The notes beneath the pieces are model-generated. The model was not told where the DNA came from. It did no database searches and worked only from the letters and a program-made list of their open reading frames with translations. The translations under genes and the position numbers were made by a program. DNA of 64,000 nucleotides. It comes from an uncultured Sphingomonadaceae bacterium (GTDB taxonomy: Bacteria > Pseudomonadota > Alphaproteobacteria > Sphingomonadales > Sphingomonadaceae). Positions 1 to 64,000 of this stretch are shown here, piece after piece; the stretch's first letter is position 1, and every line of letters begins with the position of its first letter. The stretch lies in the NCBI GenBank assembly GCA_947497315.1, contig CANMFX010000001.1:434001-498000 (forward strand). Reading direction: 5' to 3'.

Positions 1-496
1 GCGACACGATACCGGCCTTGGTTGTCTCACCCGTCGTAAGGATAGAGATGGCGGTCACTTCGGAACCCGTGCCCGATGTCGTCGGGATTAATATCGTCGG
101 TAAGCCTTTGCGTGCCAGTTGGCCGACGCCATAGATATCCGAAAGCTCCTGGGCATCATCAACTGCCAGCGCCGCTACAACTTTAGCGGTGTCCAGCGAA
201 CTACCGCCGCCCAGACCAATGACAATATCGACGCCTGCCGACTTTGCCATATCAATCGCCTGCTCGACCACCACTTCAGGCGGGTCGGCAATGACCGCGT
301 CAAATATGTGCGCCGTCAAACCAGCATCGGACAGCGCTTGCTCTACCGGGGCGACAAGGCCAGCGCCGATAATGCCCTTGTCGGTGACAATCAGCGGACG
401 AGTTCCGCCAAGCGCAGTGACTTGATCGGCCAACATCGAAAGACAGCCCTCGCCAAAATGCAGGACCGGTACCGTTTGGAAACTATAGCTATTCAT
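1..496 (-). CDS. Iron-containing alcohol dehydrogenase family protein (partial, C-terminus off the left edge)
   Basis: About 165 N-terminal residues are visible; the rest lies beyond the window. The reading begins MNSYSFQTVPVLHFGEG and carries the family's dinucleotide-binding signature GGGSSLDTAK at about residues 96-105, then PTTSGTGSEVT near residue 140, both typical of group III (iron-type) alcohol dehydrogenases and maleylacetate reductases. Such enzymes oxidise or reduce alcohols/aldehydes with NAD(P) in the cytoplasm; the metal-binding histidines lie in the missing half, so substrate and metal cannot be judged. An in-frame ATG at 538 would add 14 residues of unlikely composition, so 496 is preferred, although neither start has a strong ribosome binding site. 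It lies about 55 bases beyond the terminator of the upstream receptor gene. Confidence 0.85.
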   Translation of the reverse strand, partial: MNSYSFQTVPVLHFGEGCLSMLADQVTALGGTRPLIVTDKGIIGAGLVAPVEQALSDAGLTAHIFDAVIADPPEVVVEQAIDMAKSAGVDIVIGLGGGSSLDTAKVVAALAVDDAQELSDIYGVGQLARKGLPTILIPTTSGTGSEVTAISILTTGETTKAGIVS

Positions 497-551
497 AACC
501 GGACTTTTGCACCGATCACCGCACCGCGCAACCGGCATCAACCGACGTCAT

Positions 552-578
552 AAAAAAGGGGCCGGAAAACCGGCCCCT
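552..578 (-). terminator. Rho-independent terminator of the TonB-dependent receptor gene
   Basis: A perfect 9-bp inverted repeat (AGGGGCCGG, loop of four, CCGGCCCCT, 557-578) is followed on the minus strand by a run of six T (552-557). This is the classic intrinsic terminator form. It sits about 37 bases after the receptor stop codon and before the alcohol dehydrogenase start, so the latter probably has its own promoter or depends on read-through. Confidence 0.85.
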
Positions 579-615
579 CCTTGTGGTGACGAAATGCCCC
601 CAAACTGTTCAATTC

Positions 616-3204
616 TTAGAATTTACCGCGCAGGGTCAGGCCAAACATACGTGGCTCCTGAATGAAGGTCGAGCGTGAGCCAGAGCGCAGCACCGTGTTA
701 AACGTAACACCGCGCGTCACTTCATTGGTCAGGTTGGTCACCCAGGCCTCAATGCCCCAGGCATCATCGATATCACCGATACCAGCGCGCATGTTGATCT
801 TGATCGTGCCGTCCTGAACATCGAACGGATTGAGCGCCGCTACGTCAACCGCCGCCTGAACGCTGCCAGCCGCTGTAATGGCTGCAGCATTGGGAACAAC
901 AATCGCCTGTGTTGATGTCCGGCGATCACTTTCGATCCGAAGCTGGCCATTAACGAAGAACTTCAGGCTATCACCAAGGTCACGATCATAGGTTGCACCC
1001 ATGATACCCACCCATTTCGGAGCATTGGTCAGCGAGTTGCCGCACAGGCTCAGAACATTGGGAGAAGTTTGTGTACCAGCACAATCGCTTGGATATCTTG
1101 CATCCGTGTAGGTCAAACCACCATTGATTGTGAAATTGTCATCCGGACGAATGACAGTTTCAATTTCAACACCGGTTGATTTCGCGCTTGGCACGTTAAA
1201 CGTCGTAAACTGAGCGCCAGTGAATTCCAGAACCTGGAAGTCGGTGAATTCCTCATGAAAACCGGCAACGTTCAAGGTAATCGCATTATCCAGGAATTTG
1301 GCTTTCAGACCAACTTCATAAGCATCCACTTCTTCAGAAGCAAAACGCGGATCCGCGCCGCCAGCAGCAGCCGTGGAGTCCAGGTTGAAGCCGCCTGACT
1401 TATAACCATGCGTAAAGCTGGCATAGACCGTTACCGGATCGGCAAACTCATAGCTTACCTTACCTGTGTAGATCAGCTCTTCGTCGCTAAACTCGCTGAC
1501 GAAAGGCCGTGGCAGCGGGAATGGATTTGCATCCGAACCAATGGCTGGTGCGACAAAAGCAAAACAGCCCAGTCCGAAATAACTGTTGATCAGAGGGCTC
1601 GCAGCACCACCGGGAAGACCCCCGGCACCAATCTGTCCCAAAGTCGCAGGGCAGAGATCATTAGTGATCGCTGGCTGAGAGAAGGAACCATCCTTGCTTT
1701 CATCCGAATAGCGCAGACCAACCGTCAGTTTCAGACCTTGCGCAACTTCCAGCGTGTTATGCGTAAAGATCGACCAGCTTTTACTGCTTTGCGTATAAGC
1801 ATTGGTGGTCCGAACCGTTGCTGGATCAATACCAGTCAAAGTCTGCAACGGCGTTGCACCTGCAAAAAGCGGACTTGCGGGGTTCAGCGTAGCACCGCCG
1901 GTACCTGCTGCCAAAAGCGCGCCCACAAGACGATCATAATCAGCGCCTAGACCAAAGTTCGTTGACTGCGTAATATCCTCATCAGAATAATAACCACCAA
2001 CCAACCAGTTCAGTGCACCGCCAAATGCTTCACCCTGAACACGCAGTTCGTGGGTCATCGTATCAATGGCGGTATCGCTACCGGGCAGAACGTTAAAAAT
2101 ATCAAGGCCCGAGAAGTCTGAGTCATAGGCTTCTTCTGCCCGATATTCACGGTAGGAACCGATGTAAATCACGTCAGCACTGTCGCTGATAGGAACTTCG
2201 ACTTCCGCCGTAATGCCCCATTGATCGTTGGACGGGTCAGCCCGCTGGTCGGATGTTGCAATCCGATTGTCCACGGCACGCTGTGCTGCCGTCACATCAA
2301 ACGGAGTCAGAGCAACATCAGGTCCTGCCATCCCGCCGCGTGGGCCAAGACCCACTGCGTTGAATAATCCTGCCGTTTCGATACCAGATTGCAGAACTTC
2401 AATCGCAGCACAGCAGCTCGCCGTACTCTTGGAATAGTCAGCAATCAAGCGCGCCTGAATGCCGCTATCACTTTCAAAGCCCAACTGGCCACGGATCAGA
2501 TATTGCTCCGTATCGTTGGAATCGCCAACACTACCGCCATTGCTGTCGATAATATCAACAAAACCGTCACGCTGGCGATAAGCGCCGGTCAGACGAAATG
2601 CGAGCGTGTCTTCGATAATTGGTGCGTTGATAGCACCCTGCACACTTATATGGTCGAAATTGCCATAGGTCGCGTTTACGAAGCCGCCAAACTCATCCAG
2701 GTCAGGACGCTTGTTGGTGATATTCAAAGCACCAGCCGATGTGTTGCGTCCGAAGAGCGTGCCTTGCGGGCCACGAAGGACTTCGACACGTTCGACGTCA
2801 ACAAACTCACCAAGCGCGACGCCTGGGCGGGACTGATATGCGCCATCTACGAAAATACCGACCGCTGATTCAAAACCGATATTGTTTGATGTCGTACCGA
2901 CACCGCGAATACGCAGAACAACCGTACCTGATGCCGTCTGGGCATTGGAAGTCGAGAAGCTAGGGGATACGCTGCCGATATTCTGAACGTTGACAACGCC
3001 CTGTTGCTCCAGCTGAACCGGACTCACCGCAGTCACAGCGATGGGAATATCTTGCACGTCTTCTGCTCGGCGGGTGGCTGTCACGATGATGACATTGTCA
3101 TCAACTGTTTCTTCAGCACCTTGATCTTGCGCGTATGCTGGCACTGTCATGGCACTCGTACACAGTGCTGCCATAAGGACGCGATTCAAACTCTTCATAA
3201 TCAT
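616..3204 (-). CDS. TonB-dependent outer membrane receptor
   Basis: An 862-residue protein with a signal peptide (about residues 1-25, ending AYAQ), a TonB-box-like stretch (NVIIVTATRR, about 38-47), a plug domain with VEVLRGPQGTLFGRNTSAG near residue 150, and a long beta-barrel ending in the outer-membrane signature GLTLRGKF with terminal Phe. Such receptors take up siderophores, vitamins or oligomers using TonB energy; the ligand cannot be read from the sequence. The start ATG at 3204 is six bases after GGGAGAGA; a second ATG two codons later is also usable. It ends at a strong terminator and is divergent from the DUF3604 unit across a 0.5 kb gap, suggesting shared control or a shared substrate. 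Confidence 0.93.
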   Translation of the reverse strand: MIMKSLNRVLMAALCTSAMTVPAYAQDQGAEETVDDNVIIVTATRRAEDVQDIPIAVTAVSPVQLEQQGVVNVQNIGSVSPSFSTSNAQTASGTVVLRIRGVGTTSNNIGFESAVGIFVDGAYQSRPGVALGEFVDVERVEVLRGPQGTLFGRNTSAGALNITNKRPDLDEFGGFVNATYGNFDHISVQGAINAPIIEDTLAFRLTGAYRQRDGFVDIIDSNGGSVGDSNDTEQYLIRGQLGFESDSGIQARLIADYSKSTASCCAAIEVLQSGIETAGLFNAVGLGPRGGMAGPDVALTPFDVTAAQRAVDNRIATSDQRADPSNDQWGITAEVEVPISDSADVIYIGSYREYRAEEAYDSDFSGLDIFNVLPGSDTAIDTMTHELRVQGEAFGGALNWLVGGYYSDEDITQSTNFGLGADYDRLVGALLAAGTGGATLNPASPLFAGATPLQTLTGIDPATVRTTNAYTQSSKSWSIFTHNTLEVAQGLKLTVGLRYSDESKDGSFSQPAITNDLCPATLGQIGAGGLPGGAASPLINSYFGLGCFAFVAPAIGSDANPFPLPRPFVSEFSDEELIYTGKVSYEFADPVTVYASFTHGYKSGGFNLDSTAAAGGADPRFASEEVDAYEVGLKAKFLDNAITLNVAGFHEEFTDFQVLEFTGAQFTTFNVPSAKSTGVEIETVIRPDDNFTINGGLTYTDARYPSDCAGTQTSPNVLSLCGNSLTNAPKWVGIMGATYDRDLGDSLKFFVNGQLRIESDRRTSTQAIVVPNAAAITAAGSVQAAVDVAALNPFDVQDGTIKINMRAGIGDIDDAWGIEAWVTNLTNEVTRGVTFNTVLRSGSRSTFIQEPRMFGLTLRGKF

Positions 3205-3728
3205 TCTCTCCCGTTGAACTCTCCGGCGCCTGTCATTTATCCCTATAAAATGGGGAGGGGATAATGATCTTGTTACGTCGGTCGCAGGACACAGGTCGTT
3301 TAATTAGACCGCTAAATCAAGCTGATATCGGCGGATCGACACAGAAAAAGCCGCGCAGTGGCAAAAATGATACAATGTAAAATGACCGATTTCAGTCAAA
3401 ATCAGCGCTCAAAACACTATCTGTGGTATATTTGATGCGCCCTGCATACCATAAGGCGGGGTCTGAGAATCCGGCGCACAAACAGGCGGTTGAAACAGGC
3501 CTCATCGCGAGACGGCAATATCGCGTAACAATTTCTAAGCATTGAGCTTTTCTGGGAACTTGTGGTCAACTCGCAAGCATTTCAGAGGCGTGGCGCGGCG
3601 CCCGCCGAACCAATCAGGAAAACGGGATTTCAAGCGTGCCTGGACGATCAGGAATTTGGTCCGCTGCGGTCATACTTGCATAAGTTTTTTAACTGGGCCA
3701 TTAAATCCTGACGGGGAGGGAGATGGAG
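3205..3728. promoter_or_regulatory. Divergent intergenic region between receptor and DUF3604 unit
   Basis: No convincing gene in about 520 bases. It must hold promoters for both divergent units. Visible structures are a near-perfect AT-rich palindrome GTTTAATTAGAC (3298-3309, one mismatch), and an inverted repeat TGGTAT/ATACCA with a 16-base loop around 3424-3451. A TTGCAT (about 3676) with an AT-rich ATTAAA 18 bases later is a weak plus-strand promoter candidate. GGGGAGGGAG just before 3723 is the ribosome binding site of the DUF3604 gene. Confidence 0.45.
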
Positions 3729-5639
3729 ATGATACGCAATTTTTTAGCGCTAACGGCAATTGGCGCGCTGATGGCCGGTTGTTCCGGTGACACCGAGACG
3801 GAGGAGAAAACCGGTGCCGCACTCGCCCCGGGCGAGACGCTGGAGCAACCCAATCCCGACCGCAATGTCTATTTTGGCGACCTTCACATTCATACCCGCA
3901 ACAGCTTTGATGCCTATATTTTCAATGTGCGAACCACGCCGGAAGATGCCTATAAATTCGGCATGGGCGAGGGTATCACCCATCCGTCCGGCTATGATCT
4001 GAAACTCGAAGGGCCGGCGCTGGATTTCATGGCGGTCACCGATCATGCAGCCTATCTGGGACACTTGCCGGAAATGGACACCGAAGGCACGGAAATTTCA
4101 AAGCTTGAGATGGCAAAGGATATGTTCAGCACGGATCCTGATAAAATTATTGCCGCCTTCCAGCTGATTGGTGGATCGGTTCGCGACGGCCGCAAAATGG
4201 ATGGTGTTTACGATGCCAAAATCATCGGAGACGTGTGGAAAACCACTGTCGATGCGGCAGACAAATACTATAAGCCAGGTAAATTCACGACTTTCGCCGC
4301 CTACGAATATACCGCCACGCGGGTGACGCAAGGCGAAGGCGGTGGTTTTGCCGGCGGAAATCTGCACCGCAATGTCGTATTCCGCGATTCCGCCCCCGAC
4401 ATGCCCTTTGGCACGCTGGAATCGAGCAATCCTGAAGATTTGTGGTCGTGGATGGACGAACAGCGCGCAGCCGGGATTGACGGACTTTCGATTCCGCACA
4501 ACAGCAATGTGTCGGACGGCGAAATGTTCAAGCTGGAAACTTATAATGGCCAACCACTGACCAAAGCCTATGCCGATCAACGCATGCGCAACGAACCGAT
4601 TGTCGAGATCACGCAGGTCAAGGGCACATCAGAAACCCATCCGTCCCTGTCACCCAATGACGAATGGGCGGATTTCGGCATTTACGAATATCTGCTGTCT
4701 TCACAGATCAAGTCCAAAACAAGCAGCGGCGACTATGTCAGGCAGGCTTATGCCAATGGTCTGGTGCTGGAAGACAGGATCGGCAGCAACCCGTTTCAAT
4801 TCGGCTTGATTGGATCCACCGACACTCATGTCGCGGGCGGATCATTTGACGAAAAGAATTTCTGGTCCAAAATCGGCGTCGTTGATGGCACGCCGGAATC
4901 ACGGGGCTCCGTCCCGCCGGGCGGCAAAAAAAGCTGGGAAGGCGTAACGGTCGATCCGCGCGCGGCCAGCTGGTTCTCACGCTGGGGCGCATCCGGTTAT
5001 GCAGCGGTCTGGGCGGAAGAAAATACCCGTGAGGCGATATTTGACGCGATGCGGCGCAAGGAAACCTATGCAACCACCGGCACCCGGATAAAATTGCGCT
5101 TCTTTGGTGGTTTTGATTTTGATGACACCATGCTGGATGATCCGGAAATGGTGTCCAAAGCCTATAAGGATGGCGTTGCCATGGGCGGCGACCTGGTTGG
5201 TGAGGGCAAGGCTCCCGGCTTCATTGTCTGGGCCATGCGCGACGCGATGAGCGCGCCCTTGCAGCGGGTACAGATCGTCAAAGTCTGGACCGATGGCGGC
5301 AAGACCAATGAAAAGGTCTTCGATGTTGCCTGCTCCGACGGCGGATCAGTCGATCCAGCCACTGCGCGCTGTCCTGACAATGGTGCGACAGTCAATCTGT
5401 CCGATTGCTCCATCTCGACCGACAAAGGCGCGCCGGAGCTTAAGACATTCTGGCGCGATCCTGAGCATAAGGCAGGACAACGCGCCTCCTATTATGTCCG
5501 GGTGCTGGAAAATCCCGTTTGCCGCTGGTCGACATGGGATGCAATACGCGCAGGTGTGCCGCCTAATCCGGCCTTGCAGAAAACCATTCAGGAACGCGCC
5601 TGGTCATCACCTATCTGGTATGTGCCGACCAAGGCCTGA
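3729..5639 (+). CDS. DUF3604 domain lipoprotein (predicted PHP-like metal-dependent hydrolase)
   Basis: About 636 residues with a lipoprotein signal (IRNFLALTAIGALMAGC, lipobox LMAGC). The mature protein begins with the DUF3604 hallmark YFGDLHIHTRNSFDA, a PHP-like HxH metal motif, followed by MAVTDHAAYLG and later IGSTDTHVAGG, further likely metal ligands. The family is predicted to be a metal-dependent hydrolase, but no reaction is established to my knowledge. The ATG at 3723 lies directly on the GGGGAGGGAG ribosome site, so the ATG at 3729 with normal spacing is preferred. It is followed after 15 bases by an isomerase gene and then a HupE-like gene in the same direction, an apparent operon. 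Lipidation implies a periplasm-facing location. Confidence 0.9.
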   Translation: MIRNFLALTAIGALMAGCSGDTETEEKTGAALAPGETLEQPNPDRNVYFGDLHIHTRNSFDAYIFNVRTTPEDAYKFGMGEGITHPSGYDLKLEGPALDFMAVTDHAAYLGHLPEMDTEGTEISKLEMAKDMFSTDPDKIIAAFQLIGGSVRDGRKMDGVYDAKIIGDVWKTTVDAADKYYKPGKFTTFAAYEYTATRVTQGEGGGFAGGNLHRNVVFRDSAPDMPFGTLESSNPEDLWSWMDEQRAAGIDGLSIPHNSNVSDGEMFKLETYNGQPLTKAYADQRMRNEPIVEITQVKGTSETHPSLSPNDEWADFGIYEYLLSSQIKSKTSSGDYVRQAYANGLVLEDRIGSNPFQFGLIGSTDTHVAGGSFDEKNFWSKIGVVDGTPESRGSVPPGGKKSWEGVTVDPRAASWFSRWGASGYAAVWAEENTREAIFDAMRRKETYATTGTRIKLRFFGGFDFDDTMLDDPEMVSKAYKDGVAMGGDLVGEGKAPGFIVWAMRDAMSAPLQRVQIVKVWTDGGKTNEKVFDVACSDGGSVDPATARCPDNGATVNLSDCSISTDKGAPELKTFWRDPEHKAGQRASYYVRVLENPVCRWSTWDAIRAGVPPNPALQKTIQERAWSSPIWYVPTKA

Positions 5640-5654
5640 TTGACGGGATAATTT

Positions 5655-6482
5655 GTGAAAATATTTCGAGATCCGATCATGCATTTCGTTCTGATCGGGC
5701 TGGCATTGGTTGCCATCAATCATTTCTGGAACCGCTATCAGGGTGAGCAAGGCCGGACGATCACGGTCAGCGCCGCCGAGATAGATCGGCTGAGCGCGCT
5801 ATGGGCCAACACCGCTGGCCGCCTGCCCACCGGCGAGGATAAACAGCAGATTATCGACCAATATGTGCAACAGGAAGTGCTGGTGCGCGAGGCCGAACGG
5901 CTTGGCCTTGGCGATGATGACACGATCATCAAGCGCCGCCTGGCCCAGAAAATGGACTTTCTGGTCAGCGGTGAAAGCAAGCCGGCCACTCCTTCTGACA
6001 CAGAACTAAAGGCGTGGTTTGATGCAAATCGCGATAAATTTGCCGCGCCCGAACGGCGGAGTTTTGTCCATATCTATCTTAGCCCAGAAAAACATGGTGG
6101 CACGATTGAAAGGGTCGCGGCCAACACCTTGCAGAACGTGCAATCGGGAGCGGACTGGAAAAGCTTGGGCGATCCGTTCATCCAGAAACGCAGCTATGCC
6201 GCGATACCGCAAAGCGAAGTTACCCGGTTGTTCGGTCCTGATTTTGCGAGCGCGATTTTCAAGCTCCAACCTGGACAGTGGAGCCCGCCCGTTGGCTCCG
6301 CTTTCGGATTACATCTTGTTCGCATCGAAACAATTGACGATGCTGCCGAGGCGAATTTTGAACCGATCAAGACAGAGGTTGCCGCCGCTTGGCAGGAAAA
6401 CCGGAGCGCCAAGGCCAAGCAGGCAGCCTTGCAAGAACTGGTAAGCGGCTATGATGTGGTCATCGAGGGCGCAGACAAGTGA
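5655..6482 (+). CDS. Membrane-anchored parvulin-type peptidyl-prolyl cis-trans isomerase
   Basis: A 275-residue protein starting at GTG after GACGGGAT. An N-terminal hydrophobic segment (about residues 9-24) would anchor it in the inner membrane with the rest in the periplasm. Residues about 45-110 form a SurA/PpiD-like helical chaperone region (IIDQYVQQEVLVREAERLGL). The C-terminal part (ERRSFVHIYLSP, then PGQWSPPVGSAFGLHLVRI) resembles the rotamase (PpiC) fold. Such proteins help fold exported proteins. It lies between the DUF3604 lipoprotein and a HupE-like gene and overlaps the latter by four bases, so a dedicated folding role for its neighbours is plausible but inferred. It is shorter than housekeeping SurA or PpiD. 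Confidence 0.85.
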   Translation: MKIFRDPIMHFVLIGLALVAINHFWNRYQGEQGRTITVSAAEIDRLSALWANTAGRLPTGEDKQQIIDQYVQQEVLVREAERLGLGDDDTIIKRRLAQKMDFLVSGESKPATPSDTELKAWFDANRDKFAAPERRSFVHIYLSPEKHGGTIERVAANTLQNVQSGADWKSLGDPFIQKRSYAAIPQSEVTRLFGPDFASAIFKLQPGQWSPPVGSAFGLHLVRIETIDDAAEANFEPIKTEVAAAWQENRSAKAKQAALQELVSGYDVVIEGADK

Positions 6483-7450
6483 CAATAATACGGCTCAGTT
6501 TTCTTTGGGCTCTCTTCATCTGGCTCTGCGGCATATCAGCCAATGCCCATGAAATCCGGCCAGCCGCTCTCGAACTGACCGAGCAATCCGGCGGCACTGT
6601 TGCGGTCGTCTGGAAACAGCCAATCCTGTCCGGCCGCAAGCTCAAAATGCGTCCTGTACTGCCGGACCAGTGCCCGGTGCCGGAGACGACACGTCAAGTC
6701 ATCTCCGGTGACGCAATTGTCGAAAGCTGGCAGGTTGCATGTCAGCTCGACAAAGGCCGTGTAATGATCGAAGGCCTCGATCGCACGCTCACCGACGTCT
6801 TTGTCCGCCTGCGCACAGCGGATGGCGAAGAGACTACGCATATTCTGCGCCCGGCCAGTGCATCTTTTGCCTTGGGCGATCCCGGTGGATCGCCGGCTAG
6901 CGCTTATCTGCAAATCGGTGCAGAGCATATGCTGTTCGGCTGGGATCACTTGTTGTTCGTTCTTGGCCTGTTGCTGCTCACCCCGGTGCGCAAACTGCTT
7001 TGGGTGATCACAGCCTTCACTCTGGGCCACAGCATAACCTTGGCGATCACCGCGCTCGGCCTGTTCAGCTTACCGAGCAAGCCGGTGGAGTTGCTGATCG
7101 CGCTGTCTATATTCTTCCTCGCCGTCGAAGTGGGCCGGAAATGGGCCGGAAAAACAAGCCTGACCATCCGCCGACCATGGTTGATCGCGCTGGGCTTTGG
7201 CTTGCTCCACGGCCTAGGTTTTGCCGGGGCGCTGGCCGATATTGGCTTGCCCAAAGGTCAGGAGATCTGGGCATTGTTGCTGTTCAATCTGGGCGTGGAG
7301 ATCGGACAGATCCTGTTCGTAGGCGCCATATTGGCGGCGTTATGGCTGATCGGCCGGTCGCCTGTCGATCGGCGGAAATGGGCGGAGATACCAGCTGTCT
7401 ATCTGGTGGGCGGGCTCGGGGCCTTTTATACGCTCAGCCGGATTTTGTAA
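6479..7450 (+). CDS. HupE/UreJ-family membrane protein with periplasmic N-terminal domain
   Basis: A 323-residue protein starting at GTG inside the upstream stop codon (GTGA, 4-base overlap, translational coupling). It has a signal peptide ending near ANAHEIRP, a soluble region of about 120 residues containing two cysteines, then about six to seven membrane segments from residue 145 on. The membrane half carries HupE/UreJ-like histidine motifs HMLFGWDHLLFV, FTLGHSITLAI and FGLLHGLGFAGAL. Related HupE and UreJ proteins are nickel or cobalt permeases; this longer subfamily with an exported N-terminal domain is not tied to hydrogenase or urease here, as neither is in the window. Metal supply to the DUF3604 enzyme is an inference. 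Confidence 0.85.
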   Translation: MTIIRLSFLWALFIWLCGISANAHEIRPAALELTEQSGGTVAVVWKQPILSGRKLKMRPVLPDQCPVPETTRQVISGDAIVESWQVACQLDKGRVMIEGLDRTLTDVFVRLRTADGEETTHILRPASASFALGDPGGSPASAYLQIGAEHMLFGWDHLLFVLGLLLLTPVRKLLWVITAFTLGHSITLAITALGLFSLPSKPVELLIALSIFFLAVEVGRKWAGKTSLTIRRPWLIALGFGLLHGLGFAGALADIGLPKGQEIWALLLFNLGVEIGQILFVGAILAALWLIGRSPVDRRKWAEIPAVYLVGGLGAFYTLSRIL

Positions 7451-7530
7451 TCGCATATTAGTGAATATCCTGCTTGGCGGGCTATGCCTTCGCCGCTACA
7501 GATGCCCCAACAGTAAAACAAGGACATCCC

Positions 7531-8217
7531 ATGCCTCAACTCATTCTTCTTCGTCACGGCCAGTCGCAATGGAATCTGGAGAACCGCTTCACCGGCTGGT
7601 GGGATGTCGATGTTACCGAAAAAGGGATTGAAGAAGCCAGAGCGGCAGGTCGTCTGATGAAAGAAAAGGGCATTGAATCAGACTTGTGTTTTACCAGCTT
7701 GCAAAGCCGTGCGATCAAGACGCTCAACCTAGCGCTGGAAGAAATGGACCGTCTATGGTTGCCGGTGGAGAAAAACTACCGGCTGAACGAGAGGCACTAT
7801 GGCGGGCTGACCGGTCTCAACAAACAGGAAACACGCGACAAGCATGGTGATGAGCAGGTGCATATCTGGCGCCGCAGCTTTGATACGCCGCCGCCGCCAA
7901 TGGCCGCCGACAGCGAATACCAGATGTCCTCCGACCCGCGCTATGCCGGGATCGAAGTGCCTGCGACCGAGAGTCTGAAAGACACAATCGCCCGCGTACT
8001 GCCCTATTGGAAAACACGGATTGCGCCGGAATTACAGTCAGGAAAGCGCGTTCTGATCTCTGCGCATGGCAATAGCCTGCGTGCGCTGGTCAAACATCTG
8101 TCGGGCATTTCGGATGATGAAATTACCGGTCTGGAAATTCCGACCGGGCAGCCGATTATCTATGATCTGGACGACAATCTGAAAGAAAAAGAACGTTATT
8201 ACCTGTCGGAAAGATAA
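7531..8217 (+). CDS. gpmA: 2,3-bisphosphoglycerate-dependent phosphoglycerate mutase
   Basis: A 228-residue cytoplasmic enzyme of the histidine phosphatase superfamily that interconverts 3- and 2-phosphoglycerate in glycolysis and gluconeogenesis. The phospho-acceptor motif LRHGQSQWN is at residues 6-14, followed by FTGWWDVDVTEKG; NERHYGGLTGLNK and the second catalytic histidine in SAHGNSLRAL are present. Length matches the family. The ATG at 7531 is used because it follows AAGGAC and starts directly on the conserved strand; an upstream in-frame start at 7474 lacks support. It stands alone after the HupE gene and converges on the GGDEF gene. Confidence 0.96.
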   Translation: MPQLILLRHGQSQWNLENRFTGWWDVDVTEKGIEEARAAGRLMKEKGIESDLCFTSLQSRAIKTLNLALEEMDRLWLPVEKNYRLNERHYGGLTGLNKQETRDKHGDEQVHIWRRSFDTPPPPMAADSEYQMSSDPRYAGIEVPATESLKDTIARVLPYWKTRIAPELQSGKRVLISAHGNSLRALVKHLSGISDDEITGLEIPTGQPIIYDLDDNLKEKERYYLSER

Positions 8218-8243
8218 ATGCGGTGGAGACTGGCGCCCCTTTT

Positions 8244-8825
8244 TTAACCGTCATCCCTTTTTGACCGATACATGGCTTCATCAGCGCGGGACATCAGGGC
8301 AGATACCGTATCTGCAGGTCCGACAAAGCTATAGCCGATGGCAGCGCCAAGTTTCAGAACCTGGCCATCATATTTCAGGTCAGCCGATTGGATAAGGTCG
8401 ATCAGGGAGAGAATCTTTTTCTCCACCCGGTCGGCATCAAGATTGTCGAGAAGCAGCGCAAATTCGTCCCCACCGATCCGCGCGACCATATCGCAAACAC
8501 GGATATTGCCCTTCAATATTTTGGCCAAACAGATCAACAATGCGTCACCTGCCCCATGCCCATGGGCATCATTGACTGCCTTTAGATCATCGACATCAAG
8601 AAAGAGCAGAGCCGTATTATCTCCATAACGTTGACACCGCATGATACGTTTTTCCAGACTCTCAATGAAAAAACGGCGATTCGGCAGTCCCGTCAGAGCA
8701 TCATGATTTGCGCGCATTTCCATTTTAACAAGCTCTTCTCTCAATCGCATATTTTCTGATTGAAGAGCAGTACAATGGGTGCATTTTTGTTCACCTTGAT
8801 TGCTATTAGTCGCTTCACCTATCAA
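8244..8825 (-). CDS. Small GGDEF-domain diguanylate cyclase
   Basis: A 193-residue protein, nearly all one GGDEF domain. The active-site loop RIGGDEFALL is intact and the allosteric product-binding I-site RxxD (RVCD) lies exactly five residues before it, so an active, feedback-inhibited cyclase making c-di-GMP from GTP is expected. The N-terminal 45 residues carry a CTHC pair (two Cys spaced CxxC) and a short coiled coil (SENMRLREELVKMEMR) before NHDALTGLPNRRFF, and no known sensor domain or membrane segment. The start is TTG, supported by GGCGGAAGA just upstream. It is monocistronic and convergent with gpmA. Confidence 0.9.
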   Translation of the reverse strand: MIGEATNSNQGEQKCTHCTALQSENMRLREELVKMEMRANHDALTGLPNRRFFIESLEKRIMRCQRYGDNTALLFLDVDDLKAVNDAHGHGAGDALLICLAKILKGNIRVCDMVARIGGDEFALLLDNLDADRVEKKILSLIDLIQSADLKYDGQVLKLGAAIGYSFVGPADTVSALMSRADEAMYRSKRDDG

Positions 8826-9061
8826 TCTTCCGCCCCCTGTAGCGATATTCTTTTTACGAATATTTGCTCTTTCTTGGCCTTTAGTTTGTTAGATATTGGA
8901 TAGTCAACAAAATTGATAGTCGACCGCCATTAGAGTCCTGTTTTGTAAAACTACAGGCTGAAATGATCTTGCATAATAACCAGGATACTCATTGCTGCAT
9001 TGCGCGCGGTGCATTTCATGGCTAAACGATTTTGCTTCCGCGACACTATTCAGGTGCAAGC
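8826..9061. other. Intergenic region between the diguanylate cyclase and purE
   Basis: About 235 bases, AT-rich near the cyclase gene. It separates divergent genes and must contain both promoters; I see no strong promoter or hairpin. AGGTG seven bases before 9062 is the purE ribosome binding site. Confidence 0.4.
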
Positions 9062-9574
9062 ATGACCGAAGCCACGCCGAAAACCGGCCACCAGACCACG
9101 CCGCAAATTGGCATCATCATGGGCAGCCAGTCTGACTGGGTGACCATGCGCCTTGCAGCCGAGATTCTGGAACAGCTGGATGTCGCGCATGAAGTCAGGA
9201 TTATTTCGGCACACCGGACGCCGGATCGGCTCTACGACTATGCCAAAGCGGCGGCCTCGCGGAAGCTGAAGGTGATTATCGCTGGCGCTGGCGGCGCGGC
9301 GCATCTGCCGGGCATGGCCGCGGCTATGACACGCGTACCGGTGCTTGGTGTGCCTATACAGTCACGCACTTTAAACGGTGTCGACAGCCTGCTTTCCATT
9401 GCACAGATGCCGGCGGGTATTCCGGTCGGCACTTTGGCCATTGGCGATGCAGGTGCAAAAAATGCCGCCTTGCTGGCCGCTGCGATTCTGGCAAATGACG
9501 ACGAAGCCCTGGGTCTTCGTCTGGATAAATGGCGCGCCGACCAAAGCGCTGCCGTGGCCGATCAGCCGGAATAG
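9062..9574 (+). CDS. purE: N5-carboxyaminoimidazole ribonucleotide mutase
   Basis: A 170-residue cytoplasmic enzyme of purine synthesis that moves the carboxylate of N5-CAIR to give CAIR. The class I PurE features are plain: IIMGSQSDW near the start, [15 protein letters not shown] with the catalytic His, and [10 protein letters not shown]. The ATG at 9062 follows AGGTG at proper distance; an in-frame TTG at 9032 would add ten residues without support. It is followed nine bases later by purK, its partner enzyme. Confidence 0.96.
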
Positions 9575-9583
9575 TCAGCCGCG

Positions 9584-10654
9584 ATGACTCCACTCCCTCC
9601 CGGCTCGGTCATTGGCATATTGGGCGGCGGTCAATTGGGCCGTATGCTGGCGGTCGCCGCGGCACAACTTGGCTATCGCTGTCATATCTACGCGCCCGAC
9701 AAAGCCAGCGTTGCCGCAGATGTCGCTGCAGAATTCACCTGTGCACAGGATGATGATATCGAGGCACTGGGCAAGTTTGCCGATGGCTGCGACGTCATCA
9801 CCTTCGAATTTGAAAATGTTCCCGTCGCATCACTCAATGCCACCGCCGGCCGCGCCCCGCTTCACCCTCCGATTGGAGCGCTGGACATTGCACAAAACCG
9901 GATTGCGGAGAAAAATTTCGCCCGCGTCCATGGCGGCACAACAGCCCCCTTTACCGAAGTCACGGATCCGGCATCACTGGACAAGGCGATCGATCACGTT
10001 AGCGCGCCCGCCATTTTGAAGACCATCCGCATGGGCTATGATGGCAAGGGGCAAAGCAGAATAAAGCCGGGAGACGATCTGGCCGCCCATTGGGATGCAG
10101 TAGGCCATCAACCCTGCGTGGCCGAAGGTTTTGTAGAGTTCACACACGAATTTTCGGTCATATTGGTGCGCGGACAGGATGGCACCATCCGCTACTGGGA
10201 TACGCCGCATAATGTCCATGAAGACGGTATATTGGCAAAATCCCTGCTGCCCGCCCCCGATCATATAGTCGAGCAAGAGAAAGCTGCCCGCGCACTGGCG
10301 GCAAAGATGGCGGAAGCGATGGACTATGTCGGCGTGCTCACATGCGAGTTTTTTGCCACTGCCGATGGGCCGGTGTTCAACGAAATGGCGCCGCGTGTCC
10401 ATAATAGCGGCCACTGGACAATAGAAGGCGCGATCACCAGCCAGTTTGAAAATCATATCCGCGCAATAACCGGATTACCGCTGGGTGATACCGGCCTCGC
10501 TGCGAAAAAGGTCGAGATGACGAACCTGATCGGGGGCGCAGCCGATGAATGGCAGGCTCTGTTATCGGACCCTGCAAAGCATCTCCATCTTTATGGCAAA
10601 ACCGAAAGCCGACCGGGCCGGAAAATGGGCCATGTCACCAAATTACTTTTCTGA
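9584..10654 (+). CDS. purK: N5-carboxyaminoimidazole ribonucleotide synthase
   Basis: A 356-residue ATP-grasp enzyme that carboxylates AIR with bicarbonate and ATP to give N5-CAIR, the substrate of PurE. It shows the N-terminal nucleotide-binding turn IGILGGGQLGRML, the substrate region VITFEFENVP, and the ATP-grasp core ILKTIRMGYDGKGQ and CEFFATADGPVFNEMAPR with metal-binding Glu/Asn. Length fits the family. It forms a two-gene operon with purE; folA follows after 35 bases and may be cotranscribed. Confidence 0.96.
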   Translation: MTPLPPGSVIGILGGGQLGRMLAVAAAQLGYRCHIYAPDKASVAADVAAEFTCAQDDDIEALGKFADGCDVITFEFENVPVASLNATAGRAPLHPPIGALDIAQNRIAEKNFARVHGGTTAPFTEVTDPASLDKAIDHVSAPAILKTIRMGYDGKGQSRIKPGDDLAAHWDAVGHQPCVAEGFVEFTHEFSVILVRGQDGTIRYWDTPHNVHEDGILAKSLLPAPDHIVEQEKAARALAAKMAEAMDYVGVLTCEFFATADGPVFNEMAPRVHNSGHWTIEGAITSQFENHIRAITGLPLGDTGLAAKKVEMTNLIGGAADEWQALLSDPAKHLHLYGKTESRPGRKMGHVTKLLF

Positions 10655-10689
10655 TTTGCACATGATTTAATCTGGGGTAGGCGCATGTC

Positions 10690-11184
10690 ATGAACCATCC
10701 CGAAATCATTCTGTTTCTCGCTCGTGCCGATAATGGTGTCATTGGTGACAAAGACACTATTCCCTGGCGTCTACCCACCGACCAACGTCGATTCAAATCC
10801 ATGACTATGGGCAAACCGATGATCATGGGGCGCAAGACTTTTGACAGCTTGCCCGGTCTGCTGCCGGGGCGTCGGCACATTGTTTTGACCCGCGATGCGG
10901 ATTGGGAGGCAGACGGAGCCGAGGTCGCGGGCAATATCGAGGAAGCTTTGAAAATGGCCAATGCCCCGCAAATCGCGATTATCGGCGGTGCGGAAATTTA
11001 TCGGTTATTCTTGCCTAAAGCCGACCGGATTGCACTTACCGAAGTGCATATTGATGCCGAGGGCGACACAGCCATGGAGCGGTTTGACCCGGCCATCTGG
11101 CAGGAAAGCGAACGGGAAGATCATGATGCGGAAAATGGCCGGCCCGCCTTTTCCTTCGTCACACTGAAACGGAAAAATATATGA
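10690..11184 (+). CDS. folA: Dihydrofolate reductase
   Basis: A 164-residue enzyme that reduces dihydrofolate to tetrahydrofolate with NADPH. Motifs include ADNGVIGDKDTIPWRLPTD (residues about 11-29, with the conserved PW and acidic residue), MGRKTFDSLPGLLPGRRHIVLTR, and IIGGAEIYRLFLPKADRI, which match bacterial DHFR. The stop overlaps the start of the dipeptidase gene by four bases (ATGA), implying translational coupling. It follows purK, grouping purine and folate one-carbon metabolism. Confidence 0.95.
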   Translation: MNHPEIILFLARADNGVIGDKDTIPWRLPTDQRRFKSMTMGKPMIMGRKTFDSLPGLLPGRRHIVLTRDADWEADGAEVAGNIEEALKMANAPQIAIIGGAEIYRLFLPKADRIALTEVHIDAEGDTAMERFDPAIWQESEREDHDAENGRPAFSFVTLKRKNI

Positions 11185-12395
11185 AGAAGTTTTTCATCGG
11201 ACTATTGGTCGTTCTTCTTGCCTGCATTGCGGCCTTTTTCATTTTCGCGCCCAGCATATTTGAAAAACAGACCAATATGGTCGATGGCAAACCACTGCCT
11301 GAAATTTCCGCAGAGGCCCAAAAGCTGCATGACAGCCTGATGATTGTCGATCTGCACAGTGATACATTATTGTGGAAGCGCAAAATCAATGACGCTGTCG
11401 ATTATGGCCATGTCGATTTGAAGCGAATGCAAGATGGCAATGTCGGTCTGCAAATATTTTCCAGTGTTACCAAAACGCCGAAAAACCAGAATTATGACAG
11501 CAACAGCGCCGACAGCGACAATATCACAATGCTCACTGTTGCGCAGCTTCAACCCATCCGCACATGGTCTTCCCTGCTGGAACGCCAGTTGTGGCACGCG
11601 ACAAAACTGGACCGCGCCGTCTCCGCTTCTGATGGTGCGATGGTTGCAATAAGCGAACCCGGCCATGTGCAAGGGTTGGACGCGGTGCGCGGCGGTGACG
11701 ACAAACCGGTTGGCGTCATGTTCTCTGCCGAAGGGCTGCAAACACTGGAGGGGAAACAGGAGAATCTCGACAAGCTTTATGACGCGGGCATGCGCATGGC
11801 CGGGCTCGTCCATTTTTTCGACAATAAGCTCGCCGGATCCATGCATGGTGAAGAAAAAGGCGGGCTTACCGAATTTGGCCGCCAGATTGTCCAGGATATG
11901 GAAGACAAAGGCATGATCGTGGATATTGCCCATTCAAGCCATGAAGCGGTAGCCGACATCCTGAAAATGGCGCGGCGCCCGGTTGTCTCAAGCCACGGCG
12001 GTGTGCAGGCGGTCTGCGGAGTTAACCGCAATCTAACCGATGACGAGATCAAGGGCGTGGCAGCCACAGGCGGTATAATCGGGCTGGGCTATTGGGACGG
12101 CGCGATGTGTGACACGGACCCCAAAAGCGTTGCCAGAGCGGTCAAGCATGTCCGCGATCTGGTCGGCATCGAACATGCCGCCTTGGGCAGCGATTTCGAC
12201 GGCGCGGTAACGACCCGTTTCGATACCAGCGGGATAGTCCATATCACTCAAGCCCTGATGCAGGCGGGTTTCACTGAGGACGAAATTCGCGCAGTGATGG
12301 GAGGCAATGCCATGCGGGTACTGCAGCAGGGTCTTGTCCCTTTAAAAGATTTACCCAAACAAGCGGTTGAACAAACCGCTGAAACTGGCCAATAG
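11181..12395 (+). CDS. Membrane-anchored peptidase family M19 (dipeptidase)
   Basis: A 404-residue protein with an uncleaved-looking N-terminal hydrophobic segment (residues about 3-23) that would place the enzyme in the periplasm. The zinc-binding HxD of renal-dipeptidase-like M19 enzymes is visible in IVDLHSDTLLW, the bridging Glu in MFSAEGLQTLEG, and two His sites in IVDIAHSSHEAV and RPVVSSHGG; AALGSDFDG closes the barrel. Members cleave dipeptides, often with mixed L/D residues. The gene overlaps folA by four bases and is followed nine bases later by ribF. Confidence 0.93.
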   Translation: MKKFFIGLLVVLLACIAAFFIFAPSIFEKQTNMVDGKPLPEISAEAQKLHDSLMIVDLHSDTLLWKRKINDAVDYGHVDLKRMQDGNVGLQIFSSVTKTPKNQNYDSNSADSDNITMLTVAQLQPIRTWSSLLERQLWHATKLDRAVSASDGAMVAISEPGHVQGLDAVRGGDDKPVGVMFSAEGLQTLEGKQENLDKLYDAGMRMAGLVHFFDNKLAGSMHGEEKGGLTEFGRQIVQDMEDKGMIVDIAHSSHEAVADILKMARRPVVSSHGGVQAVCGVNRNLTDDEIKGVAATGGIIGLGYWDGAMCDTDPKSVARAVKHVRDLVGIEHAALGSDFDGAVTTRFDTSGIVHITQALMQAGFTEDEIRAVMGGNAMRVLQQGLVPLKDLPKQAVEQTAETGQ

Positions 12396-12403
12396 CGCAA
12401 ATC

Positions 12404-13324
12404 ATGCGGCTAAGTGGGCAAAACAGAATAGCGGAAAATATGCGCGGCGCGATCATCGCGCTCGGCAATTTTGATGGTTTTCACAGAGGGCATCAGGCAG
12501 TTGCGCAGGTTGCGATTGACTGGGCCAAAGCCGAAGGCCGGCCGGCGATAATCGCGACTTTCGATCCGCATCCTGTACGTCATTTTCAACCCGATGCCCC
12601 GCCCTTTCGCCTGACGACGCTGAATCAGCGGGAGCGGTTGTTCACCGCGGCCGGCGCCGACGCAATGCTGGTTTTTGAATTTGGCGCAGAGCTTGCGGGC
12701 ACCACGGCTGAGGATTTTGTCGAAAAATTGATGGTCGAACGGTTTGGTGCAGCGGGCATTGTCACCGGCGAAGACTTCACCTTTGGCAAGGGACGCGCCG
12801 GTAACATCGAGGTGATGAAGCAACTCGGCGAGCCTTTGGGCCTTGCCACCAAATCCGTCGGACCCGTGAGCGACAGTGATGAAGTCATCTCCTCCAGCCG
12901 TATCCGCGACGCGCTAAAAGCTGGAGACTGTGAAACCGCAACCAAGCTCCTGACGCGGCCCTTTGCCATTGAAGGAACGGTTATTCACGGCGATAAAAAT
13001 GGCCGTAAGCTCGGATATCCCACCGCCAATATCGACATCGATCACTATTTGCGCCCCAAATATGGCATTTATGCCGTTAAAGGCCGCTTGCCCGATGGCC
13101 GTATCGTCCATGGCGCTGCCAACCTTGGCATCCGGCCGACTTTCGATCCGCCAAAAGAGTTGCTTGAGCCCTATTTCTTTGACTTTTCCGAAGATCTTTA
13201 CGGGCAGGTGATTGAGGTCGAGCTTCATCATTTCCTTCGCGGGGAGAAGAAATTCGATGATCTCGATGGCCTGATGGCGCAGATGGAAAAGGACTGCGCC
13301 AAGGCCCGGGACATGCTTGGATGA
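12404..13324 (+). CDS. ribF: Bifunctional riboflavin kinase/FAD synthetase
   Basis: A 306-residue protein that makes FMN then FAD from riboflavin and ATP. The N-terminal nucleotidyltransferase domain shows ALGNFDGFHRGHQAV and IATFDPHPVRHF; VTGEDFTFGKGRAGN follows. The C-terminal flavokinase domain begins near residue 185 with GDKNGRKLGYPTANI and continues with GAANLGIRPTFD. The start has about 17 residues before the conserved LGNFDG; an internal ATG at 12440 is an alternative. The stop overlaps the next gene by four bases. Confidence 0.95.
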   Translation: MRLSGQNRIAENMRGAIIALGNFDGFHRGHQAVAQVAIDWAKAEGRPAIIATFDPHPVRHFQPDAPPFRLTTLNQRERLFTAAGADAMLVFEFGAELAGTTAEDFVEKLMVERFGAAGIVTGEDFTFGKGRAGNIEVMKQLGEPLGLATKSVGPVSDSDEVISSSRIRDALKAGDCETATKLLTRPFAIEGTVIHGDKNGRKLGYPTANIDIDHYLRPKYGIYAVKGRLPDGRIVHGAANLGIRPTFDPPKELLEPYFFDFSEDLYGQVIEVELHHFLRGEKKFDDLDGLMAQMEKDCAKARDMLG

Positions 13325-14304
13325 AGAGCAAGCTGCTATGGGGGCTTGGCAGCCTCTGGATGCTGTTCCTCATCGTCCTTTTGCTTAACAGTTCCATATG
13401 GGCGCCCGATCCCGAAGGGCGATTGAAGATGATTGCTCATCGCGGGGTCCATCATCTCTATGATCCAGCAGGGGTCGGCCGGGATGATTGCACAGCTATT
13501 CGCATGCTTCCGGGACAGGAAGATCTGGAAATTTTCGAGAATAGCATTCGCTCGATCCATGCAGCTATTGGCATGGAAGCGGACATGATCGAGGTGGATA
13601 TCGCCCCGACCAAAGATGGAAAGATGGTGCTGTTCCACGACTGGACCGTTGATTGCCGCACGAACGGCAAAGGCAAAGTAAGAGACCTCACGTTGGCGGA
13701 GTTGCAATCACTGGACGTCGGTTATGGCTATTCGGCCGATGGCGGTCAGACATTCCCGTTGCGCGGAAAAGGAGCCGGCGAAATCCCGACTGTCGAAGAA
13801 GTGCTGGCGGCCGCAGCATTCAAACCTTTTCTGTTCAATTTCAAAAGCAATGATCCCGGTGAAGCGAACCAACTGAATGCGATCCTGAAAACTGCAGGCC
13901 GGAACGCCCTGAAAGAAGGCGATGGTTTTTATGGAGCCGAGGCCCCGGTGAAACGTATGAAAGAACTGATCCCCGGGACATGGGCCTGGTCAAATGCCGG
14001 CGCAAAAACCTGCACCACGGACTATGCGTGGATGGGCTGGCTTGGCATCATGCCGGACAGCTGCAAGGACGGGACGCTCATCGTACCACTCAACTATCAA
14101 TGGGCCTTTGCCGGGTGGCCAAACCGTACCATTGCCCGGATGGAAACAGCCGGTGCGCGCATCCTGATTATCGGCCCGATGAAAAGCGGCGAGGCGAGCG
14201 GCGGCCTCACCCATGGGGATCAGCTGACGGACATTCCGGCAAACTTCAACGGCTATGTGATGGTTGAGGATATCAGGAAGGTCGGGCCGGCTCTTGTTCG
14301 GTAG
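13321..14304 (+). CDS. Glycerophosphodiester phosphodiesterase-family protein
   Basis: A 327-residue protein with an N-terminal membrane segment (about residues 6-25), predicted to face the periplasm. GDPD-family catalytic elements are present: MIAHRGVHHL (general acid/base His), the acidic pair in ADMIEVDIAPTKDGKMVLFHD, and the second His there; IPTVEEVL and FKSND follow the family layout. About 30 extra residues (VGRDDCTAIRMLPG) sit between the first His and the ENSIRSI motif and contain one of several Cys that could pair after export. The substrate could be glycerophosphodiesters or a related phosphodiester. It overlaps ribF by four bases. Confidence 0.85.
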   Translation: MKSKLLWGLGSLWMLFLIVLLLNSSIWAPDPEGRLKMIAHRGVHHLYDPAGVGRDDCTAIRMLPGQEDLEIFENSIRSIHAAIGMEADMIEVDIAPTKDGKMVLFHDWTVDCRTNGKGKVRDLTLAELQSLDVGYGYSADGGQTFPLRGKGAGEIPTVEEVLAAAAFKPFLFNFKSNDPGEANQLNAILKTAGRNALKEGDGFYGAEAPVKRMKELIPGTWAWSNAGAKTCTTDYAWMGWLGIMPDSCKDGTLIVPLNYQWAFAGWPNRTIARMETAGARILIIGPMKSGEASGGLTHGDQLTDIPANFNGYVMVEDIRKVGPALVR

Positions 14305-14377
14305 CGGATCGTGGTGATTCACTGACCGTGAAATCCCGCTTGCGCCCGCGCGCTGCCTCGCCTAATCCCCGCCAATC

Positions 14378-17296
14378 ATGACCGATAATGCACCCGCCAA
14401 AGAGCGCGATTATAAAGACACGGTTTTTCTGCCGAAAACCGATTTCCCGATGAAAGCCGGCCTTGCGAACAAGGAACCGGCGATTCTGGAGCGCTGGCAG
14501 ACTATCGGGCTTTATGAAAAGCTGCGTGAGGCCCGTGCGGGACGGGAAAAGTTCATTTTTCATGACGGCCCGCCTTATGCCAATGGCAATATCCATATCG
14601 GTCATAGCCTGAACAAGACGCTGAAAGACCTTGTTGTACGGTCACAGAATATGCTCGGAAAGGACGCACCTTTTGTTCCGGGCTGGGATTGTCACGGCCT
14701 GCCGATCGAGTGGAAGATCGAGGAGCAATATCGCAAGAAAAAGCGCAACAAGGACGAGGTCCCGGCCAGCGAGTTTCGCGCCGAATGCCGCGAATATGCG
14801 GACAAATGGGTGGACGTCCAGCGCGAGGAATTCAAGCGGCTCGGTATCCTGGCGCAATGGGACAAGCCCTATCTGACGATGGATTATGACGCCGAAGCGG
14901 CGATTGTCACCGAGCTGCTGAAGTTTGCGGAAGCGGGACAACTCTATCGCGGCGCAAAGCCGGTGATGTGGTCGCCGGTGGAAAAAACCGCCTTGGCTGA
15001 AGCCGAGGTGGAATATGAAGATATTACATCGACGCAGATTGATGTGGCGTTTGAGATTGTCGAAGCGCCAAATGCGCCGGAACTAGTTGGCGCGCATGCG
15101 GTGATCTGGACGACGACGCCCTGGACGATTCCGGTCAATCAGGCACTCGCCTATGGGGCGGATGTTGAATACGAACTAGTAGACTTTTACACCGAAGAGC
15201 CTTCAGAGAACTGCCCGCTCTCTGGCGGAAAGCTTCTTATTGCCAAAGAACTGGTCGGCGACCTTTGGGCAAAACTCAAACAAACTTATGGCGAAAAGAC
15301 AGAACTACCTCCGATTACCACAATAAAAGGCTCCCAACTCGCCGGAGCCATCGCCAAACACCCGATGGCCGACACATTCCCCGACAGCGAATTTTACACC
15401 AAGCCGCGTCCGTTTCTTGACGGCTCGCATTTTGTCACCACCGAAGCCGGTACCGGCCTTGTCCATATGTCGCCTGACCATGGCGAGGATGATTTCCTGC
15501 TGTGCAAAGCCAATGGCATCAACCCGGTGTTCGCGGTTGATGCGGATGGCGTCTATCGCGACGATTGGGATTGGCTGCCGCGCGGCGATGAACGCGCAGG
15601 CGGTGTGATTAACAAGAAATTTGTCAGCAGCACTGGCCCGATTTGCGAAGACCTGCGCGCAGCCGGAGGCTTGCTCTCGGCCAGCGATGATTTTCAGCAT
15701 AGCTATCCGCATAGCTGGCGGTCCAAGGCGAAGATCATCTATCGCTGCACGCCGCAATGGTTTGTGCCGATGGACGAGCCGCTGACCGCGCCTGCCATTA
15801 TCGATCCGATTGAAGATGAGCCCGGTGAGACAGTCGTCGGCCATGCCGAAGGCGTCGCCGAGACCCTGCGCGAAGTCGCTCTCGACGAAATCCGCAACAA
15901 AGTGCGCTTTGTACCGGAACGCGGCAGACGCCGTCTGGAATCCATGGTCGAAGGCCGCCCCGACTGGGTGCTCAGCCGTCAGCGCGCCTGGGGCGTGCCG
16001 ATTGCGCTTTATGTCGATCGCAAAACCGGCGACTATCTCAATGACCCGGCGGTCAATGAGCGCATCATCGCCGCCTTCAAGACCGGTGGCGCCGATGCGT
16101 GGTTCAATGCCGATCATCAGGAATTTCTCGGCAACAAGTACAGCCTGGACGATTATGAAGTGATCACCGATATTCTCGATGTCTGGTTTGACAGCGGCTG
16201 CACCCATAGCTTTGTGCTGGAAAGCGGCAAATGGCCGGATCATCAGACGCCGGCCGATCTCTATCTCGAAGGCAGCGACCAGCATCGCGGCTGGTTCCAG
16301 TCGAGTCTGTTAGAATCATGCGGCACACGCGGCCGTGCGCCTTACAAGGCCGTGCTGACCCACGGCATGACGCTCGACAAGAATGGCAAGAAAATGTCGA
16401 AGTCGCTCGGTAATACGCTCGACCCGCAAAAGATTATCAACGTCAATGGCGCCGATATCCTGCGCCTGTGGGCCGCGAGCGTCGATTTCACCGAGGATCA
16501 CCGGATCGGCGATGAAATCCTGAAAGGCGTCACCGACAGCTATCGCAAATTGCGCAATACGTTTCGCTATATGCTCGGCGGCCTCAGCGATTTTGAGGAT
16601 AGCGAACGCGTCGCCGTGGCCGATATGCCGGAGCTGGAGCGATATATTCTCCACCGCCTGGCCGAGGTTGATGCGAAGCTGAAACAGCATGTGAATGATT
16701 TCGCCTTTGGTCCCTATATGCGCGAGCTGACCGCCTTTGCGCAGGATGACCTGAGCGCCTTTTTCTTCGATATCCGCAAGGACTGTCTCTATTGCGACGC
16801 GCCGGATGATCCCAAGCGTATGGCGTACCGGACGGTCATGGATGTCCTGTTCCACGCCCTCTCCCGCTATATCGCACCGGTGCTGGTCTTTACCGCAGAG
16901 GAAATTTGGCAAAGCCGCTTTCCTGACGAGAATGATTCGATCCACCTGAAAGAATGGCCGGAAGTCGATGCGACCTGGACAGACGCCGCACTCGCTGGAA
17001 AATGGGAAAACATTCGCACTGCCAGAATCAACGTTACCGAAGCGATTGAACCGTTGCGACGCGAGAAAACTATCCGTTCCAGCCTGGAAGCAGAAGTGAC
17101 GTTTCCAATGGGCGACCTGCCTATCGACGCGAGTGAATTTGCAGAATTATGCATCGTTGCCGATGTGAAAGATGGAGCGGAGATCACTGTGACCAAGACA
17201 GAGCATAGCAAATGCGGCCGGTGCTGGCGCCTGCTGCCCGATGTATCGGAAGACGGCGCGCTTTGTGGTCGCTGTGACGGGGTTCTGAACGCATGA
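14378..17296 (+). CDS. ileS: Isoleucyl-tRNA synthetase
   Basis: A 972-residue class I synthetase charging tRNA-Ile. The HIGH motif is NIHIGHSLNKTLKD (about residue 72), the editing domain includes TTTPWTIPVNQALAYG and the HED-type region HMSPDHGEDDF, and KMSKS appears as GKKMSKSLGNT (about residue 670). The C-terminal zinc-type Cys pairs CGRCW and CGRCD are present. Length fits bacterial IleS. Its stop overlaps the lspA start by four bases (ATGA), an arrangement common in proteobacteria. Confidence 0.97.
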   Translation: MTDNAPAKERDYKDTVFLPKTDFPMKAGLANKEPAILERWQTIGLYEKLREARAGREKFIFHDGPPYANGNIHIGHSLNKTLKDLVVRSQNMLGKDAPFVPGWDCHGLPIEWKIEEQYRKKKRNKDEVPASEFRAECREYADKWVDVQREEFKRLGILAQWDKPYLTMDYDAEAAIVTELLKFAEAGQLYRGAKPVMWSPVEKTALAEAEVEYEDITSTQIDVAFEIVEAPNAPELVGAHAVIWTTTPWTIPVNQALAYGADVEYELVDFYTEEPSENCPLSGGKLLIAKELVGDLWAKLKQTYGEKTELPPITTIKGSQLAGAIAKHPMADTFPDSEFYTKPRPFLDGSHFVTTEAGTGLVHMSPDHGEDDFLLCKANGINPVFAVDADGVYRDDWDWLPRGDERAGGVINKKFVSSTGPICEDLRAAGGLLSASDDFQHSYPHSWRSKAKIIYRCTPQWFVPMDEPLTAPAIIDPIEDEPGETVVGHAEGVAETLREVALDEIRNKVRFVPERGRRRLESMVEGRPDWVLSRQRAWGVPIALYVDRKTGDYLNDPAVNERIIAAFKTGGADAWFNADHQEFLGNKYSLDDYEVITDILDVWFDSGCTHSFVLESGKWPDHQTPADLYLEGSDQHRGWFQSSLLESCGTRGRAPYKAVLTHGMTLDKNGKKMSKSLGNTLDPQKIINVNGADILRLWAASVDFTEDHRIGDEILKGVTDSYRKLRNTFRYMLGGLSDFEDSERVAVADMPELERYILHRLAEVDAKLKQHVNDFAFGPYMRELTAFAQDDLSAFFFDIRKDCLYCDAPDDPKRMAYRTVMDVLFHALSRYIAPVLVFTAEEIWQSRFPDENDSIHLKEWPEVDATWTDAALAGKWENIRTARINVTEAIEPLRREKTIRSSLEAEVTFPMGDLPIDASEFAELCIVADVKDGAEITVTKTEHSKCGRCWRLLPDVSEDGALCGRCDGVLNA

Positions 17297-17793
17297 CCAA
17301 TCCAGCATCGAAATACCGGATTACCGGGCTTGTCGTCGCCTTCACAATTTTCATCATGGACCAGTTTACCAAATATATGGTGATGCATCCGCTCGACCTG
17401 AAGGCCAAGGGCCAGATTGAATTGCTGCCCTTTTTCAACCTGACCTGGGCGGAAAATTACGGCGTATCGATGGGATTTCTGACCGCATCGACCGATTTTC
17501 AGCGCTGGGCACTGGTCGCCCTGACCGGTGCGATTGGCGTCGCCGTGTTGATCTGGATGTGGCGGGAAAAGGCGAAATGGGATATTATTGCGCTTTCCTT
17601 CGTCCTCGGCGGGGCGATGGGCAATATATTGGACCGGGCACGGCTCGGCTATGTTGCTGATTTTGCAGACTTGCATATTGGCGACTTCCGCCCGTTCCTG
17701 ATTTTCAATGTCGCGGATGCGTGCATTTCCATCGGGGTCGTAATCTTGCTTGCACGCGCGCTGTTAATACGCGAAAAGCCGGAAGAAGATTAA
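17293..17793 (+). CDS. lspA: Lipoprotein signal peptidase II
   Basis: A 166-residue inner membrane aspartyl protease with about four membrane segments that removes signal peptides from lipidated prolipoproteins. The catalytic region is visible as ALGGAMGNILDRARLG-type residues (GNILDRARLGYVADF) and FNVADACISIGV, each holding one catalytic Asp; NLTWAENYGVSMGF is the conserved N-terminal box. It is coupled to ileS by a four-base overlap and followed by the DUF3035 lipoprotein, one of its likely substrates. Confidence 0.96.
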   Translation: MTNPASKYRITGLVVAFTIFIMDQFTKYMVMHPLDLKAKGQIELLPFFNLTWAENYGVSMGFLTASTDFQRWALVALTGAIGVAVLIWMWREKAKWDIIALSFVLGGAMGNILDRARLGYVADFADLHIGDFRPFLIFNVADACISIGVVILLARALLIREKPEED

Positions 17794-17825
17794 TATTCAG
17801 CTTGGTGACAGTTGACCCATGGCAA

Positions 17826-17844
17826 AGAGCCCGCCAAAGGCTCT
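17826..17844 (+). other. Hairpin between lspA and the DUF3035 gene
   Basis: AGAGCC and GGCTCT form a perfect 6-bp stem with a 7-base loop, 32 bases after the lspA stop. There is no T-run after it, so it is more likely an mRNA processing or stability element than a full terminator. Confidence 0.45.
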
Positions 17845-17850
17845 AGGTAG

Positions 17851-17878
17851 AGATTTAAGGCCGAGCAAAGATTTAAGG
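17851..17878 (+). repeat. Direct repeat AGATTTAAGG before the DUF3035 gene
   Basis: The 10-mer AGATTTAAGG occurs at 17851-17860 and 17869-17878. The second copy supplies the AAGGGA ribosome site of the next gene, so the first may act as a decoy site or a small-RNA target, or may be a chance duplication. Confidence 0.6.
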
Positions 17879-17886
17879 GAATGAAT

Positions 17887-18294
17887 ATGCGTAAATCAGT
17901 AATTGGTATCAGTCTCGTTTCACTGGTTGGGCTGTCTGCTTGCGGTTCCAGCGGCCTGTTTGACCGTGACCGTCCCGATGAATTCGCTGTGTCGCGCCAG
18001 GCACCGCTGGTGATTCCACCCGATTTCGCTCTCACCCCGCCACAGCCCGGCCAGCCGCGCCCGCAAACCGGTGGTGTGCAGCAACAGACGCTGGAAGCCA
18101 TGTTTGGCGGCGCGCAGGCACGCAGTGTCACCGAATCCGCGATTGTCGGCCAAGCTGGTGACGCCGATGCCGGTATCCGCTCTTCTGTGGGTGATGCCGG
18201 AACGTTCACTGTCGACAAGGGTAGCGTAACCCGCGACATTATCGCGGCCCCGGAAGGCGATGGTCAAACCGCGCAGGCCGCTACACCCGAATAG
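17887..18294 (+). CDS. DUF3035 family lipoprotein (BamF-type)
   Basis: About 135 residues. The signal peptide ends in the lipobox GLSAC, so the product is an outer or inner membrane lipoprotein. After it comes LFDRDRPDEFAVSRQAPLV followed by the proline-rich IPPDFALTPP typical of DUF3035, whose alphaproteobacterial members were named BamF as a BAM-complex-associated lipoprotein. The ATG at 17881 abuts AAGGGA; the ATG at 17887 has proper spacing and is preferred. It lies directly after lspA, the peptidase that would process it. Confidence 0.85.
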   Translation: MRKSVIGISLVSLVGLSACGSSGLFDRDRPDEFAVSRQAPLVIPPDFALTPPQPGQPRPQTGGVQQQTLEAMFGGAQARSVTESAIVGQAGDADAGIRSSVGDAGTFTVDKGSVTRDIIAAPEGDGQTAQAATPE

Positions 18295-18329
18295 TTTCTG
18301 TAAATAGTCGGCAATTATTGGCTGGCTTT

Positions 18330-19103
18330 TCAGAAACCTTGTACTGATCCGCCGTCTACCTGGATGGCTGTGCCCGTAATGTAGCTCGCCGCCTCTGATC
18401 CCAGGAAAATTGCCAGATTGGCAACTTCTTCCGGTTCGCCAATTCGCTGCATGGGAATCTGGGCAGCTATGCCGGCAGCGATTTCTTCGGTGCTCTTACC
18501 CGATGCCCTGGACTGATTCTCCAATATCTGCGTGACCCGATCGGTATTGGTAAAGCCCGGACAGACCGTGTTCACCAATATGTTATCGCCCGCCACCTGA
18601 TTGGCGAGCGTCTTGGCCCAGCCCAGCACCGCCATCCTGATACTGTTCGACAGGGTAAGACCAGGCACCGGCTGTTTCACGCCCGAGGATGAAATATTGA
18701 TAATCCGTCCCCATTTCTGCGCCCGCATATGGGGCAGAACCAGCCGCGTCGCGCGGATGACCGACATCAGGGTCAACTGTACAGCTTGATCCCAGTCCGC
18801 ATCCGCCAGATCTTCAAATAGGCCGGGCGGGGGGCCTCCGGCATTGTTCACCAATATATCGATACCGCCAAATTTATCCGCCACCGCATCGACGACGCGG
18901 TCAATATCTTCCGCCTGCGAGACATCGCCTGTCAGCGCCAGACAACCGGACATCTGCGCCGCAGCAGCATCCAGATTATCCTGCGATCGCCCGCAAATGG
19001 CAACATTAGCCCCGGATTCATGGAAACCCAAAGCGGTGGCCAGTCCAATGCCCTTGCTGCCAGCGGTAACAAGGACGGTTTTGTTTTCCAGATTCAGTTT
19101 CAT
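18330..19103 (-). CDS. SDR-family oxidoreductase with an atypical active site
   Basis: 257 residues with the Rossmann motif VTAGSKGIG (TGxxxGxG-like) at about 12-20, DILVNNAGGPPPG and the C-terminal TGTAIQVDGGSVQGF, all typical of the FabG-like SDR class. The active-site Ser is in IINISSSGV, but where Tyr-x-x-x-Lys is expected the sequence reads GLTLSNSIRMAVLGW, so catalytic Tyr and Lys are both absent. It may be a diverged SDR subclass, a binding protein, or use other residues. The start at 19103 fits the conserved N-terminus; the frame extends upstream to 19223 without support. It is divergent from the next secreted protein. Confidence 0.85.
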   Translation of the reverse strand: MKLNLENKTVLVTAGSKGIGLATALGFHESGANVAICGRSQDNLDAAAAQMSGCLALTGDVSQAEDIDRVVDAVADKFGGIDILVNNAGGPPPGLFEDLADADWDQAVQLTLMSVIRATRLVLPHMRAQKWGRIINISSSGVKQPVPGLTLSNSIRMAVLGWAKTLANQVAGDNILVNTVCPGFTNTDRVTQILENQSRASGKSTEEIAAGIAAQIPMQRIGEPEEVANLAIFLGSEAASYITGTAIQVDGGSVQGF

Positions 19104-19293
19104 GTGAGCAAGTTTGGCGGAATGAGAAGCGAATGTATAGGGGGACCTCCCTCTTATGTGCACAATATCTCTTTGGGCATTTGCAGCTAGCCTGCCTGAC
19201 TGTTGTATTGTTCTCGAAACCAATTCATACTTGAAATGAAATATTCTCGGCAGGCACTATATGCGTCTGAAAGAAAATAAAGGGGTTCCTGTC

Positions 19294-19824
19294 ATGCACA
19301 TCAAACGCGCTCTGTCTTTTGCCATATCAATTGCATTCATGTCCGGAACGGCAATAGCGCAGGAAACCAACGAAAAATCACAAATTACAATGGGCAATGG
19401 CACGGCCAACGTGATTCAGATTGAAGGTTTGACCCGTCAGAATGGGGAAACGATCGCTTCCGAAGTTCGCGTCGATGGAACGAACGTGTCGACCTTGCGC
19501 GCAAACACAACCGCCGTAACCTTTCCCGCCGTAACGATTGCAAAGGCAGGTTGGCTTGTCCTTCACCCGGTCATCGATGGCCGTCCGGATGGTGATATCG
19601 TGTCGGGTTTCGCATATTTGAAGCAGGGTCAGAGTGAGAATGTAACGATCCAGATACAGCATCCCGCTGATGCCGGTGACAAATTTTTGGCCATGCTGCA
19701 CAGCGATGTTGATCAAGACCGCGTATTTGATTTCGTCTTCGTGGAAGATGGAATTAATGTTGAAGATACAGCCGTTTTTGAAGGCACTCGCATGATCGCC
19801 CATTTGATCGCTCTACCCGAATAG
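19294..19824 (+). CDS. Exported protein of unknown function (DUF7282-like)
   Basis: About 176 residues beginning MHIKRALSFAISIAFM, a clear Sec signal peptide with cleavage after AIA/AQ. The mature part is predicted all-beta with ASEVRVDGTNVSTL, WLVLHPVIDGRPDGDIVSG and MLHSDVDQDRVFDFVF, resembling periplasmic or surface domains of the DUF7282 kind that bear the pattern V-x-H-x2-D-G. I do not know its function. A start at 19261 would add eleven charged residues before the signal; 19294 after GGGG is preferred. It stands alone between a divergent SDR and convergent purH. Confidence 0.7.
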   Translation: MHIKRALSFAISIAFMSGTAIAQETNEKSQITMGNGTANVIQIEGLTRQNGETIASEVRVDGTNVSTLRANTTAVTFPAVTIAKAGWLVLHPVIDGRPDGDIVSGFAYLKQGQSENVTIQIQHPADAGDKFLAMLHSDVDQDRVFDFVFVEDGINVEDTAVFEGTRMIAHLIALPE

Positions 19825-19898
19825 GCAGGCGACAGCGGTCTGCCCACGCCAACAACGGCTTCATACCGATAGCGGACGTCACTCAAGAGCCGTTTTCA

Positions 19899-21491
19899 TC
19901 AATGGCGGAAATGCCGCATCCCGGTAAACAGCATCGCCAAGCCCGCCTCGTCTGCTGCGGCAATTACCTCGTCATCGCGGATCGAGCCGCCGGGTTGAAT
20001 CACCGCTGTGGCGCCCGCCTCGACCGCCGCCATCAGGCCATCGGCAAAGGGGAAGAAGGCGTCGGAAGCCACCGCTGATCCAATCGTCCGTGCTTCGCTC
20101 AAACCGGCTTTTTCGGCTGCGTCCTTGGCTTTCCATGCGGCAATCCGCGCGGACTCCAGCCGGTTCATCTGTCCTGCACCGACACCTGCTGTGGAGCCGT
20201 CCTTGGCATAGACAATCGCGTTGGATTTCACATGCTTGGCAACGGTCCAGGCGAACAGGCAGTCCGCTTGTTCCCGAGCGCTCGGTTGGCGCTTGGTGAC
20301 GCATTTCAGGTCTTCTTCGGCAATCTGTCCATTGTCGCGCGATTGCAGCAGATAGCCGCCCGCTATCGACTTCAACCCCATGCCGCCGCGTGCAGGGTCC
20401 GGCAGCTCACCTGTCAGCAAGAGCCGCAGATTCTTCTTCTTCGCAAAAATCGCGCGGGCATCGGCATCAGCATCGGGCGCGCAGACGACTTCGGTGAAAA
20501 TGCCGGTCATCGCTTCGGCCGCTGCGCCATCAAGGGGCCGGTTCACCGCAATGATCCCGCCAAAGGCTGACACACTGTCGCAGGCGAGTGCTGCTTTATA
20601 GGCTTCCAATATGCTGTCACCGCTGGCCACGCCGCAAGGATTGGCATGTTTGACAATCACTACGGTTGGCGGCCCGTCCCGAAACTCGCTAACCAGTTCC
20701 AGCGCGGCATCGGCGTCATTATAATTATTATAGCTCAGCGCTTTCCCCTGCAATTGTTCCGCCTGGGCAATGCCCTTAGCAGATGGTCCATCGGGCAGGT
20801 AAAGCGCGGCCATCTGGTGCGGGTTTTCGCCATAGCGCAGTTCCGTCGGCTGGCTCATGGTGAGTGGCAGGGTCGGCGGGAACATCTGCTGTTGGTCGGC
20901 AAAGCCGAACCATTGTGCGATCATGCCGTCATAGCTCGCCGTTGCGGCAAAGGCCTTGGCCGCCATTTTCTTGCGGAAATCGAGGCTCGTCGCACCGCCG
21001 CTTTCTTTCAGTTCCGCAAGCAATGTGTCGTAATCCGACGGGTCGGTAACGATGGTCACGAAATCATGGTTTTTCGCCGCGCTGCGCACCATGCTGGGGC
21101 CACCAATATCGATATTCTCGATAATTTCGTCACGTGCGGCGCCTTTGGCCACGGTCTGGGCAAAGGGATAGAGGTTGACGATCACCAGGTCGATCCCGGC
21201 AATGTCATGCTCTTCCATCGACGCAACATGGCCCGGATCATCGCGCCGCGCGAGCAGGCCGCCATGGACTTTGGGATGCAGGGTTTTCACGCGGCCGTCC
21301 ATCATCTCCGGGAAATGGGTGACATCAGAAATGTCAGCAACCTCAAGCCCGGCATCGCGCAAGGCCTTGGCCGTACCGCCTGTGGAGATTAAGGCCACGC
21401 CCATGGCGGCCAGTTCCTCGCCCAGATCCGCCAAACCGCTTTTGTCGGACACCGAAAGCAGAGCCCGTTTGATTGTAATATTCTCGGTCAT
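19899..21491 (-). CDS. purH: Bifunctional AICAR transformylase/IMP cyclohydrolase
   Basis: 530 residues catalysing the last two steps of IMP synthesis. The N-terminal cyclohydrolase domain shows [32 protein letters not shown] and [17 protein letters not shown]; the C-terminal transformylase domain shows [29 protein letters not shown] (catalytic Lys-His) and [19 protein letters not shown]. Length is standard. Together with purE and purK about 10 kb away it covers purine synthesis. It is preceded on the same strand by the heparinase-like gene (8-base gap). Confidence 0.97.
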
Positions 21492-21499
21492 GATCGTTT

Positions 21500-23302
21500 T
21501 TATCCCATATGTTTGAGCAGCCAGCCAGTCGCGCCGCCGCCGCTGCCCACCGTGTCGGTTATCACCATCTGCATGACGCCATGAGGGATACCCATGCCAT
21601 CGACCCAGACGCTGTCTTCAAGAATGATTGTCCCGCTTGTCGCCCGGAATTGCCACAGATTTCCGTCTTTCAGACGCAATAGCACGCCCTTGCCTTCGGA
21701 TATCAGGTCGCTTTCAATATCTGGGCCAAGGTGGAAACGTAGCGCATATTCCACGTCCTTTTTCTTCCGCCTGCGCTTGCGACCATCGGGGATCAGCATG
21801 TCCTCACCGCGCAGTTCCAGCCCATCAGAGCGCATCAATAACAAGCGTTTGTGGAGCAGCCCGAAACGCCGTGCATAGCCATCATGGCTCGCCTCCAGCC
21901 GCGTCGCATTTTCAACATCACGGCGGAATAGTTCCACCTCGTTCACCCCGCGGCCCAATTTACCGTCGGGCAGGATCGAGGTGCTGTTGCTGTTGTCGAT
22001 ACACAGGGTGCTATGCGCAGCCGTTGTCCGCAATCCGCGCGCCAGTGCCGCCGGAATGGTCGCGCCGACCAGACCCGCGCCACCGCAATTGCCGATAATC
22101 CGGTTGTCGCCGTTGGAAAATTCAAATGCCAGTGTCGACGCACAGCCCGCGACCGCCATCCTTGCAATCGGGGGAGGCGCTGCATCCATTATTAGCACGG
22201 AACGCCCTGACGACACGCGTTGATAGCCCCAATCGCGCGCTTGCCGCAGGGGCCTTGCGCGGATACCGCTGGCTTCGATGGCTTGATCGACCTGCTCCGT
22301 CGACGTCGCGCCGCCACCCTGCCAATTGCCCATACTGCCATCGAAATGGGTGAGGCCGGTCAGAGGCGGCACCGCCAGCGCCAGCGCATTTTCAAGAAAT
22401 TCGGGCACATCTTCTTCACGGGCCAGATAGACTTGCTTCAGCATTGACAGCAGGATAACCGCGTCCATCTGATTAAGCGGAGAGCGTGAAACAGACCCGC
22501 CGTCGGGATAGAAAAATTCACCCATCGCCTTTTCCAGCCCCGCTTCCCCCACGATACGGCGTACCCGTCCTTCGGGAATCAGCAGCGATGCGGCGACCAC
22601 TCCGCTCCACGCAACGAGACGCCCGAGGCTGGAAGTCGCCTTGTCAGCCGTCCGGTCGAGGTGCCGGGCAGTGCGAGCAATGTTGTTGAGGACTTTGGAG
22701 CGATAAATCAGGTCGTTCGACGAGAGGATCAGCGGTGCATGACTGGCCCAGATGAGCAGGCGCCAGCCACAATTGTCGGGACGCCAGGCTGGCTGCCGGA
22801 TTTTCTTGCCATTGGCATCCAGCCATTGTTCGACCAGTTTTTCAGCAACCGGCAAGGCTTGGTCTCGGGATGCGGCGGTATCAAGATCACGCAGCCAGAC
22901 AAAACGATGGACATAGTCTTCAAAAGCAGGCGGCAATTTCAGGTCAGCAAAATCAATGCCGTCGAGTTTTTTCTGGAGACCGCGAAAAAGGAAATGGCCT
23001 GCGCGGACCGCCATGCCCTGTACCCGGTCACCGTCGACCGGGTCGACTGGTACAGCGAGCAAGCGCAGCGGCAGTTTCCCCGACAGCCGCAACCGGTGCA
23101 GCGGCATGCGCCAAGTCATGCGATAATAGAGCAGCGCCGTTTGCTCCGCCAGCGATTGCCCGCGATCACCCCCCGCACGAAGGGTCAGGCTGCGTCCTTC
23201 CGGCGCCTCGCTTTCTTCGCCGCTATAGCGCTCTAGTCCGCTGCCTGGATCACTAGCGGGATCATCGGCGGGACTTTCATTTTCGGGGCGGTCTGCGCTC
23301 AT
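21500..23302 (-). CDS. Heparinase II/III family protein
   Basis: A 600-residue protein. The first 50 residues are acidic and proline/serine-rich with no signal peptide. The helical toroid-like middle ([39 protein letters not shown]) and the beta-rich C-terminal half ([33 protein letters not shown]) match the heparinase II/III superfamily of polysaccharide lyases. The chemical substrate is unknown; a role in an acidic exopolysaccharide or envelope glycan is possible. Its ATG overlaps the rpe stop by four bases and purH follows at once, a gene order I recall from sphingomonads. Confidence 0.88.
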
Positions 23303-23961
23303 TCACCCCTCAGGCCGCTTATGTTGGCGGCATATTGGTCAGGGCCGCCGCGAAAGGTTGCTGTGCCCGCTACCAACGTGTCGGCACCCGCTGCAATCGC
23401 CTTGGGCGCTGTATTCAAATCAATGCCGCCATCCACTTCCAGCCGGATATCCTTGCCGGTCGCGTCGATGCGCTGACGGATCGCTTCAATCTTTCGCAGC
23501 TGTGTATCGATAAAGCTCTGTCCGCCGAAACCGGGATTGACACTCATGACCAAAATAAGATCAAGATCGTCGATCAGATAATCGAGCACATCTAGCGACG
23601 TAGCAGGATTGAGGACCAGTCCGGCCTGCTTGCCCAGCGTGTGGATTGTTTGCACGGTGCGATGCGGGTGGGCACCGGCCTCGGGATGGAAAGAAATGAT
23701 ATCCGCACCGGCGTCGGCAAAAGCCTCAAGATACTGATCCACCGGCGAAATCATTAAATGCACGTCAAACGGCTTCTCGCTATGCGGACGCAGCGCTTTA
23801 ACGACAGCAGGGCCGATGGTAATATTCGGAACAAAATGACCGTCCATGACGTCAACATGCACCCAGTCACAACCCGCTTCGTCAATCGCGCGGACCTCTT
23901 CACCCAGCCGCGCGAAATCTGCGGAAAGAATGGAGGGGGCGATACGGACAGGGCTGGTCAT
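23299..23961 (-). CDS. rpe: Ribulose-phosphate 3-epimerase
   Basis: A 220-residue TIM-barrel enzyme interconverting ribulose 5-phosphate and xylulose 5-phosphate in the pentose phosphate pathway. Motifs are IAPSILSADFARLGEEV, WVHVDVMDGHFVPNITIG (metal-binding His/Asp), VHLMISP, MSVNPGFGGQSF and LEVDGGI. The length is standard. It leads a minus-strand run rpe-heparinase-purH with overlapping or closely spaced genes and lies about 120 bases after rsmB. Confidence 0.96.
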   Translation of the reverse strand: MTSPVRIAPSILSADFARLGEEVRAIDEAGCDWVHVDVMDGHFVPNITIGPAVVKALRPHSEKPFDVHLMISPVDQYLEAFADAGADIISFHPEAGAHPHRTVQTIHTLGKQAGLVLNPATSLDVLDYLIDDLDLILVMSVNPGFGGQSFIDTQLRKIEAIRQRIDATGKDIRLEVDGGIDLNTAPKAIAAGADTLVAGTATFRGGPDQYAANISGLRGE

Positions 23962-24079
23962 GACGGTTCCTTTACCATCTTGCGTCTAGGATTTTTGCAT
24001 TGGACCCGCAAGGCGCGATTCGGCAGGAAACTTAAAGGCCTGTGGACAATTTGGGGACAGGCTGAATTTCATCGTCCGA

Positions 24080-25360
24080 TCAGCCTTTTCGCCGCAACCG
24101 CGCGATGAAAAAGCCGTCGATATGCCCCTTTTCTGAGAGCATATTGGGCAATGTCCGAACGCATCCCTGATCATCGGGTTCGATGCCATGGGGAAGTTCA
24201 TCACTCCGGGCCGCGACCAGTGCATAATCCGCATGGTTTTCCAAAAATTGCTCTATCTGTTCCTCGCCCTCTTCCGGCTCCAGCGAACAGACAGCATAGA
24301 CCAGCACTCCGCCCGGTTTGACCCATGTTGCAATCCGGTCGAGCAGCGCTTTTTGTACGTCTGCACGCTCGGCAATCTGGCGCGATCCGATGCAATGGAG
24401 CACATCGGGATGGCGGCGAAAAATACCCGTCGCGCTGCACGGCGCGTCCAGCAGGACTGCGTCAGCGGGCTGTGATGGCTGCCAATTCATCAGATCCGCG
24501 ATGATAATTTCAGCGTCCAGTTTGGTGCGAGCGAGATTGTCCTTGAACCGCTCCATCCGTTTTGCGCTATTGTCGACAGATATGGTTTTCCATCCCGCGG
24601 ACGCGAGCTGCATGGTTTTTCCACCCGGCGCGGCACAAAGATCGAGCACTGTTTTGCTGCTACCTTCGCCCAGCAATCGGGCTGGCAAGGAGGCTGCCAG
24701 GTCTTGTACCCAAAAAGCGCCATCGTCAAAGCCCGCCAGATCGGTGACGGACGACCCCGATGGCATACGCAAATGTTTGGGGGAGAGCCTCTCACCCTCC
24801 AACGCGCCGATATCATCATCCTTGAAACTGAGATCGAGCGGCGGCGCGCTGGCCCAGGCACGACCTGCACTGCTGGCCACATCTTCTCCCCAATGATGGG
24901 CCCAGCGATCGAGCGTTTCGCCAGGTATCTCGGGAGCTTCGGGCAAGGCCAGCTTACCAGATTCCAGTCCGCGCATCACGGTGGAGAAAACGCCATGCAC
25001 AAGTCGACGCGGCCCGCCATGGACGAGCGGCAAAGCTGTCGCAATCGCAGCATGTTGCGGTGTTTCCAGCACCAGAACCTGCACCAAGGCAATGCGCAGC
25101 GCCATTCGCGCCTTGGCATCATCGGGCAAGCGTTTCCTGGTCGCACTGTCGATCATTGCATCAAGCGCGGTCATCCAGCGCAGGGCGTTAGCTGCGATAT
25201 TATGCGCCAGCGACCGGTCAGAGGGATTGGAGAGTTTCGAGGTCGCCGCTGCCATGGCTTGATCCAGTGTCTCTCCGCGTCGACAGACGGCATCCAGCAG
25301 CCGCAGCGCCGCCGTGCGGGCCGGGAGACCGGGAATTTTGGAAGAGCCTGGGTTGTTCAT
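24080..25360 (-). CDS. RsmB-type 16S rRNA (cytosine-C5) methyltransferase
   Basis: About 426 residues. An N-terminal NusB-like helical RNA-binding domain (ARTAALRLLDAVCRRGETLDQA, SLAHNIAANALRWM) is followed by a SAM-dependent methyltransferase domain with DLCAAPGGKTMQLAS and the two catalytic cysteines in DAPCSATGIFRRHPD and YAVCSLEPEEGE, the RsmB/NOL1-NOP2 layout. It methylates C5 of a cytosine in rRNA (C967 in E. coli RsmB). The ATG at 25360 begins the conserved part; an in-frame GTG at 25378 lies in a hairpin. htpX lies upstream on the same strand. Confidence 0.92.
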   Translation of the reverse strand: MNNPGSSKIPGLPARTAALRLLDAVCRRGETLDQAMAAATSKLSNPSDRSLAHNIAANALRWMTALDAMIDSATRKRLPDDAKARMALRIALVQVLVLETPQHAAIATALPLVHGGPRRLVHGVFSTVMRGLESGKLALPEAPEIPGETLDRWAHHWGEDVASSAGRAWASAPPLDLSFKDDDIGALEGERLSPKHLRMPSGSSVTDLAGFDDGAFWVQDLAASLPARLLGEGSSKTVLDLCAAPGGKTMQLASAGWKTISVDNSAKRMERFKDNLARTKLDAEIIIADLMNWQPSQPADAVLLDAPCSATGIFRRHPDVLHCIGSRQIAERADVQKALLDRIATWVKPGGVLVYAVCSLEPEEGEEQIEQFLENHADYALVAARSDELPHGIEPDDQGCVRTLPNMLSEKGHIDGFFIARLRRKG

Positions 25361-25369
25361 ATGTTCTGC

Positions 25370-25390
25370 ATTCCGCACTTACTGCGGAAT
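25370..25390 (-). promoter_or_regulatory. Hairpin at the rsmB translation start
   Basis: ATTCCGCA and TGCGGAAT form a perfect 8-bp stem with a 5-base loop. On the minus-strand mRNA its 3' arm contains GCGGAA, the only ribosome-site-like stretch before the ATG at 25360, so folding could hide it. It could also act as a weak terminator between htpX and rsmB, though no T-run follows. Confidence 0.5.
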
Positions 25391-25432
25391 CCAGAGCGGA
25401 TCACGCTGATCTCCCCATAAACACACTTTGCT

Positions 25433-25496
25433 TTGGATCAAGTGGGGCGCGCTTGGCGCTTTGCATCACCGTGTTGGATCAAGCGCGCTACGCTTG
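25433..25496. repeat. Two copies of a TTGGATCAAG repeat at the htpX 3' end
   Basis: TTGGATCAAG occurs at 25433-25442 and 25474-25483, each followed within a few bases by a CG-rich stretch ending in GCTTGG. The second copy forms CAAGCG-CGCTA-CGCTTG (25480-25496), a small perfect hairpin. It covers the last codons of htpX (SALDPTR), so part of the C-terminal tail is encoded by the repeat. It could be a scattered genomic repeat or a local duplication. Confidence 0.5.
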
Positions 25497-26365
25497 GTTT
25501 TGAGTCTGCCCATATCACCAATTTCATCGGCATTGCTTGACCAGCCGTCTGATCCGCCGCCACTGGCCATATCCTGCAGCGCCGCGATGCGATCTTCAGT
25601 CGCGGGATGGGTCGAGAACATCTGCTTCACACCGGATGGCACAATATAGAGTTGCGCCGCGGCGGGATTGCGCTGGGCGACCGGGTTGGCAATACGCTGT
25701 GCCTGTCCCGAAATCTTATGCAGCGCGGACGCAAGCGCCAGCGGCTTGCCGCTAATCTCGGCTGCCGATCGGTCGGCGCCATATTCACGGGTGCGGCTGA
25801 TCGCCATCTGGACAATCATCGCCGCAAAGGGCGCGATGAACACCGCCAACAACCCGGCAATACCGCGATTGTCGCGGAAGAACAGGCCGAAATTGGCGAG
25901 CATCGAAACGGCACCGGCGATCGTAGCAACCATTGTCATGATCAGCGTATCGCGGTTTTTCACATGGCCGAGCTCATGCGCCATCACGCCTTCAATCTCG
26001 TCATAGCTCAGCATGTTGAGCAGACCGGTTGTTGCCGCCACCGCCGAATGTTCCGGATCGCGGCCGGTAGCAAAGGCATTGGGCTGCGCCTGATCAACAA
26101 TATAGACTTTCGGCATCGGCAGCTGCGCGCGCTGCGCCAGTCGCTGCACCATCGTATAAAATTCCGGATGGCTGCTGGCATCAACCTCAACTGCCTTGTG
26201 CATTTTCAGGACAATCTTATCGGCGTTCCAGTACGTGAAGAGGTTCATCCCAGCCGCCACCAGAAGCGCCAATATCGCGCCGCGCGGGCCGCCAAGTGAG
26301 AATCCCATAACCATGAACAAGGCTGTCAGCGCCGCCAGCAACATGGTTGTCTTTAGAAAATTCAT
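25466..26365 (-). CDS. htpX: Zinc metalloprotease HtpX
   Basis: A 299-residue inner membrane M48 protease that degrades misfolded membrane proteins. Two membrane segments at about 7-45 precede [20 protein letters not shown] and the zinc motif HELGH (residues 130-134); the third ligand Glu is in [14 protein letters not shown]. Two more hydrophobic segments lie between these. [18 protein letters not shown] is the conserved end, then a Gly/Ser-rich tail whose last residues fall on a short DNA repeat. No strong ribosome site is visible. It is divergent from the SDH assembly factor gene. Confidence 0.95.
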
Positions 26366-26449
26366 AGGTCAACTCGCTTGATTATAGTGCTTTCCCCTTC
26401 AATATAGGGGCTGAGGCGGGGTTTTTCAAACATATGGAAAATAGAAAAT

Positions 26450-26647
26450 ATGGCCGAAAATGATAGAAAATCTGATACTCGCCAGCCAGGAGAACGTCCC
26501 GGCAATGTCAAACCGCCTGCCCATCTGTCCAAAAATCCTCCGGTTCCGGAACCCGATCCCCTTGAGAAAGCCGACGAAATTTTGGAAAAAAACGGCCCTA
26601 CTCGTTATGGAGATTGGGAACATAAGGGACTGGCGATAGACTTCTAG
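26450..26647 (+). CDS. DUF1674 protein, SDHAF4-like succinate dehydrogenase assembly factor
   Basis: A 65-residue, proline-rich small protein that ends with the family hallmark GPTRYGDWEHKGLAIDF. In mitochondria the homologue SDHAF4 binds flavinylated SdhA and aids complex II assembly; alphaproteobacterial DUF1674 proteins are the bacterial counterparts. No sdh genes are in the window. It is followed 20 bases later by the alpha/beta-hydrolase-fold gene on the same strand. Confidence 0.88.
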   Translation: MAENDRKSDTRQPGERPGNVKPPAHLSKNPPVPEPDPLEKADEILEKNGPTRYGDWEHKGLAIDF

Positions 26648-26667
26648 CGCACATTATTGGGGGGAAG

Positions 26668-27558
26668 ATGGTGAAATATTTTCTGGGCTTCGCCGTTATT
26701 GTCGCCATAGTTTGCGGAATATTCTATGGCTTCTGGATGCCCTTGCCCGACGAACCTGCCCGCGATGCTGTGGGACAGCAGAAATCGATAAACGTGAATG
26801 ACCGAACGCTTAGCTATTATGTCAGCGGCGAAGGGCGACCCATTATCTTGCTGGCCAGTGTCGGCCGGGAGGCAAGTGACTTTAATGAGCTGGTCGCAGA
26901 GCTTACCGGGGCCGGTCACCGCACCATCGCCATCGAAGCACAGGGCATAAAGGATTCTACCTTACCCACCGATGAAATGAGCCTGTTTGACATGGCCGAT
27001 GACGTGAAAGCGGTTGCGGATATTGAGCTGGACGCTGGCGAAACCGTCACAATATTGGGTCATGCCTTCGGAAATCGCGTGGCGCGCGCCTTTGCCAGTC
27101 GCAATGATACACTGGTCAATGGAGTCATATTGGTTGCAGCCGGCGGCGAAAAGGCGATACCAGAAAAAGCCAATGCCGCACTCAAGGCCATTTTCGATCC
27201 GCGCCATTCCGTGAGCCAACGCAAAGAGGATATTGCCACGGCTTTCTTCGCCAAAGGTAACGATATCCCCGAACACTGGGTGACCGGATGGCACAGGCAC
27301 ACAGCCATTCTGCAAGGCAAAGCCAAGGGTCAGGAAAGCTATGCGAGATGGGGCGCCGGCGGGACCAAGCCGATGCTGATATTACAGGCAACTGAAGATG
27401 CCATTGCGCCGACCGAAGACGCCGGCGCACCATTGGCGGGAAGATTCCCGGATCGGGTGCGGTTGGTCATGATAGAAAAAGCGGGCCATGCACTACTGCC
27501 TGAACAACCAGCCAAGATAGCCGAAGCGATTACCGCGTTTTTAAAGGAGCAGGGATGA
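26668..27558 (+). CDS. Alpha/beta-hydrolase-fold protein lacking the nucleophile Ser
   Basis: A 296-residue protein with an N-terminal membrane anchor (about residues 4-22) and an alpha/beta hydrolase domain (IILLASVGREASDFNELV, RTIAIEAQGIKDS). The nucleophile elbow reads GHAFG (residues 131-135), with Ala133 where Ser normally stands, while candidate Asp (LQATEDAIAP) and His (KAGHALLPEQP) positions are kept. So ester or amide hydrolysis by the usual mechanism looks impossible. A GGGGGGAAG ribosome site precedes the ATG. Its stop overlaps the next gene by four bases, so the two are probably co-translated. Confidence 0.85.
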   Translation: MVKYFLGFAVIVAIVCGIFYGFWMPLPDEPARDAVGQQKSINVNDRTLSYYVSGEGRPIILLASVGREASDFNELVAELTGAGHRTIAIEAQGIKDSTLPTDEMSLFDMADDVKAVADIELDAGETVTILGHAFGNRVARAFASRNDTLVNGVILVAAGGEKAIPEKANAALKAIFDPRHSVSQRKEDIATAFFAKGNDIPEHWVTGWHRHTAILQGKAKGQESYARWGAGGTKPMLILQATEDAIAPTEDAGAPLAGRFPDRVRLVMIEKAGHALLPEQPAKIAEAITAFLKEQG

Positions 27559-28553
27559 CGCGCTTTGCCGATCATTTCGATTTGAAGATACCGCTGGCAC
27601 TTGCGCCAATGGCGCTCGCCTCCGGCGGTGCGTTGGCATCGGCTTGTGCACGGGCCGGAACATTGGGACTGGTTGGCGGCGGCTATGGTGACCTTGAATG
27701 GACCAGCCGGGAATATGACATGGCGGCGGATGCGCTCAAAGACGATCCTGCGGCCATGAAACGCCTTGGCTGCGGATTTATCAGTTGGAAGCTTGCGGAA
27801 AATTCCGACGCGCTGGACTGGCTGATGGACAATCACCGTCCCGCTGCGATCATGCTGTCCTTTGACGATCCCCGACCATTTTCTGAACGGATTATCCGAT
27901 CAGGCGCGACGCTGATATGCCAGATCCATTCGCTGAAAGATCTGCCGGTGGCTGTCGAAGCTGGCGCAAAAATAATTGTTGCGCAGGGTACCGAGGCCGG
28001 TGGACATGGCGCGACCCAAGATCGCGGCAGAGGGACATTCTCTTTTATTTCGGAAACGGCGGACTGGCTTGCCGCCCATGCACCCGAAACCCATTTGCTG
28101 GGTGCTGGAGGCATTGCCGATGGCCGCGGCCTCGCGGCGGCGATGGTGCTGGGTGCAGATGGCGCCATGATGGGATCCCGATTTTGGGCCACCAGCGAAT
28201 GTCTAGCCAACCCGAAAGCCAAGAAAGTTGCGACCCAGACAGATGGTGATAATACAGCGCGCAGCTCGGTCTTTGATATTTTGCGGCGGAAAAACTGGCC
28301 TGAGTCTTTTGACTTTCGAGCCATCCGAAACGACCTGTACCGGCAATGGGAAGATCGCATAGATGTGTTGAGAAATGATCCGGAGGAAGGCCGGGCCGCC
28401 TATGATGACGGCGTGCGTCAGGCAGATTTTGACAGAGCACATATCGGTATCGGCGAGTCTGCTGGCATGATATCCAACGTGCCAGATGCGGCAACGTTAA
28501 TTGCCGACATTGAATCGGAAATGAAAAGCGCCCTGATGCGGCCTAATCCCTGA
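27555..28553 (+). CDS. Nitronate monooxygenase-family flavoprotein
   Basis: A 332-residue FMN-dependent TIM-barrel protein of the 2-nitropropane dioxygenase family, which oxidises alkyl nitronates to carbonyl compounds and nitrite. Conserved parts are PLALAPMALASGGALASACARAG, the glycine run LVGGGYGDLEW, the phosphate/catalytic loop VAQGTEAGGHGATQ, LLGAGGIADGRGLAAAMVLGADGAMMGSRF. Start ATG follows AAGGAGCAGGG. It overlaps the alpha/beta-hydrolase gene by four bases. Related proteins can be enoyl-ACP reductase-like (FabK), so the substrate is uncertain. Confidence 0.88.
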   Translation: MTRFADHFDLKIPLALAPMALASGGALASACARAGTLGLVGGGYGDLEWTSREYDMAADALKDDPAAMKRLGCGFISWKLAENSDALDWLMDNHRPAAIMLSFDDPRPFSERIIRSGATLICQIHSLKDLPVAVEAGAKIIVAQGTEAGGHGATQDRGRGTFSFISETADWLAAHAPETHLLGAGGIADGRGLAAAMVLGADGAMMGSRFWATSECLANPKAKKVATQTDGDNTARSSVFDILRRKNWPESFDFRAIRNDLYRQWEDRIDVLRNDPEEGRAAYDDGVRQADFDRAHIGIGESAGMISNVPDAATLIADIESEMKSALMRPNP

Positions 28554-28574
28554 TCGAAACTTGGAGGAACCGGA

Positions 28575-28904
28575 ATGACCGTTAGTGCAGAAATCGCCGT
28601 TCTAATCGGCGCAGTGGTCGGTGCGATAGCTTCTCTTGCGACGGTATTTCTGACCCACTGGCTTTCCAAGCGCCGCGAATATCGGTTGGATGACAAACGC
28701 AAAGAGAGGCTGATTTTGTTGCTGCGCGGCGAAAAATATAAGTGGCGCAATATTGAAACTCTATCGTCCGCAGTTGGTGCGGATATTATCAAGACCAAAG
28801 AATTGCTCATCGAGATTGACGCGCGGCAAAGCCTGTCAAATACCAGCTCATGGGGTCTGATTTCACGCAATCCCTATCCGGAAGATATCCAGCCCAAGGA
28901 TTGA
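28575..28904 (+). CDS. Small single-span membrane protein of unknown function
   Basis: 109 residues. One hydrophobic segment (SAEIAVLIGAVVGAIASLATVFLTHWL, about residues 4-30) is followed by a strongly basic stretch (SKRREYRLDDKRKERL), so the rest should be cytoplasmic. The C-terminal 60 residues (NIETLSSAVGADIIKTKELLIEIDAR) look like a small winged-helix or helical domain. The ATG has a good ribosome site (GGAGG). It is 21 bases after the nitronate monooxygenase gene and may be cotranscribed. I do not recognise a function. Confidence 0.7.
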   Translation: MTVSAEIAVLIGAVVGAIASLATVFLTHWLSKRREYRLDDKRKERLILLLRGEKYKWRNIETLSSAVGADIIKTKELLIEIDARQSLSNTSSWGLISRNPYPEDIQPKD

Positions 28905-28921
28905 AACGCTCCCGCGGCGGA

Positions 28922-29269
28922 TTAGCCTTCGGGCACAGCGTAAAAGTCGCGATAGGAAATCAGCTGGCCATCAGCGACCTTGTATAACCCAACTCCTTCA
29001 ATATCACCTTCGGGTCTTTTCCAGAGCCAGCGGGACCAGGCGACATGTTCGTCGCCGGCAACTTCCAGCACTTCGAAATACATTTTCTTGTCCGCCAGCT
29101 CCTTGGTCAATCCAGCCAGCAATTTTTCAATAGCCGGCTTGCCCTCAACCCGCCCAATGGCTGGATCTTCAAACACGGCATTATCGGCAAATAAGGGACT
29201 GAGCTTTGTATAATCATGTTCGTTCTGGATCTCCCAGAATTTCTCGATGACCTGTTTTGCTGTTGCCAT
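28922..29269 (-). CDS. SnoaL-like/NTF2-fold protein
   Basis: 115 residues with the NTF2-like alpha+beta barrel pattern: ATAKQVIEKFWEIQNEHDYTKLSPLFADNAVFEDP, EKLLAGLTKEL, WSRWLWKRPEGDIEGVGLYKVADGQLISYRDFY. Such proteins are small isomerases, hydrolases or binding domains working on hydrophobic ligands; substrate is not evident. It ends 18 bases from the convergent upstream small membrane protein and lies downstream of the beta-lactamase gene (76-base gap, same strand). Confidence 0.82.
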   Translation of the reverse strand: MATAKQVIEKFWEIQNEHDYTKLSPLFADNAVFEDPAIGRVEGKPAIEKLLAGLTKELADKKMYFEVLEVAGDEHVAWSRWLWKRPEGDIEGVGLYKVADGQLISYRDFYAVPEG

Positions 29270-29345
29270 ATTCCACTCCTCTATTGCCTGTTACGGCAAA
29301 ATTAGGGGCGCGGCCGGTGTTTGGGCAAGTCCCCTTTTGACTAGC

Positions 29346-30311
29346 CTAGGGCGTTGTCGCTGCCGACTGTTTTTGCAGCGCATCTATGAACCAGCCTTCT
29401 ACCCGGGTGATGAACTTTCCAAAGGCCTGATCATCGACAAAGGCTAGCGGATCGCCAGCTCGTTGCCGTTCGCGCTTCTTCATCAATCCAAAAAAACCGG
29501 GATGGTTGGCAAGAAAGACATCCGGCGTCCAATCACGTGTCTTGTCAAACGTGCTGCGATAATCTTCGACAATGCCTTCATATTGCGGCGGATTAACAAG
29601 TCGGTTGGCGGCCACCGTGGCGGAGCAAAATACCAGCACCTCGTAAGATTTGCCGCCTTGCTCGACATCCATGGTCCAGGATGTACAACCACGCGAATGG
29701 CCCGGCGTGATATAGGCGGTTAGTGTAACGCCACCATGACTCACCTTTTCTCCGTCGGCGATGATGCGATCGACCTTCACCGGTGGCGCGAACAGAAATT
29801 CCTCATCTTCAGACCCAAGATAGAAACCGCCTTCCAGTGCGGAGCGATCACCTTCGCTAGCGATCATATCGGCGCCGCTCATAGCTTTTAGGTCGGCCAG
29901 CCCACCAGAATGATCGAGATGTGCATGGCTGTTGAGGAGGATTTTAATGTCCTTTGGATCATAGCCGAGCTGGGTAATGGCATCGGCGACCATCGGTCCC
30001 TGATCAGGCATGCCGCCATCAATAACGATATGGCCGTCTTGGGTCGGAATGAAAAACATACCCAGCCCCTCAGTTCCGACATAATAGATGCCTGCGCCAT
30101 CCTCGCCAATCACCTGAAAAGGTTCTACGGCAGCATACCAGCTGGGGTTACCCTTACGCCACTTGGCAAGGTTTTCGGCCGAGATCCTATTTTCTGGCAA
30201 AGATTCTGTTTTGGTTATGCCGGCATTTTTTGGGCTTTCAGCAAGATCGGGCCCGGGCGTGCAAGCCGCGAGAGACAGCAGCGACAGGGCCAAGAAACGA
30301 TTCTTCAGCAT
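29346..30311 (-). CDS. Subclass B3-type metallo-beta-lactamase lipoprotein
   Basis: 321 residues. The signal ends in lipobox SLAAC (Cys17), so it is probably a periplasmic lipoprotein. The B3 zinc ligands are all present: HAHLDH (His129, His131, Asp133, His134), His in ITPGHSRGCTSW and His in FLANHPGFFG; FCSATVAANRLV keeps the B3 serine. The family hydrolyses beta-lactams including carbapenems; related enzymes with other substrates exist, so activity is unproven. The N-terminal spacer (about 60 residues) is longer than usual. The frame extends to 30389 into the regulator gene, but 30311 starts the signal peptide. It lies just downstream of an XRE/MmyB-type regulator on the same strand. Confidence 0.88.
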   Translation of the reverse strand: MLKNRFLALSLLSLAACTPGPDLAESPKNAGITKTESLPENRISAENLAKWRKGNPSWYAAVEPFQVIGEDGAGIYYVGTEGLGMFFIPTQDGHIVIDGGMPDQGPMVADAITQLGYDPKDIKILLNSHAHLDHSGGLADLKAMSGADMIASEGDRSALEGGFYLGSEDEEFLFAPPVKVDRIIADGEKVSHGGVTLTAYITPGHSRGCTSWTMDVEQGGKSYEVLVFCSATVAANRLVNPPQYEGIVEDYRSTFDKTRDWTPDVFLANHPGFFGLMKKRERQRAGDPLAFVDDQAFGKFITRVEGWFIDALQKQSAATTP

Positions 30312-30360
30312 TCTAAAAACTCCACTCCCCGACAAACCCTCCGCTGCCACATGCCTGCCA

Positions 30361-31122
30361 CTACCTTTCGAAAAACTGAATGGTTTCATCGTCCATTGGG
30401 AACATCAGTTCAATACGCGTTTCGCCCGCCTGTGTGTCCTGCACGGAGCCAAATTGCGAGATAGTCGAAAAGAGCGACAAGCGATTTTCACCAACCCGCA
30501 AGATGGTGGGAATGACCGCCTGATTGAGATTGATCGAAGCAAGATCGGCATTTTTAACCCGGTCCAGATCAGACACACGCTGCATCAAGGCAGATAGTTT
30601 CTCATCGCCGCCAAGCTCCAATATTTCAGTGCGCAAGCGGGTCAGCGATAGCATCGCTACTTCGTCCCAATTTTCAATGAGGTCCATCTCGGCACTTTTG
30701 ATCAAAACCTCCATCAGATTCACCGTCTGGCCCGGGCCAGCCAGCGCCAACAGCATTTCCGAGCCCTTGTTGGACCGTACGACATTCCAGTGCCGGTCCA
30801 CCGCAATGCCAGGATAGGGGTCATGATGGTCGAGCATGGTCGCAATCGCCTGATGGACGGGCGCCAGTTCTGGCGCATCATCCGGCAAACTGGGGTAAAT
30901 GGCCGCAAAACCCGCTGCATTAAGCGCCTGATTGGCAGTGCCGCGCGGAAGCTTCAGGGCCTCCGACAGCCGCAACACCATCGCCCGGCTGGGATTGGAG
31001 CGGCCCGATTCGAGAAAGCTGAGATGGCGCGCCGACATGTCGGCCTCCAGCGACAGATCAAGCTGACTGAACCGGCGGACCTTGCGCCATTCCTTTAATA
31101 TACTGCCAAATTCTGTCTGCAT
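30361..31122 (-). CDS. XRE-family regulator with MmyB-like ligand-binding domain
   Basis: About 253 residues. An N-terminal helix-turn-helix (SILKEWRKVRRFSQLDLSLE, then SARHLSFLESGRSNPSR) binds DNA; the rest (HDPYPGIAVDRHWNVVRSNKG, VNLMEVLIKSAEMDLIENW) matches the MmyB-like, PAS-like domain found in such regulators, which may bind a fatty acid or other small ligand. GGAGGAG lies seven bases before the ATG at 31122; two earlier in-frame starts overlap that ribosome site. It faces away from a small membrane protein gene and precedes the metallo-beta-lactamase by 49 bases, either of which it might control. Confidence 0.88.
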   Translation of the reverse strand: MQTEFGSILKEWRKVRRFSQLDLSLEADMSARHLSFLESGRSNPSRAMVLRLSEALKLPRGTANQALNAAGFAAIYPSLPDDAPELAPVHQAIATMLDHHDPYPGIAVDRHWNVVRSNKGSEMLLALAGPGQTVNLMEVLIKSAEMDLIENWDEVAMLSLTRLRTEILELGGDEKLSALMQRVSDLDRVKNADLASINLNQAVIPTILRVGENRLSLFSTISQFGSVQDTQAGETRIELMFPMDDETIQFFER

Positions 31123-31250
31123 CTCCATCTCCTCCAACAGATATTATTGCATCATGCCAGCGCAGCACAAGGGACGCACTTACCTATCAGGTAATTGTTT
31201 TCACTATCCACATCGGGTTTCATTACCGGGAATGAAAAAGGAGATAGATT

Positions 31251-31688
31251 ATGTCACCCACAACTGCAGCGCGCGCCATGCGCATCATCGGCGCCTTTTC
31301 GATCATCACTGCCGTCCTGTTTGCTTTGGCTGGTGTGACCGATTTTACCGGCATGAATGATATGTTTTTCAATCTGGCCTCCTCCGGAAGCCAAGGCGTG
31401 GCCGGCCTGACGACGCCAGAATCGAAACTTGCAATGGCGATAGCCGGCGGCGTGTTCGGCGGACTGGGTGCGATGTATCTGTTCATCTCTGCGCCCGGTG
31501 TGGAACAGGGCAATGAGCTGATCCGGCGCGGGTCCATCTACGTGTTTCTGACCTGGTTTGTGATCGATAGCAGCGCTTCGGTCGCGTCGGGCAACGCGGC
31601 GAATGTGATCCCCAATCTGGTCTTCCTGGCCTTTTACATGGCGCCGCTTTTACTGGCCAAACAGACCGGTGCGGCGGTTAACGCCTGA
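31251..31688 (+). CDS. Four-span membrane protein of unknown function
   Basis: 145 residues with about four hydrophobic segments: IIGAFSIITAVLFALAGVTD, LAMAIAGGVFGGLGAMYLFI, IYVFLTWFVIDSSASVASGN and IPNLVFLAFYMAPLLLA. No catalytic motif is visible. The start has a strong AAGGAG site. It is divergently transcribed from the MmyB-type regulator over a short gap, the classic arrangement of a regulator and its target. The stop codon directly abuts that of the convergent exported SDR gene. Confidence 0.78.
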   Translation: MSPTTAARAMRIIGAFSIITAVLFALAGVTDFTGMNDMFFNLASSGSQGVAGLTTPESKLAMAIAGGVFGGLGAMYLFISAPGVEQGNELIRRGSIYVFLTWFVIDSSASVASGNAANVIPNLVFLAFYMAPLLLAKQTGAAVNA

Positions 31689-32675
31689 TCAACCGCGCTC
31701 GTGCACATCCTTGATCCAGGGGCCAAAGGGCGAATTGCCCAGCATCGCCACCTGGGTCTTGGCACTGACATCATTAATAGCCAATGATGGCTTGCTGCCG
31801 GGATGAACGGGAACACGCAGCGGCCGTTTGCCGGGTGCCATAGCGATCAGGCCAGCTATGGCGCGCGGTATATCCATCGGATCGGTAGAGCCGCCGCCAT
31901 CACGCAGCGCTCCTGCGACCAGCTCGGGATAGGCGGCTTTGCTCTCTTCGGTCGCCCGCTCCAGCATCGGTGCGGTCAGCTTGTTGCCATTTTCCCAGAT
32001 CTTGGTCGGATAGCCGCCCGGCTGCACCACCGTAACATCAACGCCGTGCGGGACTAATTCATAAGCCATTTGCTCGCTCATCGATTCCAGTGCGAACTTG
32101 GTCGAGGAATAGAGCCCCATGCCCGGTATCATGACCCGGCCCAGCTGCGATGACACATTGATGATCAGTCCGGCTTTTTTGGCGCGCATCTTTGGCAATG
32201 CGGCGCGTGCCACCCGGTGCGGCCCGACGGTATTGGTTTCGAACAACAGCTGAGTCGCCTCGATATCCTGCAGCTCAACCGGCGCGCCCGTGCCGATACC
32301 AGCATTGTTGACAATGACATCCAGAGCGCCACCGTTAAGCCGTTCTGCTTCCGCCACCGCTTTGGCAACCGATTCATCCGACAGCACATCGAGTTCCAAT
32401 AATGTCAGGTCAGCGCCATCCTTTGCCGCCGCTTCCAATTTCCCCGCTTCCTCACGCGGCATGTTTCGCATGGTGGCAAAGACTTTCGCACCCTGCTCAG
32501 CGTAATGCAACGCACCGAGATAGCCAAAGCCGGAAGAACAACCGGTGATCAGCACAGATTTGCCGGTCAGGTTCGTATCCCCCTGCGCGGCGACCGACTG
32601 ACAGGCGGTCAGCGCGATACCCGTTGCCGCGCCCGCGGCGAGCATCTGGCGGCGATTCAATTTTGTGTCGGTCAT
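31689..32675 (-). CDS. SDR oxidoreductase with Tat-type lipoprotein signal
   Basis: 328 residues. The start at 32675 follows AAGGAG. The N-terminus reads LNRRQMLAAGAATGIALTAC, a twin-arginine motif followed by a hydrophobic stretch and a lipobox-like TAC, suggesting folded export and lipidation. The SDR fold is complete: LITGCSSGFGYLGA, NNAGIG, INVSSQLGRV and the catalytic YSSTK. Such enzymes need NAD(P), which is scarce in the periplasm, so Tat export with bound cofactor would make sense; alternatively the signal is vestigial. It converges on the small membrane protein and is divergent from the TauD-like gene. Confidence 0.85.
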   Translation of the reverse strand: MTDTKLNRRQMLAAGAATGIALTACQSVAAQGDTNLTGKSVLITGCSSGFGYLGALHYAEQGAKVFATMRNMPREEAGKLEAAAKDGADLTLLELDVLSDESVAKAVAEAERLNGGALDVIVNNAGIGTGAPVELQDIEATQLLFETNTVGPHRVARAALPKMRAKKAGLIINVSSQLGRVMIPGMGLYSSTKFALESMSEQMAYELVPHGVDVTVVQPGGYPTKIWENGNKLTAPMLERATEESKAAYPELVAGALRDGGGSTDPMDIPRAIAGLIAMAPGKRPLRVPVHPGSKPSLAINDVSAKTQVAMLGNSPFGPWIKDVHERG

Positions 32676-32763
32676 AGGCTGTGCTCCTTGTAGCAATTGT
32701 CCGTCCCAATATCACAGAAATAGGCTATACATCTATCCGATAATAAGATTCGGGAGAGAATAG

Positions 32764-33600
32764 GTGCAGATAACCAAAGCAAGCGAAGCTGTGGGCGCAA
32801 TTGTCGAGGGTGTTGATTTAACGTCTTTAACAGATGACCAGTTCGCGGAAATCAGGGAAGCTTTTTTTGATTCCGGTGCATTGTTTTTCCGAAACCAGCA
32901 GCTGGCACCTGAAGACCATATCGCCTTTGCTGAGCGTTGGAACGATATCGACATCAACCGCTTTTTCACGCCCGTAGAGGGTTACCCCCAAATTGCCAAA
33001 GTCTTGAAGGAACCGGATCAGGAAGTGAATATTGGCGGCGGCTGGCACACCGATCACAGTTATGACGAGATTCCAGCTATGGGTTCTATCCTCTATGCAC
33101 TGGAAATCCCGCCCAGCGGCGGCGACACATTATTTGCCGGAATGCACGCTGCATATGAGGCACTGGATGACGAGATGAAAGTGCGTCTGGATGGCCTGAA
33201 AGCCCGGCACGGTAACGCCCATATTTTTGGTAAAGACAGCGCCTATCAAAAGAAATTTGGTGGCCGTTTCGGCAATACCGAATCTGCTGTGCAAGAAGCA
33301 ATCCATCCCGTGGTACTCAGTCACCCTGAAACCGGAGCAAAGGGCCTCTATGTCAATCCGGGTTTCACATTGGAGATTGTCGATATGGACCCGGCGGAAA
33401 GCAAGGCATTGCTGGATGAGCTTTATGCCCATATTCAGCAACCGCAATTTCACTTCCGCCTGCAATGGCAAGAAGGCATGCTGGCTATGTGGGACAATCG
33501 TTCCACCTGGCATTATGCACTGAATGATTATCAGGGGCATCGCCGCTATCTCAACCGTATCACGATCGCCGGTGTGCCACTGGCCCGGGCATCATCGTAA
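32764..33600 (+). CDS. TauD/TfdA-family 2-oxoglutarate-dependent dioxygenase
   Basis: 278 residues, GTG start after CGGGAGAGA. The iron-binding HxD is GWHTDHSY (His95, Asp97), the distal His and the 2-oxoglutarate-binding Arg lie in WHYALNDYQGHRRYLNR near residues 250-265, and SILYALEIPPSGGDT is typical of the family. These non-heme iron enzymes hydroxylate substrates such as taurine, alkyl sulfates or phenoxyacids; no substrate-linked transporter is adjacent, so the role is open. It is divergent from the exported SDR. Confidence 0.92.
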   Translation: MQITKASEAVGAIVEGVDLTSLTDDQFAEIREAFFDSGALFFRNQQLAPEDHIAFAERWNDIDINRFFTPVEGYPQIAKVLKEPDQEVNIGGGWHTDHSYDEIPAMGSILYALEIPPSGGDTLFAGMHAAYEALDDEMKVRLDGLKARHGNAHIFGKDSAYQKKFGGRFGNTESAVQEAIHPVVLSHPETGAKGLYVNPGFTLEIVDMDPAESKALLDELYAHIQQPQFHFRLQWQEGMLAMWDNRSTWHYALNDYQGHRRYLNRITIAGVPLARASS

Positions 33601-33750
33601 GCCGGGACAGTGGTCATATCATTGGTAAGTTTTTGTCACCTGCGCTTTTATTCAACCGCCGTTTAGGTTAGCACTGGCGTTGAGGCATCGGGTTTCGCGA
33701 TTCATTCCTGTTTGGAATCCGCTTGTCAAAATGGGGGTGCAACAAAGCAG

Positions 33751-34563
33751 ATGGTCGATAGCAAAGCGCATCATATAGTCTTTGCCAATGAAAAGGGCGG
33801 GACCGGCAAGTCCACCACCGCCGTTCATGTCGCCGTTGCACTCGCCTATCAGGGACATAAGGTCGCGGTCATCGATCTCGATCCACGCCAGCGTACCCTT
33901 TATCGCTATCTGGAAAATCGCAAAGCCACGATGGACCGGCTGAACATCGATATTCCGCAACCCTATTTCGAGGTGTTCGAACAGGATAATCTTGCCCGGC
34001 TGGAACAACTGGTCGAACGGATGGGCCATGGCGTGGATTATCTGCTGTATGACACACCAGGGCGTGATGATAAATTCGCACGCTTTGTTGCCACTCGCGC
34101 CAATACGCTAGTCACGCCGATAAACGACAGCTTCGTTGATTTTGATCTGATCGGACAGGTCGATCCGGAAACCTTCAAGGTTCGCAAGCTGAGCTTTTAT
34201 GCGGAGTTGATCTGGGAAGCGCGCAAGGCACGCGCCAAAGCGGATGGTACGACCATCGACTGGGTGGTGCTGCGCAATCGTACCCAGCATGTCGAGGCGC
34301 ACAACATGCAGCGGGTCATTTCGGCTCTGACAGAATTATCGCAGCGAGTTGGTTTTCGTGTCATACCCGGTCTTAGTGAACGGGTGATCTACCGCGAGCT
34401 ATTCCCGGCCGGCTTGACGATGCTGGACAAAGAGCATCTCGGCCGCCTCGCCACTAGCCATATTGCGGCCCGGCAGGAATTGCGCGAACTGATCAAGCAT
34501 CTCGCCCTACCGCAACCGGAAGGCGAGCGGCCAGTCTTCGGCAAACCCCAACTCGTTGCCTAA
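33751..34563 (+). CDS. mipZ: Division-plane positioning ATPase MipZ
   Basis: 270 residues of the ParA/MinD superfamily. The deviant Walker A loop is FANEKGGTGKSTTA near residues 9-22, with VAVIDLDPRQRTLYRYLENR (Walker A' region) and LLYDTPGRDDKFARF (Walker B). RTQHVEAHNMQRVISAL and GLSERVIYRELFPAGLT are typical of MipZ rather than plasmid ParA. MipZ forms a gradient from ParB at the poles and inhibits FtsZ to place division at midcell in alphaproteobacteria. No parB is next to it. The ATG at 33751 fits the conserved N-terminus. The J-domain gene follows after three bases. Confidence 0.92.
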   Translation: MVDSKAHHIVFANEKGGTGKSTTAVHVAVALAYQGHKVAVIDLDPRQRTLYRYLENRKATMDRLNIDIPQPYFEVFEQDNLARLEQLVERMGHGVDYLLYDTPGRDDKFARFVATRANTLVTPINDSFVDFDLIGQVDPETFKVRKLSFYAELIWEARKARAKADGTTIDWVVLRNRTQHVEAHNMQRVISALTELSQRVGFRVIPGLSERVIYRELFPAGLTMLDKEHLGRLATSHIAARQELRELIKHLALPQPEGERPVFGKPQLVA

Positions 34564-34566
34564 GCC

Positions 34567-35001
34567 ATGACGTTCATGCTGATCCTCAGCGGGTCCGTCA
34601 TCGCCGCGCTCATATTGTTGGGCCGGGCCAAGACCATGGGGCCGAATGACTGGTTAGCGGTTGCTGTGGCTTTGGTTGGCGTCAATTTATGCCGCGGCGG
34701 TAACTGGATATTTGGTGGTGGATTGATAGTGGCCGCGTTGGCGTGGAGCGGCTCCAAGATTTTCGGTGCACGCAAAGCCGAGACGGAAGAAAATCGCAGG
34801 CCGCGTAATTTTGAACTGGACCGGGCGCGATCCTTATTAGGCATTGCCGAAGGGGCAGACCAAGCCGCGATCAATGCAGCGTGGCGATCATGCCTGACCG
34901 AGCATCATCCTGACCGCGGCGGAGATGAAGAGCTGGCCCGTCAGATAAACCGGGCCCGAGACATTTTGCTGAAAGAATTGGAAGCGGCCAATCACCGGTA
35001 A
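34567..35001 (+). CDS. Membrane-anchored J-domain protein
   Basis: 144 residues. Two hydrophobic segments (about 3-20 and 28-60) anchor the protein; the C-terminal 70 residues form a short J domain (RARSLLGIAEGADQAAINAAWRS) with the HPD motif at 114-116 (EHHPDRGGDEELARQINRAR). J domains stimulate DnaK-type chaperones, so it probably recruits DnaK to the membrane. It is three bases after mipZ, an arrangement that suggests cotranscription; a link to division is inference. Confidence 0.87.
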   Translation: MTFMLILSGSVIAALILLGRAKTMGPNDWLAVAVALVGVNLCRGGNWIFGGGLIVAALAWSGSKIFGARKAETEENRRPRNFELDRARSLLGIAEGADQAAINAAWRSCLTEHHPDRGGDEELARQINRARDILLKELEAANHR

Positions 35002-35122
35002 GCTGCCGGTCTGGTGCGATATGACGGCGATCCGGGGACTAGCTTTTGGACCACAGGCTTTCTATTACTCCGCTACGAATAAACCACGCGCCATGTTCGG
35101 CTCCCCCAAAGGAAAATAATCG

Positions 35123-36532
35123 ATGACCGCACGTACATCCCATGACTTTCATCCAACCAGCCTGCGCGAATATGACATTCGCGGCATCATCGGCGAAACG
35201 CTGGATGAAGATGATGCCTATGCCATTGGTCGGGGCTTCGGTACGCTGATCGCGCGGGCAGGGGGAACGGCGGTTGCGACCGGCTATGATGGGCGGACCA
35301 GTTCCCCGATGCTGGAAGATGCGCTGATTAAAGGTCTGAACGATGCTGGTGTGGACGCCGTTTCCATCGGCATGGGACCAACCCCGATGCTCTATTATGC
35401 CGAATGTGTCTTAGAGCAGGTGCAGGGCGGCATCGAGATAACCGGCAGCCATAATCCCGCCAATTATAACGGCTTCAAAATGGTATTTCAGGGACGGCCC
35501 TTTTTCGGAGCGGACATCCAGAAGCTCGGCACGATGGCGGCAAGCGGTGACTGGGAGGCGGCAGTCGATGACGCGGTTGGAAGCATCGAACGCATCGATA
35601 TCATGGATGAATATGTTGCCCGGTTGACCAAGAATTTTACCGGTGACGCCTTGAAAATCGGCTGGGACGCGGGCAATGGTGCGGCTGGCCCTGTTATTGA
35701 GAAGCTCACCGCCAACCTGCCCGGTGAACATCATCTCCTTTTTACCGATGTCGATGGCAGTTTTCCCAATCATCATCCCGATCCCACAGAAGAAAAGAAT
35801 CTCGCTGATCTGAAAGCGCTTGTCGCGGAAAAGAAGCTCGATTTTGGAGTGGCTTTTGACGGCGACGGCGACCGGATAGGTGCAATTGACGGGGAAGGGC
35901 GGGTAATCTGGGGTGATCAGCTGCTGCAAATCTACGCAGAGGATGTCCTGAAATCCGAGCCCGGAGCGACGATTATCGCAGACGTTAAGGCATCACAGGC
36001 GCTCTATGACCGGATCGCGGCGCTCGGCGGCAAGCCGCTGATGTGGAAAACCGGGCACAGCCTGATCAAGTCCAAAATGAAGGAAGTTTCTTCGCCGCTT
36101 GCTGGCGAAATGAGCGGCCATGTGTTCTTCAAACATGATTATTACGGCTTTGACGATGCGCCGTATGCCGCCGTGCGCCTGATTCAGGCCGCAACCAATA
36201 TCGGCAAAAGCGTGACCCAGCTGCGCAGCGATATGGTCGAGATGATCAACACGCCAGAAATGCGGTTTCAGGTCGATGAAAGCCGCAAATTCCCTGTGAT
36301 CGAGGAGATACTTGAGCGCCTTTCAGCAAGCGGTGCGGACGTCAACAATACTGATGGCGCACGGGTGAATACGGAAGACGGCTGGTGGCTGCTGCGGGCA
36401 TCAAACACGCAGGATGTTTTGGTAGCCCGTGCCGAGGCCAGATCCAAGGAAGGCCTGGAGCGGCTAATGGCGCAAATCGACGAGCAGTTGGCTTTGTCCG
36501 GTCTGGAGCGCGGGGAAACGGTGGGGCACTAG
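35123..36532 (+). CDS. Phosphomannomutase/phosphoglucomutase (PgmG-type)
   Basis: 469 residues of the alpha-D-phosphohexomutase family. The catalytic phosphoserine loop is ITGSHNPANYNGFKM (Ser109), the metal-binding loop DGDGDR is at 246-251, the sugar-binding loop is GEMSGHVFF, and the phosphate-binding loop near the end is LLRASNTQDVLVARAEA. It interconverts 6- and 1-phosphates of mannose and glucose, feeding sugar nucleotides for exopolysaccharide (sphingan) and LPS. The ribosome site AAAGGAAA lies before the ATG. A structured region after the stop may terminate it. Confidence 0.93.
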   Translation: MTARTSHDFHPTSLREYDIRGIIGETLDEDDAYAIGRGFGTLIARAGGTAVATGYDGRTSSPMLEDALIKGLNDAGVDAVSIGMGPTPMLYYAECVLEQVQGGIEITGSHNPANYNGFKMVFQGRPFFGADIQKLGTMAASGDWEAAVDDAVGSIERIDIMDEYVARLTKNFTGDALKIGWDAGNGAAGPVIEKLTANLPGEHHLLFTDVDGSFPNHHPDPTEEKNLADLKALVAEKKLDFGVAFDGDGDRIGAIDGEGRVIWGDQLLQIYAEDVLKSEPGATIIADVKASQALYDRIAALGGKPLMWKTGHSLIKSKMKEVSSPLAGEMSGHVFFKHDYYGFDDAPYAAVRLIQAATNIGKSVTQLRSDMVEMINTPEMRFQVDESRKFPVIEEILERLSASGADVNNTDGARVNTEDGWWLLRASNTQDVLVARAEARSKEGLERLMAQIDEQLALSGLERGETVGH

Positions 36533-36858
36533 CCGCTTGGCAGCTGCCTAAATTACAAAGCGGACATTTCTTGATTGAAAATGGCGCAATGCCAATAGCA
36601 ATATCAGGAGTTTCTGCTTCCCCAGACCAGCAACCGTACCAGCCAATAGCAGCAGCTGGATATGTCGGACCCACGGCGCTCCAGGGAGGCTTTTTTCTGT
36701 GGCCTATCAGCTGTACGAGGCTGCTCTCCTGGTGATGCTGTCATTTTCATTTTATCGTCGGCGTCCTCGTTCAGGAAGGAAGATAAGGTGAGGCCGGACG
36801 AGCTATTAGGGGATAATTGCCGTCGCCCGGCCTCCGGAGGAGCGCTTCTTGGGAGGGG
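36533..36858. other. Intergenic region with a nested hairpin after pgmG and a hairpin at its far end
   Basis: About 325 bases without a convincing gene. CCGCTT (36533-36538) pairs with AAGCGG (36558-36563) around an inner palindrome GGCAGCTGCC (36539-36548), directly after the pgmG stop and followed by CATTTCTTG, so it may be its terminator. GCGCTTCT (36842-36849) pairs with AGAAGCGC (36861-36868) across the stop of the convergent outer membrane protein gene and may end that transcript. Confidence 0.45.
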
Positions 36859-37482
36859 TTAGAAGCGCAAGGTTAAACCGCCAAGAACCTGATTGGAGCC
36901 GAGGGAAGCTTCGTTGTCATTACGGCGATATTCGACACGGAATGATGCGTTTCTGTTTATCGCATATTCAAGGCCGCCACCGTAAATCAGGCCGTCACCC
37001 GTTACCTTGTCCGTAGCAACTGCAGTATCGTTTCCTGCCGCAAATCCGCGAACTGTGTAGCGGTTAAGGCCGTACCCGAACCGACCATAGGCCAGAAGAT
37101 TGGGGGTGAGTGCGACACCGGCTCTGGCCGAGGCACTGGCGTTCCATTTGGAATCCAGCTCAATCGAACCACCTCCGGGCAGGGTGGAGCGCAATGTTTT
37201 GCCATTCGGGCTGAAATCGGCTTCGACGCCCAGAACAAAACTACCAAACTGCGCATCATATCCTGCAAAACCGCCATAGGAGATTCCGCTGGCTTTGTCG
37301 TTTAGTCGCGCACTATTGGGCGCAGGTAGCAAGGTTTCATCTATCTTGCGGCGCTCCCATCCAGCTTGCACGCCAACTTTTACGCCTTCAAAATTTTCAT
37401 CGTCGTTCTGCGCATGAGCGGACGATGCTCCGGTCAGAACGCCGAAAGCGGCGATGGTGGAAATCATTAGGGTCTTCTTCAT
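36859..37482 (-). CDS. Outer membrane beta-barrel protein
   Basis: 207 residues. Start at 37482 follows AAAGGAC. The Sec signal peptide (KKTLMISTIAAFGVLTGASSAHAQ) is followed by alternating strands (VKVGVQAGWERRKIDETL, GGFAGYDAQFGSFVLGVEADFS, ARAGVALTPNLLAYGRFGYG) and ends with RNASFRVEYRRND...LGGLTLRF, the OmpA/Ail-like eight-strand barrel pattern with terminal Phe. Function is probably structural or adhesive; no enzymatic motif. The gene is monocistronic with a hairpin at its stop. Confidence 0.85.
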   Translation of the reverse strand: MKKTLMISTIAAFGVLTGASSAHAQNDDENFEGVKVGVQAGWERRKIDETLLPAPNSARLNDKASGISYGGFAGYDAQFGSFVLGVEADFSPNGKTLRSTLPGGGSIELDSKWNASASARAGVALTPNLLAYGRFGYGLNRYTVRGFAAGNDTAVATDKVTGDGLIYGGGLEYAINRNASFRVEYRRNDNEASLGSNQVLGGLTLRF

Positions 37483-37627
37483 TTTATGTCCTTTCTCGAC
37501 ATTTTGGGGAAAATTTGGGCGCAAGAGTCCTTCTTCGGAAAACATGCCCCGATGGTTGTTTTGTTGATTTTGTGAAATTTGCGGCCGAGACCGACTGGAT
37601 CAGATTGCTAAGAAATCTCGTGTTTTA

Positions 37628-38011
37628 TCAGCCGACAACGGCGTGACCGCGACCACTCATGCAGCGAATAACAATGTCTTTTCGATCCGTTCGGGTATCA
37701 GCAGCGCCGCTCGCACCGCCGATCAGGCCACCCAAAAGCGCACCGACTATCGCTCCCTCTACTGAGTCATCTTCGATGGCCCCTACCGCGCCGCCGACAA
37801 CGGCACCGGCCAAAGCTGAAGTCTTGGTGTCACCATTGTCATAGCGCTTCGTTTTGGCGAGTGCCTGACAGTCGGCAAGGTCTGCGTGATAGGCTTCATC
37901 CTCATAGCCATCGACTATCGGCCGATATCCGGATGCGGTGTTGGCACATCCGCCCAGGGCGAGGCTGCCGCAGGCGATTGCCATGATGGCGCTGCTTTTT
38001 TGAGTTCTCAT
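37628..38011 (-). CDS. Glycine-zipper lipoprotein
   Basis: 127 residues. Signal peptide with lipobox ALGGC (about Cys22), then a soluble part (YRPIVDGYEDEAYHADLADC, RYDNGDTKTS) and a glycine zipper ALAGAVVGGAVGAIEDDSVEGAI-VGALLGGLIGGASG typical of Rickettsia 17 kDa antigen-like and YMGG-type outer membrane lipoproteins. Two Cys in the mature part (ADCQAL and IRCMSGRG) could form a disulfide. No known reaction; likely envelope integrity. It lies 145 bases upstream of the barrel gene, on the same strand. Confidence 0.82.
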   Translation of the reverse strand: MRTQKSSAIMAIACGSLALGGCANTASGYRPIVDGYEDEAYHADLADCQALAKTKRYDNGDTKTSALAGAVVGGAVGAIEDDSVEGAIVGALLGGLIGGASGAADTRTDRKDIVIRCMSGRGHAVVG

Positions 38012-38137
38012 TTCTGCGTTTCCTTCAATGAATATTTCGATTGCATATGGCCAGTTACACTCTAGAATCTTTCTGAAACATGAATATTTATTATTGTTCT
38101 ACAATAATTTTTGTCTGTCATTCAAAAGGTAGTTTCT

Positions 38138-38686
38138 ATGAATCAGAAAGCTTACATTCAGAATCGATGGCTTTATCGAGTCCTGCGAATTGTTGCGGGG
38201 GTCATGACTTCGCTGGTCGGATTGGTCATTATTCTTACGGCCGTGACTGCGCTAACCGGAGATATGGAGCTTTTGACCGATATGGTCGAAATCGAGTCGG
38301 GCGAGCCCAAACTGAGTTTGGTTGCCCAGATTGCTCTTGTCGTCACAAGCAGCCTCGCAGTTTTCACATTCCTGCTTTTGTTCCGGTCTATCAATCGGTT
38401 TCTAGCTCATGCAGAGAAAGGTGAGCTTTTTTTGGACAGTGCAGCCAATGCGCTGTCTAGAATGGGCATCTCGATGATATTGTTATATGTGGTTTTCATT
38501 AGTTTTGACGTGCTGCTGCCGATGCTCATCGAACCGGAGTCGATCATTGAAAATAGCATTGATTTCTTTAGCTATCTGTTCGATCTCAATGCTCTGGGCT
38601 TGCTCATCGGCATCGTTTTGATGGCACTGGCAGGAGCCCTGCGCGAAGGGCGCGAACTTCAGGAAGAACTGAGGCAGATCGTCTGA
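38138..38686 (+). CDS. DUF2975 membrane protein
   Basis: 182 residues with about four membrane segments (VLRIVAGVMTSLVGLVIILTAV, LSLVAQIALVVTSSLAVFTF, ISMILLYVVFISFDVLLPML, ALGLLIGIVLMALAG) and the family pattern RSINRFLAHAEKGELFLDSAANALSRMG. The ATG at 38138 follows AAAGG. Its TGA overlaps the ATG of the following small XRE regulator by one base, a pairing very common for DUF2975 genes. The function is unknown; the pair probably works as a membrane protein with its own regulator. Confidence 0.83.
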   Translation: MNQKAYIQNRWLYRVLRIVAGVMTSLVGLVIILTAVTALTGDMELLTDMVEIESGEPKLSLVAQIALVVTSSLAVFTFLLLFRSINRFLAHAEKGELFLDSAANALSRMGISMILLYVVFISFDVLLPMLIEPESIIENSIDFFSYLFDLNALGLLIGIVLMALAGALREGRELQEELRQIV

Positions 38687-38910
38687 TGACCATAGAAGTA
38701 ACCCTTGATGTCATGCTTGCCGTCCGGAAAGTTAAGTCCAAAGATCTTGCCGCTCATGTCGGCATTACGGACGCCAATCTCTCCCTGTTAAAATCGGGAA
38801 AGGTCAAAGGCATTCGTTTTGAAACGCTTTCCAGAATCTGTGAGTATCTGGATTGTTCGCCGGGAGAACTGCTCCGCTATGTGCCTGACGCTTCGGCTGA
38901 TGAAAAATAG
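38686..38910 (+). CDS. Small XRE-family regulator (YozG-like)
   Basis: 74 residues, essentially one helix-turn-helix: MLAVRKVKSKDLAAHVGITDANLSLLKSGKVKGIRFETLSRICEYLDCSPGELLRYV. This matches the YozG-like Cro/C1 class that accompanies DUF2975 proteins. The start overlaps the DUF2975 stop by one base. It likely represses the pair or a nearby gene. No operator was recognised upstream. Confidence 0.9.
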   Translation: MTIEVTLDVMLAVRKVKSKDLAAHVGITDANLSLLKSGKVKGIRFETLSRICEYLDCSPGELLRYVPDASADEK

Positions 38911-38918
38911 GTGATACC

Positions 38919-39326
38919 ATGAACACCAATCTACCATCACAAACCCAGGCAGTTTTCGACGACCTTCCCCAAGCCATGGCTGATCGGCTGGTGGCGCTGC
39001 GGGCGTTGATATTTGAGACCGCTGCCGACAATCCGGCAATCGGCCCGCTGGAGGAAACGCTCAAATGGGGTCAACCGGCATATCTGACGCCAGCTACCAA
39101 ATCCGGTACGACCATCCGCATTGATCGCCACAAAAAAACCGGCAGCGCTTATGCCGTCTACGTGCATTGCCAGTCCAATCTGATCGAACGCTGCAGGCAA
39201 CTATATGGCGATATACTGACATTTGAAGGCAACCGCGCGATTGTCTTTGACGTCGAGAGTGAATTGCCGACCAAAGCAGTAAAACACTGCCTTTCTATGG
39301 CTTTGACTTACCATCTGCGATCCTGA
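38919..39326 (+). CDS. DUF1801 domain protein
   Basis: 135 residues with the DUF1801 pattern: VFDDLPQAMADRLVALRALIFE, GPLEETLKWGQPAYLT, GTTIRIDRHKKTGSAYAVYVHCQ and LTFEGNRAIVF. The fold is frataxin/YdhG-like; the molecular function is not known. It is eight bases after the XRE gene and overlaps the 3' end of the convergent transporter gene by 32 bases. Confidence 0.82.
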   Translation: MNTNLPSQTQAVFDDLPQAMADRLVALRALIFETAADNPAIGPLEETLKWGQPAYLTPATKSGTTIRIDRHKKTGSAYAVYVHCQSNLIERCRQLYGDILTFEGNRAIVFDVESELPTKAVKHCLSMALTYHLRS

Positions 39327-40410
39327 CTTTCGCCATTCGCTCTCTCTCGCTCTTGTTCATTTCGGCAAAAATCCGCCAGACCGCGATAAACAAGGCGGCC
39401 AGTAGCGGCCCGATGACAATACCATTAAAACCGAACAGCTGCAGCCCGCCCAGTGTCGAGATCAACACAACATAGTCCGGCATGCGCGTGTCCCGGCCGA
39501 CCAATATTGGCCTGACAATATTATCGACCAAGCTGATGACGAATATACCGGCGAGGATAAGGACAACCCCCTGCCATATCGATCCTGTGACCAGCAGATA
39601 GATCGCAACCGGCACCCAGACAAAACCGGTGCCAATCGCCGGGATCAGCGACAATATCGCCATCGAAACGGCCCAAAGCAATGCGCCGCGTATATCCAGC
39701 GCCCAAAAGATAAGCCCACCGATAGTCCCCTGCAACAATGCAACAACAAAGCTGCCCTTTATCGTTGCGATGATGACGACAAAAAACTTGTCGATCAGGA
39801 TGGCACTCTTACTCTCAGACAGCGGCACGATATTTTCAATCTGGGCGGCCAGGGCGCGCCCGTCACGCAGCAGGAAGAATGTCAGATAGAGCATGACGCC
39901 CAGAGCGAGCAGGAATCGAAACGCCCCCTGACCAAAGCTAAGCGCCTGCGCGATCAGAAATTCAAGACTGCTGCCAATTGCTTCTTCTATCTGCGGCCGT
40001 ACGGTCGAGATATCCCCATAGCCCAATGCCGCAAGCTGATTTTGCATCCATAAGGGCAGGCTATTTTGAAAGGCTATGAAGGCGCCGCCAAAATCGATCT
40101 CCCCCGCCTGGATGCTGGCATAGGCACTGGTTGCCTCTTGCACTAACGCCATGCCCAGCAGGATGGCGGGAACGATCACCAGTAAAATGACGAGGATCAG
40201 GGTCAAAAAGGCCGCAAGATTGACGCGCGGGAACAGCCAGCTCGATATTCTTTGATAAACCGGCTGGAACAGAACCGCGACGACAACCCCCCAGACAATC
40301 GCGCCAAAAAACGGTTCGATCAGCAATGCGAAGGCAAGGGAAATAATCACCAGCAACGCCAGCACGAAAAGCCGTTCTATTCCAAATTGGGGGCGCTCTG
40401 ATTCATCCAT
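39295..40410 (-). CDS. AI-2E family transporter (PerM/YdiK type)
   Basis: About 371 residues with some seven to eight membrane segments: LFVLALLVIISLAFALLIEP, IVWGVVVAVLFQPVYQRI, AAFLTLILVILLVIVPAILL, then LLALGVMLYLTFFLLRDG, GSFVVALLQGTIGGLIFWAL, and ILAGIFVISLVDNIVRPIL, the family's signature LVDNxxRP. Members export small molecules or ions (some act as Na+/H+ antiporters, one exports AI-2). The substrate is unknown here. The start at 40410 has no good ribosome site; the frame opens further to 40437. The 3' end overlaps the DUF1801 gene. Confidence 0.88.
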   Translation of the reverse strand: MDESERPQFGIERLFVLALLVIISLAFALLIEPFFGAIVWGVVVAVLFQPVYQRISSWLFPRVNLAAFLTLILVILLVIVPAILLGMALVQEATSAYASIQAGEIDFGGAFIAFQNSLPLWMQNQLAALGYGDISTVRPQIEEAIGSSLEFLIAQALSFGQGAFRFLLALGVMLYLTFFLLRDGRALAAQIENIVPLSESKSAILIDKFFVVIIATIKGSFVVALLQGTIGGLIFWALDIRGALLWAVSMAILSLIPAIGTGFVWVPVAIYLLVTGSIWQGVVLILAGIFVISLVDNIVRPILVGRDTRMPDYVVLISTLGGLQLFGFNGIVIGPLLAALFIAVWRIFAEMNKSERERMAKVRIADGKSKP

Positions 40411-40549
40411 ATATTTTCGGCCACTTTGGTATAACAATCTGAGTTTTTACACAATAAAGCCGGAAACCACACCCTATTTCGGTCCTCTATCCAAATGGTC
40501 CGAAAGCTGCCAGAACATGCAAAAAAAAAACAGTAAAGCGAGAGGTAAA

Positions 40550-41497
40550 ATGGATAGCATACCCTTCCAGAAAGGCCTGTATGAAACCGGCAATGGCATT
40601 TTTGCCTATTTGCAGCCCGATGGCGGCTGGGGCTGGTCCAATGCCGGGCTGATTACCGATGGCGGGCAATCGTTGCTCGTCGATACATTGTTCGATGCCA
40701 GCCTCACCCGCGATATGCTGTCCACCATGGCCGATGCTGCCGGTGTTGGCGCCGATGATATTGGCACTATCGTAAACACCCATGCGAACGGGGATCATAC
40801 CCATGGCAATGGTTGCTGCCAGCACGCGGAAGTAATTGCGTCAAAGGCCAGCGCCAAAGAAATGGACGAGCTGCCCGCACCTGCCCTGGCGGCGATCATG
40901 GCACAGGCAAAAGACTTGGGCCCGACCGGGCAATATCTTGTCGATATTTTCGGTAGCTTTGACTTTACCGATGTCTCCGAAAAACACCCAACCAAGACAT
41001 TCAGCGGGGAATATAGCGTAACAGTCGGTGATAAGCAGGTTGACCTCATAGAGGTCGGTCCTGCCCATACCGCTGGCGATGTGCTGGTTCATGTGCCGGA
41101 TGACAAAACTGTTTTCACCGGTGATATCCTGTTTATTGAAGGCACACCGATCATGTGGGCCGGGCCGGTATCCAACTGGATCGCAGCCTGCGATCATATT
41201 ATCGATTTGAAACCGGAGACGATTGTTCCGGGTCACGGACCGATCACGGATGAGGCAGGTGTGAGGCGCGTGCAGGACTATTTACACTATATCAATAGCG
41301 AAGCCCGCAAGCGTTATGATGCCGGCTTGTCCGCGCGCGATGCCGCCCATGATATAAAGCTTGGTGACTTTTCCAGTTGGGGCGATAGCGAACGGATCGC
41401 GGTTAATGTTTCGACCCTCTATCGCGAGTATTCTGGCCACACCACGCCCCCTGATGTCACAAAGCTATTCGGGTTGATGGCGGAATTGCGGCGTTAG
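40550..41497 (+). CDS. MBL-fold metallo-hydrolase
   Basis: 315 residues. The zinc motif is THANGDHTHGNG (HxNGDH, a variant of HxHxDH in which the second His is Asn), with later ligands in VGPAHTAGDVLVHVP, VFTGDILF and VPGHGPIT. The variant is shared by the SoxH/quinoprotein-relay-like branch of the family. The substrate is unknown. The ATG at 40550 follows GAGAGG; an upstream start at 40517 adds eleven basic residues. It stands alone, divergent from the transporter gene. Confidence 0.85.
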   Translation: MDSIPFQKGLYETGNGIFAYLQPDGGWGWSNAGLITDGGQSLLVDTLFDASLTRDMLSTMADAAGVGADDIGTIVNTHANGDHTHGNGCCQHAEVIASKASAKEMDELPAPALAAIMAQAKDLGPTGQYLVDIFGSFDFTDVSEKHPTKTFSGEYSVTVGDKQVDLIEVGPAHTAGDVLVHVPDDKTVFTGDILFIEGTPIMWAGPVSNWIAACDHIIDLKPETIVPGHGPITDEAGVRRVQDYLHYINSEARKRYDAGLSARDAAHDIKLGDFSSWGDSERIAVNVSTLYREYSGHTTPPDVTKLFGLMAELRR

Positions 41498-41560
41498 ACG
41501 TTAGAGACCTCTCGTCACTGCCAAAAATCACTGACACAAATAGCAATTGCTTTTCGGTTG

Positions 41561-41582
41561 AATTTAATCGATTGATTAAATT
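41561..41582. promoter_or_regulatory. Perfect 9-bp inverted repeat upstream of the crotonase gene
   Basis: AATTTAATC and GATTAAATT flank a 4-base centre GATT, giving an AT-rich dyad 19 bases before the start at 41601. The form is typical of TetR- or MarR-type operators; an overlapping promoter is likely but not clear. No such regulator gene is adjacent. Confidence 0.6.
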
Positions 41583-41600
41583 TTCGATCCGGAGATCAAA

Positions 41601-42272
41601 ATGAACATTACAGTGAAGATAGACGGCGACATCGCCTATCTGACAATGGATGATGGCAAAGCCAATGCGATCAATCCTGATTGGATGACCGATTTTGTAG
41701 CAAAGTTCGAAGAAGCGGAGAGCGGAGCTAAGGCAATCATCCTGTCTGGCCGCGAAGGTATCTTCAGCGGCGGATTTGATCTCAAATGGTTGGCCGCAGA
41801 AGGGGCAGCGCGCTCGGGCGAGCTACTGGATCAGGCAAGCAAGATGCTGATCAAAGTCTATGGCAGCCGGGTTCCCGTTATTGCCGCGTGTAACGGCCAT
41901 GCCATTGCCATGGGAGCGTTTCTATTATTGGCCTGTGATACCCGCATCGGCGCGAAAGGCGCGTTTCGATACGGAGCGAACGAGACGATCAACAACATGA
42001 ATCTGCCAGTCTTTGCCGTTGAGCTGCCGAAAGCGCGCCTGGATAGTCGCAAACTTACTCAGGCACTGATTCAGTCGCAGCTTTATGAGCCAGCCCAAGC
42101 ACTGGATGTAGGATATATCGACATGCTGGTTGACCCCGATCTGGTTCTCAAAACCGCAAAAGAGCAGGCTGAACTACTCAGCAAACTTCCCGGGCGCGCA
42201 TATGGCGCCAATAAATTGGCCGTGCGCAAACCCACGCTCGATCTTATTGAAGCGGCGATAGGGACCTACTAG
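41601..42272 (+). CDS. Crotonase/enoyl-CoA hydratase-family protein
   Basis: A 223-residue short crotonase. It shows AYLTMDDGKANAINPDW, the first oxyanion loop LSGREGIFSGGFDLKWL, and the second loop AACNGHAIAMGAFLLLACDTRIG, with FRYGANETINNMNLPVF in the catalytic region. The usual two acids of enoyl-CoA hydratase are not clearly both present, so a related reaction (isomerase, hydrolase) is possible. It acts on acyl-CoA esters. GATCCGGAG supplies the ribosome site. It is probably controlled from the upstream palindrome. Confidence 0.86.
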   Translation: MNITVKIDGDIAYLTMDDGKANAINPDWMTDFVAKFEEAESGAKAIILSGREGIFSGGFDLKWLAAEGAARSGELLDQASKMLIKVYGSRVPVIAACNGHAIAMGAFLLLACDTRIGAKGAFRYGANETINNMNLPVFAVELPKARLDSRKLTQALIQSQLYEPAQALDVGYIDMLVDPDLVLKTAKEQAELLSKLPGRAYGANKLAVRKPTLDLIEAAIGTY

Positions 42273-42303
42273 ATATCTCAGCTGCGCTGCTTATGGTGAA
42301 GTG

Positions 42304-44739
42304 ATGAGCGGCAACGCACTTCCTGACCCTCTTTCTGACTGGTTCGCCTCGCGCAAATGGACGGTACGGCAACATCAGCTGGAAATGCTTGGAGCCGCAA
42401 GGGCAGGGCGACATGCTTTGCTCACCGCACCCACCGGCGCGGGCAAGACCTTGGCCGGGTTTCTGCCGACGCTGGTGGACCTGATCGAACAACCCAATTT
42501 TGACGGCCTGCACACGCTCTATATTTCACCCCTCAAAGCTCTGGCCGTCGATGTGCAGCGCAACCTGCTGACGCCGATTGACGAAATGGGCCTGCCAATC
42601 AAGGTTGAAACCCGTAGCGGTGATACGCCTGCCAATCGCAAGGCGCGCCAGCGCGTCAAGCCGCCGCAAATATTGCTGACCACACCGGAATCGCTCAACC
42701 TGCTGCTTAGCCAGGAAGACAGTTTCACGCTCTTTGCGAAACTCAAGCATGTGATCATCGATGAGGTGCACGCTTTTGCATCCGGAAAACGCGGTGACCT
42801 GCTTTCCTTATCACTTGCCCGGCTACAGCGGATTGCGCCGGATATGCGCCGCGCCGCCTTGTCGGCAACCGTGGCCGACCCTGATGATTTCCGCGCATGG
42901 CTGGCACCCTATGGCGATATTGACGCTGTCACCCATGTGCTGGGCGAAGAGGGCGCACCTGCCGACATCGCGATCATGATCCCCGAAACCCCGGAAGGCG
43001 ACAAAATCCGCGTGCCATGGGCGGGGCATGCCGGTGTCTATGCCGTTCCCCAAGTGATGGAGCAGATCAAAGCCAACCGGATGACACTGGTTTTCACCAA
43101 CACCCGTTTTCTGGCCGAATTTATCTTCCAGAAACTGTGGGAGATAAATGACGACACCCTGCCGATCGGGGTGCATCACGGCAGCCTCTCCAAAGAAGCC
43201 CGGCGCAAAGTCGAAAATGCCATGGCCTCGGGCAAGATGCGAGCGTTGGTCTGCACGGCCTCCCTGGACCTTGGCGTCGATTGGGGCGACATTGATTGCG
43301 TCATCCAGATGGGCGCGCCCAAGGGCAGCTCACGCCTGCTCCAACGGATTGGCCGGGCTAACCACCGGCTCGATGTCTCGTCCAAGGCGTTGCTGGTGCC
43401 GGGCAATCGTTTTGAATATCTCGAAGCGCAGGCGGCGCTAGATGCGGTCAATGAAGGTCGGCGGGACGGCGAACCGTTTCGCCCTGGCGGACTGGATGTC
43501 CTCGCGCAACATGTCATGACCTGCGCCTGCGCCGCGCCATTTCAGGAAGATGACTTGCTCGACGAACTGCAATCCTCGCTGCCCTATAGCGCGCTCGACA
43601 AGGAGACTTTTGACCGCGTGCTCGGTTTCACGCGGGACGGCGGATACGCGCTAAAAGCCTATGACAAGTTCAAACGCTTGCGACGCGATGACAAGGGCGT
43701 GTGGCATCTCGTCCATCCGCGCTTTGCGACCCAGCACCGGATGAATGCCGGGATTATCGTCGATGCCGCGATGATGAATGTACGGTTCAAAAATGGCCGC
43801 AATCTAGGCAAGGTGGAGGAAAGCTTCGCCGCCATCTTAAGCCCCGGCGATACATTTTTTTTCGCGGGCATGAGCCTGGAACTGATCAAGCTCGACACGT
43901 CCGACGTCATTGTGCGGGCAACCAAGAAAGCGGCGATGATCCCCAGCTATATGGGCCTGCGCCTGCCGCTGACCACGCATCTCTCGGACCGCGTGCGCGG
44001 TTTTTTGACTGATCGAGCAGGGTGGGCACGTTTTCCCGATGATGTGCGCGAGTGGCTGGAGATGCAGGACCATCGATCACGTCTGCCGGAACCCGGCGAG
44101 CTGCTGGTTGAAACTTTCCCGCATGAGGGGATGCACTATATGACGGCCTATAGCTTTGAAGGCTGGAACGCGCATCAGTCGCTTGGCATGCTGCTGACGC
44201 GGCGAATGGAGACGCGCGGACTGAAGCCAATTGGTTTTGTCGCCAATGATTATGCGCTTGCCTGCTGGAGCGTCGAACCCGTCACCGATCCCGCACCACT
44301 GTTCAGTGCAGACATTTTGGAAGACGAGTTTTTCGACTGGATCGAAGGAAGCTATCTGCTCAAACGCGCCTTCCGCGAAGTGGCAGTCATCAGCGGCCTG
44401 GTCGACCGGCAACATCCCGGCAAGCGCAAGACCGGCAAGCAGGTGACTTTCTCCACCGACCTGATTTTCGACGTGTTGCGCAAATATGAGCCCGATCACT
44501 TGCTGATGCAGGCGGCCTGGGCCGATGCAAGGGCACGAATGACCGATGTCGCCCGACTGGGCGACCTGCTAGACCGGGCAGCGGGTTCCATGGTCCATGT
44601 TGAACTCGACCGCGTCAGTCCCCTTTCCGTACCTGTTTTGGTGATGATCGGCCGCGAACATGTGGCGCAAGGAGCCACGGATGACGCGCTGCTGATCGAA
44701 GCGGAAAGCCTGATTGAAGAGGCGATGCGCGGCGATTAG
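42304..44739 (+). CDS. Ligase-associated DNA damage response DEXH-box helicase (Lhr-like)
   Basis: About 811 residues. Superfamily 2 helicase motifs: LLTAPTGAGKTLAGF (Walker A), TTPESLNLL, IIDEVHAFA (DEVH), ALSATVAD, then MTLVFTNTRFLAEF, GVHHGSLSKEARRKVE and QRIGRANHR. The long C-terminal part (ILSPGDTFFFAGMSLELI, HEGMHYMTAYSFEGWNAHQ) is the Lhr-core type found in the LigD/Lig-associated helicase. In other genomes it stands next to a ligase, exonuclease-like protein and the PdeM nuclease; here PdeM lies 4 kb away. The ATG at 42304 or the preceding GTG could be the start. Confidence 0.92.
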   Translation: MSGNALPDPLSDWFASRKWTVRQHQLEMLGAARAGRHALLTAPTGAGKTLAGFLPTLVDLIEQPNFDGLHTLYISPLKALAVDVQRNLLTPIDEMGLPIKVETRSGDTPANRKARQRVKPPQILLTTPESLNLLLSQEDSFTLFAKLKHVIIDEVHAFASGKRGDLLSLSLARLQRIAPDMRRAALSATVADPDDFRAWLAPYGDIDAVTHVLGEEGAPADIAIMIPETPEGDKIRVPWAGHAGVYAVPQVMEQIKANRMTLVFTNTRFLAEFIFQKLWEINDDTLPIGVHHGSLSKEARRKVENAMASGKMRALVCTASLDLGVDWGDIDCVIQMGAPKGSSRLLQRIGRANHRLDVSSKALLVPGNRFEYLEAQAALDAVNEGRRDGEPFRPGGLDVLAQHVMTCACAAPFQEDDLLDELQSSLPYSALDKETFDRVLGFTRDGGYALKAYDKFKRLRRDDKGVWHLVHPRFATQHRMNAGIIVDAAMMNVRFKNGRNLGKVEESFAAILSPGDTFFFAGMSLELIKLDTSDVIVRATKKAAMIPSYMGLRLPLTTHLSDRVRGFLTDRAGWARFPDDVREWLEMQDHRSRLPEPGELLVETFPHEGMHYMTAYSFEGWNAHQSLGMLLTRRMETRGLKPIGFVANDYALACWSVEPVTDPAPLFSADILEDEFFDWIEGSYLLKRAFREVAVISGLVDRQHPGKRKTGKQVTFSTDLIFDVLRKYEPDHLLMQAAWADARARMTDVARLGDLLDRAAGSMVHVELDRVSPLSVPVLVMIGREHVAQGATDDALLIEAESLIEEAMRGD

Positions 44740-44799
44740 ACAAGCTTGGCATTTCGTACATATTTGTCGCCCGCCAAAATTTCGGGTAACTAGCTATTG

Positions 44800-45783
44800 A
44801 TGAGCATGTCTTTTCCCCTGACCGCAGTGTTACCGCTGCTATTTTCAGCCCAAATTGCTGAGCCGGCGGCGCCTTTGCCGGAAACGGCAGCCGCCATACC
44901 GGAAATTGTCGAACCCGAAGCGATATTGGCTGATCGCCTGCCCGATCAGTTCATCAAGCCGGATGCCGAACAGATAGAGATTACCGAAGACCGCAGGGCA
45001 CGCATGACAGTTCCTGTCAGTATCGAAGGAAGCGGCCCTTTCAAGTTCATTATTGATACAGCAGCACAACGAACAATATTGTCCAAAGAAATTGCGGGTA
45101 GCCTGACCCTGGAACTGGAAGAGGAGGTCAATATCATAGCGTTGGCAGGCAACACGATAGTGCAAACCGTCTATGTTCCTGAGCTGACTCTGGGCAGTCG
45201 CAGCTACGGGGGCATTGTTGCACCAACCTTTCGGTCAACCAATATTGGCGCGGATGGCGTATTGGGTCTCGATAGTCTGCAGGGACAGCGCATATTATTT
45301 GATTTTATCACCAGCGCCATTTCGGTCGAAGACACGACCAAAAAGCGGAAGGCCCGCTCTCGCCGGGAAATCGTTGTCACCGCCAGGCGCCGTTCCGGTC
45401 AGTTGATTTTTACCAATGCCGAAATTTCAGGCATCAAGGTCAGTGTAATCATTGATACTGGTGGAGAGCTTTCAATCGGAAACAAGGCGCTGCAACGCCG
45501 CTTGCGGATGAAGCGCTCGGCACTGCAACAGATTAGTCTGGTCGACGTGACCGGCCGTTCCATTGCGGCCGACTATGGTGTTGCCAGTGAGCTGCACATC
45601 GGTCGTGCACGCTTTGGGGTGATTCCCATCGCCTTTGCCGATATCGCACCTTTTGCCGCCCTGAACCTGCAAAAAAAGCCGGCCCTGTTTCTGGGGATGG
45701 ATGCGCTGCGGAAATTTGACCGGATGGCGATCGATTTCGCCAACCGTAAAATCTATTTCCTGTTGCCAAAGGGCGCGACCTGA
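44800..45783 (+). CDS. Two-lobed retropepsin-like aspartic protease (degenerate first site)
   Basis: About 327 residues with an N-terminal signal peptide (FPLTAVLPLLFSAQIAEPAA) so periplasmic. The first lobe has MTVPVSIEGSGPFKFIIDTAAQRTILS, in which the catalytic triplet is DTA rather than DTG, ending GVLGLDSL. The second lobe has GIKVSVIIDTGGELSIGNK with an intact DTG and ends LFLGMDALRKF. Retropepsin proteins normally carry one site and dimerise; two lobes in one chain resemble pepsin. The first site is probably impaired. Three near start codons lie within ten bases; 44800 is used. A close paralogue follows in tandem. Confidence 0.87.
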   Translation: MSMSFPLTAVLPLLFSAQIAEPAAPLPETAAAIPEIVEPEAILADRLPDQFIKPDAEQIEITEDRRARMTVPVSIEGSGPFKFIIDTAAQRTILSKEIAGSLTLELEEEVNIIALAGNTIVQTVYVPELTLGSRSYGGIVAPTFRSTNIGADGVLGLDSLQGQRILFDFITSAISVEDTTKKRKARSRREIVVTARRRSGQLIFTNAEISGIKVSVIIDTGGELSIGNKALQRRLRMKRSALQQISLVDVTGRSIAADYGVASELHIGRARFGVIPIAFADIAPFAALNLQKKPALFLGMDALRKFDRMAIDFANRKIYFLLPKGAT

Positions 45784-45842
45784 TCGGGGTTTTGCTGCAA
45801 GCCCGATTAAAAGCAGGAAAGAACAACATTTAGCAGGAGAGT

Positions 45843-46820
45843 ATGATGCCGCTTTTTTCCACCAACCTTTTCCCCACCCTTGCCGCCTCCGCGCTCGCCT
45901 TTGCCTATCCGGTACCAATGGGCCAATCGGTGGAACCCGGTAGCCTGACCAAACCGGAAAATGAAATTATTGCCATCGACAAAGACCGTGCGCAGCGAAT
46001 GACTGTTCCGGTCAGTATTGAAGGCCGCGGACCATTTTCCTTTGTCATTGATACCGGTGCAGAGCGTACCGTTCTCTCTCGCAAAATTGCAAAAAACCTG
46101 GCGCTGGATGCCGAAGAACCAGCGCAGTTAATAAGCATCGCCGGCAGCAGCATGGTCGATATGGTTTATGTCCCTGAATTGACCCTCGGCAAGAAAAGCT
46201 ATGACAGTTTAATCGCCCCGGTCCTGCTTGCCCGCCATATCGGTGCGGACGGAATATTGGGTCTTGATGGTCTGCAGGATCAACGGATATTATTCGACTT
46301 TATCAACAATCAGATTTCCATCGAAGACACGGCCGCTCCGCAGCGGATGGCTTCAAACCGTGAGATTATTGTGACCGCGCGGCGCAAGTCCGGTCAACTT
46401 ATCTTCACCGAAGCAACGATTTCCGGGCTCAAGGTCAATGTGATCGTTGATACCGGTGCGGAGGTTTCGATTGCCAACCTGGTTTTGAAAAGGCGGCTAA
46501 TAAAACGCGCGAAAGAACTGGGTGAAGAAAACAGCCTGATCGCGGTGACCGGCCAGACACTGGGTGTGGAATTCGGCAAAGCCCGGGATTTTCGCATTGG
46601 CCGGGCCAAATTCGACAATCTACCAGTTGCATTCGCTGATGCCCCGCCTTTTGAGAAGCTGGGGATGCACAAGAAACCGGCATTGTTGCTCGGCATGGAC
46701 GTGCTGCGTAAATTTGATCAGGTTGCAATCGACTTCAAGAAACGGAAAATCCATTTCCTGTTGCCAAAAGAGACAAGGCGCTATTTCGAGCAACCAAAAA
46801 ACAGCCGCATTAACTCATAA
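45843..46820 (+). CDS. Two-lobed retropepsin-like aspartic protease (both sites intact)
   Basis: 325 residues, signal peptide at about 1-20 (LFPTLAASALAFAYP). Lobe one holds VSIEGRGPFSFVIDTGAERTVLS and ends GILGLDGL; lobe two holds GLKVNVIVDTGAEVSIAN and ends LLLGMDVLRKF. Both aspartic triplets are DTGA, so a pepsin-like intramolecular active site could form. It shares its whole layout with the preceding gene (for example REIIVTARR-SGQLIFT between the lobes) and differs mostly in the tail, so the two arose by tandem duplication. The ribosome site is AGGAGAG. Periplasmic protein turnover or processing is a guess. Confidence 0.88.
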   Translation: MMPLFSTNLFPTLAASALAFAYPVPMGQSVEPGSLTKPENEIIAIDKDRAQRMTVPVSIEGRGPFSFVIDTGAERTVLSRKIAKNLALDAEEPAQLISIAGSSMVDMVYVPELTLGKKSYDSLIAPVLLARHIGADGILGLDGLQDQRILFDFINNQISIEDTAAPQRMASNREIIVTARRKSGQLIFTEATISGLKVNVIVDTGAEVSIANLVLKRRLIKRAKELGEENSLIAVTGQTLGVEFGKARDFRIGRAKFDNLPVAFADAPPFEKLGMHKKPALLLGMDVLRKFDQVAIDFKKRKIHFLLPKETRRYFEQPKNSRINS

Positions 46821-46822
46821 GG

Positions 46823-47080
46823 CTATTCGCCCCCAGTCTCTTCACTATCCTCTGCGCTGCTTTCAGTCTCCGCGCTATCTTCCAGCGCCTGCTGCTCAGC
46901 TTGCAGTTCCTCTAGCGCGGCATCGGCCTCTTCTTCGGTCAGCGAGTCGTTAATTTCGGGCTGTGGCGGCATTTCTGCCTCCACCGGCACCTCGTCATCC
47001 AGTACGGGCGCCTCCGCTTCCTCACTGCATGCGGATAACAGGCACAAAACGGGGGCGGTAATGATCAGGGCGATTTTCAT
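46823..47080 (-). CDS. Small acidic lipoprotein of unknown function
   Basis: 85 residues. KIALIITAPVLCLLSAC is a lipoprotein signal (lipobox LLSAC). The rest is almost entirely Glu/Asp/Ala/Pro (EEAEAPVLDDEVPVEAEMPP, EEEADAALEELQAEQQALED) and looks unstructured with a short coiled coil. It is the last gene of the trhO-GST-lipoprotein run and converges on the second protease gene. Low complexity makes homology-based naming unsafe. Confidence 0.7.
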   Translation of the reverse strand: MKIALIITAPVLCLLSACSEEAEAPVLDDEVPVEAEMPPQPEINDSLTEEEADAALEELQAEQQALEDSAETESSAEDSEETGGE

Positions 47081-47135
47081 TGCGGCATCCTTTGGCTGGC
47101 TTAGCTTTACTGAACAGCAATAGAGAGACAAAAGT

Positions 47136-47792
47136 CTATCCCGCAAATGCGGGCTCGGTATCGCCTGTTTGCCACTGCGGATATTTTTTCATCGCACCGG
47201 CAAACAAGCCCGAGTCCAAATGCGCTGCGAGCCACTTTTGTAATGCTGGCAGCGGCTCAGCGTCAAACCAGTTGCGATCATTATTGGCAAATTGGCGGAC
47301 GAACGGAAAAATCGCAAAATCCGCCAGTCGAGGCTCTTTTCCCAGCAACTGGCCCCCTACGGTCAGCAGTCCCTCCAGCTTCTCCAGAAATGCGAGGCCA
47401 GCGGAACGATGCGCTATCGGGTCAACATCATCATAGCGCGTCGGATATTTATAGCGATCGAGATTGTCTTTGAAGTCGCTGTCCGCTTCGGCGATCAAAT
47501 CCGCGCCTGCCTCTCTATCATTCAGCCAGTCTGCCGGATCATTCCGTTTCAATGCCCAATGCATGATTGCCAGACTTTCATCAATGACCGTACCATCATC
47601 CTGCACCAGAACCGGGACTGTCGCCTTGGGCGAAGCGGCAATCATTTCCTCCGGCTTGTCGCGCAATACCACTTCTCGCAGGCGCACGGGTGTCTCACTG
47701 ATCAGCAGCGCCATGCGCGCTCGCATGGCATAGGGACAGCGCCGAAAACTATAGAGGATCGGCAAGTTATTTCCGGTCTCTGAGGGGCTCAT
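47136..47792 (-). CDS. Glutathione S-transferase family protein
   Basis: 218 residues. The thioredoxin-like N-terminal domain has the active-site region LYSFRRCPYAMRARMAL (catalytic Cys) and TVPVLVQDDGTVIDESLAIM (the conserved cis-Pro and Ser of the GSH site); the helical C-terminal domain has RLADFAIFPFVRQFA. This is the omega/beta-like Cys class, able to reduce mixed disulfides or dehalogenate. It overlaps the trhO gene by four bases, indicating cotranscription. Confidence 0.88.
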   Translation of the reverse strand: MSPSETGNNLPILYSFRRCPYAMRARMALLISETPVRLREVVLRDKPEEMIAASPKATVPVLVQDDGTVIDESLAIMHWALKRNDPADWLNDREAGADLIAEADSDFKDNLDRYKYPTRYDDVDPIAHRSAGLAFLEKLEGLLTVGGQLLGKEPRLADFAIFPFVRQFANNDRNWFDAEPLPALQKWLAAHLDSGLFAGAMKKYPQWQTGDTEPAFAG

Positions 47793-48727
47793 GCTGTTCC
47801 CAGATGCTGACGGCCTTCCCGCGCCGCCCTTTCTACCTGACGCTGCCGTTCGCGATACCGTTCGCGCTGCTCGTCCGTACGGCTGTCATAGCAGTGGGGA
47901 CAAGCCTCTCCCGGAATATATTTTTCCGATGCACGCTCTTCGGCATTTAACGGCATCCGGCACGCATGGCATTGGTCATAGTCGCTTTCTTTTAGCCCGT
48001 GACCAACGGCCACGCGCTGATCGAACAGGAAGCAATCGCCATTCCAGCGGCTGTTTTCTTCCGGTACATTTTCAAGATATTTAAGGATACCGCCCTTCAA
48101 ATGATGGACATCATCAAAACCTTGCGCCTTCACATAGGCCGTCGCTTTTTCGCAGCGTATGCCGCCGGTACAGAACATCGCAATTTTGGGCTGCTTTTCA
48201 GATTTTTCCTGCAACTGCCTGGAAAAATCATCAAACCAGGCCGGAAAATCGCGAAATGTCTCTGTATCCGGGTTGATCGCGCCTTCAAAACTGCCAATCG
48301 CCACCTCGTAGGCATTGCGTGTATCAATCACGACCGTTTCAGGGTCGGCAATCACGGCATTCCAGTCCAGCGGGTCGACATATTCACCCTTGGCCCGTGC
48401 GGCATCAATGCCATCGACACCCATGGTGACGATCTCTTTTTTCAGCCGCACTTTCATGCGCAGAAATGGCATGTCCTCGGCATCAGAATATTTGACTTCC
48501 AGCCCGGTAAATTGTGGCAGGTTTCGCAGGAAAGCGATCAGCGCATCTATGCCGTCTGTTTCACCCGCGATGGTCCCGTTAATCCCCTCTGGCGCAAGCA
48601 GGATTGTGCCTTTCAGCCCATTGGCTTCACAGGCCCTGAGAATTTCCGGTTTCAAGGCCGCGGGATCCTCAACCACTGTAAAATGATAGAGTGCGGCGAC
48701 CTTGTATGAAAAATTTGATTCCGTCAT
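47789..48727 (-). CDS. trhO: tRNA uridine(34) hydroxylase (rhodanese-family TrhO)
   Basis: About 312 residues. The N-terminal UPF0176-type domain (YKVAALYHFTVVEDPAALKP, GTILLAPEGINGTIAG) is followed by a rhodanese domain with the catalytic Cys in MFCTGGIRCEKATAY, and a C-terminal Cys-rich zinc region (QCHACRMPLNAEE, ACPHCYD). TrhO adds oxygen to U34 of tRNAs to give ho5U. The start at 48727 is the conserved one; the frame opens to 48844 over the PdeM gene. It is the first gene of a minus-strand run with GST and a lipoprotein. Confidence 0.92.
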   Translation of the reverse strand: MTESNFSYKVAALYHFTVVEDPAALKPEILRACEANGLKGTILLAPEGINGTIAGETDGIDALIAFLRNLPQFTGLEVKYSDAEDMPFLRMKVRLKKEIVTMGVDGIDAARAKGEYVDPLDWNAVIADPETVVIDTRNAYEVAIGSFEGAINPDTETFRDFPAWFDDFSRQLQEKSEKQPKIAMFCTGGIRCEKATAYVKAQGFDDVHHLKGGILKYLENVPEENSRWNGDCFLFDQRVAVGHGLKESDYDQCHACRMPLNAEERASEKYIPGEACPHCYDSRTDEQRERYRERQRQVERAAREGRQHLGTA

Positions 48728-48808
48728 GGCGCGCATATAGTCGGACCCGCCGCGAAATTCCAACCCTTCCCGCTTGCGCGCGCGCTCTGATCGTCGCATA
48801 GCAGACAA

Positions 48809-49549
48809 ATGGTTCCCCTTTCGTTCGTCAATCATCTGTTCCACGTGGCTGGCCCAGCGGCCTTATACTGGCCAGTGCACAAGGCATTGCTGGTGGCCGA
48901 CCTGCATCTTGAAAAAGCCAGCTTCTATGCTCGCCAGGGGCAGATGCTGCCACCTTATGACAGCCGTGCGACGCTGGATGAGCTGGCTAGCCTGATCACC
49001 CAAACAGCCGCAGAGACGGTCTTTTGTCTTGGCGACAATTATCACGATGATGACGGCGAGGCACGATTGGAAGGCGAAGCGGCACGCTTGCTGGAAACGC
49101 TAACCCAAAACACGCGCTGGGTGTGGATCAGCGGCAATCACGACCGCGATGTAAGCGGCCTATGGGGCGGCGAGGTCATGACCGAATGGATTGGTGATGG
49201 TCTCGCGCTGCGTCACGAAGCGACACGGAGTACTGACCTGCCTGAAATTTCCGGTCATTTTCATCCCAAATTGCGCGTGCCCGTGCGCGGACGGCATGTG
49301 TCCCGGCGCTGTTTTGTCAAAGGCGAAAAACATTTGATCATGCCAGCTTTTGGTGCGTTGACCGGCGGACTGGCAGCCAACCATAGCGCGATTGAAGAGG
49401 CTATCGCAGGCCCGGCGGAAGCGATCATCGCACTGAAAGAAAAGCTTGTGCGCTTCAATCTCGGATTCGCCTCTGCATCATCCCGGCCGCAGCCGGAAAC
49501 CACGCAAAAAACCCAACTCACATTACCACTGGCCATAGCCAATAGCTGA
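48809..49549 (+). CDS. pdeM: Ligase-associated DNA damage response endonuclease PdeM
   Basis: 246 residues of the calcineurin-like phosphoesterase fold. Metal ligands: VADLHLEKASFYA (DxH), FCLGDNYHDDDGE (GD), ISGNHDRDV (GNHD) and SGHFHPKLRV (GHxH). The family works with a DNA ligase, helicase and nuclease in bacterial end repair. Here it is separated from its helicase partner at 42.3-44.7 kb by five genes. It diverges from trhO and is followed 17 bases later by bioF. The C-terminal tail is Thr/Gln-rich. Confidence 0.9.
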   Translation: MVPLSFVNHLFHVAGPAALYWPVHKALLVADLHLEKASFYARQGQMLPPYDSRATLDELASLITQTAAETVFCLGDNYHDDDGEARLEGEAARLLETLTQNTRWVWISGNHDRDVSGLWGGEVMTEWIGDGLALRHEATRSTDLPEISGHFHPKLRVPVRGRHVSRRCFVKGEKHLIMPAFGALTGGLAANHSAIEEAIAGPAEAIIALKEKLVRFNLGFASASSRPQPETTQKTQLTLPLAIANS

Positions 49550-49566
49550 CTGCTAACAGCGCGGCG

Positions 49567-50709
49567 ATGCCCCGATTCGAACCGTTTCACCAACAACTGG
49601 ATGCCCTTGATCGAGCGGGCCGCAAACGCGCCCTGGTCACCCCGGCCGGCAAGGATTTTTCTTCCAATGATTATCTGGGTTTGGCACGTAGCGCCTATCT
49701 GAAAGAATTGGCTCATAAGGCACTTGATAATGGCATAGCGCATGGCTCTGGCGGCTCGCGATTGTTGGGCGGCAATCATCCACAACATGAAGCATTGGAG
49801 GCATTTGCGGCAGGGCATTATGGCGCAGAATCCGCCCTGTTCTTCAGCACCGGCTATACCGCCAATCTCGCTCTGTTCTCAACATTGCCGCAAACCGGCG
49901 ACCTGGTTCTTTATGATGAACTGGTCCATGCCAGCAGCCATGACGGTATGAAGCTGGGTCGTGCAAAAACACAAAGCTTTCGCCATGGTGATCTGACAGA
50001 CCTGACAGACAGGATAGCCGCCTATCGCCGCGCCGGTGGCATCGGCACAATCTGGATGGCAGTGGAAAGCCTCTACAGCATGGATGGGGACCGGGCGCCG
50101 CTGGCTGAGCTTGCCGGAATTGCCCGCGCCAATGACGCCGTCCTGATCATTGATGAGGCTCATGCGGTCGGCGTTTTCGGCAAAGGCGGCGTTGGTTTAT
50201 CTGGCACCCTGGAGAATCAAGACAATGCTATCATCTTGCGTACCTGCGGCAAGGCCTTGGGAGTTGAAGGCGGATTGATCACCATGCCGATGGTGCTACG
50301 CAACTTTTTTATCAACCGCGCCCGGGCCTTTATCTTCTCGACCGCGCCCAGTCCGCTCACCGCGCATCTGGCGCACAAGGCGATAGAATATATCGCCGAA
50401 AACCCGGCTTTGCAGACACAGCTGCAGGATCATATTACAGTCGCTGAAAACCGGCTGGGTACGCTTTGCCCGCCCTCTCGTGCAGGCAGCCAGATTTTCC
50501 CCGTCATCATTGGCGAAGACAACCTTGCTGTCCAGATAGCGGCCTCTTTGCAGCAAAAGGGCTTTGATGTTCGCGCCATCAGACCGCCCACAGTGCCAGC
50601 CGGAACCGCGCGTCTGCGCTTGTCCCTGACGTTAAACGTCTCTCGGGAGGATATCACGGCGCTGGCCGACGCTTTGACCGAAGCGCAAAAAATGGAGAAT
50701 GCGGCTTGA
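49567..50709 (+). CDS. bioF: 8-amino-7-oxononanoate synthase
   Basis: 380 residues, PLP-dependent. It condenses pimeloyl-ACP or -CoA with alanine in biotin synthesis. FSSNDYLGLARS, GSGGSRLLGGNHPQHE, IDEAHAVGVFGKGGVGL and the PLP-binding Lys in LRTCGKALGVEGG are all present. First of three genes bioF-bioD-bioA; the stop overlaps the TTG start of bioD by four bases. No BioR-like box was found upstream. Confidence 0.95.
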   Translation: MPRFEPFHQQLDALDRAGRKRALVTPAGKDFSSNDYLGLARSAYLKELAHKALDNGIAHGSGGSRLLGGNHPQHEALEAFAAGHYGAESALFFSTGYTANLALFSTLPQTGDLVLYDELVHASSHDGMKLGRAKTQSFRHGDLTDLTDRIAAYRRAGGIGTIWMAVESLYSMDGDRAPLAELAGIARANDAVLIIDEAHAVGVFGKGGVGLSGTLENQDNAIILRTCGKALGVEGGLITMPMVLRNFFINRARAFIFSTAPSPLTAHLAHKAIEYIAENPALQTQLQDHITVAENRLGTLCPPSRAGSQIFPVIIGEDNLAVQIAASLQQKGFDVRAIRPPTVPAGTARLRLSLTLNVSREDITALADALTEAQKMENAA

Positions 50710-51332
50710 GCCAGAATTTCGTTGTTACCGGTACCGATACTGATATCGGAAAAACCATCTTTGCCGCTGCGCTAACGGCCGCGCTTGATGCCCATTACTG
50801 GAAACCGGTGCAGGCGGGTCTGGATGATGAAACGGATAGCGAAGCCGTCGCACGATTGGGCGGCATTGCTCCCGGCAATATCCTGCCCGAGACGTTTCGC
50901 CTGAAAACGCCGGCTTCCCCGCATCTTGCAGCAGCCGAAGATGGTGTCATGATATCCGCTGATGATCTGCCAATTCCGCAAATCAATGGCCCCTTGGTAA
51001 TTGAAGGGGCAGGCGGAGCGCTGGTGCCGATCAATGACGATTTGCTCTATGCTGATCTATTTGCGCGGTGGAAATACCCCGTCATCATCGTTGCATCAAC
51101 AAAGCTGGGCACGATTAATCATAGCCTGATGACCATCGAAGCACTCCGCAGCCGCAGCGTGCCGATTTTGGGTATGGCGTTCATCGGCGGCGAAATTGCC
51201 GATAGTCAGAATACAATTTGCCGTATCGGCGATGTGAAACAGTTGGGCCGTCTTCCGATTATCGAAAATCTATCAGCCTCATCCCTATCGACCGCGTTTC
51301 ATTCACATTTTGATATGTCGGACTTCAGTTGA
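50706..51332 (+). CDS. bioD: Dethiobiotin synthetase
   Basis: 208 residues. ATP-dependent closure of the ureido ring to dethiobiotin. The P-loop is VTGTDTDIGKTIFAAAL (residues about 6-22), followed by YWKPVQAGLDDETDS and LVIEGAGGALVPIND. The start is TTG at 50706 inside the bioF stop region; the TGA overlaps the bioA ATG by one base. The order and overlaps indicate one operon. Confidence 0.95.
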   Translation: MSQNFVVTGTDTDIGKTIFAAALTAALDAHYWKPVQAGLDDETDSEAVARLGGIAPGNILPETFRLKTPASPHLAAAEDGVMISADDLPIPQINGPLVIEGAGGALVPINDDLLYADLFARWKYPVIIVASTKLGTINHSLMTIEALRSRSVPILGMAFIGGEIADSQNTICRIGDVKQLGRLPIIENLSASSLSTAFHSHFDMSDFS

Positions 51333-52591
51333 TGACCGCAAAAATCTGGCATCCGTTTACCCAGCATGGCCTTGGGCAAGACATTCCCGAAGTTGTAAGG
51401 GCAGAGGGCGCAACGCTTTACACAAATGACGGCCGCGAGATTGTTGATGCGATTTCAAGCTGGTGGGTGCAGACCCATGGCCATTGCCACCCCAAAATTG
51501 TCAGCGCGATACAGCAGCAGAGCGCGCAGCTGGATCAGATTATTTTCGCGGGCTGGACTCATGAACCTGCTGAGAAACTGGCGAAGAATCTGTCCGGTTT
51601 TCTGCCCGACACACTCAACCATATTTTCTTTTCCGACAGCGGATCGACAGCTGTGGAGGTTGCCCTGAAAATGGCGCTCGGTTTCTGGCATAATCAAGGC
51701 CAACAGCGTCATAGCATATTGGTCATGGATCATAGCTATCACGGCGACACTATCGGCGCGATGTCGATTGGTGCGCGCGGTGTCTTCAATGATGCCTATG
51801 CGCCGCTTTTGTTTGATGTGAGTTCCATTCCTTTTCCCGAATCTGGCGCGGAGCAGGCCACATTGGATGCGCTGGCTGCTCTTTGCGCGGACCAAGACGA
51901 CCCGCCGGCAGCGCTGATCGTGGAGCCGCTGATTCTCGGCGCGGGTGGCATGAAAGTCTATACGCCGGAAACGCTGCGCGAGATGCAGCGTATCTGCCAG
52001 CGGCATGATGTTTTGTTTATCGCAGATGAAGTCATGACAGGTTGGGGCCGTACCGGAACTGTTTTTGCCTGCGAGCAAGCTGGCATCACGCCCGATATCC
52101 TGTGCATGGCGAAAGGCCTGACCGGGGGTGTGATCCCGCTGGCGATCACAGCAGCCAGTGCACCGATATATGACGCGCATTTTTCCAAAGACCGCACCAA
52201 AACATTTTTTCATTCCAGCAGCTTCACCGCCAACCCGATCGCATGTGCTGCCGCCAATGCCAATTTACAGATCTGGCGGGACGAACCGGTGCAGCAGCGG
52301 ATTGAACATATCATCGCCTGTCATCGGGCCTTTACCGGGCAGCTTGCCGAACATCAGAACGTCTCCGGCATACGCCAATGCGGCACGATACTGGCTTTTG
52401 AAATCAATGATGCCAGCGGCAATTACATGTCTGCCATCGGCCCGGATCTGCTTCGGTTTTTCGCCGGGCGAAATATTCTGCTGCGCCCGCTTGGCAACAC
52501 GGTGTATATAATGCCGCCTTATTGTATTTCCGATGCGCAACTCGCGGCGGTCTACCGCGCTATCGAAGACGCAATCGTTCATTTTGCATAA
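51332..52591 (+). CDS. bioA: Adenosylmethionine-8-amino-7-oxononanoate aminotransferase
   Basis: 419 residues, a PLP enzyme that transaminates KAPA to DAPA. ISSWWVQTHGHCHPKI, FSDSGSTAVEVALKMALGF, IVEPLILGAGGM, and the PLP Lys in CMAKGLTGGVIPLAIT fit BioA. The ATG at 51332 overlaps the bioD stop by one base; the preceding TTG is less likely. Neither bioB nor bioC is in the window. A transporter gene follows 27 bases later. Confidence 0.95.
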   Translation: MTAKIWHPFTQHGLGQDIPEVVRAEGATLYTNDGREIVDAISSWWVQTHGHCHPKIVSAIQQQSAQLDQIIFAGWTHEPAEKLAKNLSGFLPDTLNHIFFSDSGSTAVEVALKMALGFWHNQGQQRHSILVMDHSYHGDTIGAMSIGARGVFNDAYAPLLFDVSSIPFPESGAEQATLDALAALCADQDDPPAALIVEPLILGAGGMKVYTPETLREMQRICQRHDVLFIADEVMTGWGRTGTVFACEQAGITPDILCMAKGLTGGVIPLAITAASAPIYDAHFSKDRTKTFFHSSSFTANPIACAAANANLQIWRDEPVQQRIEHIIACHRAFTGQLAEHQNVSGIRQCGTILAFEINDASGNYMSAIGPDLLRFFAGRNILLRPLGNTVYIMPPYCISDAQLAAVYRAIEDAIVHFA

Positions 52592-52618
52592 CAGTCAAAA
52601 AAACGGCATAGATTACAA

Positions 52619-54475
52619 ATGATTATTGTTGATTCGCTGATGGTGAAAATTGCGTTGATCGGCCTTTTGGGCATTGGCGCACAATGGGTCGCCTGGCGCA
52701 CCGGTCGGCCAGCCATTGCCCTGATGCTGATCGTCGGCATTATTGCGGGCCCGATATTGGGGATTATTGACCCTGAGCGGGATTTTGGCGCGCTACAGGA
52801 ACCGATTATCAAACTGGCGGTTGCCGTCATCCTGTTTGAAGGCGGCTTGAGCCTCAATTTCCGCGAACTTCGCCAGGCGGGCGGCGCGGTGTTCATGATG
52901 ATTTTCATTGCCGGCCCGATAGCATGGATACTCGGCACAGGAGCGGCCCATTATGGTGCCGGATTGTCTTGGGAGATTTCTGCGCTGCTCGGCGGAATAA
53001 TGATCGTTACCGGGCCGACAGTGATCGGCCCGATGTTGCGGACCTTGCGTGTCCCTTCACGGGTGCGCAACGTGCTGAAGTGGGAGGGTATCGTCAACGA
53101 CCCGATCGGCGCGCTGCTGGCGGTCGGGATTTACGCCTATATCACTTATGAAGGTCCCAATGCGAATATTGCGTCAATCAGCATGGACGTTCTGGCGGCG
53201 AGTTTCCTGGCGGGCCTGATCGGCGCGGCTTTGGGCTATGCGATTACCTGGCTATTCCCGCGCGGCCATGTGCCGGAATATCTGAAGGCGCCCTTTTTGC
53301 TTATCACTGTGATTGGCGGTTTTGTACTCGCCGATTTGATCATGCATGAAACCGGCCTGATCACTGTCACGGTCATGGGTGTGGTTATGGCCAACAGACA
53401 GATTTATTCCAGCCAGGCGCTGCACCGGTTTAAAGAAGATCTGGCGGTTTTGCTGATTTCAGGGGTTTTTATCATCTTGTCGGCCACCCTCGACTGGGAA
53501 ACCGTCCAACAGTTCCAGCCGCAATTTATCGTTTTCCTTATCCTGCTGTTGTTCGTCGTCCGCCCCTTGTCTGTGTTGATCGCACTTCTCTTCAGTTCTC
53601 TACCCTGGCGAGAGCGGCTATTCATCGCATGGATCGCGCCGCGCGGTATTGTCGCGGTTGCCATTACCGGTCTGTTTGCCATCCGTCTGGTGGACTACGG
53701 CCTGCCCGGGGCGGAGGCTTTGGTGCCGCTCAGTTTTGCAGTGGTTATCGCGACCATCTTTGCCCATGGTTTTTCCGCTGGCTGGGTCGCTGACCGTCTT
53801 GGCATTAATGAAGGCAAGGGCGAAGGTGTCTTGATTGTCGGTGCAACCAGATGGTCCGTAGCATTGGGTAAAATCCTGAAATCCCTGGATATCGACGTTC
53901 TGATAGCAGACACCAGCCAGTTTGCCCTGCGCCGGGCCAGACACGAAAACCTGAAGACCCATCAGGGTGACATATTGGACGAGGCCCATAACGACCATGT
54001 CGAATTGGGCGAGTTCCAGCATATGATCGTTGCCACCGATAATGACAGCCAGAACCAACTGATCACTGCCGACCTCGGTCCCGAAATGGGCTTCGACCAG
54101 ATTAGCCGCCTGTCCAACGACAGCCGCGCCAAAGCCAATAGCAAAGTCGGTCATGGGCGGATTTTGTTTGAATCAGGCGCGGATTTTAACAGCCTGCTCG
54201 ACCGTGAGCGCGATGGCTGGCGGTTCAGCAAAACCAATATTACCGAGGTCTTCTCGGCCGAAGAATATCGCAAGAATCTTGAAACGGGCGAAGAGCCCCT
54301 TGCGGTGCTCAAGCAAGACCGGCGCTTGCTATTCTTCGCTACCGAAGCCCGGCCAGTTATTGAAGAGGGCGATATTGTAATCAGCTTTGTTGCGCCAGAC
54401 ACACCGGAAGAACGCAAAGCCGGCCGCGCAGCCAAAGGGGCCGAGAAAAATGGAGCTTCGAAAGGCGAGAACTAG
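52619..54475 (+). CDS. CPA1-type cation/proton antiporter with C-terminal TrkA-like domain
   Basis: 618 residues. About 12 membrane segments in the first 410 (IALMLIVGIIAGPILGII, AVILFEGGLSLNFRELR, GGIMIVTGPTVIGPMLRTLR, KWEGIVNDPIGALLAVGIYAY with the conserved ND) match NhaP/CPA1 antiporters. The cytoplasmic tail begins VLIVGATRWSVALGKIL and continues VLIADTSQFALRRARHENLK, resembling a RCK/TrkA-N nucleotide-sensing domain. Likely exchanges Na+ or K+ for H+. The stop overlaps the convergent YggS gene by four bases. Confidence 0.9.
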   Translation: MIIVDSLMVKIALIGLLGIGAQWVAWRTGRPAIALMLIVGIIAGPILGIIDPERDFGALQEPIIKLAVAVILFEGGLSLNFRELRQAGGAVFMMIFIAGPIAWILGTGAAHYGAGLSWEISALLGGIMIVTGPTVIGPMLRTLRVPSRVRNVLKWEGIVNDPIGALLAVGIYAYITYEGPNANIASISMDVLAASFLAGLIGAALGYAITWLFPRGHVPEYLKAPFLLITVIGGFVLADLIMHETGLITVTVMGVVMANRQIYSSQALHRFKEDLAVLLISGVFIILSATLDWETVQQFQPQFIVFLILLLFVVRPLSVLIALLFSSLPWRERLFIAWIAPRGIVAVAITGLFAIRLVDYGLPGAEALVPLSFAVVIATIFAHGFSAGWVADRLGINEGKGEGVLIVGATRWSVALGKILKSLDIDVLIADTSQFALRRARHENLKTHQGDILDEAHNDHVELGEFQHMIVATDNDSQNQLITADLGPEMGFDQISRLSNDSRAKANSKVGHGRILFESGADFNSLLDRERDGWRFSKTNITEVFSAEEYRKNLETGEEPLAVLKQDRRLLFFATEARPVIEEGDIVISFVAPDTPEERKAGRAAKGAEKNGASKGEN

Positions 54476-55152
54476 GTTCGCGGGCCGAAAAGTGCGGTGC
54501 CGACACGCACATGGGTCGCACCAAGCTTGATCGCGCTTTCAAAATCGCCGGACATGCCCATGCTGAGACCGGAAAGGTCATGATCTTTGGCGAGTTTAGC
54601 GAGCAGCGCAAAATAAGGCGCCGGATGCACCCCGGACGGCGGCACGCACATCAGGCCGGGCACCTCTATGTCGGCGGCACGCGCCGATTGTAGCAAGTCC
54701 GGCAAATCGCTGATCTCGCAGCCACCCTTTTGCGGTTCCTCACCGATATTCACCTGAACGAAACAGGGGATACGGCGATCCAGCTTGTCCATCGCCTTCG
54801 CCAGCGCCTTGATCAATGACGGCCGGTCAAGCGAATGGATCGCGTCAAAAAGCTGGACGGCATCTTCCGCCTTGTTGGATTGCAATTGTCCTACCAGATG
54901 CACTTTGACGCCTTCAAACTCCTCACGCAGTGCTGGCCATTTCCCGGCCGCTTCCTGCACACGGTTCTCTCCGAAAAGCCGGTGTCCGGATTCCAGTAGC
55001 GGCCGTATCGCATCAGCAAGGCGGGTTTTGGAAATGGCAATCAAGCGTACATCTTCAACCTCGCGCTGGGCGATTTTCGCCGCCTTGCTTATTTGCCCTT
55101 GCACCATAACCAAATTCTCGGTGGCAAGCTTTTCGTCAGATTCCGTCATTGT
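54472..55152 (-). CDS. YggS-family pyridoxal phosphate homeostasis protein
   Basis: 226 residues of the PLP-binding alanine racemase-like barrel. The Lys that binds PLP is in RLIAISKTRLADAIRPL; GHRLFGENRVQEAAGKW, HLVGQLQSNKAEDAV, and LSMGMSGDFESAIKLGATHVRVGTALFG match the YggS/PROSC family, which keeps free PLP low and affects amino acid pools. The start at 55152 follows GGAACA. It converges on the antiporter and diverges from the ThiE-like gene. Confidence 0.94.
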   Translation of the reverse strand, partial: TMTESDEKLATENLVMVQGQISKAAKIAQREVEDVRLIAISKTRLADAIRPLLESGHRLFGENRVQEAAGKWPALREEFEGVKVHLVGQLQSNKAEDAVQLFDAIHSLDRPSLIKALAKAMDKLDRRIPCFVQVNIGEEPQKGGCEISDLPDLLQSARAADIEVPGLMCVPPSGVHPAPYFALLAKLAKDHDLSGLSMGMSGDFESAIKLGATHVRVGTALFGPRT

Positions 55153-55216
55153 ATATTGTTCCGCTTTTATCACATTCCCGATTGGCTATTCGCAGCCTAT
55201 ATGGCAGGCAAGATGC

Positions 55217-55774
55217 ATGCACCAGTCATGGTTTTCCGATCTTTATCCGCAAATCTGGCTGATGACAGATGCACGCAATGACGAAAGTCTGGAAAAATCT
55301 ATAAGGGCCTTGCCGCGAGGCAGCGGGATTATCTTCCGTCATTATCATTTGAACAGTGATCAGCGGCAGGAAAGATTCCAGGCAATCAGGACATGCGCGC
55401 GGCGCCATGACCACATCCTGTTGCTGGCCGGATCGCCATCGCTAGCGCGGCAGTGGGGTGCAGATGGTGTACACGGGCGGCAGTGGAAACGGCATCAGAC
55501 CAACGGCCTGCTGCACAGCGCACCGGTTCATAATCCCGGTGAGATAGCCATTGCGCAGCATCATGGCGCAGACCTCATGTTTCTATCGCCCGCTTTTGCA
55601 ACGCGGTCGCACCCCGGACAAAAACCATTAAACCGGTTGCAATTGCAGCGACTGATCAGCTTGTGCGGAAAGCCGGTAATCTTGCTTGGCGGGATGAATG
55701 CAACGCGATTTCAACAGCTTGAAACATTGGGCGCCCATGGCTGGGCCGCCATTGATGGTTTAAGCAGGTTGTAG
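55217..55774 (+). CDS. Thiamine phosphate synthase-like (ThiE/TenI) protein
   Basis: 185 residues. The product has SDLYPQIWLMTDARNDESLEKSIRAL, GSGIIFRHYHLN and GADLMFLSPAFATRSHPGQKPL with GKPVILLGGMNATRFQQL, the phosphate-binding loop seen in ThiE and TenI. ThiE joins the pyrimidine and thiazole parts of thiamine; TenI aromatises the thiazole. Some ThiE active-site residues differ, so the assignment stays at family level. The real start is at 55217; the reading frame is open much further upstream over the YggS gene on the other strand. Confidence 0.83.
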   Translation: MHQSWFSDLYPQIWLMTDARNDESLEKSIRALPRGSGIIFRHYHLNSDQRQERFQAIRTCARRHDHILLLAGSPSLARQWGADGVHGRQWKRHQTNGLLHSAPVHNPGEIAIAQHHGADLMFLSPAFATRSHPGQKPLNRLQLQRLISLCGKPVILLGGMNATRFQQLETLGAHGWAAIDGLSRL

Positions 55775-55779
55775 AAATA

Positions 55780-56523
55780 TCAGAAGCGGAACTGCGTTCC
55801 GACATAGACAGCTTGGCTATCCTGGCGAGAATCGGTCAGCGGGGCCATGCGGTCCCGCTCATTTTTCAAACGAACGCCAGCGGTGACATCAAGATTGCGC
55901 GTCACTGAATAGCTGCCACCCAGATCAAGCGAATAATCTTTTTCACTCGCTGTCAAAGCACCTGGGGCTGCACCGAGGGGCGTTTTTGCATCAATCGACA
56001 GACGCGGATTAAACCGGCTTTTCTTGCCTTTTTCTTTATCGCCTGCATCGATACCCGCACCGATTTCCGAAAGATCCGGCAGATTATCAGCCAGCTTCTT
56101 AACCGGGATAGCAAAGCTCTTCAGGCCTTTGGCCGTACCAAGGCTGAAGGATGTGGGTGTAATCTTGGCTGGTGTCAGCACGCCTGCACCCGGCGCCGCG
56201 GACGCAACATTCTGACGAATGGAAATGGCATTGCTCGACGCGTCTTGCCGCACCACAACAGTTACGGCACGATCACCGCTTGTCGTTCCGCCAGCAGGCG
56301 TAAATTTAAACTGGGTTTTGCTACCAAGCACATTGCGTTTGAAGCTCGCAGCCAATTCAGGGTCCGCACCGGCAGTTGTGAAAGAACCGATGGAGCTCAG
56401 CGAACGCAGCGAAACTGCATTGCCTTGATCGGACAATACGCGGGCCAAGGCAGGAGTCATGGCAAGACCGGACGCAGCGAGTCCCGCTGCTAACCAACCC
56501 AAAAGATTGCCATTTTTCCTCAT
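55780..56523 (-). CDS. Exported protein of unknown function, possible beta-barrel
   Basis: 247 residues. Signal peptide (GNLLGWLAAGLAASGLAMTPALA) is followed by a Ser/Ala-rich region. The C-terminal third (LSIDAKTPLGAAPG, YSLDLGGSYSVTRNLDVTAGVRL, QAVYVGTQFRF) has alternating strands and ends QFRF with aromatic terminal residue, so an outer membrane barrel or strand-rich domain is likely. I do not recognise the family. It converges on the ThiE-like gene and is preceded by a 0.4 kb AT-rich gap. Confidence 0.68.
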   Translation of the reverse strand: MRKNGNLLGWLAAGLAASGLAMTPALARVLSDQGNAVSLRSLSSIGSFTTAGADPELAASFKRNVLGSKTQFKFTPAGGTTSGDRAVTVVVRQDASSNAISIRQNVASAAPGAGVLTPAKITPTSFSLGTAKGLKSFAIPVKKLADNLPDLSEIGAGIDAGDKEKGKKSRFNPRLSIDAKTPLGAAPGALTASEKDYSLDLGGSYSVTRNLDVTAGVRLKNERDRMAPLTDSRQDSQAVYVGTQFRF

Positions 56524-56918
56524 GACGACGGTATTTCCCCTTGTTCGAGTCTTTCTATATCAAATTTTTCGCCAAGAGACGAGTCAACTTGCTGATTTTG
56601 TCCGATTTTCTTGATCTGAACATTTTCTGTTGCAGTTGGGTTACGGTTTTTCATTTCTTAAGTACATTATTTAATTACCTTAAGCTGAACAAAGGATGAT
56701 CGATTCGCTCGCCTCGTCTCCGGCAATACCCGGCACGCTGCAAAATATTCGGTATCCACCCCATTCAACTGCCATTCACGCGGGACTTCGCAAGAGCGAA
56801 ATATTGCGCTTTGGCTTGCCCCTTGCGGCAAAGCAATTATAGAGAGCGTTGAAATCAGATTTATAGGCAGATGGTGCGATCCAAATATGCCGCCAGACTG
56901 CCAATGAGGAGCTTGTTC
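56524..56918. other. AT-rich intergenic region before the DUF3576 gene
   Basis: About 395 bases between divergent genes with no credible coding. It has two CTTAAG sites flanking a TA-rich stretch (about 56663-56690), a small hairpin TTCGC-AAGA-GCGAA (56787-56800), and the promoter-like pair described separately. Both directions of transcription must start here. Confidence 0.45.
56816..56843 (+). promoter_or_regulatory. Candidate promoter for DUF3576-leuS-lptE-holA
   Basis: TTGCCC (56816-56821) and TATAGA (56838-56843) are separated by 16 bases, a plausible -35/-10 pair for a housekeeping sigma factor, 75 bases before the ATG at 56919. No experimental support. Confidence 0.4.
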
Positions 56919-57380
56919 ATGTCCCGCCTTTCTTTGTCCACCGCGAAAATGCGTCCTTTGGTAATGGGTCTTTCGGCCGTGGCTCTCGTATCCGGCCTTT
57001 CCGCCTGTGCCAGCAACGATCGGCCAACAGCCGATCTTGCCGCATCACAGATCACCACCATTGGCGTGAACAGCTATTTGTGGCGTGCGACACTTGACAG
57101 CCTTTCCTTCATGCCGCTGACCCAGACCGACAGCAATGGCGGCGTCATCCTCACAGACTGGTATGTGAACCCGCAAAACCCGTCAGAGCGGATGAAACTC
57201 AATATCTCCATCCTCGATCAGGATTTGCGCGCCGATGCCTTGCGCGTCGGGGCATCACGGCAAGTTCGCAATGGCGGCACCTGGGTTGATGCGCCGGTAA
57301 AAGCCGCGACCACACAGAAGCTGGAACAGATCATCCTCACCAAAGCGCGCGACTTGCGGCGCGGGGCCCTTACCAATTGA
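56919..57380 (+). CDS. DUF3576 family lipoprotein
   Basis: About 153 residues. The signal ends in lipobox GLSAC. The mature part has ITTIGVNSYLWRATLDSLSFMPLTQTD, GGVILTDWYVNPQNPSERMKL and LEQIILTKARDLRRG, the DUF3576 pattern restricted mostly to alphaproteobacteria. GAGGAG lies eight bases before 56919; an earlier frame start at 56871 is not supported. It precedes leuS and lptE, a conserved neighbourhood that hints at an outer membrane role. Molecular function is unknown. Confidence 0.88.
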   Translation: MSRLSLSTAKMRPLVMGLSAVALVSGLSACASNDRPTADLAASQITTIGVNSYLWRATLDSLSFMPLTQTDSNGGVILTDWYVNPQNPSERMKLNISILDQDLRADALRVGASRQVRNGGTWVDAPVKAATTQKLEQIILTKARDLRRGALTN

Positions 57381-57444
57381 GCGGGACAACCAACTAATCC
57401 AACGACGGGCCTGCTGAAACGGGTCACATTCTTATAGGACCAGC

Positions 57445-60000
57445 ATGACCGATCAGCGTTTTAACCCTTTATCGGCGGACAAGCGCTGGCAAGCCCGCTG
57501 GGCCGAATCCGGTGTTTTTGAGGCGGATAACAACTCGCCAAAACCGCGCAGCTTTGTGCTGGAAATGTTCCCCTATCCCTCTGGCCGGATTCATATGGGC
57601 CATGTCCGCAACTACACCATGGGTGATGTGCTCGCCCGTTTTCGGCGGATGCAGGGTTTCGAGGTGCTTCATCCGATGGGTTGGGATGCCTTTGGCATGC
57701 CGGCCGAAAATGCCGCCATGGAAAAGAAAGTCCATCCCGGCGAATGGACCCGCGCCAATATCGTAGCGATGCGTGACCAGATAAAACGGTTGGGCTTTGC
57801 GCTCGACTGGAGCCGCGAACTGGCGACCTGCGAACCTGATTACTACGGTCACGAACAAGCGCTGTTTATCGACATGTTCGAAGGCGGTCTGGTTTACCGT
57901 AAAGAATCTGCCGTGAACTGGGATCCGGTCGATATGACCGTACTCGCCAATGAGCAGGTGATCGATGGGAAAGGCTGGCGCTCCGGTGCGCCGGTGGAGA
58001 AGCGCAAGCTCAGCCAGTGGTTTTTGAAAATCACCGACTTTGCTGAAGAATTGCTGACCGGTCTCGATGACCTGAAAGGCTGGCCGGAAAAAGTTCGCAC
58101 GATGCAGGAAAACTGGATCGGCAAATCGCAAGGCCTGCAATTTCATTTCACGCTAGCCGAAAAACAGCAGCATATTGAAACCATTGAGGTTTTCTCGACC
58201 CGCCCGGACACGATTTTCGGTGCGAGCTTTGTCGCTTTGTCCGCTGACCATCCACTGGCCCAGCAACTGGCGCAGGATAATGACATGCTCGCGGCCTTTT
58301 GTGAGGACTGCAAAAAAACCGGGACGACTGCCGCTGAACTAGAAACGATGGAGAAGAAAGGTTTTGATACCGGCCTGAAAGTAACCCATCCACTTGATCC
58401 ATCATGGGAATTGCCCGTTTTCGTCGCGAATTTCGTGCTGATGGACTATGGCACCGGCGCGGTTTTCGGTGTGCCGGCCCATGATCAGCGCGATCTGGAT
58501 TTTGCGCGCAAATATGCACTGCCGGTAACGCGAGTGGTCGCTGCCGAAGGCGACGAAGATGCGCCCATCCATGATGAATCCTATACCGGTCCCGGCAAGC
58601 TGGTGAACAGCCGCATGCTCGACGGCATGGATATTGAAACCGCGCAGCAGACCATCATCGACAAAGCCGAGTCTGAAGGTTGGGGCAAAGCTCAGACAAC
58701 ATGGCGGCTGCGCGACTGGGGCGTTTCTCGTCAACGTTACTGGGGAACGCCAATCCCAATCATCCACTGTGATGATTGCGGCGCGGTTCCTGTGCCGAAG
58801 GATCAGTTGCCAGTCACATTACCCGATGATGTCAGCTTTGATATTCCCGGCAATCCGCTGGAACGCCACGCCACGTGGAGCCAGGTCGACTGCCCCAAAT
58901 GTGGCAAGGCGGCGAGGCGCGAAACTGATACGCTCGATACGTTTACCAACTCCAGCTGGTATTTCCTGCGCTTTGCCAGCCAGCCGGATGACCAGCCATT
59001 TGATGCCGATACTGTCAGGCAATGGATGCCGGTGTCGCAATATATTGGCGGTATCGAACATGCGATCCTGCACCTGCTCTACGCCCGTTTCTGGACCCGA
59101 GCGCTGGCGTCCATCGGCAAGCTCGATTTTGCCGAGCCGTTTGAAAGCCTGTTCACCCAGGGCATGGTGACACACGAGACTTATTTCGAAACGGTGCAGA
59201 ACGAAGATACCGGGGCCGATCAGATCGTCTATTACAGCCCCGATGAAATCGACCACCGCGAAGGCGGCGTGTTTAAGTCATCTGGCGGAGCCCCCATCCA
59301 GATCGGCCGCATTGAAAAAATGTCGAAGTCGAAGAAAAACGTCGTCGATCCTGATCCGATTATCGACCAATATGGTGCGGATGCGGTGCGCTTCTTCATG
59401 CTGTCCGACAGTCCGCCGGAACGCGACCTGCCATGGTCTGAGGCCGGAATCGAGGGTAGCTGGCGTTTTGTTCAGCGTCTTTGGCGCCTGTTTGTGTCGA
59501 TTGCGGATCAAACTGTGCCGACTGGCGAAGACAAAAAACTCAAACGCAAATTGCATCAGACCATCGCTGGCGTCGCCGAAGATATCGAAGCCCTGTCTTT
59601 TAACAAGGCAGTCGCAAAGGTGTTTGAACTGGTCAACATGATAGAGAAAGCCGCGCCCTCGGCCGATCGTCATGACGCCATAAGATCACTGGCCCGGATT
59701 GTTGCGCCCATGGTTCCACATATCGCCGAAGAAGCCTGGGCACTGCTTGATGAAAGCACGCTAATCGCCAATGCGCCCTGGCCGGAAGTGGACGAAAGCC
59801 TGCTCGTCGAGGATGAAGTGACCATAGCTGTGCAGGTGCGCGGCAAACTGCGCGATACGCTGACCGCAGCCAAGGGCAGCGACAAATCGGTGCTGGAGGA
59901 GCTTGCACTCGCCTCAGAGAAGGTGCAGCGTACGATTGATGGAGCGGACATAAAGAAAGTGATCGTGGTGCCCGACCGACTGGTGAATATCGTTATATGA
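57445..60000 (+). CDS. leuS: Leucyl-tRNA synthetase
   Basis: 851 residues, class I synthetase charging tRNA-Leu. [16 protein letters not shown] (HIGH variant HMGH), editing domain [31 protein letters not shown], and [13 protein letters not shown] (KMSKS) all match. Length is standard. The stop overlaps the lptE ATG by four bases (ATGA). Confidence 0.97.
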
Positions 60001-60512
60001 AGCTGCTGCACAAAATCTCTATGCTTGCAGGTGCCAGTGCCCTGCTCGCTTCTTGCGGTCTACAACCCTTATATTCCGGTGGCTCCAATAGCGTCGTCGC
60101 CTCTCAGCTGGGTGCTGTCCAGGTTGAACCGATCCAGGGCAAGGCGGGATGGCTGATGCGCAATGCGCTGAATGATCAGCTATCCACCTTGGAAGGCAGC
60201 GACCTTAAATATCGTCTGATCGTCGAACTGGACGATAAAATTGCCGGCTTTGGTGTACGCAGCAATGATCGCATCACCCGGGAACGCCGGACCCTGCGCG
60301 CGCGCTATCAGCTGGTCCGCCTGTCCGACAGCAAGGTGGTGCTGGATGCGACCGCTGGCTCCGATGCCGGCATTGACGTGGTGTCTTCGGAATTCGCCAC
60401 GGTGGCGGCTGAAGAAACAGCACTGGAAAATCTGTCCACACGGGTCGCCGATCAAATTGTTAAACGATTGTCTCTCTTTGCGCGCGAACAGGCCAGCGCC
60501 GATGAAAATTGA
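59997..60512 (+). CDS. lptE: LPS assembly lipoprotein LptE
   Basis: 171 residues with lipobox LLASC and the LptE-like start [12 protein letters not shown]. LptE plugs the LptD barrel that inserts lipopolysaccharide into the outer membrane. [28 protein letters not shown] and [20 protein letters not shown] match the family. It overlaps leuS by four bases and precedes holA by 54 bases, the common proteobacterial order leuS-lptE-holA. Confidence 0.92.
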
Positions 60513-60566
60513 CAACGGCAATTAATGGCAGCGGACGACAAATGACAGCGGCAGGGGAATGAAGCC

Positions 60567-61595
60567 GTGAAAGTCAAAGATAATGAGATCGTGCGCCGCT
60601 TTCACGCGGCACCTGAGGCGACAAGGCTTGCCGTTTTATGCGGCCCCAATGCGACGCGCTGTCAGGCTTTGGCCAATGAATTGGCAGCCCCGCTGGCTCA
60701 ATCCGCGGAGCGGATTGACCTCACCATTGCCGATCTGACCGAAAGCGCAGCGCGGCTGAATGACGAGGCGACATCGGCATCTCTATTTGGCGATAAGCGC
60801 TTCATCATGGTCCGGCTGAATAGCGGAGAAGCGGTGAGGGCAACGGCCGCTATAGAAAATCTGCTTGAAAGCGACACCAAAGGAGATCCGGTATTCATAG
60901 TCGCAGCGGGAATGGCGGACAAAACTGCCTTGGCCAAAAAAATTACCGCAGCCCCCGATGCCCTGATCGCCACCTGCTATGAAACGTCTCAAGGCGATGC
61001 GGTTGCAGCCATTTCCGGCATGGCCCGCGATGAGGGTGTAAAGATGTCGCGCGATACCGCGGCCGCAATTGCGGCCTTGACCAGCAATGATCTCGTTCTC
61101 GCGAGACTAGAGGTAGAAAAAATTGCGCTGTATCTTGATTCCACGCCGGATAATCCGAAAGAGGCTGAGGCGGAACTCCTTAATCTGCTTGGCGCAGAAA
61201 ATGATGAAGAAGATCTGGGGCTTTTGATCAACGCCGCGGTGAGCGGCGACACCAGGAAACTGACCCGTGAACTTGCAGCAGTCAGCACCATCGGCTTTAG
61301 CGAGGTAGGGCTGATCCGGCTAATGCTGCGCCATCTGAACAAGCTGGCCGAACTGCGTGCCAAAGTTGATCAGGGGTCGAATGTCGGCAAACTGGTGAAT
61401 CATCCCAGCGTATTCTGGAAAGACCGTGACAATTATGCGCGGCAGCTGAATATCTGGTCATCCGCTCATATAGGGCGGCTGATCGAACGGATATTGGCAC
61501 TGGAGATTGCCCTCAAAAGTAGCGGCCAGCCGGAACATGTTCTGGTCGAACAGGAATTACTGACTATTGCCAGAAAAGCCGCACATTTGCGCTAG
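60567..61595 (+). CDS. holA: DNA polymerase III delta subunit
   Basis: 342 residues of the clamp loader. GTG start after GGGGA. The AAA+-like fold parts RLAVLCGPNATRCQALANELA, LFGDKRFIMVRLNSGEA, NDLVLARLEVEKIALYL and the C-terminal helical domain with IGFSEVGLIRLMLRHLNKLAELRA fit HolA. The subunit opens the beta clamp. It converges on the DUF4402 gene with only five bases between stops. Confidence 0.93.
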   Translation: MKVKDNEIVRRFHAAPEATRLAVLCGPNATRCQALANELAAPLAQSAERIDLTIADLTESAARLNDEATSASLFGDKRFIMVRLNSGEAVRATAAIENLLESDTKGDPVFIVAAGMADKTALAKKITAAPDALIATCYETSQGDAVAAISGMARDEGVKMSRDTAAAIAALTSNDLVLARLEVEKIALYLDSTPDNPKEAEAELLNLLGAENDEEDLGLLINAAVSGDTRKLTRELAAVSTIGFSEVGLIRLMLRHLNKLAELRAKVDQGSNVGKLVNHPSVFWKDRDNYARQLNIWSSAHIGRLIERILALEIALKSSGQPEHVLVEQELLTIARKAAHLR

Positions 61596-61600
61596 TATCG

Positions 61601-62149
61601 CTATTCATAATCAGCGGTAATCGCGATCCGGCCGCGAAACTGGCCGCTGGCATTGCCGGTTACGCGCAACCGGCCACCAAAAGAGAAGTTCAGCCTTCCA
61701 TCACGATCGAGCCGCGCCTGCGCCGGTAAATCGGTATCGAGTTTAACCAGGTCGGCAGTCGAGCCATTTGGAGCGCTTAATGTGATCCTCTCCGGCAAAT
61801 GCACGCGCACCACACGCCCCGGTTCACCAGTCAAACGCCCTTCGCCATTGAGGGATAAGCCGCCCAGATCCGTCAACCCTCCGCTAATCCGGCGCTGTCC
61901 AGATTGTGGATCGATCTCAACCTCGCCGCCCGCGCGATTAAGCAGGGCCAGCCTGGAAAAATCCAGATTGGCGGTGATTTCGATATTGAGAGGTGTCTCT
62001 GTCTTGTCAGATGATCGCGCAGATGACACGCCGTCCGGTGGAGCCGCACATAGCCGACACTGCGCCGCAGCACTGTCCGGCGCAACAAGCATCCAGCCGC
62101 ACAGCAGCATCAAAGCCGGAAAAACCAGCCGAAATGTCGCATTAATCAT
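61601..62149 (-). CDS. DUF4402 domain exported protein
   Basis: 182 residues. Signal peptide (FRLVFPALMLLCGWMLVAPDSAAAQC) then a domain with PLNIEITANLDFSRLALLNRAGGEVEID, LNGEGRLTGEPGRVVRVHLP and SGQFRGRIAITADYE, which match DUF4402 with its closing G-x-F-x-G-x-x-x-I/V-x3-Y strand. These are secreted, all-beta proteins of unknown role, sometimes fimbria- or surface-linked. The start at 62149 follows GGAA; the frame opens two codons upstream. It converges on holA. Confidence 0.85.
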   Translation of the reverse strand: MINATFRLVFPALMLLCGWMLVAPDSAAAQCRLCAAPPDGVSSARSSDKTETPLNIEITANLDFSRLALLNRAGGEVEIDPQSGQRRISGGLTDLGGLSLNGEGRLTGEPGRVVRVHLPERITLSAPNGSTADLVKLDTDLPAQARLDRDGRLNFSFGGRLRVTGNASGQFRGRIAITADYE

Positions 62150-62488
62150 CACCACATTCCGGTTTTACCGCAAAGCACTGAAAAAATGGTTAATTATTTA
62201 TGATCACGGCCTCTTGCAGACCGGATATCCGGCTTTCCTACACCAATGCCATTGTGATATTTTCCATCCGCTCCTTCTCAACTTTTGAATTATATACAGC
62301 TCGTTTTTGGCCGAAAATGTCAAAATTCTGCCCAAAACTGACTGTGACTTGTGTGAACTTTGGTCGGGAACAGCCACTTCCAGCCACTGTTACAAGACCA
62401 CAAAAAACACCCGAAAGGACATTGTGCACATTGTAAACTTCGCCCGCCGCCGCTTGACGCCAGCAGCTTTTCTCCCCACCTTGGGTTC
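62150..62488. other. Intergenic region between the DUF4402 gene and msrB
   Basis: About 340 bases. It contains a perfect 12-bp palindrome CCGGATATCCGG (62221-62232) and an AT-rich stretch with TATATA near 62293. CTTGACG near 62453 is a possible but weak -35 box. No convincing gene or tRNA. Confidence 0.4.
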
Positions 62489-62887
62489 ATGGAAAAAATC
62501 GTCTTGAGCGCTGATGAATGGCGCGACAAACTTACCCCTGAACAATATCATGTGCTGCGCGAAGCGGGGACAGAGCGCGCCTTTACCGGAAAACTCAACG
62601 CGGAAAAACGCGACGGAGAGTTTTTCTGCGCCGGATGCGGCACAAAATTATTTGATGCAGGAAAAAAATTCGACAGCGGCTGTGGGTGGCCAAGCTTTAC
62701 AGAACCTGCCGAAGCCGAAGCCGTTACCGAAATTGAGGATCTCAGCCACGGCATGCGCCGTATCGAGGTGCGCTGCACCGGCTGTGACGGGCATTTGGGT
62801 CATGTTTTCCCGGATGGTCCGGCGGAAAACGGCCTGCGTTATTGCATGAACAGCGCCGCATTGGATTTTGAACCCAAAGATAGCTGA
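62489..62887 (+). CDS. msrB: Peptide-methionine (R)-S-oxide reductase
   Basis: 132 residues. Reduces the R form of methionine sulfoxide in proteins. The zinc Cys pairs FCAGCGTKLF and CTGCDGHLGHVFPDGP are present, and the catalytic Cys is in GLRYCMNSAALDF; FDSGCGWPSF completes the family. The start at 62489 fits the conserved MEKIVLSADEWRDKL; the frame opens earlier to 62360 with an unlikely composition. A penicillin-binding protein gene follows after 88 bases. Confidence 0.95.
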   Translation: MEKIVLSADEWRDKLTPEQYHVLREAGTERAFTGKLNAEKRDGEFFCAGCGTKLFDAGKKFDSGCGWPSFTEPAEAEAVTEIEDLSHGMRRIEVRCTGCDGHLGHVFPDGPAENGLRYCMNSAALDFEPKDS

Positions 62888-62975
62888 AAATTTCGCTGTC
62901 CTACAACGTTCAGCCTGCAGTAAGACGACAACACGCTAAACAGACGCATAGTAAGCGTATGGTGAATGGGACAAT

Positions 62976-64000
62976 ATGGCGCGGGGCAAAAAACGCAGCA
63001 AACAATCGGGAGCAGTCCGAAAATGGCTCTCCCGGATCATAAAAACCGGGCTCGTCGTCGGCTTGCTCGGTTTCATTGCGCTTGTCGTCGCGGTGATGGT
63101 CATCCGGTCATCGCTGCCGGGCTATGAAGACCTGAAATCCTCGCCCAACGGGCAAATGATCCGCGTATTGGACGTAAACGGAAAAGAATTATTTTCCATG
63201 GGGCCCAGCTATGGCCAATGGCTGGACTATGAAGATATTCCCCAGGTTATGAAAGACGCCATGATAGCTGTGGAAGACCGCCGCTATGAAAGTCACCCTG
63301 GCGTTGATCCCATCGGAATTGCGCGTTCGTTCAAAGTACGTCTGGAACGTGGACATTGGGCCCAGGGTGGTTCGACCATCACCCAGCAACTGGCGCGGAA
63401 CATCTTCCTCAACAGCAGCCGGACATTCGGCCGCAAGGGCAGGGAAATGCTGATTGCTTTGGCGATGGAGCGCAAGTTTTCCAAGGAGCAGATACTAGAG
63501 CTTTATCTGAACAAGGTTTATTATGGTGGCGGAGCCTATGGCATTGATGCCGCCTCTCGCCGGTTCTTTGCACATGGCGCCGGAGAACTGAGCCTTGCCG
63601 AAGCGGCGATTATTGCGGGGTTGGTCAAAGCCCCATCACGCTATTCGCCCACTGCCGATGCGCAAGCCGCTATCGACCGCGCGACTGTTGTTTTACGGGT
63701 GATGCAGGATGCCGGAGCCATCACCGCATCCCAGGCGGCTGAAACCAAACCAACTGCTGTCGAACTTGCGCCAGAACCGCGCCAGAATAGCGTGCGCTAC
63801 TTTACCGATTGGGCGCTGCCGCAACTTGACCTTCTTATCGACGAAGCGGTGGAGCCGATTGAGGTTTGGACAACCCTGGACCTTGATATGCAGCGGGCTG
63901 CCACCAACGCTATCCAGACCGGCGCCCCTGCTGGCACACAAGGTGCATTGGTTGCCATTGATCGCGACGGCGCGGTGCGTGCGATGGTTGGCGGAACCGA
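62976..64000 (+). CDS. Penicillin-binding protein 1A, class A (partial, C-terminus off the right edge)
   Basis: About 340 residues visible. A basic cytoplasmic tail (ARGKKRSKQSG) and one membrane segment (VVGLLGFIALVVAVMVI, about 28-44) precede the GT51 transglycosylase domain with the catalytic Glu in IAVEDRRYESHPGVD, GGSTITQQLARNIFL and YLNKVYYGGGAYGID. WTTLDLDMQRAATNAI starts the linker into the transpeptidase domain, which is mostly outside the window. The enzyme polymerises and crosslinks peptidoglycan. Confidence 0.95.
   Translation, partial: MARGKKRSKQSGAVRKWLSRIIKTGLVVGLLGFIALVVAVMVIRSSLPGYEDLKSSPNGQMIRVLDVNGKELFSMGPSYGQWLDYEDIPQVMKDAMIAVEDRRYESHPGVDPIGIARSFKVRLERGHWAQGGSTITQQLARNIFLNSSRTFGRKGREMLIALAMERKFSKEQILELYLNKVYYGGGAYGIDAASRRFFAHGAGELSLAEAAIIAGLVKAPSRYSPTADAQAAIDRATVVLRVMQDAGAITASQAAETKPTAVELAPEPRQNSVRYFTDWALPQLDLLIDEAVEPIEVWTTLDLDMQRAATNAIQTGAPAGTQGALVAIDRDGAVRAMVGGT

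Follow-up and report, generated by a model that had tools for sequence, protein, structure and literature searches.

The window, a 64,000-nucleotide stretch of DNA from an uncultured Sphingomonadaceae bacterium, contains two retropepsin-like genes arranged head to tail on the forward strand and separated by a 59-base gap. The upstream gene (copy A) and the downstream gene (copy B) encode proteins that share 57% of their residues across 278 aligned positions; within a single chain, lobe 1 and lobe 2 are 26–27% identical (106–130 positions). Both reading frames, their catalytic triplets and the GLD/GMD closing strands had been described in an initial annotation of the sequence and were found as described:

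44800..45783, + strand: copy A, two-lobed retropepsin-like protein of 327 residues (open reading frame; PF13650; AlphaFold2)
45055..45063, + strand: A lobe-1 triplet Asp-Thr-Ala, residues 86–88 (sequence)
45265..45273, + strand: A lobe-1 closing motif Gly-Leu-Asp (sequence; equivalent columns conserved)
45367..45390, + strand: A inter-lobe strand EIVVTARR, TonB-box-like (TonB-box matrix; predicted strand E190-194)
45454..45462, + strand: A lobe-2 triplet Asp-Thr-Gly, next residue Gly (sequence)
45694..45702, + strand: A lobe-2 closing motif Gly-Met-Asp (sequence)
45843..46820, + strand: copy B, two-lobed retropepsin-like protein of 325 residues (open reading frame; PF13650; AlphaFold2)
46050..46058, + strand: B lobe-1 triplet Asp-Thr-Gly (sequence)
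46260..46268, + strand: B lobe-1 closing motif Gly-Leu-Asp (sequence)
46362..46385, + strand: B inter-lobe strand EIIVTARR, TonB-box-like (TonB-box matrix; predicted strand E175-182)
46449..46457, + strand: B lobe-2 triplet Asp-Thr-Gly (sequence)
46692..46700, + strand: B lobe-2 closing motif Gly-Met-Asp (sequence)

The catalytic loops read FIIDTAAQR (lobe 1) and VIIDTGGEL (lobe 2) in A, and FVIDTGAER and VIVDTGAEV in B; the corresponding closing strands are VLGLD and FLGMD in A, and ILGLD and LLGMD in B. Copy A keeps both catalytic aspartates and the threonines that follow them, and the replacement of glycine by alanine in lobe 1 is the sole change within its triplets. The residue after the second DTG is glycine in A and alanine in B.

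Predicted fold, export and gene neighborhood

Both chains exceed the curated cut-off of 24.3 bits for PF13650 (Asp_protease_2, clan AA), each over two stretches (74.2 bits for A and 92.8 bits for B), and PF13975 likewise matches two stretches in each protein. AlphaFold2 models built from related rows (mean pLDDT 82.4 for A and 80.6 for B) agree with the proposed division of each chain into two retropepsin-like lobes. Foldseek searches with the two models returned PDB entry 9iy9 as the best match for both, followed by plasmepsins, renin, and pepsin. VIA-align, which was applied to the A model, gave Z scores of 20.1 for 9iy9 (rmsd 3.6, 252 aligned), 17.7 for tethered HIV-1 protease (194 aligned), and about 17 for renin. 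Over the full chain, both models match PDB structures of two-lobed aspartic proteases, so that one chain is predicted to make a whole two-lobed enzyme. Pfam, Foldseek, and VIA-align place lobe 2 in the retropepsin fold, which removes the possibility, raised earlier, that this lobe is of another kind. Nor are homologs always single-lobed: two-lobed relatives are common, though single-lobed ones exist too.

The suggestion that both proteins carry signals for the periplasm holds in part. The N-termini of A and B are both hydrophobic, but at the named loci of the genus the hydrophobic stretch lacks a preceding lysine or arginine in all 22 A copies and in 18 of the 22 B copies. A basic residue is present at this place in the three relatives tested that have A but no B alongside (A-only relatives) and in 20 of 52 other rows. 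By analogy with the family, export of A and B is plausible.

Upstream of the pair lies an Lhr-type DNA helicase (PF19306, PF08494; window positions 42301–44739), and downstream are a GST, a rhodanese (UPF0176), and a calcineurin-like phosphoesterase (48809–49549). The helicase and the phosphoesterase flank the proteases across the genus, and the single copies of Blastomonas and nearby lineages also lie directly after the helicase. Three A-only loci (L097, L098, and L138) keep the GST and the rhodanese, and the helicase and the phosphoesterase were not found next to them. An assignment of function from these neighbors was considered and set aside; a pathway shared by a cytoplasmic helicase and an exported protease is unlikely, and no function was drawn from it.

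Distribution and history of the two copies

Among the 32 genomes of the window's genus, 31 contain a match and 29 carry A and B side by side. The exceptions are G022, without a match; G015, with a single fragment at the end of a contig; and G014, whose B is split over two frames. Named members of this genus-level set include Parasphingorhabdus marina and P. flavimaris. More broadly, matches occur in 118 of 149 genomes drawn from the window's family, 95 of these having one match by a hand count of the table, and in 64 of 118 genomes drawn from its order. At the level of the class, a broader profile at E 1e-8 matched 65 of 386 drawn genomes, a figure that includes single-lobed matches. The search for the pair in relatives also recovered A without an adjoining B at four loci (L037, L097, L098, and L138), all of which read DTAAQ; for L037 (G099), it is the only match in a whole-genome search.

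An 81-row tree groups the B copies in a clade of their own (SH-aLRT 99) and the A copies with the four A-only relatives (99); A and B join to the exclusion of the single-copy Blastomonas and similar lineages (97). The original reading of the pair as a tandem duplication with diverging copies is supported. Because A-only relatives fall inside the A clade and lack B alongside, the duplication predates the split of the window's genus from its sister lineage, with B lost on one side.

Several further loci were observed during the search. G014 (MAG NTP38; L031/L095) has a frame-split B beside which orthologs of the helicase, A, and the phosphoesterase were not found, which may reflect decay or an assembly error. 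The window's own genome encodes an additional single-lobed retropepsin-like protein with DSGA (L348; C2:903643-903969). In another genome, three single-lobed retropepsin-like reading frames with DTGA lie in a row, each after a short unrelated reading frame (L201; G356 C98:2995-5340).

The alanine of lobe 1 is present in A in 28 of the 29 genomes with both copies. The exception (L025) reads DTGSQ, and a named record from P. flavimaris (L078) shows the same motif. No other A copy of the genus was seen with a lobe-1 DTG, and the position of L025/L078 in the tree marks it as a return from alanine to glycine.

Selection was compared in 23 A/B sets, giving 253 pairs for each copy, from which pairs were dropped if dS was below 0.05, above 1.2, or not computable. 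The usable pairs numbered 78 of 253 for A, with a median dN/dS of 0.078, and 40 of 253 for B, with a median of 0.079. Across all 253 pairs, mean identity was 0.82 for A and 0.78 for B, and A was the more conserved copy in 208. Equal dN/dS, this greater conservation, and the near-fixation of alanine in the genus led to decay of A being rejected as an explanation. The initial annotation had called the first site of A broken and spoken of partial loss; the retained aspartates and threonines, the alanine shared by nearly all A copies of the genus, a dN/dS as low as that of B, and the recurrence of lobe-1 alanine elsewhere leave this description without support. It is important to note that purifying selection would look identical for an inactive binding protein.

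Of the 21 positions that are fixed differently in A and B, comparison with 11 near outgroup rows assigns 11 changes to A and 3 to B. Eight of the 11 A-side changes are in lobe 1, including positions 88, 90, and 93 of the catalytic loop. The A-type residue is, however, already common among 42 wider rows at positions 90, 159, and 162 of lobe 1 and 265 of lobe 2, so that the count overstates the case for coordinated change around the site. Taken together, the A-side changes read as remodeling, not decay.

Variation at the third triplet residue and alternative readings of the pair

The third triplet residue was surveyed in 258 distinct two-lobed rows (L209 and one of the L228 rows, both from other families, are one protein). 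In lobe 1, it is a residue other than glycine in 49 of 258 rows, 33 of them in the A lineage and 16 outside it. By group, this applies to 29 of 30 A copies of the genus, all 4 A-only relatives, none of 28 B copies of the genus, 3 of the remaining 160 rows from the window's family (two with alanine, one with serine), and 13 of 36 rows from other families. Lobe 2 has glycine in 257 of 258 rows, and the single exception also lacks the lobe-1 aspartate. On a tree of 180 rows with the motif masked, lobe 1 requires at least 11 parsimony changes, which read as ten gains and the return to glycine in L025. The asymmetry between the lobes (10 gains versus 1) has a p value of 0.012 in a count that takes in long-branch rows, one serine row, and one row also without the aspartate; restricted to the five better-placed origins (5 versus 1), the p value is 0.22.

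Single-lobed relatives have glycine in 40 of 40 rows, a set (including L331) chosen by short frames from the class-level matches. Compared with these, the 13 of 36 two-lobed rows of other families give a Fisher p value of 1.5e-5, in which independence is overstated. Alanine thus seems tolerated in one lobe while the other keeps its glycine, a combination that is possible in a single chain, whereas a homodimer must change both sites at once. The near-fixed and recurrent change of lobe-1 glycine to alanine is a real pattern, and a description of it was not found in the open-licence literature.

One reading of this change is that A is a pseudoprotease that binds a B-type substrate without cutting it, acting as decoy, chaperone, or regulator, with B as the active enzyme. 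Lobe-1 glycine is near universal in the family outside the genus and the A-only lineage (157 of 160 rows), the residue after the lobe-2 triplet of A is glycine instead of alanine, and pseudo-enzymes do exist in the family, where L282 and L270 lack the lobe-2 aspartate and L316 that of lobe 1. However, 30 of 30 A rows of the genus and 4 of 4 A-only rows keep both catalytic aspartates with a threonine after each. Moreover, the tandem copies of families f21 and f11 all have lobe-1 alanine, which leaves those loci without a canonical copy; canonical copies are present elsewhere in the genomes. The available text of PMC11313796 describes the Plasmodium falciparum histo-aspartic protease (HAP) as active with alanine: its motifs read FHTASS and LDSATS, and the change of aspartate to histidine did not abolish activity. 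Alanine in the triplet therefore does not exclude activity by itself, even if HAP is an imperfect precedent in that its lobe-1 aspartate is also missing. Gly27 of HIV protease and Gly34 and Gly217 of pepsin are given there as ligand contacts (PMC11313796), so an effect of alanine on specificity or rate is likely, and the alanine in A could lower or stop activity. On balance, a non-cutting A is possible but rather unlikely.

Elsewhere in the family, L270 and L282 (G100 and G168, of one genus) have glycine in place of the lobe-2 catalytic aspartate and are probable true pseudo-enzymes.

The initial annotation had also raised the idea of a heterodimer or of an inhibitor paired with an active enzyme, in which A and B would depend on each other or A would inhibit B. 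Their genes are adjacent, probably share one transcript, and are retained together by 29 of the 32 genus members. Slightly in favor of the idea as well, G286, which belongs to another family, has besides its tandem pair a second row, of four two-lobed genes (C1:2986394-2990897; L208, L213, and L214): one copy has GTG as its lobe-1 triplet and DSA as its lobe-2 triplet, and the three beside it keep aspartate and glycine in both lobes. A damaged copy may thus stand beside sound ones in the family, but the damage in G286 is the loss of aspartate. Each chain of the window's pair has two lobes and a complete pair of aspartates, and the dependence of A on B is at odds with the four relatives that have A and no B alongside, one of them with a single match genome-wide (G099), and with G014, in which the frame-broken B stands alone. 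Finally, each of five tandem pairs in other lineages is uniform in triplet type: lobe-1 alanine in all four genes of the G286 and G420 pairs and in both of G276, and lobe-1 glycine in both of G277 and of G059, the last from the window's own family. Among the pairs examined, one that differs only in lobe-1 alanine versus glycine was seen in the window's genus alone. These observations disfavor the proposal, and an obligate heterodimer or an inhibitory A is improbable.

A third alternative concerns the strand that joins the lobes, which resembles a TonB box, the proposal being that TonB binds or pulls the enzyme. A matrix was derived from 27 TonB boxes of the window's own genome, read from 30 loci of 35 plug-domain matches. 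Among 20,174 octamers in 62 open reading frames of the window, EIVVTARR of A and EIIVTARR of B ranked second and third (18.3 and 18.1; next octamer 10.6), behind the box of a TonB-dependent receptor at 616–3204 (24.7) that is itself among the 27; because these boxes were picked by a pattern, the matrix is biased toward that pattern. Further in favor of the proposal, E-I-[IVM]-V-T-[AG] occurs in the DNA of the window's genome at three places (A, B, and a region before an MlaA domain), and the strand is missing from 38 of 38 same-fold rows of other families. Within the family, the strand in the looser form [DE]I[VIT][VI]x[AG][RKQ] occurs in 134 of 169 unnamed rows and in all 55 named rows, and the strict TonB-box pattern occurs in 91 of 169 and 25 of 55, respectively; in other families, each is found in 0 of 38 rows.

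By the matrix, the strands of A and B carry a TonB-box sequence, but one that is not kept throughout the family. Its threonine is present in 128 of 188 family rows, among which some genomes are repeated, with arginine in 27 and lysine in 10, and it is replaced in the A-only relatives. In addition, the strand is predicted by AlphaFold2 as a folded beta strand, and lobe 1 has an equivalent strand. A true TonB box is, on this evidence, very improbable. A dual role, in which TonB, energized by the inner membrane, would use the joining strand as a docking or pulling site to open, close, or position what is naturally a tethered retropepsin, is just as much of a long shot. If true, the machinery behind outer-membrane uptake would also gate a protease, and the DTA/DTG copy would be one of two tuned versions.

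Related sequences occur in other proteins of the same genome. The MlaA-domain protein (L062:1159-2193; C3:167651) has EIVVTAR, a TonB-box-like sequence, in the long N-terminal extension that precedes its MlaA domain, and three small, apparently secreted proteins (L143, L146, and L154) have EIVVCA[RK], with cysteine where TonB boxes have threonine.

Proposed model and relation to known aspartic proteases

Based on these data, A and B are probably old tandem paralogs that encode two exported monomeric proteases with diverged sites, a reading to which we assign a probability of about 0.6. Each chain is predicted to adopt the fold of pepsin or of a tethered retroviral protease, with each lobe supplying one catalytic aspartate and no partner needed, and would act as an exported single-chain, two-lobed retropepsin-like endopeptidase. 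Following the duplication, which the tree places before the split of the genus from its sister lineage, the A branch changed its lobe-1 DTG to DTA, together with some other residues around the lobe-1 site, and has since been maintained by strong purifying selection. Most likely, A would still cleave proteins, its site asymmetric and its specificity or pH range altered, and would work beside the canonical B. The presence of two separately encoded lobes may be what lets lobe 1 lose its glycine while lobe 2 keeps it, in line with the pattern across relatives. Its long retention, and the repeated origin of its lobe-1 motif among relatives, make A more probably a functional variant than a ruined copy.

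More generally, pepsin is regarded as the descendant of a single-lobed protease whose gene was duplicated and fused. The family described here offers bacterial proteins in which fused retropepsin lobes are still recognizably alike and in which symmetry has been lost repeatedly at a single defined position, almost always that of lobe 1. It makes testable which parts of a twofold-symmetric active site are free to change once they are on one chain, and it warns that a copy with DTG changed to DTA should not be called dead.

Retropepsins of the MEROPS A2 type are single-lobed chains that dimerize and carry an Asp-Thr/Ser-Gly-Ala motif. A and B depart from this type by having two lobes per chain; the motif is present in both lobes of B, whereas A has DTAA and DTGG instead. 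The lobe fold and the facing arrangement of lobes are those of retropepsins and of tethered HIV-1 protease, with Asp-Thr-Gly-Ala as in B, but natural retropepsins are homodimers of one lobe, and A and B each combine two different lobes, in A with alanine in one of them. With NCBIfam TIGR02281 (clan_AA_DTGA), A and B score 28.5 and 40.5 bits, below its cut-off of 57.95. As in pepsin family A1, structural matches run along two lobes with one aspartate each, but among the matches of A and B up to E 1 there was no pepsin-family Pfam model, and their lobes are still recognizably alike.

Bacterial pepsin homologs, as presented in the available text of PMC2761423, share the bilobed form with one aspartate per lobe and are predicted to be intracellular. 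The RloA/RimB-type proteins of Pseudomonas (PMC12239564) are also secreted bacterial retropepsin-like proteases, but RloA is described in the accessible part of that paper as having one lobe per chain and dimerizing, unlike the two-lobed A and B. Single-domain clan AA proteins of alphaproteobacteria appear in the portion of PMC2642776 that was available. HAP resembles A in being described as active with alanine at the third triplet position; as portrayed in the same text of PMC11313796, it differs in being a eukaryotic, pepsin-type enzyme with histidine for the lobe-1 aspartate and alanine in both lobes. In open-licence papers, which give a weak negative, no account was found of two-lobed bacterial retropepsins, of DTA triplets, or of TonB boxes in such proteases, and the main text of a study of the Novosphingobium periplasmic proteome (PMC3608174) does not contain "aspart" or "protease".

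The closest structural counterpart is 9iy9, a putative endopeptidase of Bacteroides fragilis annotated as "exported protein", for which no paper under that code was found in the open-licence literature. It is likewise an exported bacterial chain with two retropepsin-like lobes, although it belongs to another phylum, has 420 residues, and is 14–17% identical to A and B. In kind, A and B are thus ordinary clan AA aspartic proteases, whose two-lobed form is already known from 9iy9.
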